From Panopea generosa (taxonomy: Eukaryota; Mollusca; Bivalvia; Adapedonta; Hiatellidae): a stretch of DNA of 64,000 bases. Below are positions 1 through 64,000 of this stretch, piece by piece. The number at the start of each line of letters is the position of its first letter. Position 1 is the stretch's first letter. The notes beneath the pieces are model-generated. The model made no database searches and was not told the DNA's origin. It saw only the letters and a program-made list of their open reading frames with translations. The position numbers and the translations under genes were made by a program. The stretch covers positions 42,495,616 through 42,559,615 of the forward strand of contig CM055901.1 of assembly GCA_029582155.1 (NCBI GenBank), in the 5' to 3' direction.

Positions 1-2035
1 ATTATTGAGCATAATGGGAAAATTATTTACTAAAATCCTTAACAATAGGCTAAATAACTGGGCTGAAAATTATCACGTATTAATGCAGGTAAGAAAATGT
101 ATTGTAGTTTTATAGATTTTAGCAAAGCTTTTGATTATGTAGAAAGGAACCGTTTATGGACTAAATTGATACAACTTGGTATTAGAGGTAAAATGTTAAC
201 TGTTATTAGGAGTATGTACAATGGTATTAAATCACGTGTCAAATATAATAATACGTTAAGTACCGAGTTCTCATGTTTGCTAGAGGTACGTCAAGGAGAA
301 TGCTTAACGCTTTTTCTATTTTCTATGTTTTTAAATGACATTGAGGAGCATTTTATTCTTAATAATTTTGATGGTATTGATACATATATGATTAAACTTT
401 TTCTACTTCTTTATGCTGATGATATTGTTTTATTTTCTGAAACCCCTGAAGGACTGCAAAAAGGATTTGATATTCTTTCAGAGTATTGTAATAAATGGAG
501 GTTTAAAGTCAATGTTAACAAAACAAAAGAAGATATATTTAGAAAAGCAGGGTTGCTACCTAGAAATTTACGTTTTGTTTACAATGGAGAGCAAGTAGAA
601 ATTGTAAAGTCCTTATCCTATCTTGGTGTAGTTTTCACTCAAGGAGGATCTTTCAGTGAAGCTCAAATGACTCTAGCTGAAAAAGCTCAAAAAGCAATTT
701 TTAAACTGAATAAACATCTCATAATTTTTTCCGATATTTCTATTAGTCATAGATTAGAACTTTTTGATAAACTTATATAACCTATTCTGAATTATTTATG
801 CGAAGTCTGGGGTTTTCATAGTTCAAATAATATTGAACGAGTACATACAATGAATGTATTGTAAATGTATTAAAGATAAAACGTACAACACAAAATGATT
901 TTGTTTATGGTATATTAGGAAGAATGAGTCTTATTAATACAAGATATTACAGAATTATAAAATATTGGTTGAAAATTTTGCATACCTGTGAAAATAAATA
1001 ATGTAAAATTATATATAACATGTTGAAACATGATTCTGAAACTTACCCAAATAAAGTTTCCTGGGTAACATTAGTACGTGACCTCTTTGGGATTTCATAA
1101 TGTCTGGCTTGCACAAGGTGTTGGTAATATAAACATTTTCTTAAGTATATTTAGTCAAAGAATTAAAGATACTAGTCTACAGTCCTGGCATGAACGCTTG
1201 TAAAATTCCACAAGGGCAAGATTTTTTAGAGAAATTATTATTTTTCAGTTCTTTCTGAAGTGTATAACTATACCCAAATTAAGGATAGCAATTACTAGAT
1301 TAATCGTTTCATCGCACCACCTTAAAATAGAATCTGGTAGATGGCATAGACCGAGAAGTATCCCATTTGAAGATAGAAAATGCAACTCTTGTCAAACAAT
1401 TGAAGACGAATATCATTTCATTATGGAGTGTCCATTATATGTAGAATAACGTAGAACATTTATAAATAAATACTTTTGGTATAGACCAAGTATGTATAAA
1501 CTAGTACAACTTTTCGGTAGTAAAGATGAAAATGTAGCTAGAAATTTAAGCATGTATATTTTTAAATCTTTTGAAAAGAGAAAGATCATTGAAAATACAT
1601 AACACTATTGTATTTACCGTGTCTCTGGCTTAAACTGTATTTGATATATATGTAAATATATATACGTATGAATGTGAACATGTAGTACATGTATATGCAT
1701 ATGGTATGTGTACATGACAGTATTTCTTTATTTTTCTGTGTTTGATTTTCCACAAATTTTTGATGTATGGATTTGATTAAATGTAACCTCATTAAATAAA
1801 ACCAATTGATTACCATGTATCTGGTATATATTTTTTGTATATGTATATATGTATGCACATTGCGTTATGCATACGTGATATTTTCTCTTGTTTCTTTACA
1901 TTTTTATTTTTGTAATATAAGATACAGTATGTGTTACGTCATGTATGTAAATTTATTCCTGTTTTGTATATGTTCACACGGGCCTATGGCCTATTGAATT
2001 GCAAATAATAGTTTCTATAATATCAAATAAAGCTT
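1..2035 (+). mobile_element. Decayed non-LTR retrotransposon (LINE), 5' truncated by window edge
   Basis: Reading from base 2 gives a reverse-transcriptase stretch of the GKLFTKILNNRL type. A frame change near base 90 leads into the RT core (separate entry). After the in-frame TAA at 778-780 the same frame continues as PILNYLCEVWGF, a usual continuation after the RT domain in this kind of LINE. At about 1380-1450 a C-x-x-C...EDEYHFIMEC stretch matches the Cys/His-bearing C-terminal end seen in many molluscan LINEs. The 3' part to about 2035 is AT-rich, carries a gggcctatggcc motif at 1980-1991 and AATAAA near 2024, and I take it as the 3' UTR. Several stops and frame changes show that the copy is dead. 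CR1/L2-like is my guess for the clade; the family was not tested. Confidence 0.8.
97..780 (+). pseudogene. Reverse transcriptase fragment of the LINE
   Basis: This 227-codon open stretch contains FIDFSKAFDYV (RT motif A with the first catalytic Asp), a degraded motif B region (VRQGECLTLFLFSMFLND, where a functional copy would normally read QG...SP-like) and LLYADDIVLFSE (motif C, the YADD catalytic box). The thumb-side SYLGVVFTQGG follows. RT copies element RNA into DNA at the target site. The upstream half of the domain is mostly missing: the window-edge fragment in frame 2 jumps straight to motif A in frame 1, so an internal deletion lies near base 90. The TAA at 778-780 interrupts a frame that continues coding-like. 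The product cannot be functional. Confidence 0.85.
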
Positions 2036-3668
<1,633 letters not shown>

Positions 3669-4785
3669 TTTCTTTATTTAAAGAAGGTAACTCGGTTGGT
3701 AAACCAATCATCCTTGAGGCCCTCTTATAAACAAACAAGTATATATACATTCTCAAAAAGTAAGGGAAATAACTTTCATTCATCTTCTACATATATCGCA
3801 AAAAAAAACACCACAAAACAACAGCAACAACAACAACACAATAATAAAATCAATACAAGTGCTCAAACAAAAATCAAATCATTTTTTTTACAAAAACTAA
3901 TAACGGTATATGGTATTAATTAAGCATATAGCTGTTGGAGGTACATGCATTTCTAATTTAAATTTCCTTGCAAACTTCAATCATATTCAGTTATATTTCA
4001 AACAGTTTGCATATATATATATATATATATATAAAGCACATTATTATTACATAAACAAGACAGGTTCTGTTTACAAATTAATGTTCGGCTGTCGGTTATA
4101 TATGATCAATTCACTTCAGAGAGAAACACGGTATGGGGAACTGTAGGGGGAGCAGATCAATAACGCTTGCGGTTAGATAGTTTTAAGAACATCCCCTTTA
4201 TTCCCCTCTGTGAACGTGTTAATGAACTGGAACCAACGAACTAATTTATTGCAATCGTTCATATAAATTAAAAATTAAATTACTTTTTTAATAACTGTAC
4301 TAAACAAACCACCCTTTATTGACTGTGATTAAGTTATTAGTGACGTAATAGCGCGTGCGATAGTATCACGCGTTTATGCAAGAGAGGATCCTGAGCCAGA
4401 GTTACAATGTACTACACCAAACTAGTATTCCGTACTCATTGTTTTTCAGTTCGTATAAATAAGTAATGCGTACTACGTTCGATACAGTTTTATTGCAGAC
4501 ATCAATATATTTAAAAGAAAACCTAATAACGATACATAATATCATAACTTTTCTAATCTTGTTAATGAATCCCTTTATCTAACGGTCTTAATCCGCACAC
4601 TACCACTGCAGTATTAATCTGTGTACTTTCGAACACTGGCGGAGGTACAGCCGAAAGCAACCGAGTCACTACGGAATTACAAAAATATAACAAAAGTTAA
4701 AAGGAAGGACGAAAATGGTTTCCTACTTTGATCTTAAGTTTTAATGAACATATTTAAACCAAATTTGCTGTGTGACTTCAGAGTC
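3669..4785. other. No gene recognised; short AT and CAA tracts
   Basis: Contains a CAACAA-rich stretch at about 3821-3840 and a (TA)n run at about 4011-4033. No coding signal seen. Confidence 0.5.
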
Positions 4786-4789
4786 AGGT

Positions 4790-5310
4790 AATATAGGTCA
4801 GTTTCGTATTTCGTTCCGGTCTGATGATTTTTGATGGAGTTATGCCCCTTTTTTGACTTATTATTGAAAAATGTCAAGAAATTGGTTTCCGCTCGATATC
4901 TCTTGAAGATTTGGATGTATTTGATTATTATTTGGTAGAAAGATGTATGGTGATAAACTACAGCTCAAGTCCGATTTCCGTCAAAATCCCTGCATATTAA
5001 TTAGGTGTTCTGGGCTTTGATTGGCTGATAGTTTCCGACCTCTAAAGTCTTTATTTATGAACCGATTTTGACGAAGATTTATATTTGGCTTTATATCAAC
5101 AAGACCCAGGTCAAGTTCGACAATGGATGGATTTGGCGTATATTAATTAGGTGATCTGGACTCTGATTAGCTGACGGTTTCCAACCTCTAAAATCTTTAT
5201 TGATGGACCGATTTTGATGAAATTTGATATTTGGCTTTATTGATATCTACAATGTGGTTACAAAGCGGGGGCATCTATGTCCCATTGACAGCATTTCTAG
5301 TTTAAAAACA
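4790..5310 (+). repeat. Dispersed interspersed repeat with an internal duplication
   Basis: The block holds two diverged copies of one segment: 'attaattaggtgttctgggctttgattgg' around 4996-5024 and its cognate around 5144-5172. Each is followed by 'cgacctctaaa.tctttatt.atg.accgattttga'. It ends in gcgggggcatctatgtccc, a phrase I associate with common bivalve repeats. No protein-coding frame runs through it. Its boundaries are approximate and its class is unknown. Confidence 0.6.
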
Positions 5311-6239
5311 GTCACTAAGGGGTCCACAGGAATGGTTTTAGCCATATTATAAACACATTTAATTACAATCATTTTTGTTATTATCAAAAAGTGTTTATTT
5401 CGGAAGTTTAATTGTCACACGCACGCATTACATGCTGAGATTTTGTAATTAGTGTTTATGAAACATTGCATGTTGCATTTTTGTTATTGTTTTTCAATCG
5501 CATGTATACTTAAAGACTTTTAAACAATCCATGAAAATAAACATATTTATATGAAATTGAAAATGATGGATACAAGTTTAAGCATTTCTAAACAAATATA
5601 AGAATCGTCATTCTAAGTCAATAGTATTGAAGGTTTCACAGTCGGATCAGAAAGAAACAAAGACTGTTTTATTACTTTTTGTGATTGACTGGATGGCAAA
5701 AGTGATTTGTATTGAATTTCAGATTAAAGGTAAGAGCGAAAAATTATTTCAATTTAGTTGTGACCGTATTTATTCCTGTTCGTGAACGGCGGCGACAAAA
5801 TTACGATCGTGCCTGTTTACGTGTCAATTCTAAAATGATTAATGCTATTTTCTACTTTTCTACTTTTCATGAAATTCAGAGTTCTTTTTAATAAAATATG
5901 CATAAAATAAACAGTAACTTTTCTTTTGCGATATACCATTAAATATACTTTACTCAATCTTCAATATGATATGAAGGTGTGTGAATTTTACAAGAAAATA
6001 GTTGCTACAATGTATAGTAGTATAGTTTACATCGTGATAGAGGCGTCCATTATCAGTTATATTCAACTACATAGTAAGTACAGTACTTACAATGCCGATT
6101 ATACACACTAAACATGAACATGCAGATGAAACATAATCTATGATAGATCATATTTAAACACCCATCATTGTACATGTATACATGTCGATACAATTAACGA
6201 GATTTAAACAAATGGGGAATGAAACAACTTATTCAAATG
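5311..6239. other. No gene recognised
   Basis: AT-rich, with short open frames only. Nothing supported. Confidence 0.5.
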
Positions 6240-6530
6240 TTCCACGTTCTTTTATAGCATAATACAAATACAGTGCAAGATTCCTAATACCATTTTGTGC
6301 TTATTTGAGGAAATAAAGATCTTAAATTTGTTCCGTATTGGTAGAATATAATACATTTTTGTACGAAAGTCTGTCGTAAAGAAAGGTAGTTCTGACAAAT
6401 AAGAACAAAGTGATTTTCTGATTCTATGGTATTGATACAGTAGGGACACAATCTTTGTTCATATGGCAAGCCTTAGTGTCGTCCACTCTCTATCATAAAC
6501 TTATGTGCAGACTGTCTTTAACTGACAATA
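6240..6530 (-). mobile_element. LINE 3'-end scrap (C-terminal Cys/His region)
   Basis: On the minus strand, frames at about 6469-6284 read LCPYCINTIESENHFVLIC. This is the C-x-x-C...E.E.HF...C signature of LINE C-termini, as also seen near 1400 on the plus strand. A frame change inside the fragment shows decay. I cannot delimit the rest of the element; flanking AT-rich sequence may belong to it. Confidence 0.6.
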
Positions 6531-7470
6531 ATTCTACGAAATTTTATATTTTTATCTTTCACGTTATATTCATATATGAACCTATATAGTATCTAAAATG
6601 TATTGCCTGGATTGCTTAGTTTAGTTGAAAACAGTTATTTGGAATCTTTTTTAATTTCGGTTCAACACGTTTGTCATAAAAATTGCCATATTTCAGAAAT
6701 TCGTGGACTTGCATTTAGAGAGGTCTTAACATAAATCATTGTAGGTTGAAACTATTTATAGATAGGAATGTAAAACAATAAATCATATTAACTTCTTAAC
6801 TTTGAAAACTACTTACAAATTTAACAAATATTATTTTCGAATCTATTTGTAGTGTTTCATTTGCCAAATACGTTCAAGAATGTTTTCATCATAATAAGTA
6901 TGTCAACGCTTTCAGTATTTTAAAAGCCGTTTCTAAATTATGTTTAATCTATATCTACATCTACATGTGACTTCCCAACAATCTCAATTTCTGATTATTA
7001 CTGGGAGGCGCTGTCCGGGAACAGCAAAAAGAAATAGTAAAAAAAGTAAAATATGATTTTAAAAACAACAGAGCTTATACATACATTTTCATTTAAAAAT
7101 AACTACATTTCTAGTATTAAACACGAGATTTGTTTAGAATTTTGCTGTGACCAGGCCAGTCGTAAACTGATTGAGGCTGATACTGGCTTTGACACAACTT
7201 CGTAGGCTATTCCAATTTCGGCTTGTTATATGGAAGAATGAGTTCTGATGATATAGGGTCCGAGGAAAAGGTACACTGAAACATTATTTATTATTTTTAT
7301 TGGGATTAAATGGTAGTGAACTACAGCAACTAGGTTGTTATTTATTTTATAAAATAAGATTAGTGATGAATTTATTCTTCTTTGATGGACTTTTTGCCTG
7401 TTTAAAATTTGATACATTTAATATTTAATGTTTAATCAAATTCAGTTAAGTAATACAACAATGTTCATAC
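6531..7470. other. No gene recognised
   Basis: AT-rich, without a supported feature. Confidence 0.5.
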
Positions 7471-7474
7471 AATA

Positions 7475-8185
7475 TTGTTTTTTACAAATGTTACTTGGAT
7501 ATATATAAACATTCAAATATTGAAATCACATACCTTTGTCTTTTGTTTTATTACAAATGTTACTTGGATATATATAAACATTCAAATATTGAAATCACAT
7601 ACTTTTGTCTGTTGTTTTTTTTACAAATGTTACTTGGATATATATAAACATTCAAATATTGAAATCACATACCTTTGTCTGTTGTTTTTTTACAAATATT
7701 ACTTGGATATATATAAACATTCAAACATTGAAATCACTTACCTTTGTCTATTGTTTATTTACAAATGTTACTTGAATATATATAAATATTCAAATATTGA
7801 AATCACACACCTTTGTCTATTGTTTTTTTACCAATGTTATTTGGATATATATATAAACATTTAAATATTGAAATCACATACCTTTGTCTGTTGTTATTTT
7901 ACAAATGTTACTTGGATATATATAAACACTTAAGTATTGAAATCACATACCTTTGTGTATTGTTTTTTTTTACAAATGTTACTTGGATATATATAAACAT
8001 TCAAATATTGAAATCACATACCTTTGTCTGTTGTTTTTTTACAAATGTTTCTTGGATATACACAAACATTCAAATATTGAAATCACATACCTTTGTGTAT
8101 TGTTTTTTTTTACAAATGTTTCTTGGATATATATAAACATTCAAATATTGAAATCACATACCTTTGTCTATTGTTTTTTTGCATG
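7475..8185. repeat. Minisatellite, about 70-bp unit, about 10 copies
   Basis: Each unit reads roughly ttacaaatgttacttggata, tatataaacattcaaatatt, gaaatcacatacctttgtct, followed by a T-run of variable length. The start-to-start distance is about 70 bp (for example 7561 to 7631). Variation in the T-run shifts the frame, so several overlapping open frames arise that encode the same WIYINIQILKSHTF-type peptide in different registers. I take these as repeat artefacts. Confidence 0.95.
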
Positions 8186-9172
8186 TTAACGTTATTCGAT
8201 AGGACAACATCGTCTGTCATTTTCCCCGTAGAAATGCTAATATTCAAACAAGTACCGCTAGACTTAATGCTATCTTCGTTCATTCAAGATTTCAATAGCT
8301 GATAAGGCGGTTTCAACTTTCTTAGACATTTTATCTGATTTTGGAAAGAAATATCGTTTGGACCACTCAAGGGAACTCATAAAACACCAACTACTAAAAT
8401 CAGATGCCTATTGCCCATAAATGTTCCCTAGGAATTGCTTATTTGATTTCATTTTGTAATGCTGCAATGTTGGAAATCTGAAAGGAAATGTTAAGTCTCG
8501 ATAAACTTCATTCATAATGTTAACTCTGTTTGATGCATATGACGTGTTGTTGTGATGTTTTATCACACTGAATAGTTTGTGTTGTATAACTGTCATAGTT
8601 ATCAATTAGTTGCAATAAATTTATATTTTATATATTCGATTCGTAGCAAAACACGACACTTCACTTATATGCAAGTCATTTCAACAACTGAATGTGACAA
8701 GGCTGCACCCATACTATACTTTATACTGGCGACGATTGACAGAAAGATTTACGGCGAATCCATAAATGACACTAAATCCAATGAGATTCGCAATTATAAT
8801 TATGTATGCAATGAAACGACATCGCATACAAATACAAATGTTAAAATTGATGACATTTTCTGAAATTTAGACTGGTTGTTATTTTATTATGCTCGTATTT
8901 GATGATGTAATTTGTATATTGAAATGTGCATTTTGACTAAATTAAATACGTTCACAAATTTGCCTATCTTGAGACTAAGTTGTCTCCTGATATTTTAAGA
9001 AAAACTACGCTCGTATCTATATATTATAAATTAATATTTTATCAGCTCCATGGTGGTTCATATACACATCTGAATATACATATTGAATTTAGGTTACGTG
9101 TTATCCAAAATCAAACAATGTGAAATGTTTATATCAAAGCAGTTATATATCATAAAACTATTAAACCCAGGC

Positions 9173-9174
<2 letters not shown>
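8186..9174. other. No gene recognised
   Basis: A 94-codon open frame at 8579-8863 has no recognisable domain and no repeat support. I do not call it a gene. Confidence 0.45.

Positions 9175-9229
<55 letters not shown>
9175..9229. repeat. (TA)n microsatellite
   Basis: About 27 consecutive TA dinucleotides. Confidence 0.97.
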
Positions 9230-9232
<3 letters not shown>

Positions 9233-10320
9233 GTATCTTCAATATCGCTCATAAAGTATTATATTAGATTGTTTTCCAAATATTAAGCGAGTTAAACTAT
9301 ATAAAGTGAAATTTAGTCTATTGTACTTTGCGAAAGGGAAGCAGAATTACAGTGCGAATCTTTGCCGCCCCTATCCCATCCCGCTCCCTCTCTGGTGAAC
9401 ATTTTCGCCGGAAGACGTTTTTCACTTTTAATAGTTTTCTTGTCATCAATTAGGTAAATTAAAAAAGACAATACTATTTTTTTAATAGAAACATGTAATG
9501 TGCAGCTATGGCAGCGGTATTATACAATACAGATAAAAAGAAACGAACATTGTATCTGAAAATACGCAGGAGACCATATTTGTGAGGTACAGGTACTGGT
9601 AACATGTTTTAATAACTCAATAATATAAATAAGGAATAGTATATTAAATGATACTGCATAATACACATAACGCCATTATAACTAGAACTTTAAAAATAAG
9701 GCGAATCTATACTTCCCTCTTATTTTCTATCTCGTATCTTGAACTGTTCCATTTAACAGAAATTTGAATGAATGAATGGCACTTCCACATCATTGCAATT
9801 GCTACCTTCGTAAGACAGAATTATTCGACCAAATTACACTCTCTGATTCATCTATTTGCCCCCTAGCAACCAGTTACAATACTTTCCATCGATATAATAC
9901 AACAACTTGGGAACTGTAATAATATTAAACATTGATATCGGTATTGCAACGTATAATTGGAAACAATTGCGACTCTTCTTTGCATTGCTAGCAGACTATT
10001 ACAAATTGAATATTGTGTCAATACAATTTATAATAGTTGATCGCTATATTCATTACTTTAATCACTTAATTGAACAGTTATTATGTTGTACTAACGAGCT
10101 ATTTACCTTGGTGTATTGATAAATTTACAGGGTTGAAAACTGATTCACCTAGACCAATTTGCTCGTTTATGCAGTCAATTGAGACAATCCAATATCACTA
10201 AAATCTAATGTCAACAAAATCATCGCAGTTTATGAGTGTATCTGCCATTACTGGTAGCAGAAGTATATGAGTAAGGTGGAATAAAAATCTACTTTATGTA
10301 TAACATACACGCGGCTTGTA
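9230..10320. other. No gene recognised
   Basis: AT-rich, with short open frames only; nothing supported. Confidence 0.5.
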
Positions 10321-10324
10321 CATC

Positions 10325-10675
10325 ATGTTGCATTGTTGTTGTATCGTGTGTCGCGTCGCTTTCAACAATTTTTCAGTAATATCGCGACGGTGTCTACTTG
10401 AGACAGTATTCTGAGCGACGGTGTTTACTTGAGACAGTATTCTGAGCGACGGTGTTTACTTGAGAAAGTATTCTGAGCGATGCTTTACTGTCAGTATACT
10501 GACATTATGCCATCCAGACCTAGAACTATCCTCTAAATGCTGAGCGTTAAGCGAGGAAGCTTCTAGTACCATTTTTCAAGTTTTTGGTATGACCCGGCAG
10601 GGAATAGAACCCACGACCTTCCGAATACAAGGCGGACGCTCTACCACTAGACCACCACTGCGGTTTGTACATCAT
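10325..10675 (-). mobile_element. tRNA-derived SINE, family S2, with internal triplication
   Basis: Read on the minus strand, the head has an A-box-like tggtctagtggtagagcg (about 10640-10665) and a B-box-like ggtcgtgggttctattccc (about 10601-10622). The body shared with the other S2 copies follows (gcttcctcg...gctcagcattta, then gacagtattct, then attgttgaaagcgacg). The 3' end is (CAA)n-like, seen here as ttgttgttg near 10333. The part corresponding to gcgacggtgtttacttgaga..attctga is present three times in tandem (about 10383-10480), which other copies lack. S2 copies also lie at 34985, 35709, 43430 and 45815. Confidence 0.8.
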
Positions 10676-11763
10676 GAAACTTGTCCATTACCGTCATGCA
10701 AGTTGATAGACAGCCATATTTATTTTGGTAATAAATGTACAATAACCAATAACAAGGTGCATGAAAACAATAACCACAATGTTGATACAAATATAGATAT
10801 AAACATAAAACGAAATATAAACTGAGATGCATGTATACTAGCGAGGTTGGATGAAGCCATAAATAATGTTTAAACTACTCAATGGCGGATTCGACACCGA
10901 CCTCTAACACGGCAATTCATATTGCAACTTCCGTACTTTTGTATTGAACTCATTATAATGTGTTTATGCATTGTTTGTGTTTTTACAGTGGAGTTTCCAA
11001 TAACACGTTCTTGTTCTTTCTGTACACTTCTTTGAGATATACCGTTTATTGAAATTTATGTCTCAGAATTTTGAAACTTTATACAAAGAGGGCATTTCGA
11101 ATATAGATAACATTTGTCTATCCTACTACCTGACATCTCCATATTCAAGTTTCTTATATTCTAACGTCAAAGTCTGGACTTCATTGCCTGTCCTTTAATT
11201 CATAGCACTCTCGTTCATTTACAGGTGTCAGGTGAGTCAATATCCGCTGAAAAACTATCCAATCCATGTGCTTTGCTAGAATTTTTTTTCTACATTCTGG
11301 AGATAACTTGAAGGAATTTCATTTTTATCTTTTTTATTGCGTGTCTCTATTTTGAAGTCATTGATGTGAAATGAAAATAATAACATGTTGTTCAGTGCAG
11401 TTTATAGTATTTTATAACAAAGAGCCTGTTTTCCATGAAACACATTTTGCCATTTATATCAAAGACTGGAAACGTATAAAAAGAGTTGATGTCAAGTTCC
11501 ACAGAAATACTACCCACATATGCTCATTGCGTTATATCTAATATCATGTAATGAATTTAGTTTTACTTTCTTGTTCCCCGATTTGTGAGCGAAATGATAC
11601 GATGGTTTTCTAATTCGATATTTCTATTTTCGTACGCTTCCATTTCTCTTCCTTTATTAAGACCTAAATCACACATCGTATATTGAAGGAAGCAATGGAA
11701 TCACTTTTTAGTGTATTAGACGAGAATTTTGAAAGCATTACTTTTAATATGGTCATTTTCCGA
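10676..11763. other. No gene recognised
   Basis: No supported coding or RNA feature. A short low-complexity stretch of ATA-rich sequence lies near 10780-10825. Confidence 0.5.
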
Positions 11764-11976
11764 TTCCTCCGTGGCCAAGTGGTTTAAGGCGCTATCGCAA
11801 GATCACTAACATTTCATCACTAATGCCGTGCGTTCAAGACTGAGGTCGTCCAAACATCCCTTGCAAGTTACTTGCGGATGGACGGTGGTTCTACTCAGAT
11901 TAATTCTGGCGCCTTCCTCAACCAATAAAATGGCAAGCAATATATAAACTATAAAACGGAATTAAACCCAAATTTT
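11764..11976 (+). mobile_element. tRNA-derived SINE, family S1 (degenerate copy)
   Basis: Starts tcctccgtggccaagtggtt, a good pol III A-box (tggccaagtgg), followed by a degenerate B-box region (gtgcgttcaagac). A body then shares cttgcggatggacggtggtt and ctactcag with the cleaner copy at 21147. The tail is A-rich (cggaattaaaccc). The B-box is damaged, so transcription is unlikely. The tRNA parent looks Leu/Ser-like; family naming (for example the molluscan V-type SINEs) was not tested. Confidence 0.75.
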
Positions 11977-12194
11977 ACCATCCAGTTTTCATACGGTTAA
12001 CATATTCTATAAACACTCTTAAAGGTGTCTGCGGCTAAAAAGGTATAACAAGTATTGTACCCGAAAGTATGTCTTTTATATTGAAAGAAAACACTAGTTT
12101 ATGACTGAAAAACATTTTCGTGAATTCTCAAAACTGACTTCAAGTTTGTTTCATATTTGTAGTTTTTAATTTAATTTAATGTTCAATGCTTCTA

Positions 12195-13630
12195 TCACCA
12201 CGTCCTGGTAGCAGAACGAATTATCGCTACATTCTGGTAGCATATCGCCACATGATGACAGTACAACATATCGCCACGTCCTGGTAGCACTACAAAATAT
12301 CGCTACGTCCTGGTAGCATATCGCCACGTGATTACAGTTCAACATATGAACACGTGCTGGTAGCAGTACAACATATCACAACGTGCTGGTAGCAGTACAA
12401 AAAATCACCACGTTCTGGTAGCAGTACAACATATCACCACGTGCTGGTAGCAGTACAACATATCGCCACGTAATAACAGTACAACATATCACCACGTGCT
12501 GGTAGCAGTACAACATACCGCCAAGTAATGACAATACAACATATCGCTACATGCTGGTAGCAGAACAACATATCGCCACGTGCTGGTAGCAGTTCAACAT
12601 ATTGCCACGTGCTGGTAGCAGTACAACATATCACCACGTGCTGGTAGCCGTACTACATATCGCCACGTGTTGGTAGCAGTACAACATATCAACACGTGCT
12701 GGTAGCAGTACAACATGTCACCACGTACTGGTAGCAGAACAACATACCGCCACGTGATGACAGTACAACATATCACCATGTACTGGTAGCAGTACAACAT
12801 ATCACAACGTGCTGGTAGCAGTACAACATATCGCCACGTGTTGGTAGCAGTACAACATATCACCACGTGCTGGTAGCAGTACAACATGTCACCACGTACT
12901 GGTAGCAGAACAACATATTGCCACGTGATGACAGTACAACATATCACCATGTACTGGTAGCAGTACAACATATCACAACGAGCTGGTAGCGGTACAACAT
13001 ATCACCACGTGCTGGTAGCAGTACAATATATCACAACGTTCTGGTAGCGGTACAACATATCACAACGTGCTGGTAGCGGTACAACATATCACCACGTGCT
13101 GGTAGCAGTACAACATATCACCACGTACTGGTAGCAGTAAAACATATCGCCACGTGATGACAGTAGTACATATCATCACGTGCTGGTAACAATACAACTT
13201 ATTGCCACGTGATGACAGTACAACATATCACTACGTGCTGGTAGCAGTACAAAATATCGTTACACCTTGTAGCATATCGCCACCTGATGACAGTACAACA
13301 TATCACCACGGGTTGGTAGCAATACAACATATCGCCACGTGATGACATTACAACATATCACCACGTGCTAGCAGGAGTACAACATATCGCCACGTGATGA
13401 CAGTACAACATATTACCACGTGCTGGTAGCAATACAACTTATCGCCACGTGATGACAGTAAAACATATCACCACGTGCTGGTAGCAATACAACTTTTCGC
13501 CACCTAATGACAGTACAACATATCACCACGTGTTGATAGCAGTACAACATATCGCCACGTGACGACAGTACAACATATCTTCACGTGCTGGTAGCAATAC
13601 AACTTATCGCCACGTGATGACTGTACAACT
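12195..13630. repeat. Minisatellite with two alternating unit types (about 29 and 25 bp), CACGTG in most units
   Basis: Type 1 reads caccacgtgctggtagcagt followed by acaacatat. Type 2 reads gccacgtgatgacagtacaa followed by catat. They alternate irregularly for about 1.4 kb. The palindrome CACGTG recurs in most units. The minus-strand open frames across it (MLYCYQ, VAICC-type repeats) follow from the repeat and have no gene support. Confidence 0.95.
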
Positions 13631-13640
13631 ACAGTGTATC

Positions 13641-14635
13641 GTATCCCGTAAAGAAATGAAATGTGCGTTAATTATGAACAAAATGTTCATGCTTTATATC
13701 GAAATTCTCCTCAATTACACTTATTGGTGTTATATAGTGTACATTATTTTGCCAAACGTAACATGATCACGGCGACACGGGTCTTACATCAATACATCAT
13801 CTAGTTACGCGGCATTATTTCTCACGTTCTTCGAAATTTCTTGATTGACGTTTTCTGCGACTAAATGACGACATGTCTATTAAGGAAAGAAAAGGGAACC
13901 AGATATATATATTTATATTCATTTTAAAGGATTTTTCAAAATTTCAAAGTTGGCTAAAACATATTTTTCCAATACATGTATATCATGCCTATATATACTT
14001 AGTGAACCCATTTTGCCAAAAAGATATATATATATATTGAAACATGGCAAAATTATATATTGTAAATGAGGGTGGGTGGGGGGGGGGGGGGGGGGTCCCT
14101 AACTTGGGCTACGCGTTTACGTCAGACTAAAATAGAATTCCTGCTTAGAATGGCAACATATTTTGTGACGTATTATATGAGTAACGTGTTTTTTAATTTT
14201 TATTTGATCCGTTATATAAGTTTACACTTGTAAAATTTGTTCCCTCTTAGAAAGTGCTATCTTTATTGCTATATATAACTCCTACTATAACGTTCATTTG
14301 CCACAGTTTGGAGGAGTCGATATACAAAACCATCCGGATTTTATTTATTTGTGATAATGATATGCTCTTCATTCATTTTAAAAACGCTTTATTTCTAAGG
14401 CATGTTTATCGTTTACTTCCTTTAAAGATTTAACACAAAAGTGTAATATTGTGTAATATTGTTTTAACGGCGTATTAATTTTATTAAGAATATTGTTTTT
14501 TATTAAAAACGAAAATTCCATAGTTTAAAACTCGATTTTAGGCATATGTTTTAACTAACTGAGACTTTATTCTGAAGAAAATATACTTAACATTAATATG
14601 TTATGTCTAGTTTCAAATGATAAGTGTAATTGTTC
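13641..14635. other. Spacer between two arrays; dispersed repeat piece and G-run
   Basis: About 13920-14045 resembles 58195-58325 inside intron 3 of the NADAR gene (shared ggatttttc.aaa, atatttttccaata, catgcctatatata, cccattttgc.aaaa), so it is a dispersed repeat. A G-rich tract (gggtgggtgggggg...) lies at about 14070-14095. No gene seen. Confidence 0.6.
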
Positions 14636-14639
14636 AATC

Positions 14640-17600
14640 AAATATACACTTAATATCACATAACACTCGACGTGACTTACACGTAATATCACATAACAAT
14701 CGAAGTGCCTTACACTTAATATCACATAACACTTGACGTGACTTACACTTAATATCACTTAAAAATCGGTGTGACTTACATTTGATATCACATAACAATC
14801 GATACGACTTACATTTAATATCACATAACACTTTACGTGACTTACACTTAATATTACATAACAATCGGTGTGACTGACACTTAATATCACATAACACTCG
14901 AATGACTTACACCTAAAATCACATAACAATCGACGTGACTTACACTTATTATCACATAACAATCGATGTGACTTACATTTAATATCATATAACACTCGAT
15001 GTGACTAATATTTCATAACAATCGATATGACTTACACTTAATATCACATAACAATCGATATTACTTACACTTAATACAACTAAACAATCGATATGACTTA
15101 CTCTTAATATCACATAACAATTGATGTTACTTACACCTAATTTCAACTAATAATCGATATGACTTACACTTAATATCACTAAACAATCGATATGACTAAC
15201 ACTTTATATCACATAACACTCAACGTGACTTACACTTTATATCATTTAACAATCGGTGTGACTTACATTTGTTATCATGTAACAATCGATGTGAATTACA
15301 CTTAATATCACATAACAATCGATATGACTTACACTTAATATCATATAATTATCGATGTGACATACACTTAATGTAACATAAAATCGACGTGATCTACACT
15401 AAATATCACATAACAATTGATATGACTTACAATTATATCACATAACAACCGGTGTGACTAACACTTAATGTCACATAACCTTCGACGTGACTTACACTTG
15501 ATATCACATACCAATCGATATAACTTACATTTAATATCACATAACAATCGGTGAGACTAACATTTAATATCACATAACACTCAAAGTGACTTACACCTAA
15601 TATCACATAACAATCGACGTGACTTACACTTATTATCACATAACAATCGATTTGACTTACATTTAATATCATATAACACTCGACGTGAGTAATATCACAT
15701 AACAATCGATATGACTTACACTTAATATCACATAACAATCGATATGACTTACACTTAATACAACTAAACAATCTATATGACTTACACCTAATATCACATA
15801 ATAATCGATGTGACTTACAATTAATTTCACTTAACAATCGACGTGACTTACACTTTATATCACATAACACTCAACGTGACTTACACTAAATATCACTTAA
15901 CAATCGGTGTGACTTACACTTCTTATCACGTAACAATCGATAAGACTTACACTTAATATTACATAACAATCGATGTGACTTACACTTCTTATCACGTAAC
16001 AATCGATATGACTTACACGCTTAATATCACATAACAATAGATATGACTTACACTAAATAAAATAAACAATCCACATGACTTACTCCTAATATCACATAAT
16101 AATTGATGTTATTTACACTTAAAATCAACTAATAACCGATATGAGTTACATTAAATATCACTTAACAATCGATGTGACTTACACTTAATATCACATAATA
16201 ATCGATGTGACTTACACTTGATATCAATTAACTATCGATATGATTTACACTTAATATCAAATAACACTCAACGTGACTTACACTTATTATCCCTTAATAC
16301 TCAATATGACTTAAACTTACACTTAATATCAAATAACACTCAACGTGACTTACACTTATTATCCCTTAATACTCAATATGACTTAAACTTAATATCACAT
16401 AACAATCGATGTGACTTGCACTTAATATCACTTAACAATCGGCGTGACTTACACTTAATGTCACATAACAATCGACGTGACTTACAATTAATATCACTTA
16501 ACTTAACAACGATATGACTTAAACTTAATATCACATAGCACTTAAGGTGACTTACACTTAATATCACTTAACAATAGGTATGACTCGATCTTAAAATCAC
16601 ATAATAATCGATGTGACTTACACTTTATATCCCATAACAATCGGTGTGACTTGCATTTAACATCACACAGCAATAGGTATGACTTACACTTAATGTCACA
16701 CACCCATCGACATGAATTACACTTAATACCACATAGCAATCGTAATGACTTACACTTAATATCACATAACAATCGGTGTGACTTATATTTACTATAACAT
16801 AACACTCGATGTGACTTACACTTAATATTACATAACAATCGACGTGACTTACACCTAATATCACATAACAATCGATTTGACTTACACTTGATATCACTTA
16901 ACACTTGATATGACGTACACTTAATATCACATAACACTCAACGTGACTAACACTTAATGTCACATTACGATCGATATGACTGACACTTTATGTCACATAA
17001 CACTCAACGTGACTTACACTTAATATCACATAACAATCGATATGACTGACACTTTATATCACATAACACTCAACGTGACTTACACTCAATATCATATAAT
17101 TATCGATGTGACATAGGCTTAATGTTACATAAAATCGACGTGATTAACACTTAATATCACGTAACAATTGATATGACTTACACTTAATATCACATAACAA
17201 TTGGTGTGACTAACACTTTATGTCACATAACAATCGACGTGATTTACACTTGATATCACATACCAATCGATATGAATTACATTTAATATCACATAACACT
17301 CGATTTGACTTACACTTAATATTACATAACAATCGGTGTGACTAACACTTAATATCACATAACACTCAAAGTGACTAACACCTTATATCACATAACAATC
17401 GACGTGACTTACACTTATTATCACATAACAATCGATTTGACTTACAGTCAATATCATATAACACTCGACGTGACTAATATCACATAACAATCGACGTGAC
17501 TTACACTTGATATCACATACCAATCGATATGACTTACATTTAATATCACATAACAATCGATGAAACTAACATTTAATATCACATAACACTCAAAGTGACT

Positions 17601-20600
17601 TACACCTAATATCACATAACAATCGACATGACTTACACTTATTATCACATAACAATCGATTTGACTTACAGTCAATATCATATAACACTCGACATGACTA
17701 ATATCACATAACAATCGATATGACTTACACTTAATATCACATAACATTCGATATGACTTACACTCAATGCAACTAAACAATCGATATGACTTACACTTAA
17801 TAGCACTTAAAGATCGTTGTGACTTACAGTTAATATCACATAATAATCGATGTGACTTACACTTAATATCACTTAACAATCGATTTGACTTACACTTTAT
17901 ATCACATAACACTAAATGTGATTTACACTTAATATCACTTAACAACCGGTGTGACTTACACTTGTTATCACGTAACAATCGATGTGACTTACACTTAATA
18001 TCACATATAACAATCGATGTGACTTACACTTGTTATCACGTAATAATCGATATGACTTACACTTTATATCACATAACAATAGATATGACTTACACTAAAT
18101 ACAAATAAACAATCGATATGACTTACCCTTAATATTACATAACAATTAATGTTACTTACACTTAATATCAACTAATAACCGATATGAGTTACATTTAATA
18201 TCACTTAACAATCGATGTGACTAACACTTAATATCAGATAACAATCGATCGATGTAACTTACACTTCATATCACATAATAATCGATTTGACTTACACTTG
18301 ATATCACATAACAATCGACATGACTTACACTTATTATCACATAACAATCGATTTGACTTACAGTCAATATCATATAACATTCAACATGACTAATATCACA
18401 TAACAATCGATATGACTTACACTTAATATCACATAACATTCGATATGACTTACACTTAATGCAACTAAACAATCGATATGACTTACACTTTATATCACTT
18501 AAAAATCGGTGTGACTTACAGTTAATATCACATAATAATCGATGTGACTTACACTTAATATCACTTAACAATCGATTTGACTTACACTTTATATCACATA
18601 ACACTAAATGTGATTTACACTTAATATCACTTAACAACCGGTGTGACTTACACTTGTTATCACGTAACAATCGATGTGACTTACACTTAATATCACATAT
18701 AACAATCGATTTGACTTACACTTGTTATCACGTAATAATCGATATGACTTACACTTTATATCACATAACAATAGATATGACTTACACTAAATACAAATAA
18801 ACAATCGATATGACTTACCCTTAATATTACATAACAATTAATGTTACTTACACTTAATATCAACTAATAACCGATATGAGTTACATTTAATATCACTTAA
18901 CAATCGATGTGACTAACACTTAATATCAGATAACAATCGATCGATGTAACTTATACTTCATATCACATAATAATCGATTTGACTTACACTTGATATCACT
19001 TAACTATCGATATGATTTACAATTAATATCACAGAACACTCAACGTGACTTACACTTAATTTCCCTTAATAATCAATATGACTTACACTTAAAATTACAT
19101 AACAATCGATGTGACTTACACTTTAAATCACATAACAATCGACATGAATTACACTTAATACCACTTATACATGTAACAATCGGTGTGACTTACACTTAAT
19201 GTCACATAACAATCGACGTTACTTACAATTAATATCTCTTAACAATCGATATGACTTACACTTAATATCACATAGCACTCAATGTGACTTACAATATCAC
19301 TTACATCGATATGACTTGACCTTAAAATCACATAACAATCGATGTGACTTACACTTTATATCACATAACAATCGGTGTAACTAACACTAGATATATCTTA
19401 ACCATTGGTGTGACTTACAGTCAACATCACATAACAATCGATATGAATTACATTTAATATCACACAGCATTCGGTGTGACTAATACTTAATGTCACATAA
19501 TAATCGACGTGACTTACACTGAATACCACATAACAATCGTAATAACTTACACTTAATATCACATAACAATCGGTGTGATTTATATTTAATATAACATAAC
19601 ACTCGATGTGACTTACACTTAATATTACATAACAATCGGTGTGACTAACACTTAATATCACATAACACTCGACGTGACTTACACCTAATATCACATAACA
19701 ATCGACGTGACTTACACTTATTATCACGTAACAATCGATGTGATTTACACTTAATATCACATAACAATCGATATGACATACTCTTAATATCACATAACAA
19801 TCGATATGGTTTACAATCGATATGACTTAATCTTTATATCACATAACAATCGATATGACTTACACTTAATATCACATAACAATCGATATGACTTCTACTA
19901 AATATCACATATAAATCGATATGACTTACACTTAATACAACTAAACAATCGATATGACTTACTCTTATTATCACATAACAATTGATGTTACTGACACTTA
20001 ATATCACTTTACAATCGATATGACTAACACTTAATATCACATAACAATCTATGTGACTTACACTTTATATCACATAATAATCGATGTGACTAACACTTGA
20101 TATCACTTAACTATCGATATGGTTTACACTTAATATCACAGAACACTTAACGTGACTTACACTTAATAACCCTTAATAATCGGTGTGACTAACACTTGAT
20201 ATCTCTTAACTATTGGAGTGACTTACAGTTAATATCACATAACGATCGATATGACTTACATTTAATATCACACAAGCAATCGGTGTGACTAACACTTAAT
20301 GTCACATAACAATCGACGTGATTTACACTTAATATCACATAACAATCGTTATGATTTACACTTAATATCACATAACAATCGGTGTGACTTACATTAAATA
20401 TCACATAACACTCGATGTGACTTACACTTGATAATACATAACAATCGGTGTGACTAACACTTAATATCACATAACTGTAAACGTGACTTACACCTAATAT
20501 CACATAACAATCGACGTGACTTACACTTATCATCACGTAACAATCGATGTGACTTACACTTTATATCATATAACATTCGACGTGACTTCCTCATAATATC

Positions 20601-21146
20601 ACGTAACAATCGATATGGCTTACATTCGATATGACTTACGTTTTATACCACATAACTATCGATATTGCTTACAATCGATATGACTTACTCTTTTGCGACA
20701 TAACAATCGATATGACTAACACTTAATATCACATAACAATCGATATGACTTACACTTAATATTACATAACAATCGATATGACTTATATTTAATATCACAT
20801 TAAAATCGATATGACTTACACTTAATACAACTAAACAATCGATATGACTTACACTTAATATCACAAAACATTCGACATAACTTACACTTAATATCATATC
20901 AAAATCGATGTGACTTACAATTAATATCATATAGCACTCAGATGTGACTTACACATAATATCACATAACAATCGGTGTGATTAACACTTAATATCACATA
21001 ACAATCGGTGTGTCTAACACTTAATATCACATAACAATCGATGTTATTTACATTTAATATTACATAACAATCGACGTTTATTACATTAATCGATGTGATT
21101 TACACTAAATGTCACATGACAAACGATGTGACTTACATTTAATATC
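14640..21146. repeat. 33-bp satellite/minisatellite, main block
   Basis: The unit is about acttacacttaatatcacat followed by aacaatcgatatg (33 bp), repeated for 6.5 kb with point variants and occasional shortened or lengthened units. ATCGAT recurs in many units. Because 33 is a multiple of three, long open frames appear on both strands (for example MLCDIKCKSHRL-type and HLISLNNRCDL-type peptides). They have no gene support. Larger duplications are superimposed: about 17609-18300 is repeated at about 18300-18990 with a 692-bp offset, and a 72-bp duplication lies at about 16250/16322. Confidence 0.97.
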
Positions 21147-21409
21147 GGGTCCTCCGTGGCCGCGTGGTCTAAAGCGCCGTCTCAAGATCACTTACCTCTC
21201 ACCGCTAAGGTCGTAGGTTCGAGTCCCGATCGCTCCAAAAACTTTCTGTGAGGAAGTTTCCATTTACTTGCGGAAGGACGGTGGTTCTACTCAGTCTGAC
21301 TCCGTCTGAGGTCTTCCACCACCAGTAAAACTTGTTCTGCCATATATAACATGAAATGTGTTGAACATGCGTTAAACCAAAATACCCCCCCCCCCCCACA
21401 CACACACAC
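21147..21409 (+). mobile_element. tRNA-derived SINE, family S1, inserted in the 33-bp array
   Basis: The head has an A-box tggccgcgtggt and an intact B-box ggttcgagtcc (about 21215-21225), about 50 bp apart, as in tRNA genes with a long variable arm. The body contains cttgcggaaggacggtggtt and ctactcag. The end is a C-run and (CA)n at 21385-21409. Satellite sequence breaks off at ttaatatc on the left and resumes with ttaatacc on the right, consistent with insertion and a short target-site duplication. This copy is better preserved than the one at 11764. Confidence 0.85.
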
Positions 21410-22660
21410 TTAATACCACATAACAATCGGTGTAACTGTCACTTAATATCAAATAACAATCGATGTGAATTACACTTAATATCACATAACAATCGATGGA
21501 CTTACACTTAATATCACATTATTATCGATGTGATTTACACTTAATATCACATTATTATCGATGTGATTTACACTTAATATCACATTATTATTGATGTGAT
21601 TTACACTTAATATCACATAATTATCGATATGATTTACATTTAATATTCCATAACAATCGGTGTGAGCTACAATTAACATCACAACAACCGATGTTACTTA
21701 CACTTAATAGTCTATAACAATCGATTTGACTTACACTTAATATCCCATAACAATCGATGTGACTGTAAACTTAATATAATATAACAACCGATGTGACTTA
21801 CACTTAATATAACATATCAACCGATGTGACTTACACATATGACCCTCGATGTGACTAACAATTATAATCACATAACAATCGGTGTGATCTACACTTATTA
21901 TCTCATAACAACAGATGTAACTTTCACCTAATATCACATGACAATCGATGAGACTTACACTTAACATCACATTACAATCGGTGTGGCTTGCACTTATTAT
22001 CACATCACATTTGGTGTGGCTTTCATTTAACATCACATAACAACCGATGTGACTTACACTTAATATCATATAACACCCAATGTGACGCATATTTAACATC
22101 ACATAACAACCCATGTGACTTACACTTAATAGCACATAACAGTCGTTGTGGTTTGCACTTAAATTACACATAACAATCGACGTAACTTGCACTTAATATC
22201 ACATAACAATTGTTATGGCTTACATCTAACATCACATAAAAACCGATGTGACTTACACTTAATATAACTATCACTCATAATAACACTTTATACCACATTA
22301 CAACCGATGTGACGTACAATAAATTTCACATATTAACCGATGTGATTTAATATTTATAACACATAAAACTCAATGTGATAAACACTTAATATTCCATAAC
22401 AATCGATGTGACTTACACTTAATTTCACATAACAATGGTGTAACTTACACTAAATATCACATAACACTCGATGTGACTTACACTTAATATCAAATAACAA
22501 TCGATGTGACTTACATTTAATATCACATAACAATCTATCTTACTTACACTAAATGCCACATAGCAATCGATGATACAAATGATACTTATACAAAATACAA
22601 CAAAATAAAAATTGTCTGACTTAACACATGACAAGACTTAGACTTAATATCACGCAATCC
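21410..22660. repeat. 33-bp satellite, continuation beyond the SINE
   Basis: Same unit as the block before 21147, more diverged toward the right edge, with variants such as tatcacattattatcgatgtg (four near-identical units at about 21500-21620). It fades out near 22650. Confidence 0.95.
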
Positions 22661-23099
22661 TCTTACATTAAGATTTAATTTAATTGTCGGTACTACATGT
22701 ATATATGAGTTTTTTCATGGTTCCTTAATAACTTCCCCGTTCATAAGGACCCTCGTATGGAATCAGGCTTCTTACCAAATATCACACAACAAGCCATTTG
22801 CAGGAGTTTATCTACTAACAACTTGTCACATAAAGGACAAAAAGGAGTGGGCATATTGTAGGTTTGGTAGGTAATGAGGCTGAGTGAGATAATTTGGTTT
22901 GTGGAAAATGTTTTAAACGTTTTTTTTGTAATTTGAGCTTTTTCTCACAACTTTTATAGGGCGTCTGTTACTTGTGCTGGTTTTTGAATATTAAAACGGA
23001 GATTACGTTTGTATTTTTTTTTATTTTATCGTTAGAGTAATTAAGATCTGAAGCATGTTTTTTGTTTGTTTGTTTTTTTAATGAGGTTTAACAACATAT
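22661..23099. other. No gene recognised
   Basis: T-rich sequence, nothing supported. Confidence 0.5.
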
Positions 23100-23345
23100 T
23101 CAATACATGAACAAGAACTCAGAATGGATCTAAGTAGCATCACCGTCCTGTCACAAGTAACTGGCAAACTGTCTTAAATAAAGTGTCAGGAACGAGCGGG
23201 GCTCGAACCAACGACGTCAGTGATGAGAGCAAGTAGTTATTAAATGACAGGTCCGTAGACAACTCAAATACAGAGGATCCCGTTGAGTTTATAAAAAAGC
23301 TTTCAATCCAGTACATTGGTTTATGAGATAGACATTTAGTTGACT
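23100..23345 (-). mobile_element. Probable tRNA-derived SINE fragment
   Basis: On the minus strand, gtcgttggttcgagccccgc (about 23196-23215) is a near-perfect pol III B-box. The rest is a unique body running toward gccagttacttgtgacagga. I see no clear second copy in the window, so both limits are approximate. Confidence 0.5.
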
Positions 23346-23372
23346 TCATAAGGAGTTCAAATAATCATAAAC

Positions 23373-23597
23373 CACATGGCACTATATACGAATATAGTAC
23401 GCATGGCACTATACACGAATATAGGCATTATACACGAATATAGTAACACATTGCACTATACACGAATATAGTAACACATGGCACTATACACGAATATAGG
23501 CATTATACACGAATACAGTAACACATGGCACTATACACGAATATAGTAACACATGGCACTATACACGAATATAGGCATTATACACGAATATAGTAAG
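23373..23597. repeat. Minisatellite with 28-bp and shorter (about 18-bp) units
   Basis: Units of acatggcactatacacgaat followed by atagtaac alternate with a shorter gcattatacacgaatata form. About ten units in total. Confidence 0.93.
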
Positions 23598-26500
23598 ATG
23601 TGCGATAGAATAGTTCTGAAATATGGTTTTGTCGTTAATATCTACAAGACATAATATTTCAGTCAATTAACTACTTTTCTTTTTCTATAAATATCCTAAT
23701 ATATCGAAATATTAGTCAATAAATCATAAACAAGAAGGACGATGTTTTTCATCTGATTTGTAAAAATAAAAACAAATAAAATTCACTTAAATTAAATAAA
23801 AAACCGAATATAAAAAAAAATCCATTAGAAATGTTGCCATAGGACACGGATGTGCCACTATATGTTTAATTTAATAAAAAATAAGTCGAAAAGGGACTCC
23901 TGCAAAAGTTGAACTTTAAGCAAGTTTATATGAAAACATATTTTATTACCTCTGAACCTAGTGTTTGAATGTACAAGGGCCTATTCAATAAATATTGGCT
24001 TAATTCTCACTGTTTTATTGAATGGCCCTCGTACTTTGAATATTAAAATTCTGAATACAGCAGATGAATGAAGTGTTTTATCAAGTTTCATTTCAGTGAT
24101 TTATAATAGATTTTGATAAATTGCATCCTATATTCAGAAGTATTATTTGATTATAACATTGTCGCTTACTTAATCCATATGCAATGCTTATAATATATTT
24201 TAGGTATTCAAAGTGATTTATCTATATGTGGATCATAAGTAAAATGCGTACATTTACTTTTCAATTTGACTCATTAAAATTTCATTTTTTTTATAAGTTT
24301 ACATACGGTTACTTACAGATTAAATATGACAGAAATTCATTGAAAAGCATCAAATATGTAAACAAACAAATCACTAGATCTGTATGCTTTATAAACAGAT
24401 CAATCGTATCACTAAGAAGTGTGAATATAACAGTTGTGTAAAGTGTACGTCTACGATGTTACTGAATGAACTTTATTTGCGGAACTTTCATGACTTATGA
24501 ACTTATATGTAGTACGTGGAAGGTAAATGAACTCCGAATGGACTTCATACCACGCAATGATTTACATATACATACGGCTATATGAGTATGTACACACACA
24601 AATCTCTCATTCATAAACTAAGATTTTAGTCTGCAGTCGATAAAATGTAAGCGTAATAACGTTGTGATGACGTAACGACAATAATTGCTACATCTACGTC
24701 ACTGTCACGTTGTGCTTGTCATATTTATATATTATAATTGCCATTAAATTACACTGTTAGTTATGTGAAGTATATTTTTATTTCAGATGGTAGTACAATT
24801 CAACACTAAAACTTTCGTTGTAAAAGAGCAAATGACATAAACGTTGAGGTAACAATGATAGCTAAGACGATCTCCAATTTGTCTTTACAAACACAACAAA
24901 AGAACCCCATAAAACACCCACTCTCGCAACAAATCAAACTTACAATAACAAACAATAAGAAATTTCATAGATTCAAACAAATAGATACAAACTTAGTTGT
25001 TTCAAAATGAGCCAATATGTATGCATTGTGAAAAAAAAATCTTGTTTGGGGGGAATGTACTCTTATGCACATTAAATCATTTCAAATAAAACTTTACAGA
25101 CCGCGGCATATTTATCTGCATTTGTATTCAGGGGTACGGCAGAATAAAAGTAAATTCCAATACATACTTACATCCTGAATCTGTTTAATTATGTCTTCTG
25201 ATTACCGGCTGTACATATCTTACTATTTCCAATAATATGTCCTCGAACTGATATTGTCTGCAAACCAACTTTAATTAGAGATTTAATCCAGGCTCTCGTG
25301 TCTGTTCGAAGATACTTCATTATTCAAATTTCAATCTAAACTCTCTTTAATTGTTCCAACGAATAAACATTCACAAATTGCATAACATTTACGCTTGCAA
25401 ACTCGTATGCATATAACAGTGTGGCATATGCTACTTCAGTTGTGAATTAGGCGCGCTTGTATAACAATACTCCAACATGATACACATGAATTTTAAATAC
25501 CAAACGATAACTGCAATACTAGAATTGATTCTAAAATATGCAGACGAGACGAATACCGAATATATAAAACGCACACTTCAATTCATAGAGCAGACGACAA
25601 CATGTGTGGAAATAACGATAAAGTCACATGGATATTGTGTATTGTAGAATATAATAGTACACAGTGTACAAAATGGCAGGAATCGGCATTTCTGGAGTCG
25701 TCTGGTGACATATATTATTGTCGTTGTGCCAGAAGTATTGATCACCATAGCCATAAGCCAGCCGTTGTAAGCGCTGAGAAAGAACGGGAGTAGAGAGCAA
25801 ATCATTGTCCAACGTTAGATTACCGTTCATGTATCAGATTCATGAGTTCTTGTCTCCTGTCCATTGTTTCGTAATTGTATTACCGACGGCCAGCTGTTGC
25901 AAAGTCCAGCTGTATTTTGAATTACTTAAAAAGCTGCTATGGTGAAATCACTAAAGTATGCTTAAAACTGAATTATGCAGATATAATATAAGATACAGAA
26001 TTGGTATATTATTGGACTATACAGCGTTTTGAACTGCGATATTTGTCGTTTTGATATTTGCTGAAGAAGCGACGAGAACTATTCAGGAAGAAAAATACCT
26101 TAGACACTTTCCTGTGGGTGTTCTAAAATACAATTTCTGATAGATTAAAGAAAATGTTATTTTGTTGTATAGTTCTCTTCGTTACTGTTTTCAACTATGG
26201 TCGGGAACTGTTAGTCTTTATCACAGGTTTCTTGTACCACCACCTTCCGATTTATTAACACAAACCAAGTGGCATGCAAATTATTAATTAGAACTTTCAT
26301 GCAAAAATGTAAAAGAAACTTTGCGATTTCCAGTTTGTTTGGAACGGCAACACAAACTATGATGGAGAGGTAAAACTTCAAATATTACTATAAAAGAGCA
26401 ATAACAACAACTGGAATTTGTTGGGTTTTGTTTAATTTGATCGATCTGAAATCAAAATTAATTCGTTATTAGATATTGCAAACTATTTCAGATTTTTAGC

Positions 26501-27035
26501 GAAAATTTACGTAATCGTCAATTCTAGAAGGTAAGGTTAGATTTAATCCACATGTACAAATATATCCAAATGAGCAGGATAAAAGTTTTGAACTACTGCT
26601 TAAGTCGGTTGCTAGGGCGGTCAGATGTGTTGGTTGCTAGGGCGATCAGATGTGTTGCATCTACCACAAACCCGTCGTGAACGAACCCAATACAGCTAAA
26701 TATGCTTTGTTTTTGTCTTTTATTTCTCTTTCGCTGTTTACGCTTTGTGCGTCTAAAGGATTCATTTTATCAGTAATTGTAAACAAATCTTTAGAAATAA
26801 CATAATATATCAATTAATTTCCTGAATAATATTGATCAAAACATCCCAATAGCTTGAAAAATACAATTGTATTACGAATCACAGGAACAACTAAACAAAT
26901 TAGTTGCAATTTGATCATTTAAGTTAATATGCTAGCCTGATAAACCATTTAAGTTAATATGCTAGCCTGATAAACCATTTCAGAGGCCGTGCATTAGACA
27001 ACATATGTTCAAACAATTAAGCAGGGCAATAGTGT
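23598..27035. other. No gene recognised; two local duplications
   Basis: About 3.4 kb without a supported gene. Small direct duplications: ggttgctagggcggtcagat at about 26610 and 26632, and accatttaagttaatatgct at about 26914-26973 (30-bp step). Open frames near 25.6-25.8 kb on both strands have no domain or repeat support. Confidence 0.5.
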
Positions 27036-27039
27036 AATA

Positions 27040-27180
27040 AATAGACTGTGGCCATTCACGTCATTGCTTGCGAGTTTGATCTCCAGCTTGACCCGATGTC
27101 ACACAAAATGTTTTACCCAGCAAATGGACTGGAGAGTGGTTCAAGTAAGCTTTGACTTTTCTTGGCAGTCAAGCAAAATA
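27040..27180 (+). mobile_element. Probable tRNA-derived SINE fragment
   Basis: ttgcgagtttgatctccagc (about 27067-27086) resembles a degenerate B-box. A body follows with cagcaaatggactggagagt and ggttcaagtaagc. Weakly supported; no A-box identified. Confidence 0.4.
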
Positions 27181-29385
27181 CACTAGTATAAACTAAACAT
27201 TCAAAAGATAAAATTAAGTTTAGCTTTGATACAACGCACGTATTATCATGTACACCTACAATGCGAATTATTTGGAATTTCAACAGATTAAATGTTAATC
27301 AATAGTTTTGAACTCGAAACGGTTTGAAAACTGGTTCGGAAAAAGTGAGATCACTGACCAAACTAAATAAGACCGAAATGTATGTTGAATTTGAAAATAA
27401 CATACTTGTATGCAAAGGGAAACGTTGCACGCCCCCTCCTGGAAATATTTAAAAAAATTCTGCGACCTGTTACGAACTATCTGATCTGGTAAAACTACAT
27501 TATAACGCGGATAAAAAGGGAATTTAGTACAAAATACCATTGTCTGGTAGAAATGTTTGATCAGATATTATTGCATTTTATATCGTTTTATTGCTTAAAT
27601 GTCCACTCGCGAAAAGTTGAGTGTTTTACGCAGTGTTGGATAAAACATACTTTTTAACATTGAGGATTTAGATGGAAACAAATTTGATGACATAATAATT
27701 TCTTCTTACTGTATGTTATTTCTTTTCAGCATTACGACTTAAACCGGCGCCTGGCAGTGTTATGAATATGTCCTATTTCATTATCATGGAAAGACTCGAT
27801 AAAACCAGCAATAGTCAGCCATTTTTACATTTCTTGGACACATTTTGTACTTGTAGGGTATCATTTTATCAGATATTAATGACAATTATAAAAACAGTCA
27901 TATGTGCTGCGCGGAGGCGGCGTATGGTCGCCTCGTACAGTGAACCAGTATTATTTCAGATACATTGAAACCTTGGAGTTCATTCAGTGTTTCTTGAGAA
28001 TAGGGTATTGCTTTCAAAGTCTCTGCTAGGGTTGATTGTCGTTAAAGCATATTTAATTACATCCAAGAACAGACGCAATGTAACCGACTCTTTTAATAGT
28101 TAGCAACTGCTATGCTGTGTGTGCCTCAATGTATCAGATATCAAACTTTAAGCAAATATTCAAAAGTTGCGGGTTTGGTGATTACCTACTAGCCATGATA
28201 AAGACCCTACCCAAAATCTGCTAATATACTCTGTTTTAAAAAGAATCGTTAGATAATTTTAGAAAACATTATATTTTTTTAATCAGCTAGAAAAGAGTAA
28301 TATTTAAAGATTTCATATACGGCAGGCCAAATGTTGCTAAATTGCATTTGTATATACCTATGTTGTTGAATTCATGTATATATATTGTTTATTTTCATTT
28401 ATGTGTTCATGTATTTCATACATATGATGTCTATCAATTTGTTTATAATTCCAATATACATGTTGTTGAATTATATTTATAGGTTGTTAACTGTTCGTGA
28501 TCAATTAGAATTATGGGATATGACCAAAAGGATTACGTCAAGTGCTGTTTACGGACACCATATTTGACATATTGCAAACAAGTTTTTTTTGTAACACGTT
28601 TTATTTGGTTTTGTTGACTAAGGGACAATAACGGCACCACAAAGAAAGAACACACACAAAAAGCAATAATGTAATATTTCTGTTCCTGATTGTATACAAT
28701 CAACAACATAATTATGAATTAAACAATATAAATGTATAAAAACATATTACAACGTTATTTGACCTATTAAAGTCCTTTTATCTGTCTAGATATTAAAGTC
28801 ACATCACTCAATGGTGTCATTATCAATCATTAGAAATAACCAAGCACAACAATCGCGATCTGGCCATATCTATAAGTATATTCATTTGTTAAACTTCTTC
28901 TTTCCGTCTCTCTTAAGGCAATAAAATAATAACTGCGGAGACATTCTACTGCACATTTTGCTATTTTCTACTGAGGTAGGTCCGATTTTCTTCTTCAATA
29001 TTTTGTCAGATTTAAGAAATTAATAAAGTTGATAATTATTTGTTTAATACAATTCAACATTTATAGTTATGCTAATGATATATCAATTGTCATGCAATTA
29101 TAAAAAATATAACTGAAAGTTAAATATTTACTCTAAGTTTGAAGTGAAAATATATAAATACATAGTTCGAAATGAAATTCAATATTGTATTGTTGAAATA
29201 TTGAAGCTATAATGATGAAGTCTAACGTGTTGTATTGAAATTGTGTTGAATACACGATTATCACCAACACAACCATAACCACAGATCTGCTCATAGGGTA
29301 CCATACTGCTAGTAAGTAAGTAAATATGTTATTATAATGACATGTGCATGGCATACATGACAAAGAAACATGATACAAAAAAAAA
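27181..29385. other. No gene recognised
   Basis: AT-rich. Open frames at 27295-27540 (minus) and 27762-27968 (plus) have no recognisable domain. Confidence 0.5.
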
Positions 29386-29389
29386 GATA

Positions 29390-31250
29390 GATGAATGGCA
29401 CCCGGCCTAATGGCCCTATACGTCATCTATAAATAAATAGTAGTTTAAATACATCAAATATATACAATATACACATGAATGGGTTGAGTTGTGATAGTTA
29501 TATAACTTGTGGCTACAGTTGACTTCATGAAATCATTCTTATATATTTTATGTAGTTGTATAAATAGCACGAAAGAGTACTGTATCAAAATATAAATGTT
29601 CATAAATAAATATTATTTCGTCCAATATCATAAGCGTTGAATATATATTTTGCAACCTTTCTTAGATATGTATGCATCAAATATGACATTTTTTCATAAT
29701 CTTGAAGAGTTTTTAAGTATTGCCATCAATGATATCACTAATTGTATTTTTCTTTAAATGCATATACAGTTGACAGTTTAATAAAACGTGTATTTCGTCC
29801 TCAACAGACGGTATTTCATAAAATCTACAGAGTTTTTGTTCCGATTTCTCTCCAACGTATCTGCCCGTCTCCATTTTGAGCGGGGGAATACCGCATCTGA
29901 ACTGACACGGTATTGATCTTTCACACTTTTTAAGGTTTATGATAATGTAATCTTCACACGTAAAATCAGTTTTGGATAGTTAATTTGTTTTCAGCTTTGG
30001 GCTTGTTGTACATCACGTGACCAATAATTAGCATAAAAATCGTTTAATGACACTTTCACTCGTGTTTTGCTTTATGTCACAAAACCAATTATTTGCACAA
30101 AGATTATAGTCATGGATAAACACCTTTTTTTTTTTAAGTCTGTTATCATCCATATTAACCAGTCTATTCCGGAATAGTGCCATCGAGCTCCATCTTCTGT
30201 AAACGCTAGGTAACCATCCTGTATCACCCGTCAGTGCTAACGTAGGAGCGAACCTATGTACACCCATGAAATATCTCATTGCACGATTTTGAACATTATC
30301 AATGCTTTGAAATTGTTTATATCCCCAAACTGAGGACCACTTAACAGTTTTCAAAAGAATCGAAACCCGATTTTTTTTAAAGTTATGTATTTATAGATAA
30401 TGCTGCCATGCGTTCGTCGGGTACCTTTCACTAATGCTTCACAGTTAAGGTTAAAGATGTTGTTTCAATGAAAATAACACCTAAATATTTAGTGTATTAT
30501 TCTATTGTTTCGAGAATAGTATTGCTAATTTTAAATACAACATTACTGCGTTGAGTTTGTTCTTTTTTAAAGTGCATGTACTTGGGTTTATTCGAGTTTC
30601 TGAGTTCCCTTCAACGTTTACACCATTCGTGAAGAGTGTTTAACACGTTTTGTAATTTTAATTCGGAGTCTGTTACTATCACAATAACATCCACGTACAT
30701 CAGTAATGTTACCTTAACATCTCCCATCCAGATACCAAGGTCAAGGTCATTAACTTCCTTAACAAGACCATTGGCAAAAACTGAAAATAAAGTCCATGAG
30801 AGATGACACCCTTGTTTCATTCCCGTTTCACAGTCGAACAGTTCGTGAGAGATGACACCCTTGTTTCATTCCCGTTTCACAGTCGAACAGTTCGTGAGAG
30901 ATGACACCCTTGTTTCATTCCCGTTTCACAGTCGAACAGTTCGTGAGAGATGACACCCTTGTTTCACCCCGTGACACAGTCGAACAGTCCGTGAGAGATG
31001 ACACACTTGTTTCATCTCCGTGACACAGTCGAACAGTCTGTGGTATTATTGAGAGATTGACCTTGAGTCAATGCTTGTAATCGAGCTGTACACTTTGCTG
31101 TCGATGTTGTTTATTAAAAGCTTGTTCATTTGCATATGCCTTAATATATGTTTCTCGCATGAGAATTTTGCTCTAAATCCATATCTAAATAGTCGTCAGT
31201 CGCCTGTTTAAAAACAAGTTGGTTGCTTTTAAAAAGCATCCAATGGTTAT
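29390..31250 (-). mobile_element. Decayed LINE on the minus strand
   Basis: Reading leftwards on the minus strand, 30820-30611 encodes a reverse-transcriptase piece: MKQGCHLSWTLFSVFANGL (motif B side, QG plus S) and YVDVIVIVTDSE, in which the YADD catalytic box has become YVDV. Then 30354-30028 gives the post-RT region (SSVWGYKQFQSIDNVQNRAM). About 29870-29730 reads VEDEIHVLLNCQLY, the C-terminal Cys/His region. At 29400-29417 the minus strand has gggccattaggccgggtg, similar to the 3'-end motif of the LINE at 1980. Several frame changes and the lost catalytic Asp show that it is inactive. It may be related to the LINE at 1-2035. Confidence 0.8.
30795..31038. repeat. 49-bp tandem repeat inside the LINE RT region
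   Basis: cgtgagagatgacacccttg, tttcattcccgtttcacagt, cgaacagtt occurs at about 30795, 30844, 30893, 30942 and 30990, the last with changes. The first unit is part of the RT reading frame (GMKQGCHLS on the minus strand), so a piece of RT motif B has been amplified in place. Confidence 0.93.
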
Positions 31251-31589
31251 GTCTTATAAACGATTTGACAATTTAAGTGAATGAATGTGTAAGTTTGGTT
31301 CCTTGTACAGGGTACTAAATACATGGGTGATACCAAATCCCGACAAGGTTCCGGCTGACACAGCAAATTCCCGGCTGCAGGTGTGCCTGATAGTAACTTT
31401 GATGTTTAAATGTACTGATCTCAATCATTATGTATTGCCTTTTGCATATCTAAAAAAGCCTACCTTATATATTGTCTAACGTTCTAACTGCTATGTTTAT
31501 ACAATTTACTACTGCGATTATAATATTTTTTTAAATAATTCTTATCCATATTTTAATTTAATTTGTGGATATATTATTTTTAAAGTGAT

Positions 31590-31920
31590 CATGTTCACTG
31601 TGTGGATTCCCTGATTGTTCACTGTGTGGTGATATACCTGATTGTTCACTGTGTGGTGATATCCCTGATTGTTCACTGTGTGGTGAATTCCCTGATTGTT
31701 CACTGATCGTTCACTGTGTGGTGATATACCTGATCGTTTACTGTGTGGTGATATACCTGATCGTTCACTGATTGTTCACTGTGTGGTGATATCCATGATT
31801 GTTCACTGTATGGTGATATTCCTGAGTGTTCACTGTGTGGTGATATACCTGATTGTTCACTGTGTGGTGATATCCCTGAGTGTTCACTGTGTGGTGAATT
31901 ACCTGATTGTTCACTGTGCG
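31590..31920. repeat. 27-bp minisatellite, about 12 units
   Basis: The unit is tgattgttcactgtgtggtg followed by atatccc/atatacc. A few units are shortened (tgattgttcactgatcgttcact). 27 is a multiple of three, which gives the HCVVIYLIV-type open frame at 31696-31953; this is not a gene. Confidence 0.93.
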
Positions 31921-32715
31921 AAAGCCGCAGTAACCAAGTGTTTTATTTCTTAAAATGCACTGACATGGCCTGGAACCGGATCGTTTGCTGTGTCAGACTG
32001 GAGCAAATGTGTCATTGTGCTCATGATTGTTGGCACTTGTCCTACAATATAAACAAGTTTATCGAAATATGTTTGTATACCAGATCATAAAAATCTGACA
32101 TGAGTTTGAGGTTCGGATAAAAATATCCGTCCTTGAGATAACTGTTTTCGCTAAAAATCGGCGTCTATCCCAACTGAAAAAGTCATGAATGGTACTTTTT
32201 TTACATAAATAACTAATTGGGTATTTTTTTAACTTAATTCGTCATTATATTGTTACAGCACTTATCCGTTGGGACGGAATATTCTTTCCGAACCGAGATC
32301 TCAAGTTATGTGCGATTCTTATAATCTCGATTAATCTTTATAAGTCCATTCTCTAAAACAACGCATCTAGCTTAACTGCATTATGTTCTGAAATATTGAC
32401 ACCATCAACGTTAATGTAGTCTATTATCGAATCGACGACTTTCTGTCCGGCTAGTAAAGCGCTCATTTTTTTTCGGAAATATTTCAGGCGCCGAGTTTAT
32501 ACCTCGGATGAGACATTTGTATCCAAGATGGATTCTTATAGTTCGTCTTGATCTGATAAAATATTACAGCAAACTTTGCTTTGGAATAAGTCAATCAAAA
32601 TAAGCATTACAATATTAAAAATACCCAGTCGATTTATTAAAAAGTAGATCTAGTTTTATTTATCACTGAAAAAAAAACAACTTTCAAATGATATGAAATC
32701 TATGTGTTTTACCAG
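31921..32715. other. No gene recognised
   Basis: Nothing supported in this stretch. Confidence 0.5.
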
Positions 32716-34055
32716 AAACAAGAAATGTCACTGGTAAGTGTCGCATGCCCCCCAAATGGTCGTTGAAAATAACAATATAATTATGTAATACATGTAATAG
32801 GTAGCGATGTATTCATGAATATAAAGAGTAATTGACTGATGTTTCATACGAGACATGCAATTTCATGTTTTTTACATTAAAGTGTGACCTTGACCTTTGT
32901 ATAACCTTGACATCTGAGGTAATGGTTTGAGTAATTCAACAGTTAAATGCTGCTGAAACATCATCATGACATGCTGATCACTTGTGTCAAGCTATTTTAA
33001 AATCTCTAAATGTAAGACAAAGTTACAGATCAATTGTTGATAAATTGAGCCAAGTGTTTTTGAAATCCATCCATGTATGATAAAGTTAAATACAGATTCA
33101 AAGTATTGTCAAACATACTAAACGTGTGACCTTGACCTTTGAGGTATGGGTCTAAGTTTTATTTATGACACGTCGCCATGTCATCTTGACAAATTCAGTC
33201 AAGTTTAAGGCAAAGTCACAAACCAGACACACAATATAAAACATATTGAAAGTGTGACCTTGATTTTTGAGGAAAGGTTCTGGGTCTTACATGCAACATT
33301 TAATTATGTCATGTTGATCAACTGAGCCAAGTGTTTTTAAAATTTATCCATAGATGACAGACCCGACAAGAAATGTCAAAATGACTGAAAGTGTTGTCAA
33401 ACAAAGTTAAATTGTGACCTTGACCTTTAAAGTGGGAGTTTGGGTATCAAGTGCAACACATCGTCATGTTATGTTGATCATTTATAGCAAGTATTTATAA
33501 AAATCCATCTATGCATGACAAAGTTGCAGGCCGGACATGAAATCCCACAGACTCAAAGTGTGACATTGACCTTTGAGGTAAGGGTGTGGGTCTTACTCGC
33601 GACACGTTATCATGTTATGTTGGTCAATTGTAGCAAGTATCATTAAAGTCCATCTATGCATGACAAAGCCAGACACAAAATCTCACAGACTCAAAGTGTT
33701 GTTAAACAAACTCAAATTATGACCTTGACCTTTGAGGTACGGGTGTTGGTCTTACTTGCGACACGTTGCCATGTTATGTTGATCTTTTGCAGCAAGTATT
33801 TATAAAGTCCATCTATGCATTACAAAATTACAGGCAGGACACAAAATCTCACACAGACTCAAAGTGTATTCAAACAAACTCAAATTGTGACCTTGATCTT
33901 TGAGGTAAGGGTGTGGGTCTTACTCGCGACACGTCATCATGTTATGTTGATCATTTGAAGCAAGTATCAACAAAATCCATCTATGCATGACAACGATACA
34001 GGCCGGACACAAAATACCGGACGGAAGGACGGACGGACGGACAGGCGGACGTTCC
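32716..34055 (+). repeat. Diverged tandem repeat of about 130-170 bp with TGACCTTGA motifs
   Basis: About seven diverged units, each with a gtgaccttgacctttgaggt-like phrase (32883, 33125, 33253, 33413, 33559, 33718, 33886). Recurring phrases are catgttatgttgatcatttg, aagtatttataaa, tccatctatgcatgacaaag and acacaaaatctcacagactc. It ends in a (GGAC)n-like tract at 34019-34050. Sequence right of the fold-back element at 34056-34257 (ggaaggacagacagacggac, then ccaccccaaaaattttttgg to about 34332) looks like its continuation. It is probably a composite interspersed repeat; class unknown. Confidence 0.8.
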
Positions 34056-34257
34056 TACGAATGGGTATTTAAGTGGCTTCTTTGCGTCAAGCTTATTACT
34101 ATAAAATTTAGCCAATTTTAGCCAAATAAAAGAAAAAAAGCCACATAAAAGATGTTTTAAGTGTCTAGAAACAGCTACGTAATTATTTTTCAACTGCTTT
34201 TCAACTGTCCATAAAAATTACTGACCCTAAGCCCTAGACACTTAACTACCCATTCGT
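34056..34257. mobile_element. Fold-back / MITE-like element
   Basis: The left end tacgaatgggtatttaagtg (34056-34075) is the inverse of the right end cacttaactacccattcg (34239-34256), with one mismatch over 18 bp. The inner part has no coding capacity. Both flanks carry similar ggaaggac-gac-gac-ggac sequence, so the element either inserted into that tract with duplication or the tract is part of a larger unit. Superfamily not recognised. Confidence 0.65.
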
Positions 34258-34984
34258 GTGCCCGGAAGGACAGACAGACGGACAGACGCTGCGATTACTA
34301 TATGCCACCCCAAAAATTTTTTGGGGAGGCATAAAAAACAAATGAATGTTCAAAGGTCAAATGTTCTAAAACGCCATCTTGATGAACACTTACTTCAGTA
34401 CTGAGGTCGCGCCCATCTTTGTTTTAAAGGTTACATGAGAAAGTTTTGCCAGTTAATCGTGAAAAGATATACTCTAGCTTGAACGGCAAACCCTCCATCC
34501 ACTGCACTACCGCCTAGCCTGATTAAATAAGACGTGAATGGACAGATTTTTTTTATTATTTTGATATCTGATCTGCTGTCCATGTCTCGGGAGACGCAAA
34601 ATAAAAATCTTTAAAAGGCTCCAGAGAGGTGCAATATGTCGCACTTCACTACACGCAGAGCGAGATTGTAAGTCATTCCGTTATGCATATGATATTTTTT
34701 ATTCTCGGCTACAAGTTTCAACAAGTATCATATAGTTTAGTATAAAGTACGTAACCTTTGATACAAATATGTATTATATGGTTCTCAGAGTTGTCTTTCT
34801 CAATAATGTTTTTTATTATAACATCGGCTCCGTTGTGAAATTGATGAATTATGAACGGTTGTCGGTATTTTAATATAAGGGAATTTATGAATCCGTACAA
34901 TCAATTATGTTATTGTAAGACAATGGAATAGCCATTGCTTTGTTTCTTCTCTGTTAACTCTGCACATACGTGTGTCATTCACAC

Positions 34985-35262
34985 GTGTCCGGACCGAAGG
35001 TCGTGGGTTCAATCCCCGGCCGGGTCATACCAGAGACTTTAAAAAATAGAAGCTTCCTCGCATGACGCTCAGCATTTAGAGGGGAGTTCTAGGTCTGGTC
35101 GACCCGGTGTCAGTATAATGTGACTGGGTGGGGTATCATACCATGTGTCTGCGGCATGATACTCCAGTGTGACAGCGCTTAAAATACTGTCTCAAGTAGA
35201 CACCATCGCGATATGACTGAAAAATTGTTGAAGCGACGCTAAACACCATACAAAAACACACG
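34985..35262 (+). mobile_element. tRNA-derived SINE, family S2
   Basis: The head shows a B-box in gaaggtcgtgggttcaatcc (about 34995-35014), followed by ccggccgggtcatacc. The body has agcttcctcgcatgacgctc, gagttctaggtctggtcgac, ggcatgatactccagtgtga and gtctcaagtagacaccatcg. The 3' end is attgttgaagcgacgctaaa followed by ccatacaaaaaca. The A-box side is missing or too diverged to see. Confidence 0.8.
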
Positions 35263-35517
35263 TGTCGGTATAAGATATATATATACCTATAAAATACGAC
35301 TTACAATATTATTGTGATGTTTGAATAGCAGTTGTCACGGAAATTATTAACCCCCGTAGGATAATGACCGCGGTCAATTTTTTATGTTGGAATATGACGC
35401 CCTCCTGTAAAATTGTGACTCACCACATTAAATTTAGAATTTGTTGGAAAATTACTCCCCTACTTAATGAACCAACCGTTCATTACCATTATAGTGATCA
35501 CAGTGAAAGGTGACCAC

Positions 35518-35708
<191 letters not shown>

Positions 35709-35785
35709 ATGTGACTGGATGGGATATCGTATCTTGTGTCTGCGGTATGGTACTCCAGTGCGGCAGCGCTATGTTCGAGTTATTG
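35709..35785 (+). mobile_element. Fragment of SINE family S2
   Basis: taatgtgactggatgggata, then ttgtgtctgcggtatggtac and tccagtgcggcagcgct match the middle of the S2 copies at 35113-35180 and 43563-43635. Only this central part is left, directly abutting the (TGTC)n tract. Confidence 0.7.
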
Positions 35786-36754
35786 TAACGAACAGACAGT
35801 TTGCATGACACCGGTTTTAATGATGGTGCGACACCGTCGTCTAACACAAACGAAAGCGAAAGTTCCACTTTGGTAATTAATAATTGCATAGTGTACCATA
35901 AATTATATACGAATATATGGGGACAGTCAGATTATTTGCTGATAATATTAAAATAAAATATTTTATAAAATATTTTAAACCAGTCTCGAGAACTTTGTGT
36001 AGATGCCAGTGTCTGGTAAAGTTTACATTTTTTATTTGAATATAAAATAAACTGAACTTTCTATTTTCACCTCTTGGACCGAATCCCTCTAGAAGAGTAT
36101 TCACGCGATCTGGTTAAAAAACTGAGCATTAGCAGCAATCAAACCAACTTTTTTACAGATGAAGGTCACGTTATTCAGTGACATTGCCAGACTGTTGTGA
36201 AACACTAAATGATATGAAATACTGTACATGTATCTTGCTAGAATGCTGTGAAATGTTTAACAATTTAAAACAGGTGTCGCCTAAATATTGGGCAAAACAT
36301 GTTATTAATTAAATCAAAATTTGGATTTAAGAATATGATAAGCTTAATGTGAGTAATCTATTATAAGTATTTAATAACTTTTATTATAATATCGATAGTA
36401 CTATTATTCTGCTCACTATATATCTAATTTGAGGTAATAATTTTTTTAGCGAAAAAAGCTCAGAGCTTATATGAACCATTCTCAATTTTGCTTCCTTGGT
36501 ATATCCAGTACTGAGTGTTGTTATTTGAGAGGCATAAGGATGACCTGGAGAGTGACCACTGGCATGTCATATCAGCAAACACTATTTACTACACTACCAC
36601 ACCGCTATTTATAACATTTTTTTAGGACATATTTAAAGTAAACACAATAGTGTTTGTATTTTCTTCTCAGTAAATCACATTTTGTTTATACTATTTTAGG
36701 TCAATTGTCAAGATTAAGAACATTTTCTCAGTAATTTCAATTATTTATTTTACT
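35786..36754. other. No gene recognised
   Basis: AT-rich, nothing supported. Confidence 0.5.
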
Positions 36755-36940
36755 TTGATTGTGAAACAAGTTCTTACAACCTAGACAAATCACGCTCAAA
36801 GTCTTCCTGGTAGAACCAGTATTAAGCATATGCAGAAAAGTGTCTTGCACAAGGACACCACACAGTCATAGCAGAGGATCGAACCCACAACCCTACAATC
36901 AGGATTTGGTGCTGTAGTCTACCACTGGACCGCACGTACC
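36755..36940 (-). mobile_element. tRNA-derived SINE, family S3
   Basis: On the minus strand the head has ggtccagtggtagactacag (A-box like) and gttgtgggttcgatcctc (B-box, about 36874-36891). The body matches 43240-43405: shared tgattgtgaaacaagtt, tcttcctggtagaaccagta, taagcata and gtgtcttgcacaaggacac. Confidence 0.75.
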
Positions 36941-37162
36941 ACAATAAATTTGATATCATGTCAGTTTGCTTGTTGTTATATTGTGTTTTACATATAAAGA
37001 TAATTTAATTTGATTTAGTCACTGATTTGTGTGAGACTCTCGTAACATGATTTGTATTATTTATAACTTGCTTCTTTATGTAAATGTCAGTCATATAGGC
37101 GATAATAGCTAATGTTTATTGTGTTATAGTTTATGCTGACTTAAAATTAAATTTTGTATCTT

Positions 37163-37420
37163 CAGTGCTCCAGATAAACACTCTTTTGGGGCCGACGTTT
37201 GGGAGTATTTAAGCATTGAAATTTCTGAATAAAGCATGGAAATTTAATTTAAAGGGTAAAATAAGCATTGGTTATTCTCAATTTCAGTGTTGATTAGTTT
37301 GTTTTAAATGGCATTTTGATAAGAATGTTCATTTTTACTGTAAATATTTTGAAAATAAGCATTCAATGCTAATGTAAGTGGTAAAATACTCATTTGAAGA
37401 AAAATTTATTTGGAGCACTG
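37163..37420. mobile_element. 258-bp MITE with terminal inverted repeats and 5-bp target duplication
   Basis: The left terminus cagtgctccagataaa (37163-37178) and right terminus tttatttggagcactg (37405-37420) are inverse with one mismatch in 16. The pentamer ATCTT directly flanks both ends (37158-37162 and 37421-37425). The interior is AT-rich and non-coding. The CAGTG ends recall hAT elements, but those usually make 8-bp duplications, so the superfamily is open. Confidence 0.8.
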
Positions 37421-37425
37421 ATCTT

Positions 37426-40400
37426 GTTGTACAATGTCAAGAATTTAAACACCTGCGTTTCACTTCTTAAATTACTTTTCATGCATTACAGAATATGTTG
37501 AACTTTTTCATCTCATCTTTAGTCTCCGTCCGAGTCATTAAATTCTTTATTACGTATTATATGTTAAACCTGGTGTGAACTTAGTTCTCTTTTTTAACTG
37601 ATATAAAAATGTACAATTAGCTATTTTTGACCCATACTGAGAATGGTGATGATGCCCTAAGTATTACCTCTGTCAGTTCGTTCATCCATTCTGCCATATC
37701 ATTATATTGGTTTTCAGTGAATAACTTTTGAAAGGGTGTTACTGTGTATTCTATGTATTTAATTGATATATCGTGTTTAGCTGTAACAACCAAATACAGG
37801 TCTAATTAGTCAATGTCGATAAAAGTTTACAGCAATTATGGTAACATTTTTTACTTATCATTTAGTAAAAATTTACTAACATATAGCGAGGGTTTCCTAT
37901 TCCTATGAAGAAATTTTTAGTTTAAAACTGAAATTATCCTAAAATAAACATACTAATTAGTGCTAATATATTTTTATATCTTACTTGATCTTGCATTTAA
38001 ACCATACAATTGAGATTCAAGATGTTGACAGTTCCAGTCTAAGATATTGACAGGACTTTTTTCCTATAAATTGGAAAACTACCCTGCTCGATTGAGGGGA
38101 AATTAGGGCTTTCTTAATCACCTTTATATGTAAAAAAAATCACCTAAAATAATGTTCATATTGGGATTTTATTGGCCTCAATTGGGGGAAAAAACGTGAT
38201 TTTTTAATTGGGAAGTAAGTAGCCTTAGTCAATAAAAAAGACCTGACTGGTTAATGATGATCAACATAAATCAGAAAATTTTAGATGAAAATCCAGCTCA
38301 TAGGCAATAATACCTACAGACTGGCTCTATCCAGTCAGATATTATCTACCAGTTTCTACATTAATTGTTCTTTTCAACTATATTAGGTCAGTTATTGCCC
38401 TTTGATAATTTTATTGTAAATCTTAGAAGTACTATTTCTCCTGAACTTCTCAACTGATTTTGACCAAACATATAAAGGCATACAAGTATGCAGTAAAGTT
38501 GCCCATATTGTTATTACATTGTCCTCAAACAAATTATGGTAGAGTTATGGTCCTTTAATTATTGGTAATAATGATTCTTGTCAGCACTAAAGTTCTCTAC
38601 TGATTATGGTCAAATTTACTAACAAGTATCGGTACCGGTTTCAGTTTTGAATATTGTCGCTGTAGTAGTATTATGGTCGCTGGTCAAAACTCATTAGTCA
38701 GTTGGCATTGCTACAATAAGGCTATAGACACAGCGCGGGCATTCATGTTGACGGGCACATTTCAGGATAAATATATACAGATGGAGTAAAGTAACTGAGT
38801 ATAAACAATATGAAATAACTACACCAGTTGTTGTCCTTTGATAGTTAACATTCCTTTTCATTATAACTTACATGCAACATACGGATGTCTTTTTGCAGCT
38901 GTTTTGGGAAAAAGGTCCTTTATAGGCAACTATATGGAAAGATATTGCTATTTTGCATAAATTAGGAAAATATAAAATTAATAAAAAATGACAAATCAAA
39001 CTCATTTATAGTCTGCTGAGCACCAAGGGAACCATTTTTCAACTCTTTGGTATGACTCGGGTCCCAGGAAAGAGTGGTAAGGTTAACTGATCATCTGTTA
39101 ACCCTCAGTGGTATAAAAAAATGATGCTTAATATTCAATCAATCTTTACAAACTAAAAACCAAAGCATGACTGACTTCGGTATTGTGTACACATTATGCA
39201 ATTTGTGTGCTGGTTGTATTGTAATCGTACAACTTGTGACTTTGGGGTCAAATTAGTGTGACATATGGCAGAGTCTTTTAAAGATCTGTATTACAGGTAT
39301 GTTTCATCTCCCTAGACAGCAGATTGAATATAGAAAGCTGTCCCTCCATGCCTTATGTAAGCAGGTTAGGGTCAATCAGTTATATACATATCAGCAGATC
39401 ACAGAGGTTCTTTTAACATTTCTTGTTACAGGCCCTTCCATTAATTTTTAATTTCACTTGTCTAGTCTGACAAGTATGTCTAGACTCTGCTTGTCCTGAC
39501 GAAAAACAACTTGTCCTTTCTTTAATCTAGAATAATGGTACTAGTCCTATGGACATAAAATTAAGAATAACTGATACGTATTATTGTGTTATGAACAATG
39601 AGTTGCTATTTACATGTATCTATAATGAGAAATAAAACATTTAAAAACAAAAAAAATAAGAATTACTAAATAAACATTTTTATTAACGTTAAAAAACAGG
39701 GGATGTGGAAAAAAAGAGATGCGATGTTTAATTTCTGAATTTTTCACTTGTCCAGTTGGGCCAGCAGCCTAATATTTTACTTGTCCGTATCCACAATTCA
39801 GTTGTCCCGGACAGTCAGGCAAGCATTAATGTAAACCCTGTGTAAGCATGTCTTTTTTAACAAAACGAAGAGCTCTTATCATGACCCTGGTATCGTCATC
39901 ATTTTCATCTTCATCCGCCAATTAAAGTTTTATGTTTAGCTCAGCCTTTTTCTCTGTTACTGGACATACTACCTACATTGTATTACTGACTAAACATCAT
40001 AAACACATTCATATTATGTTCAGAGTATTCCACAGGATGGAATGCAAGCGCTTGGGGAATTAAGAGCCTGTAAACACCTTCAACACATTTGCAAATGCCG
40101 TGTAAGGCACTCATTGAAATATATTTTAATAAAAAAACTATATATTTATCAGTTAAAGTCATCATATTTAGTATGTTTCATTTTAGGCATTAAAATGAGA
40201 AAAGATATTCAAAGAAAAATAATGATTTAGAGAAAAGTAAGCTTTTGCACAATTTTGTTAAAGAATTCAAGTGCTAGGGGAATACCATTTCTGATAATCA
40301 AGTGCTGCAAGGGTGTCCCCCTGTGCTTAAATGGCCTGTGGAGAAGCCTGATATTATAGTAATAATGTATGTAGCTAACTTAAATATCCATGCTTTGGGT

Positions 40401-40606
40401 GCTAAATCCTTAGGTTAAAGTTTTTTTGTTTTTTTTTATCTATTTTATTTTCAGTAATACTATTATTTTATAATCTAATCACCATCAGGTTTAAAAAGTT
40501 TACATCACTCACTTTGACCTACTTAATAGATTTAGGAAAAAGACAAGCGTCTGCACCTGCTTGCGGTGCTCTTGTTTTACCATCATATTACCATATATAT
40601 TTTCAG
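37426..40606. other. Upstream flank of the NADAR gene; dispersed repeat pieces only
   Basis: No exon recognised. 38430-38570 is a dispersed-repeat-like stretch (tcctgaacttctcaactgat, then aattatggtagagttatggt). 39040-39160 matches the tail of the SINE at 41577 (tcccaggaaagagtggtaag, gttaactgatcatctgttaa, attcaatcaatctttaca). 39427-39842 has loosely inverse ends (acaggcccttccattaat against acagggtttacattaat) and many cttgtcc words; it may be another non-autonomous DNA element. A promoter or first non-coding exon could lie here but I cannot point to one. Confidence 0.5.
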
Positions 40607-40666
40607 GTAATCAAAAGGAGACATTTTGTTCCAATTCAGTCTAATCAATATTTATATATCAGAAGA

Positions 40667-41461
40667 ATGGCTTCAGGTACTTGTGATTCTGATTGGAGCA
40701 TACATGGACATGACGGTTCTGACACTACTGCTGTGAATGAACAAACACAGATTTCAGGTGAAAATGAACCTGTCAATATAACCCCTAAACATGGCAACTT
40801 AGATGATATGAACAATTCTAGCAGTTGTAAGGTAGATGATGATAATAGTAAAATGGCTCCTGGAAAAGATGACATGGATAATGTCATGGTGGTTACAAAC
40901 CAACCCTCAAGTGTACTCAAAGAGGGATCTGGTATACACACAGAAGATAATAAACCTGGAACTGGTAACGGAAGAGAATGCAAGGTGTCTGAATTGGAGT
41001 TTCAGCAACAAGGGATGTACCTAATAAAGAAATGGATAAAAATCATGAAGAAAAAAATATGGATATTAATACAGGTGTTGAGAAAAAAGACAAAGAGATA
41101 CAAAGTAAGACCCAACAGAGTACCAACAGCGATGTTCAAACTGGTGATAATAAAAGTGATGATGAACAAAGAAAAGCTGCACTTGCAAAGATAAGACAGT
41201 ACAACACAAATAATGATGATTATGAGTCTGATACCAACAAAGAATGTGAAGATGGTAAGCGACATATAAAAATGGGAAAAGAAGAGGAATACCTCAACAC
41301 AGATGATAAACCATATTATAAAAGAAAGCATGAAGCTTTTGAGAAGTATGAATACTTTTGGAAAACAAATGACATATACAGCCAGTGGCATCCATCTTGT
41401 TTTTCAGTTCAGGACATGACATTTAGAAATGCAGAGCAATTTATGATGTACAAAAAAGCAA
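40667..41461 (+). CDS. NADAR-domain protein gene, coding exon 1 (5' exon with frame problem)
   Basis: This exon carries a low-complexity, Asp/Asn/Ser/Lys-rich N-terminal region and the first part of the NADAR domain. The last about 45 codons (from about 41330) read EKYEYFW, SQWHPSCFSV, FRNAEQFMMYKKA, matching the family start; the Glu in AEQF is the position I expect to be the active-site acid. The donor is a|gtaagtt after 41461 (phase 1). A likely upstream acceptor, tatattttcag, ends at 40606. Two starts are possible. ATG 40667 (agaagaATGG) opens frame 2, which would stop at 41194 before the domain. ATG 41032 (agaaATGG) opens frame 1, which runs cleanly into the splice donor. The switch between 41000 and 41031 could be an indel, or be bridged by a 74-nt intron 40932-41005 (GT..TTTCAG), which restores frame. 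Conservative CDS: 41032-41461. Confidence 0.8.
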
Positions 41462-41576
41462 GTAAGTTAAATGTTCAACCTAAATTAAACATCTGTTTAT
41501 ATCTTTTTATTTGGAAATAAAATCTGGAATGATAATATCAAGGCTTCTGAAATCACCCGTTCTTTAATTTTAAGCT

Positions 41577-41890
41577 GGGCCCGATTAGCGCAGTCTTTTA
41601 CAGCGTCTGACTATCAATCCAGGGGTCGTGAGTTTGAATCTCTGCCTGGAAACATTCTCCGTAATAATTGATATACAACATTGTGTCTCATTATTATTTG
41701 TGTTTCACTGCTGATTCAAGTGGGAAAGTTATCAGTTACTTGCGGAGATAGGGGTGTGCTCGAGTTCTCACAGGTTAACCTTTCAGGATCCCAGGAAACA
41801 GTGGTTAGGTTAACTGATCCCCTGTTAGCCCTCGATGGCATAAAAATGACTGCTAAATATTCAATCGATTCAATCAGTCAATCTTTAATT
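41577..41890 (+). mobile_element. tRNA-derived SINE, family S4, in intron 1
   Basis: The head gggcccgattagcgcagtct (A-box like) and ggtcgtgagtttgaatctct (B-box like, about 41623-41642) have tRNA spacing. The body contains acttgcggagatagggg and tcccaggaaacagtggttag, and the tail is aatattcaatcgattcaatc. The tail is shared with a headless copy at 39040-39160. Confidence 0.75.
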
Positions 41891-42935
41891 TTTCAACCGG
41901 ATTTTGTAATCCAAAACCATTTTTTAGTTCAAAATTCGAAACAAAAGCTTTCCAAATATTTTCTACCTGCATGAAAACAAAGTGTTTGGCGGGTGGGATA
42001 CATATATATGTATAGGTATCATAATTATGGCACAGTAATTTGGTGATTTTTTTTAAAAAATCAAGTACAATTTTATGGCATTTAAAAATCTTGACTGATC
42101 TGCATTTTGAAATTTTAGAAGTCCTATTTATTATTATTAAACTCATGATTAATATATCTCCCAGCAAATTTGGTAACAGTTCTTACTATTTCATTGAAAT
42201 GTACTGTTTAAATCTATCTCAGGGGTGTCAGTCACAGTACTATTGAGTGGTTATATGTTAATTTTTCTTTATTGCGTTTAATGCCATTTTCAGCACATTT
42301 CAGATTATATATGGCATATCCATTTTTTTTGTTGGAGGAAGATCTCAGAATGAATCTGAGTAGAACCATCTTCAAATATTTAATGTTTATTGCTTTAAAA
42401 TGAATATGTCGTTATTCTAACTGGTCTTAGGACTCATATTTACGTCCCCTCCATTTAAAGGATGGTGAAGGAGCATTACTTCTGTCTGTTTGAGCATGAT
42501 TTTGTGCTTCTGTCTGTCCATCAAATTGGTTTCTGATTAAAAAACTTCGAAAATGGTCTTTATATTAAATTGGTATTTGGTGTGTAACTGTTTTTATCTG
42601 CTGCAGCTAACAAAATTATTAGAAATTTTACATCAAACTGCAATATGTTTAATTCAAGATCATTTTGCATAGTTGCAACATGACAAAACATCTAAGCCTT
42701 GACAGTTACATATATTACTTACACTTTGTGTACTTTATTTTTAATAATTTATTTGCCAAATCATTAGTCCTTCGCATGCTATTTTTTCAACATTTAGCCA
42801 AGAGATGCAAGTTTCCTATCCTTCTATTTTAGTCCTTAATTAAAATGAAGACCACTAGCATTTATACACAGCAGAAAAAAAGAAATTTACAAACAACTGA
42901 GATTAATAAAGTTTATTGAAATTTAAATACTTTGC
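41891..42935. other. Intron 1 sequence without recognised feature
   Basis: AT-rich intronic DNA. Short open frames on both strands have no support. Around 42445-42530 (cgtcccctccatttaaagga, then cttctgtctgtttgagcatg) there may be a dispersed repeat. Confidence 0.5.
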
Positions 42936-42939
42936 AAAT

Positions 42940-43165
42940 TTGTAGTTTGACAAATAACTACCGGTAATGATTTGTAGTTTGACAAATAACTACCAGTAAT
43001 GATTTGTAGTTTGACAAATAACTACCGGTAATGATTTGTAGTTTAACAAATAACTACCGGTAATGATTTGTAGTTTGACAAATAACTACCAGTAATGATT
43101 TGTAGTTTGACAAATAACTACCGGTAATGATTTGTAGTTTGACAAATAACTACCGGTAATGATTT
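42940..43165. repeat. 32-bp minisatellite, 7 copies (intron 1)
   Basis: The unit is tttgtagtttgacaaataac followed by taccggtaatga. Copies differ only by A/G in taccRgtaatg and one g/a elsewhere, so the array is young. Confidence 0.96.
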
Positions 43166-43239
43166 GAAATTCATAATTAACTCAAACAACAAATCTACAA
43201 ATTTTAACTTGTAAATTTATTTTCAATGATTGTGAAACA

Positions 43240-43405
43240 AGTTATTATAACAAATCACACTTGAAGTGCTTCCTGGGTAGAATCAGTACTAAGCATAGTG
43301 CGGATAAGTGTCTTGCTCAATGACATCACACATATCTGTGGGGGAGGATAGAACCTATGACCTTCAGATCCTGGGTTGGATCCTCTACCACTGGACAATG
43401 CACGC
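43240..43405 (-). mobile_element. tRNA-derived SINE, family S3, in intron 1
   Basis: Second copy of the element at 36755-36940 in the same orientation. On the minus strand it has a tccagtggtagaggatcc head and gaaggtcataggttctatcc as a degenerate B-box. The body shares agtgtcttgctcaatgaca, taagcatagtgcgg and the terminal attgtgaaacaagtt. Confidence 0.75.
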
Positions 43406-43429
43406 ACTCAGACAAGTTATTTGTTTTGG

Positions 43430-43725
43430 ACGCATGCGGAAGGTCATGGGTTTAATCCCCAGCCGGGTCATACCAAAGACTTTATAAATGGTACTAGAAG
43501 CTTCCTCGCTTGATGCTCAGCATTTATAGGAGAGTTCTAGGTCTGATCGGCCCGGTGTCAGGTATAATGTGACTGGGGGGGGGGGGGGGTATGATACCAT
43601 GTGTCTGCAGCATGATACTCCAGGTGTGACAGCACTAAGAATACTTGTCTCAAGTAGACACCGTCGCGATATGACTGAAAAATTGTTGAAAGCGACGCTA
43701 AACACCATACAACAACAACAACATT
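43430..43725 (+). mobile_element. tRNA-derived SINE, family S2, in intron 1
   Basis: The most complete S2 copy here: B-box region gaaggtcatgggtttaatcc (43440-43459), then cagccgggtcataccaaaga, gcttcctcgcttgatgctca, gatcggcccggtgtcaggta, a G-run at 43575-43588, catgatactccaggtgtgac and gtctcaagtagacaccgtcg. The 3' end is agcgacgctaaacaccatac followed by (CAA)n. Confidence 0.85.
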
Positions 43726-43917
43726 GTTTTGGAGATTTTTTAGAACTGACTATATTATTGAATGGTATAGTTAAATACACATATATCACACCGGTATATC
43801 ACTCTTCAGAAAATAGATTAAGCCCGAGATCTAGTCTTTATATTTTTGTTATTTTCTAATTTGCTTCACTCCAACCAAAATAAATCATTTATTTTCTTTT
43901 CAAAGCAAACTTAGGGA

Positions 43918-44227
43918 ATTAAACAAAACGAGACATGGTATAGGATAAACAAAACCAGACATGGTATAGGATAAACAAAACGAGACATGGTATAGGATAA
44001 ACAAAACCAGACATGGTATAGGATAAACAAAACAAGACATGGTATAGGATAAACAAAACGAGACATGGTATAGGATAAACAAAACGAGACATGGTATAGG
44101 ATAAACAAAACAAGACATGGTATAGGATAAACAAAACAAGACATGGTATAGGATAAACAAAACGAGACATGGTATAGGATAAACAAAACGAGACATGGTA
44201 TAGGATAAACAAAACAAGACATGGTCA
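43918..44227. repeat. 26-bp minisatellite, 12 copies (intron 1)
   Basis: The unit is aaacaaaacgagacatggta followed by taggat, with only one variable site (aaaaCgag, ccag or caag). 26 is not a multiple of three, yet the minus strand has no stop in any frame, so three overlapping open frames (FILYHVSFCLSYTM...) appear. None is a gene. Confidence 0.97.
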
Positions 44228-44931
44228 AGGAATTGTCACTTGCATTGCTGTTATAACATATTTGACAGAAAGTGTATATCAACAAATATAATTACTTCAT
44301 AACCACAATATTGACCTCATTTAACTGTATATACAGTTTGGAATATACATAAACACAATGTTTTCATTTTTTGTACTTTACTTTGACCTCTTTTGGGTTG
44401 GGGTGGGGGATCTAATTGTGTAAACAATGTACAGTATTTTTTTTCCGGCCATTTTTATAGCCGTTATTGGGTTATATTCCTAATGGCAAATAGTATCTTT
44501 TTTTCCAGTTAAGTAGTTCAATAATTATATTAAATTGAAACTTGCCATAATTCTTTGATAAAATAAACAAAGGTTTCCCCATATTGAATTGAGTATGACA
44601 TTGATTCTTTAATTAAATGGCCAGAGAATCAAGTGTACACATTACTATGAAGTTGAACAAATATATTTAATGCAAATTTTCCCAATATTAATGAAAATGC
44701 TGCTAAAATTCCCAATTCCAAGGGTATGGGTCATCTTCCCAAAATGGTGAAAAAAAACCACGTTACTATTCGGCAAATGCAATGACCTAGAATGGAGAGA
44801 GCCTACACATGTATCACTTATATAACGACTGTATTGCACGAGTTGGCTCATACTCTACACCCTTGAATGAACATGACACGTATATGTATTCATTTGCTTT
44901 AAACCCATAATAAGAACATTAATTAGTCCTA

Positions 44932-45765
44932 CAGGAGCCGGTCATAATGTATAGTCCTACAGAAGCCGGTCATAATGTATAGTCCTACAGGAGCCGGTCA
45001 TAATGTATAGTCCTACATGAGCCAGGTCATAATATATAGTCCTACAGGAGCCGGTCATAATGTATAGTCCTACAGGAGCCAGTCAAAATGTATTTTTCCA
45101 AATGTATAGTCCTATAGGAGCCGGTCATAATGTATAGTCCTACAGGAGCTGGTCATAATGTATAGTCCTACAGAAGCCGGTCATAATGTATAGTCCTACA
45201 GGAGCCGGTCATAATGTATAGTCCTACAGAAGCCGGTCATAATGTATAGTCCTACAGGAGCCGATCATAATGTATAGTCCTACAGGAGCCGGTCATAATG
45301 TATAGTCCTACATGAGCCGGTCATAATGTATTTTTCCAAATGTATAGTCCTACAGGAGCCAGTCATAATGTATTTTTCCAAATGTATAGTCCTACAGCAG
45401 CCTGTCAAAATGTATTTTTCCAAATGTATAGTCCTACAGGAGCCAGTCATAATGTATTTTTCGAAATGTATAGTTCTACAGGAGCCTGTCAAAATGTATT
45501 TTTCCAAATGTATAGTCCTACAGGAGCCAGTCATAATGTATTTTTCCAAATGTATAGTCCTACAGCAGCCGTTCATAATGTATAGTCCTACAGGAGCCGG
45601 TCATAATGTATTTTTCCAAATGTATAGTCCTACAGGAGCCGTTCATAATGTATTTTTCCAAATGTATAGTCCTACAGCAGCTGGTCATAATGTATTTTTC
45701 CAAATGTATAGTCCTACAGCAATCGGTCAAAATGTATAGTCCTACAGGGGCCGGTCATAATGTAA
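44932..45765. repeat. 28/42-bp modular minisatellite (intron 1)
   Basis: The short form (28 bp) is tatagtcctacaggagccgg followed by tcataatg. The long form (42 bp) adds the 14-mer tatttttccaaatg. The left half is mostly short form; from about 45330 the long form dominates. Both lengths are multiples of 14. Confidence 0.95.
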
Positions 45766-45814
45766 CTTTCAGTATATAATTATGGTAGCCTTGATCAACA
45801 CTTTTTTTCTAAAA

Positions 45815-46075
45815 GTTTGTTTGTTTGTTTGAATGGTGTTGAGTATCCATGTCAATAACTTTTCAGTCATTTTGCGATGGTATCTATTTGAGACAGTATT
45901 CTTAGCGTTGCCACACTGGAGTATCATGACACAGTTACATAGTATAATACCCCACCAAGTCACCTTATACTGACACCAATTGAAGAAGCATCTAAGTACC
46001 ATTTTTCAAATCTTTGGTATGTGATATGACCCGGCCGGGGATGGAACCACAACCTTCCACATGCTAGGCAAGATA
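45815..46075 (-). mobile_element. tRNA-derived SINE, family S2 (diverged), in intron 1
   Basis: On the minus strand, ggaaggttgtggttccatcc (degenerate B-box) and ccggccgggtcatatc precede the usual S2 body (gatacttctt..aattggtgtcagtataaggt, gatactccagtgtggcaacg, gacagtattct region). The 3' end lies at the left (gtttgtttgtttgaatggtg). Confidence 0.7.
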
Positions 46076-46094
46076 AAAGTTGTTTATATAGCTT

Positions 46095-47368
46095 CTGTTT
46101 CGGAACTGTTTTGAGTTAACATTTATTTATATAATGTACTTTTTCTGAACTGTTGGGAGATAACTTTTGTTTATATACGTACTGTTTCTGAACTGTTTCA
46201 AGATAATATTTGTTTATCTGCATACCATTTCTGAACTGTTTTGAGATAACAGTTGTTTATCTACATACCATTTCTGAACTGTTGGGAGATAACATTTGTT
46301 TATCTACGTATAGTTTCTGAACTGTTTCAAGATAATATTTGTTTATCTTTCCTACCGTTTCTGAACTGTTTCAAGATAAAATTTGTTTATCTACATACTG
46401 TTTCTGAACTGTTTTGAGATAACATTTGTTTATCTACGTACTGTTTCTGAACTGTTTCAAGATAACATTTGTTTATATAATGTACTGTTTCTGAACTGTT
46501 TTGAGATAACATTTGTTTATCTACATACCATTTCTGAACTGTTTGAAAATAACATTTGTTTATCTTTGTACTGTTTCTGAACTGTTTCAAGATAACATAT
46601 GTTTATCTATGTACTGTTTCAAGATAACATTTGTTTATCTATGTACTGTTTCTGAACTGTTTTGAAATACCATTTGTTTATCTACATACTGTTTCTGAAC
46701 TGTTGGGAGATAACATTTGTTTATCTATGTACCGTTTTTGAACTGTTTCAAGATAACATTTGTTTATCTATGTACTGTTTCTGAACTGTTTTGAGTTACC
46801 ATTTGTTTATCTACATACTGTTTCTGAACTGTTGGGAGATAACATTTGTTTATCTATGTACCGTTTCTGAACTGTTTCAAGATAACATTTGTTTATCTAT
46901 GTACTGTGTCTGAACTGTTTCAAGATAACATTTGTTTATCAATGTACTGTTTCTGAACTGTTTTAAGATAACATTTGTTTATCTACATACCATTTCTGAA
47001 CTGTTGGGAGATACCAATTGTTTGTCTGTATGTTTCAGAAATGTGAGGAGTTTAATAAGCAGCTGTTATATATAGATGATGTTTCAGAATTGTTGGATGA
47101 TTAACGTTTGTTAATCTGTATGTTGTTTCAAACGCAACTTATTAATTATCTCTATGAAATTTCTACTATAGAATTATTGGGAAGAAATAACATGCTTGTT
47201 TATATATTGTCCCACAAATGTTGGAATATAACATGTTTATCAAAAACCTCATGGGTATAGAACTGTTTGTCTCTGTGCTGTTTAACAACTGTTTGGAGAT
47301 GACAGTCATTTATATCTTGGTTTTAAACTGCTATGAGATATTAAATATTTGCCTTAATGTTATTTCAG
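46095..47368 (+). repeat. 43-bp array derived from the intron 1 acceptor / exon 2 start
   Basis: The unit is about gtactgtttctgaactgttt, caagataacatttgtttatc, tat. The core tttctgaactgtttggaga matches tttcagaactgtttggggat at the true acceptor and exon 2 start (47364-47383) with two mismatches in the shared part. Copies become more degenerate toward the exon (tttcagaaatgtgaggag at 47034, tttcagaattgttggatg at 47081, atagaactgtttgtctct at 47257, taacaactgtttggagat at 47283, taaactgctatgagatat at 47324), and exon 2 itself is the next unit, 43 bp on. In most units the acceptor AG is lost (CAG to CTG). Confidence 0.85.
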
Positions 47369-47520
47369 AACTGTTTGGGGATGATCGTGTTGCAAAAAAA
47401 ATTTTAAAAGCTGACACACCACGGGAAATAAAGTCGCTTGGGAGAAAGGTTAAACCATTCCATGAAGATACCTGGAACTATCATAAGTTGCATGTTGTCA
47501 AAGAAGGCAACATGGCAAAG
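47369..47520 (+). CDS. NADAR-domain protein gene, coding exon 2
   Basis: A 152-nt exon. Its acceptor is aatgttatttcag|aactg and its donor gcaaag|gtaaaat. It enters in phase 1 (a from exon 1 plus aa makes Lys) and leaves in phase 0. It encodes (K)LFGDDRVAKKILKADTPRE, then IKSLGRKVKPFHEDTWNYHK and LHVVKEGNMAK. The pattern K-x-FGD, I-L-x-A-x-TPRE-x-K-x-LGR-x-V-x-x-F, W is that of the NADAR/YbiA middle segment. NADAR proteins act on ADP-ribose-type or related N-glycosidic substrates; in bacteria members include YbiA and enzymes removing ADP-ribose from guanine. The animal role is not known to me. The first about 15 nt and last 36 nt are the seeds of the flanking arrays. Confidence 0.92.
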
Positions 47521-50500
47521 GTAAAATATAACATTTTTAAGTGATATGTTGTAAAAGTAAGCAACATTGCAAAGGTACAATATAATATTTTTAAGTGATA
47601 TGTTGTAAAAGTAAGCAACGTTGCAAAGGTACAGTATAATATTTAAAGTTATATGTTGTCAGAGAATGCAACTTTGCAAAGGTACAGTATAGCGTTTTAA
47701 GTTATATATTGTTAAAAATGGCAACATTGCAAAGGTACAATATAACATTTTAAGTTATATGTTGTCAAATAAGGCAATATTGCAAAGGTGCAATATAACA
47801 TTTTAAGTTATATGTTGTCAAGGAAAGCAACATTGCAATGGTGCAATATAACATTTTAAGTTATATGTTGTCAAGGAAAGCAACATTGCAAAGGTGCAAT
47901 ATAACATTTTAAGTCATATGTTGTCAAAGAAGGCAATATTGCAAAGGTGCAATATAACATTTTAAGTTATATGTTGTCAAAGAAGGCAGCGTTGCAAAGG
48001 TGCAATATAACATTTTAAGTCATATGTTGTCAAAGAAGGCAACATTGCAAAGGTGCAATATATCATTTTAAGTTATATGTTGTCAAAAAAAGGCAACATT
48101 GCAAAGGTACAGTATAACATTTTAAGTTATATGTTGTCAAAGAAGGCAACATTGCAAAGGTGCAATATAACATTTTAAGCTATATGTTGTCAAGGAAAGC
48201 AACATTGCAAAGGTGCAATATAACATTTTAAGTTATATGTTGTCAATGAAAGCAACATTGTAAAGGTGCAATACAACATTTTAAGTTATATGTTGTCAAA
48301 GAAGGCAACATTGCAAAGGTTCAATATAACATTTTCAGTTATATGTTGTCAAAGAAGGCAACATTGCAAAGGTGCAATATAACATTTTAAGTTATATGTT
48401 GTCAAGGAAAGCAACATTGCAATGGTGCAATATAACATTTTAAGTTATATGTTGTCAAGGAAAGCAACATTGCAAAGGTGCAATATAACATTTTAAGTCA
48501 TATGTTGTCAAAGAAGGCAATATTGTAAAGGTGCAATATAACATTTTAAGTTATATGTTGTCAAAGAAGGCAGTGTTGCAAAGGAACAATATAACATTTT
48601 AAGTTATATATTGTCAAAGAAGGCAACATTGCAAAGGTGCAATATAACATTTTCAGTTATATGTTGTCAAGGAAAGCAACATTGCAAAGGTGCAATAAAG
48701 TATTTTAAGTTATATGTTGTTAAAGAAGGCAATATTGCAAAGGCACAATATAACATTTTAAGTTATATGTTGTCAAAGAAGGCAACATTGCAAATGTGCA
48801 ATATAATATTTTACGTAATATGTTGTCAAAAAAGACAACATTGGACAGGTACAGCATAACATTTTAAATAATATGTTGTCAAAGAAAGCAACATTGCAAA
48901 GGTGCAATATAATATTTTAAGTTATATGTTGTCAAAAAAGGCAACATTGGAAAGGTACAGTATAACATTTTAAATTATATGTTGTCAAAGAAAGCAACAT
49001 TGCAAAGGTACAATATAACATTTTAAGTTGTATGTTGTCAAAGAAGGCAACATTGCACAGGTGCAATATAACAATTTAAGTTATATGTTGTCAAAGAAAG
49101 CAACATTGCAAAGGTACAATATAACATTTTAAGTTATATGTTGTCAAAAAAGGCAACATTGCAAAGGTACAGTGTAACATTTTTTGTTATATGTTGTCAA
49201 AGAAGGCAACATGTTGCAAAGATGCAATATAACATTTTAAGTTATATGTTGTCAAAGAAGGCAATATTGCAAAGGTGCAATATAACATTTTAAGTTAATT
49301 GTTGTCAAAGAAGGCAGGATTGCAAAGGAACAATATAAACTTTTAAGTTATATGCTGTCAAAGAAGGCACCATTGCAAAGGTACAATACAACTTTTTAAG
49401 TAATATGTTGTCAAAGAAGGCAACATTGCAAAGGTATAATATAACATTTTAAGTTATATGTTGTCATGATATAACTTAAAATATGAAAAAGAAAGCAACA
49501 TTGCAAAGGTGCAATATAACATTTTAAGTTATATGTTGTCAAAGAAGGCAACATTGCAAAGGTACCATACAACATTTTAAGTTATATGTTGTCAAAGAAG
49601 GCAACATTGCAAAGGTACAATACAACATTTTAAGTTATATGTTGTCAAAGAAGGCAACATGTTGCAAAGATGCAATATAACATTTTAAGTTATATGTTGT
49701 CAAAGAAGACAATATTGCAAAGGTGCAATATAACATTTTAAGTTAATTGTTGTCAAAGAAGGCAGGATTGCAAAGGAACAATATAAACTTTTAAGTTATA
49801 TGCTGTCAAAGAAGGCACCATTGCAAAGGTACAATACAACATTTTAAGTAATATGTTGTCAAAGAAGGCAACATTGCAAAGGTACAATATAACATTTTAA
49901 GTTATATGTTGTCAAGATATAACTTAAAATATGAAAAAGAAAGCAACATTGCAAAGGTGCAATGTATCATTTTAAGATATATGTTGTCAAAGAAGACAAC
50001 ATTGCAAATGTACAATATAACATTTTAAATTATATGCTGTCAAAGGAGGCAACATTTAAAAGGTATAATATAACATTTTAAGTTATATGTTGTCAAAGAA
50101 AGCAACATTGCAAAGGTGCAATATAATATTTTAAGTTATATGTTGTCAAAAAAGGCAACATTTCAAAGGTACAGAATAACATTTTAAGTAATATTTTGTC
50201 AAAGATGGCGACATTGCAAAGGTGCAATATAATATTTTAAGTTATATGTTGTCAAAGAAAGCAACATTGCAAGGGTGCAATATAATATTTTTCGTATATG
50301 TTGTCAAAGAAAGCAACATTGCAAAGGTGCAATATAACATTTTAAGCTATATGTTGTCAAGGAAGGCAACATTGCAAAGGTACAATATAGGATTTTAAGT
50401 TATATGTTGTCAAAGAAGGCAATATTACAAAGGTGCAACATAACATTTTAAGTTATATGTTGTCAAAGAAAGCAACATTGCAAAGGTGCAATATAATATT

Positions 50501-51960
50501 TTAAGTTATATTTTGTCAAAAAAAGGCAACATTGTAAAGGTACAGTATAACATTTTAAGTCGTATGTTGTCAAAGAGGGCAACATTGCAAAGGTGCAATA
50601 TAACATTTTAAGCTATATGTTGTCAAAGAAGACAACATTGCAAAGGTGCAATATTACATTTTAAGTTATATGTTGTCAAGGAAAGCAATATTGCAAAAGT
50701 GCAATATAACATTTTAAGTTATATGTTGTCAAGGAAAACAGCATTGCAAAGGTGCAATATAACATTTTAAGTTATATGTTGTCAAAGAAGGCAATATTGC
50801 AAAGGAACAATATAACATTTTAAGTTATATATTGTCAAAGAAGGCAACGTTTCAAATGTGCAATACAACATTTTAAGTAATATGTTGTCAAAGAAGGCAA
50901 CATTGCAAAGGTACCATACAACATTTTAAGTTATATGTTGTCAAAGAAGGCAACATTGCAAAGGTACAATACAACATTTTAAGTTATATGTTGTCAAAGA
51001 AGGCAACCTTGTAAAGGTACAATACAAAGTTTTAAGTTATATGTTGTAAAAGAAGGCAACCTTGCAAAGGTACAATTCAACGTTTTAAGTTATATGTTGT
51101 CAAAGAAGGCAACATTGCAAAGGTGCAATACAATGTTTTAAGTTATATGTTGTCAAAGAAGGCAACATTGCAAAGGTGCAATACAATGTTTTAAGTTATA
51201 TGTTGTCAAATAAGGCAACATTGCAAAGGTGCAATACAACGTTTAAAGTTATATGTTGTCAAAGAAAGCAACATTGCAAAGGTGCAATAAAAATATTTTA
51301 AGTTATATATTGTCAAAGAAGGCAACATTGCAAAGGTGCAATACAATGTTTTAAGTAATATGTTGTCAAAGAAGGCAACATTGCAAAGGTGCAATACAAC
51401 ATTTTAAGTTATATGTTGTCAAAGTAAACAACATTGCAAAGGTGCAATAAAAATATTTTAAGTTATATGTTGTAGATGTTGTCAAAAAAGGCAACATTGC
51501 AAAGGTGCAATATAACGTTTTAAGTTATATGTTGTCAAAGAAGGCAACATTGCATAGGTGCAATATAACGTTTTAAGTTATATGTTGTCAAAGAAAACAA
51601 CATTACAAAGGTGCAATATAATATTTTAAGTTATATGTTGTCAAAGAAGGCAACATTGCAAAGGTGCAGAATAACATTTTAAGTTATATTTTGTCAAAAA
51701 AGGCAACATTACAACGGTGCAATATAACATTTTAAGTTATATGTTGTCAAAGAAGGCAACATTGCAAAGGTGCAATACAACATCTTTAGTTGTATGTAAT
51801 GTTGTCAGAGAAGGCAAGATTGCAAAGGTACAATACAACATTTTAAGTTGTATGTAATGTTGTCAGAGAAGGCAAGATTGCAAAGGTACAATACAACATT
51901 TTAAGTTGTATGTAATGTTGTCAGAGAAGGCAACATCGCACCGTTACAAAACAACATTTT
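47485..51960 (+). repeat. 53-bp array derived from the exon 2 / intron 2 donor junction
   Basis: The unit is aagttatatgttgtcaaaga, aggcaacattgcaaaggtgc, aatataacatttt (53 bp), about 84 units by length. It aligns with aagttgcatgttgtcaaaga, aggcaacatggcaaag|gtaa, aatataacattttt at 47485-47538, about 48 of 53 positions. It contains 36 nt of exon (codons KLHVVKEGNMAK), the donor GT and 17 nt of intron. Nearly all units keep AAGGT; most read AAG|GTGCAA or AAG|GTACAA against the true AAG|GTAAAA. Array units have ATTGC where the exon has ATGGC. A segment of about 448 bp (49210 and 49658) is duplicated, each copy ending in an inverted atataacttaaaat piece. Confidence 0.93.
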
Positions 51961-52194
51961 GTCTGAATTGGTTTCAAATCAACAACTTCTAAATGAGTGT
52001 ATTTGATTAATATTTCATGTGTATAATTATGTAACACAGGATAAGATTGATATTTGTCAATGTCGGCCATATTTTACAATAGTTGTAATCCCTTTTTAAC
52101 TAAATGTTTCATTAAAAAACTTGTTTCGGATCAGTAACATCTGTAACCAGAGTTTATGTGTTTAACTGAAAGTCATATAGTGGGCTGTAAAATT

Positions 52195-55100
52195 ATGAAA
52201 TACAGTTCATGTTGGATATTTGTCAGTGCACTGTGTTGTATAATTATAAAATACAGTTCATGTTTAATATTTGTCAGTGCACTGTGTTGTATAATTATAA
52301 AATACAGTTCATGTTGGATATTTGTCAGTGCGCTGGGCTGTATAATTATAAAATACAGTTCATGTTTGATATTGGTCAGTGCACTGTGATGTATAATTAT
52401 AAAATACAGTTCATGTTTGATATTGGTCAGTGCACTGTGTTGTATAATTATAAAATACAGTTCATGTTTGATATTTGTCGGTGTGATGGGCTGTATAATT
52501 ATAAAATACAGTTCATGTTTGATATTTGTCAGTGCACTGTGTTGTATAATTATAAAATACAGTTCATGTTGGATATTTGTCGGAGTGCTGGGCTGTATAA
52601 TTATAAAATACAGTTCATGTTGGATATTTGTCAGTGCGCTGGGCTGTTAATACAGTTCATGTTTGATATTTGTCAGTGCACTGTGTTGTATAATTACAAA
52701 AAACAGTTCATGTTGGATATTTGTCAGTGCGCTGGGTTGTATAATTATGAAATACAGTTCATGTTGGATATTTGTCAGTGCACTGTGTTGTATAATTATA
52801 AAATACAGTTCATGTTTAATATTTGTCAGTGCACTGTGTTGTATAATTATAAAATACAGTTCATGTTGGATATTTGTCAGTGCGCTGGGCTGTATAGTTA
52901 TAAAATACAGTTCATGTTTGATATTTGTCAGTACACTGTGTTGTATAATTATAAAATACAGTTCATGTTGGATATTTGTCATTGCGCTGGGCTGTATAAT
53001 TATAAAATACAGTTCATGTTTGATATTTGTCAGTGCACTGTGTTGTATAATTATTAAATTTAGTTCATGTTTGATATTTGTCAGTGCACTGTGTTGTATA
53101 ATTATAAAAAACAGTTCATGTTGGATATTTGTCAGTGCGCTGGGCTGTATAATTATAAAATACAGTTCATGTTTGATATTGGTCAGTGCACTGTGTTGTA
53201 TAATTATAAAATACAGTTCATGTTTGATATTTGTCAGTGCGCTGTGTTGTATAATTATAAAATACAGTTCATGTTTGATATTTGTCGGTGTGATGGGCTG
53301 TATAATTATAAAATACAGTTCATGTTTGATATTTGTCAGTGCACTGTGTTGTATAATTATAAAAAACAGTTCATGTTGGATATTTGTCGGAGCGCTGGGC
53401 TGTATAATTATAAAATACAGTTCATGTTGGATATTTGTCAGTGTGCTGGGCTGTTTAATTATAAAATACAGTTCATGTTTGATATTTGTCAGTGCACTGT
53501 GTTGTATAATTATAAAATACAGTTCATGTTGGATATTTGTCGGAGTGCTGGGCTGTATAATTATAAAATACAGTTCATGTTGGATATTTGTCAGTGCGCT
53601 GGGCTGTTAATACAGTTCATGTTTGATATTTGTCAGTGCACTGTGTTGTATAATTACAAAAAACAGTTCATGTTGGATATTTGTCAGTGCGCTGGGTTGT
53701 ATGATTATGAAATACAGTTCATGTTGGATATTTGTCAGTGCACTGTGTTGTATAATTATAAAATACAGTTCATGTTTAATATTTGTCAGTGCACTGTGTT
53801 GTATAATTATAAAATACAGTTCATGTTGGATATTTGTCAGTGCGCTGGGCTGTATAGTTATAAAATACAGTTCATGTTTGATATTTGTCAGTACACTGTG
53901 TTGTATAATTATAAAATACAGTTCATGTTGGATATTTGTCATTGCGCTGGGCTGTTAATACAGTTCATGTTTGATATTTGTCAGTGCACTGTGTTGTATA
54001 ATTATAAAAAACAGTTCATGTTGGATATTTGTCAGTGCGCTGGGCTGTATAATTATAAAATACAGTTCATGTTTGATATTGGTCAGTGCACTGTGTTGTA
54101 TAATTATAAAATACAGTTCATGTTTGATATTGGTCAGTGCACTGTGTTGTATAATTATAAAATACAGTTCATGTTTGATATTTGTCAGTGCACTGTGTTG
54201 TATAATTATAAAATACAGTTCATGTTTGATATTTGTCAGTGCGCTATGTTGTATAGTTATAAAATACAGTTCATGTTGGATATTTGTCGGAGTGCTGGGC
54301 TGTATAATTATAAAATACAGTTCATGTTGGATATTTGTCAGTGCGCTGGGCTGTTAATACAGTTCATGTTTGATATTTGTCAGTGCACTGTGTTGTATAA
54401 TTATAAAAAACAGTTCATGTTGGATATTTGTCAGTGCGCTGGGCTGTATAATTATAAAATACAGTTCATGTTTGATATTTGTCAGTGCACTGTGTTGTAT
54501 AATTATAAAATACAGTTCATGTTTGATATTTGTCAGTGCACTGTGTTGTATAATTATAAAATACAGTTCATGTTTGATATTTGTCAGTACACTGTGTTGT
54601 ATAATTATAAAATACAGTTCATGTTGGATATTTGTCGGAGTGCTGGGCTGTATAATTATAAAATACAGTTCATGTTGGATATTTGTCAGTGCGCTGGGCT
54701 GTTAATACAGTTCATGTTTGATATTTGTCAGTGCACTGTGTTGTATAATTATAAAAAACAGTTCATGTTGGATATTTGTCAGTGCGCTGGGCTGTATAAT
54801 TATAAAATACAGTTCATGTTTGATATTGGTCAGTGCACTGTGTTGTATAATTATAAAATACAGTTCATGTTTGATATTTGTCAGTGCACTGTGTTGTATA
54901 ATTATAAAATACAGTTCATGTTTGATATTTGTCGGTGTGATGGGCTGTATAATTATAAAATACAGTTCATGTTGGATATTTGTCGGAGTGCTGGGCTGTA
55001 TAATTATAAAATACAGTTCATGTTGGATATTTGTCAGTGCGCTGGGCTGTTAATACAGTTCATGTTTGATATTTGTCAGTGCACTGTGTTGTATAATTAT

Positions 55101-56500
55101 AAAAAACAGTTCATGTTGGATATTTGTCAGTGCGCTGGGCTGTATAATTATAAAATACAGTTCATGTTTGATATTGGTCAGTGCACTGTGATGTATAATT
55201 ATAAAATACAGTTCATGTTTGATATTTGTCAGTGCACTGTGTTGTATAATTATAAAATACAGTTCATGTTTGATATTTGTTGGTGTGATGGGCTGTATAA
55301 TTATAAAATACAGTTCATGTTGGATATTTGTCGGAGTGCTGGGCTGTATAATTATAAAATACAGTTCATGTTGGATATTTGTTAGTGCGCTGGGCTGTTA
55401 ATACAGTTCATGTTTGATATTTGTCAGTGCACTGTGTTGTATAATTATAAAAAACAGTTCATGTTGGATATTTGTCAGTGCGCTGGGCTGTATAATTATA
55501 AAATACAGTTCATGTTTGATATTGGTCAGTGCACTGTGTTGTATAATTATAAAATACAGTTCATGTTTGATATTTGTCAGTGCACTGTGTTGTATAATTA
55601 TAAAATACAGTTCATGTTGGATTTTGTCAGTGCGCTATGTTGTATAATTATAAAATACAGTTCATGTTTGATATTTGTCGGTGTGATGGGCTGTATAATT
55701 ATAAAATACAGTTCATGTTGGATATTTGTCGGAGCGCTGGGCTGTATAATTATAAAATACAGTTCATGTTGGATATTTGTCAGTGTGCTGGGCTGTTTAA
55801 TTATAAAATACAGTTCATGTTTGATATTTGTCAGTGCACTGTGTTGTATAATTATAAAATACAGTTCATGTTGGATATTTGTCAGTGTGCTGGGCTGTAT
55901 AATTATAAAATACAGTTCATGTTTGATATTTGTCAGTACACTGTGTTGTATAATTATAAAATACAGTTCATGTTTGATATTTGTCAGTGCACTGGGCTGT
56001 ATAATTATAAAATACAGTTCATGTTGGATATTTGTCAGTGCGCTGGACTGTATAATTATAAAATACAGCTCATGTTTGATATTTGTCAGTGCACTGTGTT
56101 GTATAATTATAAAATACAGTTCATGTTTGATATTTGCCGGTGTGCTGGGCTGTATTATTATAAAATACAGTTCATTTTGGATATTTGTCGGAGCGCTGGG
56201 CTGTATAATTATAAAATACAGTTCATGTTGGATATTTGTCGGATCGCTGGGCTGTATAATTGTCAAATACAGTTCATGTTGGATATTTGTCAGTACGCTG
56301 GGCCGTTTAATTATAAAATACAGTTCATGTTGGATATTTGTCAGTGTGCTGGACTGTATAATTATAAAGTACAGTTCATGTTGGATATTTGTCAGTGCGC
56401 TGGGCTGTTTAATTATAAAATACAGTTCATGTTGGATATTTGTCAGTGTGCTGGGCTGTTTAATTATAAAATACAGTTCATGTTTGATATTTGTCATTTT
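52195..56500. repeat. 51-bp array with 348-bp higher-order unit (intron 2)
   Basis: The unit is tacagttcatgttggatatt, tgtcagtgcgctgggctgta, taattataaaa (51 bp), about 84 units. A 42-bp form with a 9-bp deletion (gggctgttaatacag) marks higher-order repeats. It starts at 52641, 53601, 53949, 54348, 54696, 55044 and 55392, steps of 960, 348, 399, 348, 348 and 348, that is 42 plus 18, 6, 7, 6, 6 and 6 full units. All lengths are multiples of three, so open frames run up to 772 codons (53067-55385) and on the minus strand too. Confidence 0.97.
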
Positions 56501-57755
56501 GTTTTCAAACTTAATTTTTTGTAAAATTTATCAACAGGTAGAAGGTGGGGGTGGGGTGGCATTCATGTTATATGGATATATTTCTTGTGTTTTCTGAAAC
56601 CACTTTATTTTATTGATTGTCCACTTGCATTTTAACAAAGGATAACATATGGCTGTTCAATATTAAAATTATTTTCTGTTTACTGACATTTCAGAAATAA
56701 AATTGAGTTCAACATAGTGTTACGACGATTTTATAATGATTTGCAATTTTTGGCGCTGCATTATTTATATGGATGTTCACCTCTTAAGTTAGTTTTTGGT
56801 GTTCATTGATTTTTTTTACATCTGGCATAATTTATCAAAAATCTATACAATTCATCTATGAAGCTTTTGTTTAAGCTTTGTTTTATTTAAATAAAGTACC
56901 ATAGTTTCTCGTTAACAGATCCCCTGATGGTACATTTATTTTGAATGATTGTTGGCAACTTGCTGTTTTTCCCTTGTAAAACAATCAATATTAATTCAAA
57001 ATTGTTTTTAATAACATTATTAATTTAGTTTTTTATTTCCTGTGATAAGATTATAACTTTCATGCAGATAAAATAATTTGTGTTACCTTTACATCTAATC
57101 AGTATGCAAGGGTTGATATGAATGCGGATTTAAAAACAATGAATTTTGAAAATTCATGGCTGATTGCACGAAAAAGCTTTGGTTAGATGTGAAGGTAATA
57201 TAAATTTTGTTTTATCTGTATTTAAGTTATAGTCGTATCACAGGAAATAAAATAAGTAGTTTAAAACCGTTGTTAAAAACAGTTTTCAAGTAATATTGAC
57301 CATTTTTTAAGGGAAAAAATAGTTTGAAAAACACATACTACTAGGGGGCGCTGTTAACAAGATCCTGCGAGACTATTAAATAAAACAAAGCTAAAACAAA
57401 AGCTGATACCGGTACTTTATAGTATATGCGTACAGATTTTTGATAATTTACGCCAGATGTCAAAAAATCTGATAGGAACATTGCAATCAATTCAGCTTTC
57501 AGTCTTTTAACGAAAATTTGATGATTGATGTATTTACACATATTTTATTGAAATTGCAATAAAAGATCACTAAACTAGAATTTCTGGACTTTTTGGTTAC
57601 TTTAAGAAAAGCTGTCCACTCAATAACTTCAGTACAGGGCATATAAACATTTTTTTCACATGAAAGTCACTGTATCCCATGTCCTATTTACCTAAGGATC
57701 AATTTTTTTTTTTAAAACAGCAATTTTCGTATTTCTCTTTAAATTTGTTTTCCAG
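56501..57755. other. 3' part of intron 2, no feature recognised
   Basis: AT-rich intronic DNA ending in the pyrimidine-rich acceptor tttaaatttgttttccag at 57738-57755. No repeat array. Confidence 0.6.
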
Positions 57756-57983
57756 TTCTCACAAAATAAGGAACTGAAAAGTCAACTTTTCAACACCTAT
57801 TCAAAGGTGTTGGTTGAAGCAAGTCCGTATGATACAGTATGGGGTATAGGACTGGCCAAAAATGATCCTTGTGCCTGGAGTAAAGAGACTTGGTGTGGTG
57901 AAAACTTGCTAGGATATATTATAACAGAGGTCAGAGATGAACTTATGGCTGATGAAGGAATCATTGAAAATGAACACAAACAG
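57756..57983 (+). CDS. NADAR-domain protein gene, coding exon 3 (catalytic C-terminal half of the domain)
   Basis: 228 nt, 76 codons, phase 0 at both ends (ttgttttccag|ttctca; cacaaacag|gtaaatg). It encodes FSQNKELKSQLFNTYSKVL, VEASPYDTVWGIGL, then WCGENLLGYIITEVRDEL and an acidic tail. FSQN-x-EL, EASPYD-x-x-WGIGL and W-x-G-x-N-LLG-x-x-x-x-x-VR-x-EL are the hallmark motifs of NADAR/YbiA; the Asp and Trp of YDTVW are expected near the active site. Joined to exon 2 it restores the expected AK-FSQN of the family, which confirms the splice. No key motif seems missing, so the domain is probably intact. Confidence 0.93.
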
Positions 57984-58449
57984 GTAAATGCTTTTGAAAT
58001 CACTAACAAGTTTTCCTGTCCATCTTTAATCCTTCGTTCAGAAATTGTTATCAAATTGAAATTTTATTTTTAATCTGATTTCAATCAAACTGTAAGACCC
58101 TGCATGAGTTTGTCAATCAGTCAGTTTTAAATGTTACAGGCTGAGATATCCTTAAAATTGTCAATAAAATGATTGTTCACATTGTCTATAGGGAATCATT
58201 TTTTTATGTAGGATTTTCCAAAATTTTGAAATAGGCTAAAGACACATTTTTCCAATATACCATGCCTATATATAATTATGCTCACTGACCCCATTTTGCT
58301 AAAAAAATATCTACTTAAATAAACATGCCAATTTAAAAAAAACGTCTTAACAAATAAAATTTATTGGTTTATTATATATATCAAATCCACCAAAATGTGA
58401 CAAAATCAATTTATCAAACAGAGTGGTAAACTTGAAATGAAATATGAGA
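57984..58449. other. Start of intron 3; dispersed repeat piece
   Basis: About 58195-58325 resembles 13920-14045 (ggattttcc.aaa, atttttccaata, catgcctatatata, cccattttgctaaa). Otherwise featureless. Confidence 0.55.
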
Positions 58450-59037
58450 CACTTAATACCATACATCAACAACAACATTAACAACAAATAGGTTAACATT
58501 AACCATACATCAACAACAACATTAACATTACAACAAATAGGTTAACATTAACCATACATCAACAACAACATTAACAACAAATAGGTTAACATTAACCATA
58601 CATCAACAATGACATTAACAACAAATAGGTTAACATTAACCATACATCAACAACAACATTAACAACAAATAGGTTAACATTAACCATACATCAACAACAG
58701 CATTAAGAACAAATAGGTTAACATTAACCATACATCAACAACAACATTAACAAAAAATAGGTTAACACTAACCATACATCAATAATAACATTAACAACAA
58801 ATAGGTTAACATTAACCATACATCAACAATGACATTAACAACAAATAGGTTAACATTAACAATACATCAACAATGACATTAACAACAAATAGGTTAACAT
58901 TAACCATACATCAACAACAACATTAACAACAAATAAGTTAACATTAACTATACATCAACAACAACATTAACAACAAATAGGTTAACATTAACCATACATC
59001 AACAATAACATTAACAACAAATAGGTTAACATTAAAT
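58450..59037. repeat. 43-bp minisatellite, about 13 copies (intron 3)
   Basis: The unit is acattaacaacaaataggtt, aacattaaccatacatcaac, aac. Variants: aacaatgacatt, aataataacatt. It is unrelated in sequence to the neighbouring exons, and unlike the 43-bp array in intron 1. Confidence 0.96.
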
Positions 59038-59609
59038 TTTGTTATGACTTAATTACTGTGTGGTAATTCAATGTTCAAATTATAATTTAGAGAAATTGAT
59101 AAGTTTGGTTGAGGGAAATTTCAGTTTGAAATGTTTAGTTAAGCTAGCCCCAGTCCAAGTCAAGACCTTTTCACTTATTTTTTGTAATTGATTCCAAGAA
59201 ACAGAAATTTAACATGAGTTTTATATTTAAAATGTCAAAGTCTCCTCTCTAAGATATTGGTATATTTATGTAAAGAAGTGATTTTAAAAGTGAAATCGTG
59301 TAATTGTATAATACAAGCACTTCTGCTCTTACATTTGTTTTGTTCCTATTTCATATTGAATTCATGGATCTTATATAAGACAAAATCATATGATTTTTGA
59401 CAAAAGCCCAAAATCATACCATTTAATTCAAACAAGTGTCATAACTTGCACTATGAGTTACACAATATAAGGCATGTGTGTAATTATGGTTTTATGTTAC
59501 GACTGAAATGGCATAGATAACTACAATTGAATACCTTCAATACATAAATAGAGAATCTTATATGAATGCTAATTTTTTATTAAATTTATTAAATGAGTTT
59601 GCAGAAACA
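59038..59609. other. Intron 3 sequence without recognised feature
   Basis: AT-rich, nothing supported. Confidence 0.55.
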
Positions 59610-59945
59610 TATTATGTGAGGCTTTACTGGGCATTATGCGAGGCTCTACTGGGCATTATGCAGGGCTCTACTGGGCATTATGCGAGGCTCTACTGGGCAT
59701 TATGCGAGGCTCTACTGGGCATTATGCAGGGCTCTACTGGGCATTATGCGAGGCTCTACTGGGCATTATGCGAGGCTCTACTGGGCAGTATGCGAGGCTC
59801 TACTGGGCATTATGCGAGGCTCTACTGGGCATTATGCGAGGCTCTACTGGGCATTATGCAAGGCTCTACTGGGCATTATGCAAGGCTTTACTCGGCATTA
59901 TGTGAGCTCTACTGGGCATTATGCAAGGCTCTACTTGGCATTACA
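59610..59945. repeat. 22-bp minisatellite, about 15 copies (intron 3)
   Basis: The unit is gaggctctactgggcattat followed by gc, with c/g and a/g variants (gcagggctctac, gcaaggctctac). No stop occurs in any plus-strand frame, so 22 x 3 = 66-bp periodic open frames (ARLYWALCEALLGIM) arise in all three. None is a gene. It is GC-richer than its surroundings. Confidence 0.96.
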
Positions 59946-60201
59946 TTATTTTTGCCAACAGGTTAATCATCATTTATTTATTCGGGCTAGTTGGAAAGTA
60001 GTTAGAACTGCATTTTATGTATGAGAGCCGAGTTCCACAGAAAACAACGACCAATCATTTGGAAGTCACATATTACACTAGGTTTATGTAAAACAAATGT
60101 CATAGGCTTATAGCAATCCTGCACTGTAAATTTTGTGATAAATTTACATAATGTTGCACAGTTCTCAATAATTACATTGATTCTATTACTTGTTTTTACA
60201 G

Positions 60202-60645
60202 GTATTTTTGGATAAACTGATGAAAGGGTGTGGGACATCTGTTGATGAAGCTATAGGCAAAGATATGCAAGATACTGTTGCAATGTCAGTTGACCTTGTA
60301 ACAGAAAATGAAGCATGCAGCAGAAATAGTTCTGAACCTGATGTGAAACCAGAATTGGAAACAAAACCTGAGTCAAGAACAGACCCAGGTTTAGGAACCA
60401 ACTTGCATACAGAAAATGAATCGGCTAATAGGAACCAGCCAAGAGAAGAGCCGAGAATCAAACCAGAGCCAGAAACGATATTGTTTACAGAAGAGGGATC
60501 TACTGATAAAAACCAGCCAAGAAAAAAGACAGAGCAAAAACAGAAGGAAAAAGCAGCTCCATTAGATGAAGAATGGCATGAAGTTAAGTCCAAAAGAGGC
60601 AAACAAGTTAATTCCAAAAAAGGCAAACCTATGTCTAAAAAATAG
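60202..60645 (+). CDS. NADAR-domain protein gene, terminal coding exon 4
   Basis: The acceptor is acttgtttttacag|gtattt; phase 0; stop TAG at 60643-60645. 147 codons beginning VFLDKLMKGCGTSVDEAIGK, then a long Glu/Pro/Lys/Asn-rich tail that is very likely disordered. The tail has three loose internal repeats starting TENEACSRN, TENESANRN and TEEGSTDKN, each followed by an E-P-K-rich segment (KPELE, KPEPE), with steps of about 37 and 28 residues. Near the end, EEWHEVKSKRGK and a basic SKKGKPMSKK C-terminus could bind nucleic acid or direct nuclear import; that is inference. With the start at 41032 the whole protein is 417 residues, NADAR domain first half to middle, tail last. Confidence 0.85.
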   Translation, partial: VFLDKLMKGCGTSVDEAIGKDMQDTVAMSVDLVTENEACSRNSSEPDVKPELETKPESRTDPGLGTNLHTENESANRNQPREEPRIKPEPETILFTEEGSTDKNQPRKKTEQKQKEKAAPLDEEWHEVKSKRGKQVNSKKGKPMSKK

Positions 60646-61425
60646 CATTGTTTCACATAAAAATCAATGTAGCAAAGCAGATGGTTGAAGAAAAGTGATA
60701 AATGGACATGCCTGTATCGAACATCTTAGTTTTCTATTAGTACCAAAATTACAACTGTGCATGAGGCTGTACTGTGATAGTATAATACTTAACTCACCTG
60801 AGTTTACCTTGAGCCTCCGTTCATCTGTCCGTCTGCTTTTATTTCAAGTCTATATGTTCAATGCATGCTCTAGTAACAGAAAAGTTTATTTTCAACATTC
60901 ATAGTACATATTATGTGACCATATGATAAGAGACAAATTTCTTAAATGGCTGATTTTGAAAGTTAATATTTTATAGCGATTGAATAATCAGAAATTTTAC
61001 TATTTGGTTAATAAGTCATTATGACCGACCCTTAGAGCTGATCTACATATTGTTATGAATGTAAAATATTTGTTTTAGAATAGAAGTTTTTGATTTATTC
61101 TAATTGGTGTCCGTGAGCTTTATGTGATGGTTGTATTGTGATTAAGTACATTATGTAATTTATCATAGTCTTGTGTACACTCTAGCACCTGTATTTTACA
61201 TGGTACTTAGACCTACCAGTATGTCTTCACAGTCCATGTAGTTTCATATTAACCACATTTTGATTTTTTTTTAATTTATTCAATTATTTGTGTTAAGTAT
61301 TAAATTAAACAGAATATATCATAATTGTAGGTTGCCTTTATAGTACTAGTATTAGATTTTTCCAAGGGGTATATATGTGTTGAATACAATTCAATATTTC
61401 TATACCTTTTTACTTGTTAAAACTT

Positions 61426-61464
61426 AATAAATACGGAGACATTCTTTCAATTTTCAAGAATAAA
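61426..61464 (+). promoter_or_regulatory. Candidate polyadenylation signals of the NADAR gene
   Basis: AATAAA occurs at 61426-61431 and again at 61459-61464, about 0.8 kb beyond the stop codon in otherwise unique AT-rich sequence. In AT-rich DNA such hexamers are frequent, so the choice is tentative; another lies near 62433. Confidence 0.35.
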
Positions 61465-61589
61465 TATAGTTAATATAGTTAATTGAACTGGTATGATGGC
61501 ATGATAGACAAGTCATGGCACTTAACTTGTCAAAATGTAAACAATGTAATGTTCTGTTTATTAACTAACTCAGCAAAGACTCTGTAAGG

Positions 61590-61785
61590 TTTTGTTGTTT
61601 TGTTGCCATGCATCCATTGTCCATCATATGTTAATATAACTGTTTTGTTGCCATGTATCCATTGTCCATCATATGTTAATATAACTGTTTTTTTTGCCAT
61701 GCATCCATTGTCCATCATATGTTAATATAACTGTTTTTTTTGCCATGCATCCATTGTCCATCATTTGTTAATATAACTGTTTTGA
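61590..61785. repeat. 45-46-bp minisatellite, 4 copies
   Basis: The unit is gttttgttgccatgcatcca, ttgtccatcatatgttaata, taact; the T-run length varies. It lies downstream of the last exon, possibly beyond the transcript end. Confidence 0.95.
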
Positions 61786-62864
61786 TACATTTACAAGTGC
61801 ATTGGAATTTGGCTTAACTGCCATAGGAGATACATAAAAAAAATGTTGATTTTTTTATCTGTAGTATTGCTTTTGAATTTTAAAACAGTATATAGTTTAG
61901 TCTGATTTTGTTATTTGTATAAAAAGTGGTAATACTTTTATAGTTGGAGAAGGAAGCTGTAGTAGAGTTCCTTCTTAAATATGTTTAATTATTTAAAAAA
62001 ACTTTTGATGAACAATTATGTTATATAACCATAATATCGTGGATAAATTGACCAAATCTGAGTTAAGGCCCTTGAGTTGTCAAAAGTTATGTTATTTGAC
62101 AATGTGTGCACTCTGGTACTTGCAGTTTCCATGTGATCCCACCAAACTTACACAGTAGTTTTATTATAAAAGTATCTTGGACAAGTTCTCAAATTCGTCA
62201 AAGCACACAATTAATATCAGAGTTACTTTACAAGTTATTAAATAAGCATTCATCATTAGTAAAAATACTCTCGAAATGTTTACTGTTTCTTAATTAATAA
62301 TATACAATCATCTTGTGTGTGTGTGTCTGTATGTGTGTTTGTCTTGTATTTAACTGTATATTATTGTTTTTGCCATATATCTATAAATCTTGTAAATGAC
62401 CAATAATGAAGAGTATTAACAGCCCAAATGGTAAATAAAGGACAACATTTCCGGGTATATAACATGTGTCTAATAACATACTACAAGTATAGAAAAGTAT
62501 CAAAATGTGAAATATCTATATTTTGAGTAAAAATATAAATGTAAATATATATTCAGTAGTGATATTACACCAGGTTAATATAACAAATATGGCACACCTT
62601 TGCACTAAATTATGCGATGAGTGCAGTCATGTGTGCAGTATATGCAATATACGCTAGACACAGTAAGATAACTATTCCTGCACTACTGAGTGCACTCGTT
62701 CATTTGGATACACTCTTTTTTCGTTATTTGAGAGTTATGTTGATAATAAATCGGGATAAAAATGTAATTTTCTTTTCACATGATTATAAAACATGTAGTA
62801 TATATAAATTTTCTTTGGTATAACGCATTATAAAACTAATTTTGGTCAACAATTTTTAGCTCCT
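61786..62864. other. No gene recognised
   Basis: AT-rich. A short (TG)n-like run lies at about 62314-62342. Nothing else supported. Confidence 0.5.
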
Positions 62865-63420
62865 CTGGACGAAGTCCAAGGAGAGCTATTGTCATGACCC
62901 CGGTGTCGGCGTCTGCATCGGCATCGTCAGCGTCGTCATCTGTAGACCCCCAGGTTTAACTTTTGCGTTTAAGTTTCAGTTATCTATGCAACCACTCATT
63001 GGATGTCAATGAAACTTCACATGTGTGTTTACCATCATCAATGGAACACACAGAGACAAGAACCATAACTTTGGATTGCTTTTTGGCACAGTTATGGCCC
63101 TTTGTGGACTTAATTTTTCAGGTTAAAGTTTTTTATCAGGTATGATATCTATGCAACCACTCATTGGATATGAATGAAAATTTGCCTGTGTGTTCACCAT
63201 CATCATTAAAACACACAGAGACAAGAACCATAACTCTGGGTTGCATTTAGGCAGAGTTATGGCTCTTTAAGACTTAATTTTTCGTCTGTAGACACCCAGG
63301 TTAAACTTTTGCGTTTAAATGCGTTTAAGTTTTGGTGTTTGCCTCCAATCTCAATCTTTGCTTGGTGGTGAGTTTTATTCCATCAGCAAGCTTTGTTGTC
63401 TTCTGACAACTCTTGTTCAA
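62865..63420 (+). repeat. Dispersed bivalve-type interspersed repeat
   Basis: Begins agctcctctggacgaagtcc and has (gtc-gtcatc)-like steps. Two diverged copies follow of a unit with atctatgcaaccactcattg (about 62981 and 63148), acacacagagacaagaacca (about 63044 and 63211) and gacttaatttttc (about 63107 and 63271); the offset is about 165 bp. A related phrase (tcatgaccctggtatcgtca) occurs near 39878-39897. Non-coding; class not known to me. Confidence 0.7.
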
Positions 63421-63915
63421 TTATATCATAAATATCAATATTAAGCTAATCAATATAATATGTTTAAAAGACCTATTATACAATAGACGACGCATCAGTG
63501 ATAAACTACGGTTTCAAGGCCAATTCAGTTGCATATTTAAACATGATTTGTTTGTGCAACTAAAATAAAATTAATTTTATATATTATGTAAATAACAATT
63601 CAAAAAGATAAAATATGAATTCACTATTTGCTGTGCTATTTCGATATAAATAAGATATAAATACAGAACATGTACTTTATTTCGATTTAAGGGTATACAA
63701 CTCCAAATACAAAAAAATCAATACATGCGTGAAAACAAAACATAGATATGCAGAAAATTCTATGATTAAGATTTCTGTTAGTCTGCTTAGTTGTGAACAA
63801 AATTAAAATGTACATAAAACTGTTATATTGCAATTAAAGTGAAAACAGTATACTCGTGCACATCTCATTAAAATAATGCAAATAATAGTACCAGATTAAT
63901 TGTATTCTTAATTAT
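63421..63915. other. No gene recognised
   Basis: AT-rich, nothing supported. Confidence 0.5.
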
Positions 63916-63919
63916 AATG

Positions 63920-64000
63920 AGGGTCAGAAGTGCAGCTGATAGAATGCTGGCTTCAGACGGCAGAGGTCGCGAGTTTGGCCCCGAGCGCTCTATCCTATGA
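63920..64000 (+). mobile_element. tRNA-derived SINE head, cut by window end
   Basis: tgcagctgatagaatgctgg (A-box like) and gaggtcgcgagtttggcccc (B-box like, about 63964-63983) have tRNA spacing. The body is outside the window, so the family cannot be assigned. Confidence 0.55.

Follow-up and report, generated by a model that had tools for sequence, protein, structure and literature searches.

An extended minisatellite in a Panopea generosa NADAR gene apparently derives from the exon's own splice donor junction

The stretch of DNA analysed here (the window) comprises 64,000 nt of contig C8 of the 1.47-Gb Panopea generosa genome and carries a NADAR-domain gene on its plus strand. The coding end of exon 1 lies in an open frame at 40993..41461, matches NADAR and is followed by the donor AAGCAA/GTAAGT, the slash marking the splice junction. 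Exon 2 (47369..47520) encodes the middle of the domain. It is bounded by the acceptor TTTCAG/AACTG and the donor GCAAAG/GTAAAA, the same boundary being found in a paralogue, and its 152 nt are flanked by introns of 5.9 and 10.2 kb. Exon 3 (57756..57983) supplies the SPYDTVWGIG half of NADAR, as judged from frames, splice sites and profile match, and exon 4 starts at 60202 according to splice sites read from the sequence. The protein translated from the plus-strand frames of exons 1 to 3 matches Pfam NADAR PF08719 at E 4.3e-49; this query was assembled by hand and reads S-E at the exon-1/2 join, where the spliced codon gives K. The match identifies exon 2 as real coding sequence. The window as a whole is rich in tandem arrays, 18 array units having been tested against the gene's junctions, and an open frame at 67-780 resembles reverse transcriptase by eye.

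The strongest of the matches between arrays and junctions concerns exon 2 and the intron behind it. Tandem Repeats Finder (TRF) delimits an array of period 53 and 82.6 copies (4.46 kb) at 47484-51940, agreeing to about one unit with the start and end proposed in the original prediction. Its left end falls within exon 2, the last 37 nt of which belong to the array. In the TRF unit register the founder copy (47484..47537, plus strand) joins these 37 nt to the first 17 nt of intron 2; it measures 54 nt because of one extra T which, among the copies, is repeated only in the first downstream one. Wrap-around alignment counts five differences between the exon copy and the array consensus, that is, the 48 of 53 identities that had been estimated by eye. 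Behind the exon copy TRF and wrap-around alignment place 82 full copies of the donor junction (47538..51959, plus strand), 74 of them with GT in the donor register; the row of decoy sites predicted behind the true donor is present. When the six junctions of the gene were compared with the 18 array units (108 pairs), the 82-nt window around the exon-2 donor scored 107 against the 53-bp unit, giving a z of 25.7 when that window was compared with 100 dinucleotide shuffles of itself. The runners-up, both involving an array in intron 1, reached z 4.6 and 3.6. Similarity to the exon does not rise toward the exon among the copies (Spearman -0.11, p 0.30). In unit size, array length and restriction to a single locus the array is a minisatellite; spanning an exon-intron boundary, it is also an exon-boundary tandem repeat.

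Two array-free paralogues lie on the same contig, 8 Mb away and about 114 kb from each other. Both give separate exon matches that split at profile position 97-103, as does the gene with the array, and TRF finds no array in the corresponding intron of either. An intron missing from a paralogous gene, as expected of intron gain, is therefore not seen. In the paralogue that was read (L008), exons 2 and 3 are split at the same place, and VVKKGNMEK is followed by the donor AAG/GTACAT. Exon 2 and this paralogue have in common an ATG methionine codon where the array consensus has ATT, indicating that the array is what departed from the exon at that codon. Position +4 of the intron behaves differently, with C in 80 of the 82 copies and in L008 and A in the true donor. 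On the simplest reading, thin since it concerns one position, the true donor would have changed toward a better site. At this one site the pattern would be compatible with selection having improved the true donor once the array was in place.

Donor-like sites in the copies are mostly AAG/GTGCAA (36 of 82) and AAG/GTACAA (14), the two forms predicted to predominate, followed by AAG/GTACAG (7). Sites were scored with a generic metazoan position weight matrix (PWM). By this measure the true donor is itself mediocre (7.79), and none of the copies reaches it in register (maximum 4.98, median 4.04). U1 duplex energies give -6.8 for the true donor and a median of -5.3 for the decoys, with 2 of 82 copies at or below the true value. 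An off-register cryptic donor, AAA/GTAAGC, occurs in the first copy (GT at 47557..47558, plus strand) and again in copy 2 at 47611; both score 7.92, a slight margin over the true donor. Two further sites of this type lie farther along intron 2, and none of these off-register sites figures in the original prediction. The claim that the decoys are weaker than the true donor thus stands for in-register sites by PWM, and gives way for the two copies singled out by U1 energy and for the off-register sites. Recursive or dual-specific splicing was also considered and rejected: most units contain AG/GT, but no pyrimidine tract precedes the AG.

Arrays of the same kind were found in other genes. The closest counterpart, at C11:30821300-30826900, follows a kinesin exon (L060) ending in YNEKVHDLLDLKG, behind which a 43-bp unit is repeated 81 times over 3.5 kb. 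This array starts 20 nt inside the exon and contains 74 sites of the form A[AG]G/GT[TA]AGT, the true AGG/GTTAGT included, leaving 73 decoys whose PWM scores equal or exceed that of the true donor. Smaller cases are L019 (41 bp x 5.2), with a true donor of 12.7, decoys of up to 12.0 and two copies within 0.7 of the true site; L037 (34 bp x 5.2), with decoys of up to 12.7 against a true value of 11.1; L079 (51 bp x 2.7), whose decoys equal the true donor; and L094 (108 bp x 3), with decoys of 8.7 against 7.3. A single extra copy of its own donor region is present at L014. Acceptors have given rise to arrays as well, at L024 (44 bp x 5.2, repeating TTTCAG/ATGAATTCC) and L036 (60 bp x 2.6, repeating CTGCAG/GTTTGCTAT). 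Weakness of the decoys is hence not a general rule, as the true donor is matched or surpassed by one copy or more at L037, L060, L079 and L094. Nor does the uniqueness implied by the original prediction survive: the genome holds further arrays of this kind, one with 81 copies, and smaller human exon-boundary minisatellites are described in PMC2812944. Genuine and striking as it is, the NADAR array belongs to a class with several members in this genome and has arisen by an ordinary process.

Could the array serve a function? Its weak donors might hold U1 snRNP and so slow or tune the splicing of exon 2, or yield isoforms containing a stop, with array length setting the output. GT is kept in 74 of the 82 copies; the frame of exon 2, read past the true donor, closes at 47542-47544 as predicted (confirmed in the open reading frame 47191-47544); and two off-register donors have scores on a par with that of the true site. 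Splicing may still draw on the array donors or be slowed by the array. Against this, conservation of the two GT columns (0.96 and 0.94) does not exceed that of columns outside the donor (0.94), and the nine donor columns taken together are slightly less conserved (0.91 vs 0.94). The GT columns being as conserved as the others, there is equally no sign of GT being purged. Furthermore, the corresponding intron of the paralogues has no array, and copies of donors appear in unrelated genes no more often than background copies do (see below). We consider a functional array unlikely.

The survey loci were exon matches, taken in listing order, from three families: myosin head, kinesin and SNF2. From a first set of 60 myosin and kinesin loci, L046 (a near copy of L045) and 10 donors scoring below 5 were removed, leaving 49 donors; removal of L046 and of acceptors scoring below 4 left 49 acceptors. 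Sixty further exon ends, the first by E-value with no stop inside the match, contributed 52 donors after 8 scoring below 5 had been removed, for a total of 101. Five kinesin ends that fitted were passed over: three of one dispersed fragment (profile 253-316), C3:4503874 (a near copy) and C11:30788406. Donors were placed with the generic PWM; at L014 this selected a GT about 9 nt past the likely true donor. The control-window test was designed after 30 myosin loci had suggested donor hot spots.

As counted in this survey, in which several loci are not fully independent, being exons of one gene or of duplicated genes, a copy of the donor 40-mer (score at least 30, no more than 280 nt downstream) accompanies 6 of 101 donors; for intronic control windows the figure is 36 of 303 (Fisher p 0.13). 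Split by distance into the intron, the control figures are 10 of 101 at 100 nt, 13 of 101 at 150 nt and 13 of 101 at 200 nt, and reversed sequences gave 0/101 at each position. At the strictest score (at least 44) the figures are 6/101 and 23/303. Extending the search to 500 nt yielded copies for 4 of 49 donors against 42 of 441 control windows lying 100-900 nt into the intron, for 2 of 49 acceptors against 29 of 441, and for none of 49 exonic windows situated 60 nt before the donor. Finally, 5 of 102 donors fall within TRF arrays of period 15 or more; around the 60 larger loci, such arrays occupy 7.8% of the flanking sequence. Duplication of donors is therefore no commoner, and perhaps somewhat rarer, than that of intronic background sequence. 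The contrast between 6% and 12%, which is not significant, hints at mild purging of junction copies. The impression gained from the myosin loci, that donors are hot spots, was dropped, since control windows are no lower than donors. The same counts bear on the idea that arrays in this genome are preferentially born at splice donors, because of R-loops, for instance, or because AGGT is prone to nicking. Several donor-derived arrays did turn up in a small sample (L019, L037, L060, L079 and L094), as did the acceptor-derived ones at L024 and L036, but neither the 6/101 of donors nor the 2/49 of acceptors rises above its intronic control, and we regard this explanation, too, as disfavoured and improbable.

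An origin outside the gene was also weighed, in which a dispersed satellite or mobile-element repeat would have invaded the intron and converted the exon end. The abundance of arrays in the window and the reverse transcriptase-like frame noted above would suit such an event. Nevertheless, the exon end retains conserved NADAR codons and the junction found in the paralogue L008, and a 159-bp piece of the array has no match elsewhere: in a search of the 1.47-Gb genome that skips very common words, all 38 of its 38 matches fall within this array. An invading repeat is accordingly very hard to credit. Conserved NADAR codons, the split held in common with the paralogues, their array-free introns and the private character of the piece instead support exon 2 as the source of the array and not its product. 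Together with the z of 25.7 and the founder copy at 48/53, this bears out the proposal that the array arose by tandem amplification of the exon-2 donor junction of the gene itself.

The mode of growth can be read from the internal structure of the array. Four-unit blocks recur with three or four differences, at a lag of 8 units (49183/49238 vs 49631/49686) and again at a lag of 11 (47751 vs 48335), and the units at 49450 and 49898 bear a nearly identical insertion. The first four units differ from the consensus at 6, 8, 8 and 5 positions and the last five at 4, 1, 6, 4 and 8, the mean in between being 3.3. Block duplications, a homogenised middle and diverged edges are ordinary minisatellite behaviour. 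Inflation of a short junction duplication by assembly error is scarcely conceivable, since copies that differ pairwise by a mean of 6.2 of 53 positions and are arranged in blocks would not be the product of a simple error of this type.

What most probably took place is the ordinary birth of a minisatellite that happened to span a splice junction, occurring at or below the intronic rate and tolerated through exon definition. A local tandem duplication across the exon-2/intron-2 junction would have founded the array, as part of a genome-wide habit of tandem duplication with nothing special to splice sites. Duplication of multi-unit blocks would then have expanded it, and its interior would have been homogenised. 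Because the copies land downstream of an intact exon, the exon and its own donor would be left untouched and the array would simply become intron. Since exon 2 measures just 152 nt and lies between long introns, its splicing is expected to proceed by exon definition, whereby the donor nearest the exon's own acceptor would win and the decoys would mostly be ignored; the true donor also ranks first among the in-register sites by PWM. Neutrality of the array and non-use of its decoys are what we infer.

Designed human minigenes offer a parallel. PMC9225289 reports that, with two identical donors 52 nt apart behind exon-defined exons, the upstream donor alone was used, and that among events of near-equal strength the upstream donor was favoured when both introns exceeded 250 nt. 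In the same source a tally not matched for strength has about 60% downstream donors, and weakening of both donors led to skipping of the larger exons. The NADAR array resembles these constructs in having like donors about 50 nt apart behind one exon; the minigenes carried two designed donors, whereas the array has dozens, evolved naturally. By analogy with the human proximity rule (PMC9225289), the size of exon 2 and the lengths of its introns would fit harmlessness of the array. In the open-licence literature that we searched, no array of kilobase size built from the donor of the adjoining exon came to light.

Work by Rogers in 1989 and by Zhuo and colleagues in 2007 reportedly has introns arising from tandem arrays or AGGT duplication, with formation of a new intron. 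As in that model, tandem copies in the NADAR array carry splice signals; the model makes a new intron, whereas the NADAR intron is old, being common to the paralogues, and only grew. A precedent is provided by the variable internal tandem repeats described where exons meet introns in human genes of segmental duplications (De Grassi and Ciccarelli 2009, PMC2812944), which likewise represent minisatellite expansion over an exon-intron boundary. There the repeats can be exonic or spliced out, their consequences for splicing are considered, and they average four units of 30 bp (160 bp) with transcript support, against 83 units of 53 bp (4.5 kb), presumably intronic, in the NADAR gene; the latter, unlike them, has an 81-copy counterpart in another gene. 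The polyubiquitin gene UBC contains, according to PMC10809524, a tandem array of dual-specific AGGT splice sites that are used in splicing. It has AG/GT in most units in common with the NADAR array. The units of UBC are coding monomers, whereas the NADAR unit, at 53 nt, does not keep the frame (the stop falls at 47542-47544) and has no pyrimidine tract before the AG.

The choice among identical donors is a long-standing question in splicing, studied with designed minigenes (for example in PMC9225289). The NADAR array and its kinesin counterpart, in which 73 decoys match the true donor in PWM strength, amount to natural experiments on exon-proximal donor choice. They also suggest that in this genome duplication strikes junctions roughly as often as intron sequence, a point of relevance both to intron growth and to the tandem-duplication model of intron origin. 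Tentatively, and with somewhat less than even confidence, we envisage a class of donor-junction minisatellites behind constitutive exons, some of them kilobases long, holding up to about 80 donor copies that are often as strong as the true site and yet would be ignored. Duplication would proceed near the intronic rate, a near-absolute first-donor rule would apply to exon-defined exons and, by extrapolation from 6/101, thousands of exons might be concerned.

The opposite boundary of exon 2 may have a similar history. An array of a 43-bp unit in intron 1 (46071..47368, plus strand) is regular by TRF at 46071-47027 and degenerate from there to 47368, where its last decayed copy appears to run into the exon-2 acceptor. 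The evidence is weaker than for the donor. Against the junctions of the gene the 43-bp unit gives z 4.6 for the exon-2 acceptor, 3.6 for the exon-1 donor and 2.6 for the exon-2 donor; apart from these and the exon-2 donor with the 53-bp unit, no pair among the 18 units and six junctions exceeds z 2.3. Across the acceptor boundary TTTCAGAACTGTTTGGGGAT aligns with TTTCTGAACTGTTTCGAGAT at 17 of 20 positions, and the match score of 25 is reached by 3 of 1906 background 60-mers (0.16%).

The array in intron 1 of the NADAR gene (window 46071-47368) ends in a decayed copy that reaches into the acceptor of exon 2, and arrays derived from the exon's own junctions thus probably flank exon 2 on both sides. 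On the donor side, two units of the 53-bp array, at window 49450 and 49898, carry a near-identical insertion which, by eye, resembles an inverted piece of that unit, ATATAACTTAA.

An array of donor copies was also found behind a kinesin exon on the minus strand of contig C11 (C11:30821300-30826900; loci L060 and L132). Here the exon is followed by 3.5 kb of its own donor junction, repeated as 81 copies of a 43-bp unit, with 73 decoys scoring as high as the true donor or higher by a generic metazoan weight matrix. Separately, one short kinesin stretch (profile positions 253-316) was matched at several places, on contigs C1, C5, C16 and C19, as if a piece of the gene had been spread by a mobile element.

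NADAR intron 2 contains a second multi-kilobase array (window 52186-56496; 86 copies of 51 bp), in which one frame is open over 773 codons. By eye, its unit is akin to the motif AATACAG..TTTGATATTTGTCA, found also in the intron of a NADAR paralogue. The largest array of the window is a 33-bp one of nearly 8 kb, at 14645-22572.

Two NADAR paralogues lie about 114 kb apart on contig C8 (C8:34323703-34325505 and C8:34437984-34439789); their profile scores are equal or nearly so, and the pair is probably a recent duplication. A 78-bp tandem repeat is present at both paralogue loci (L008, 5503-5713; L010, 5784-6009). In L008 it appears, by eye, to start in the final coding codons and to continue downstream across the stop codon.
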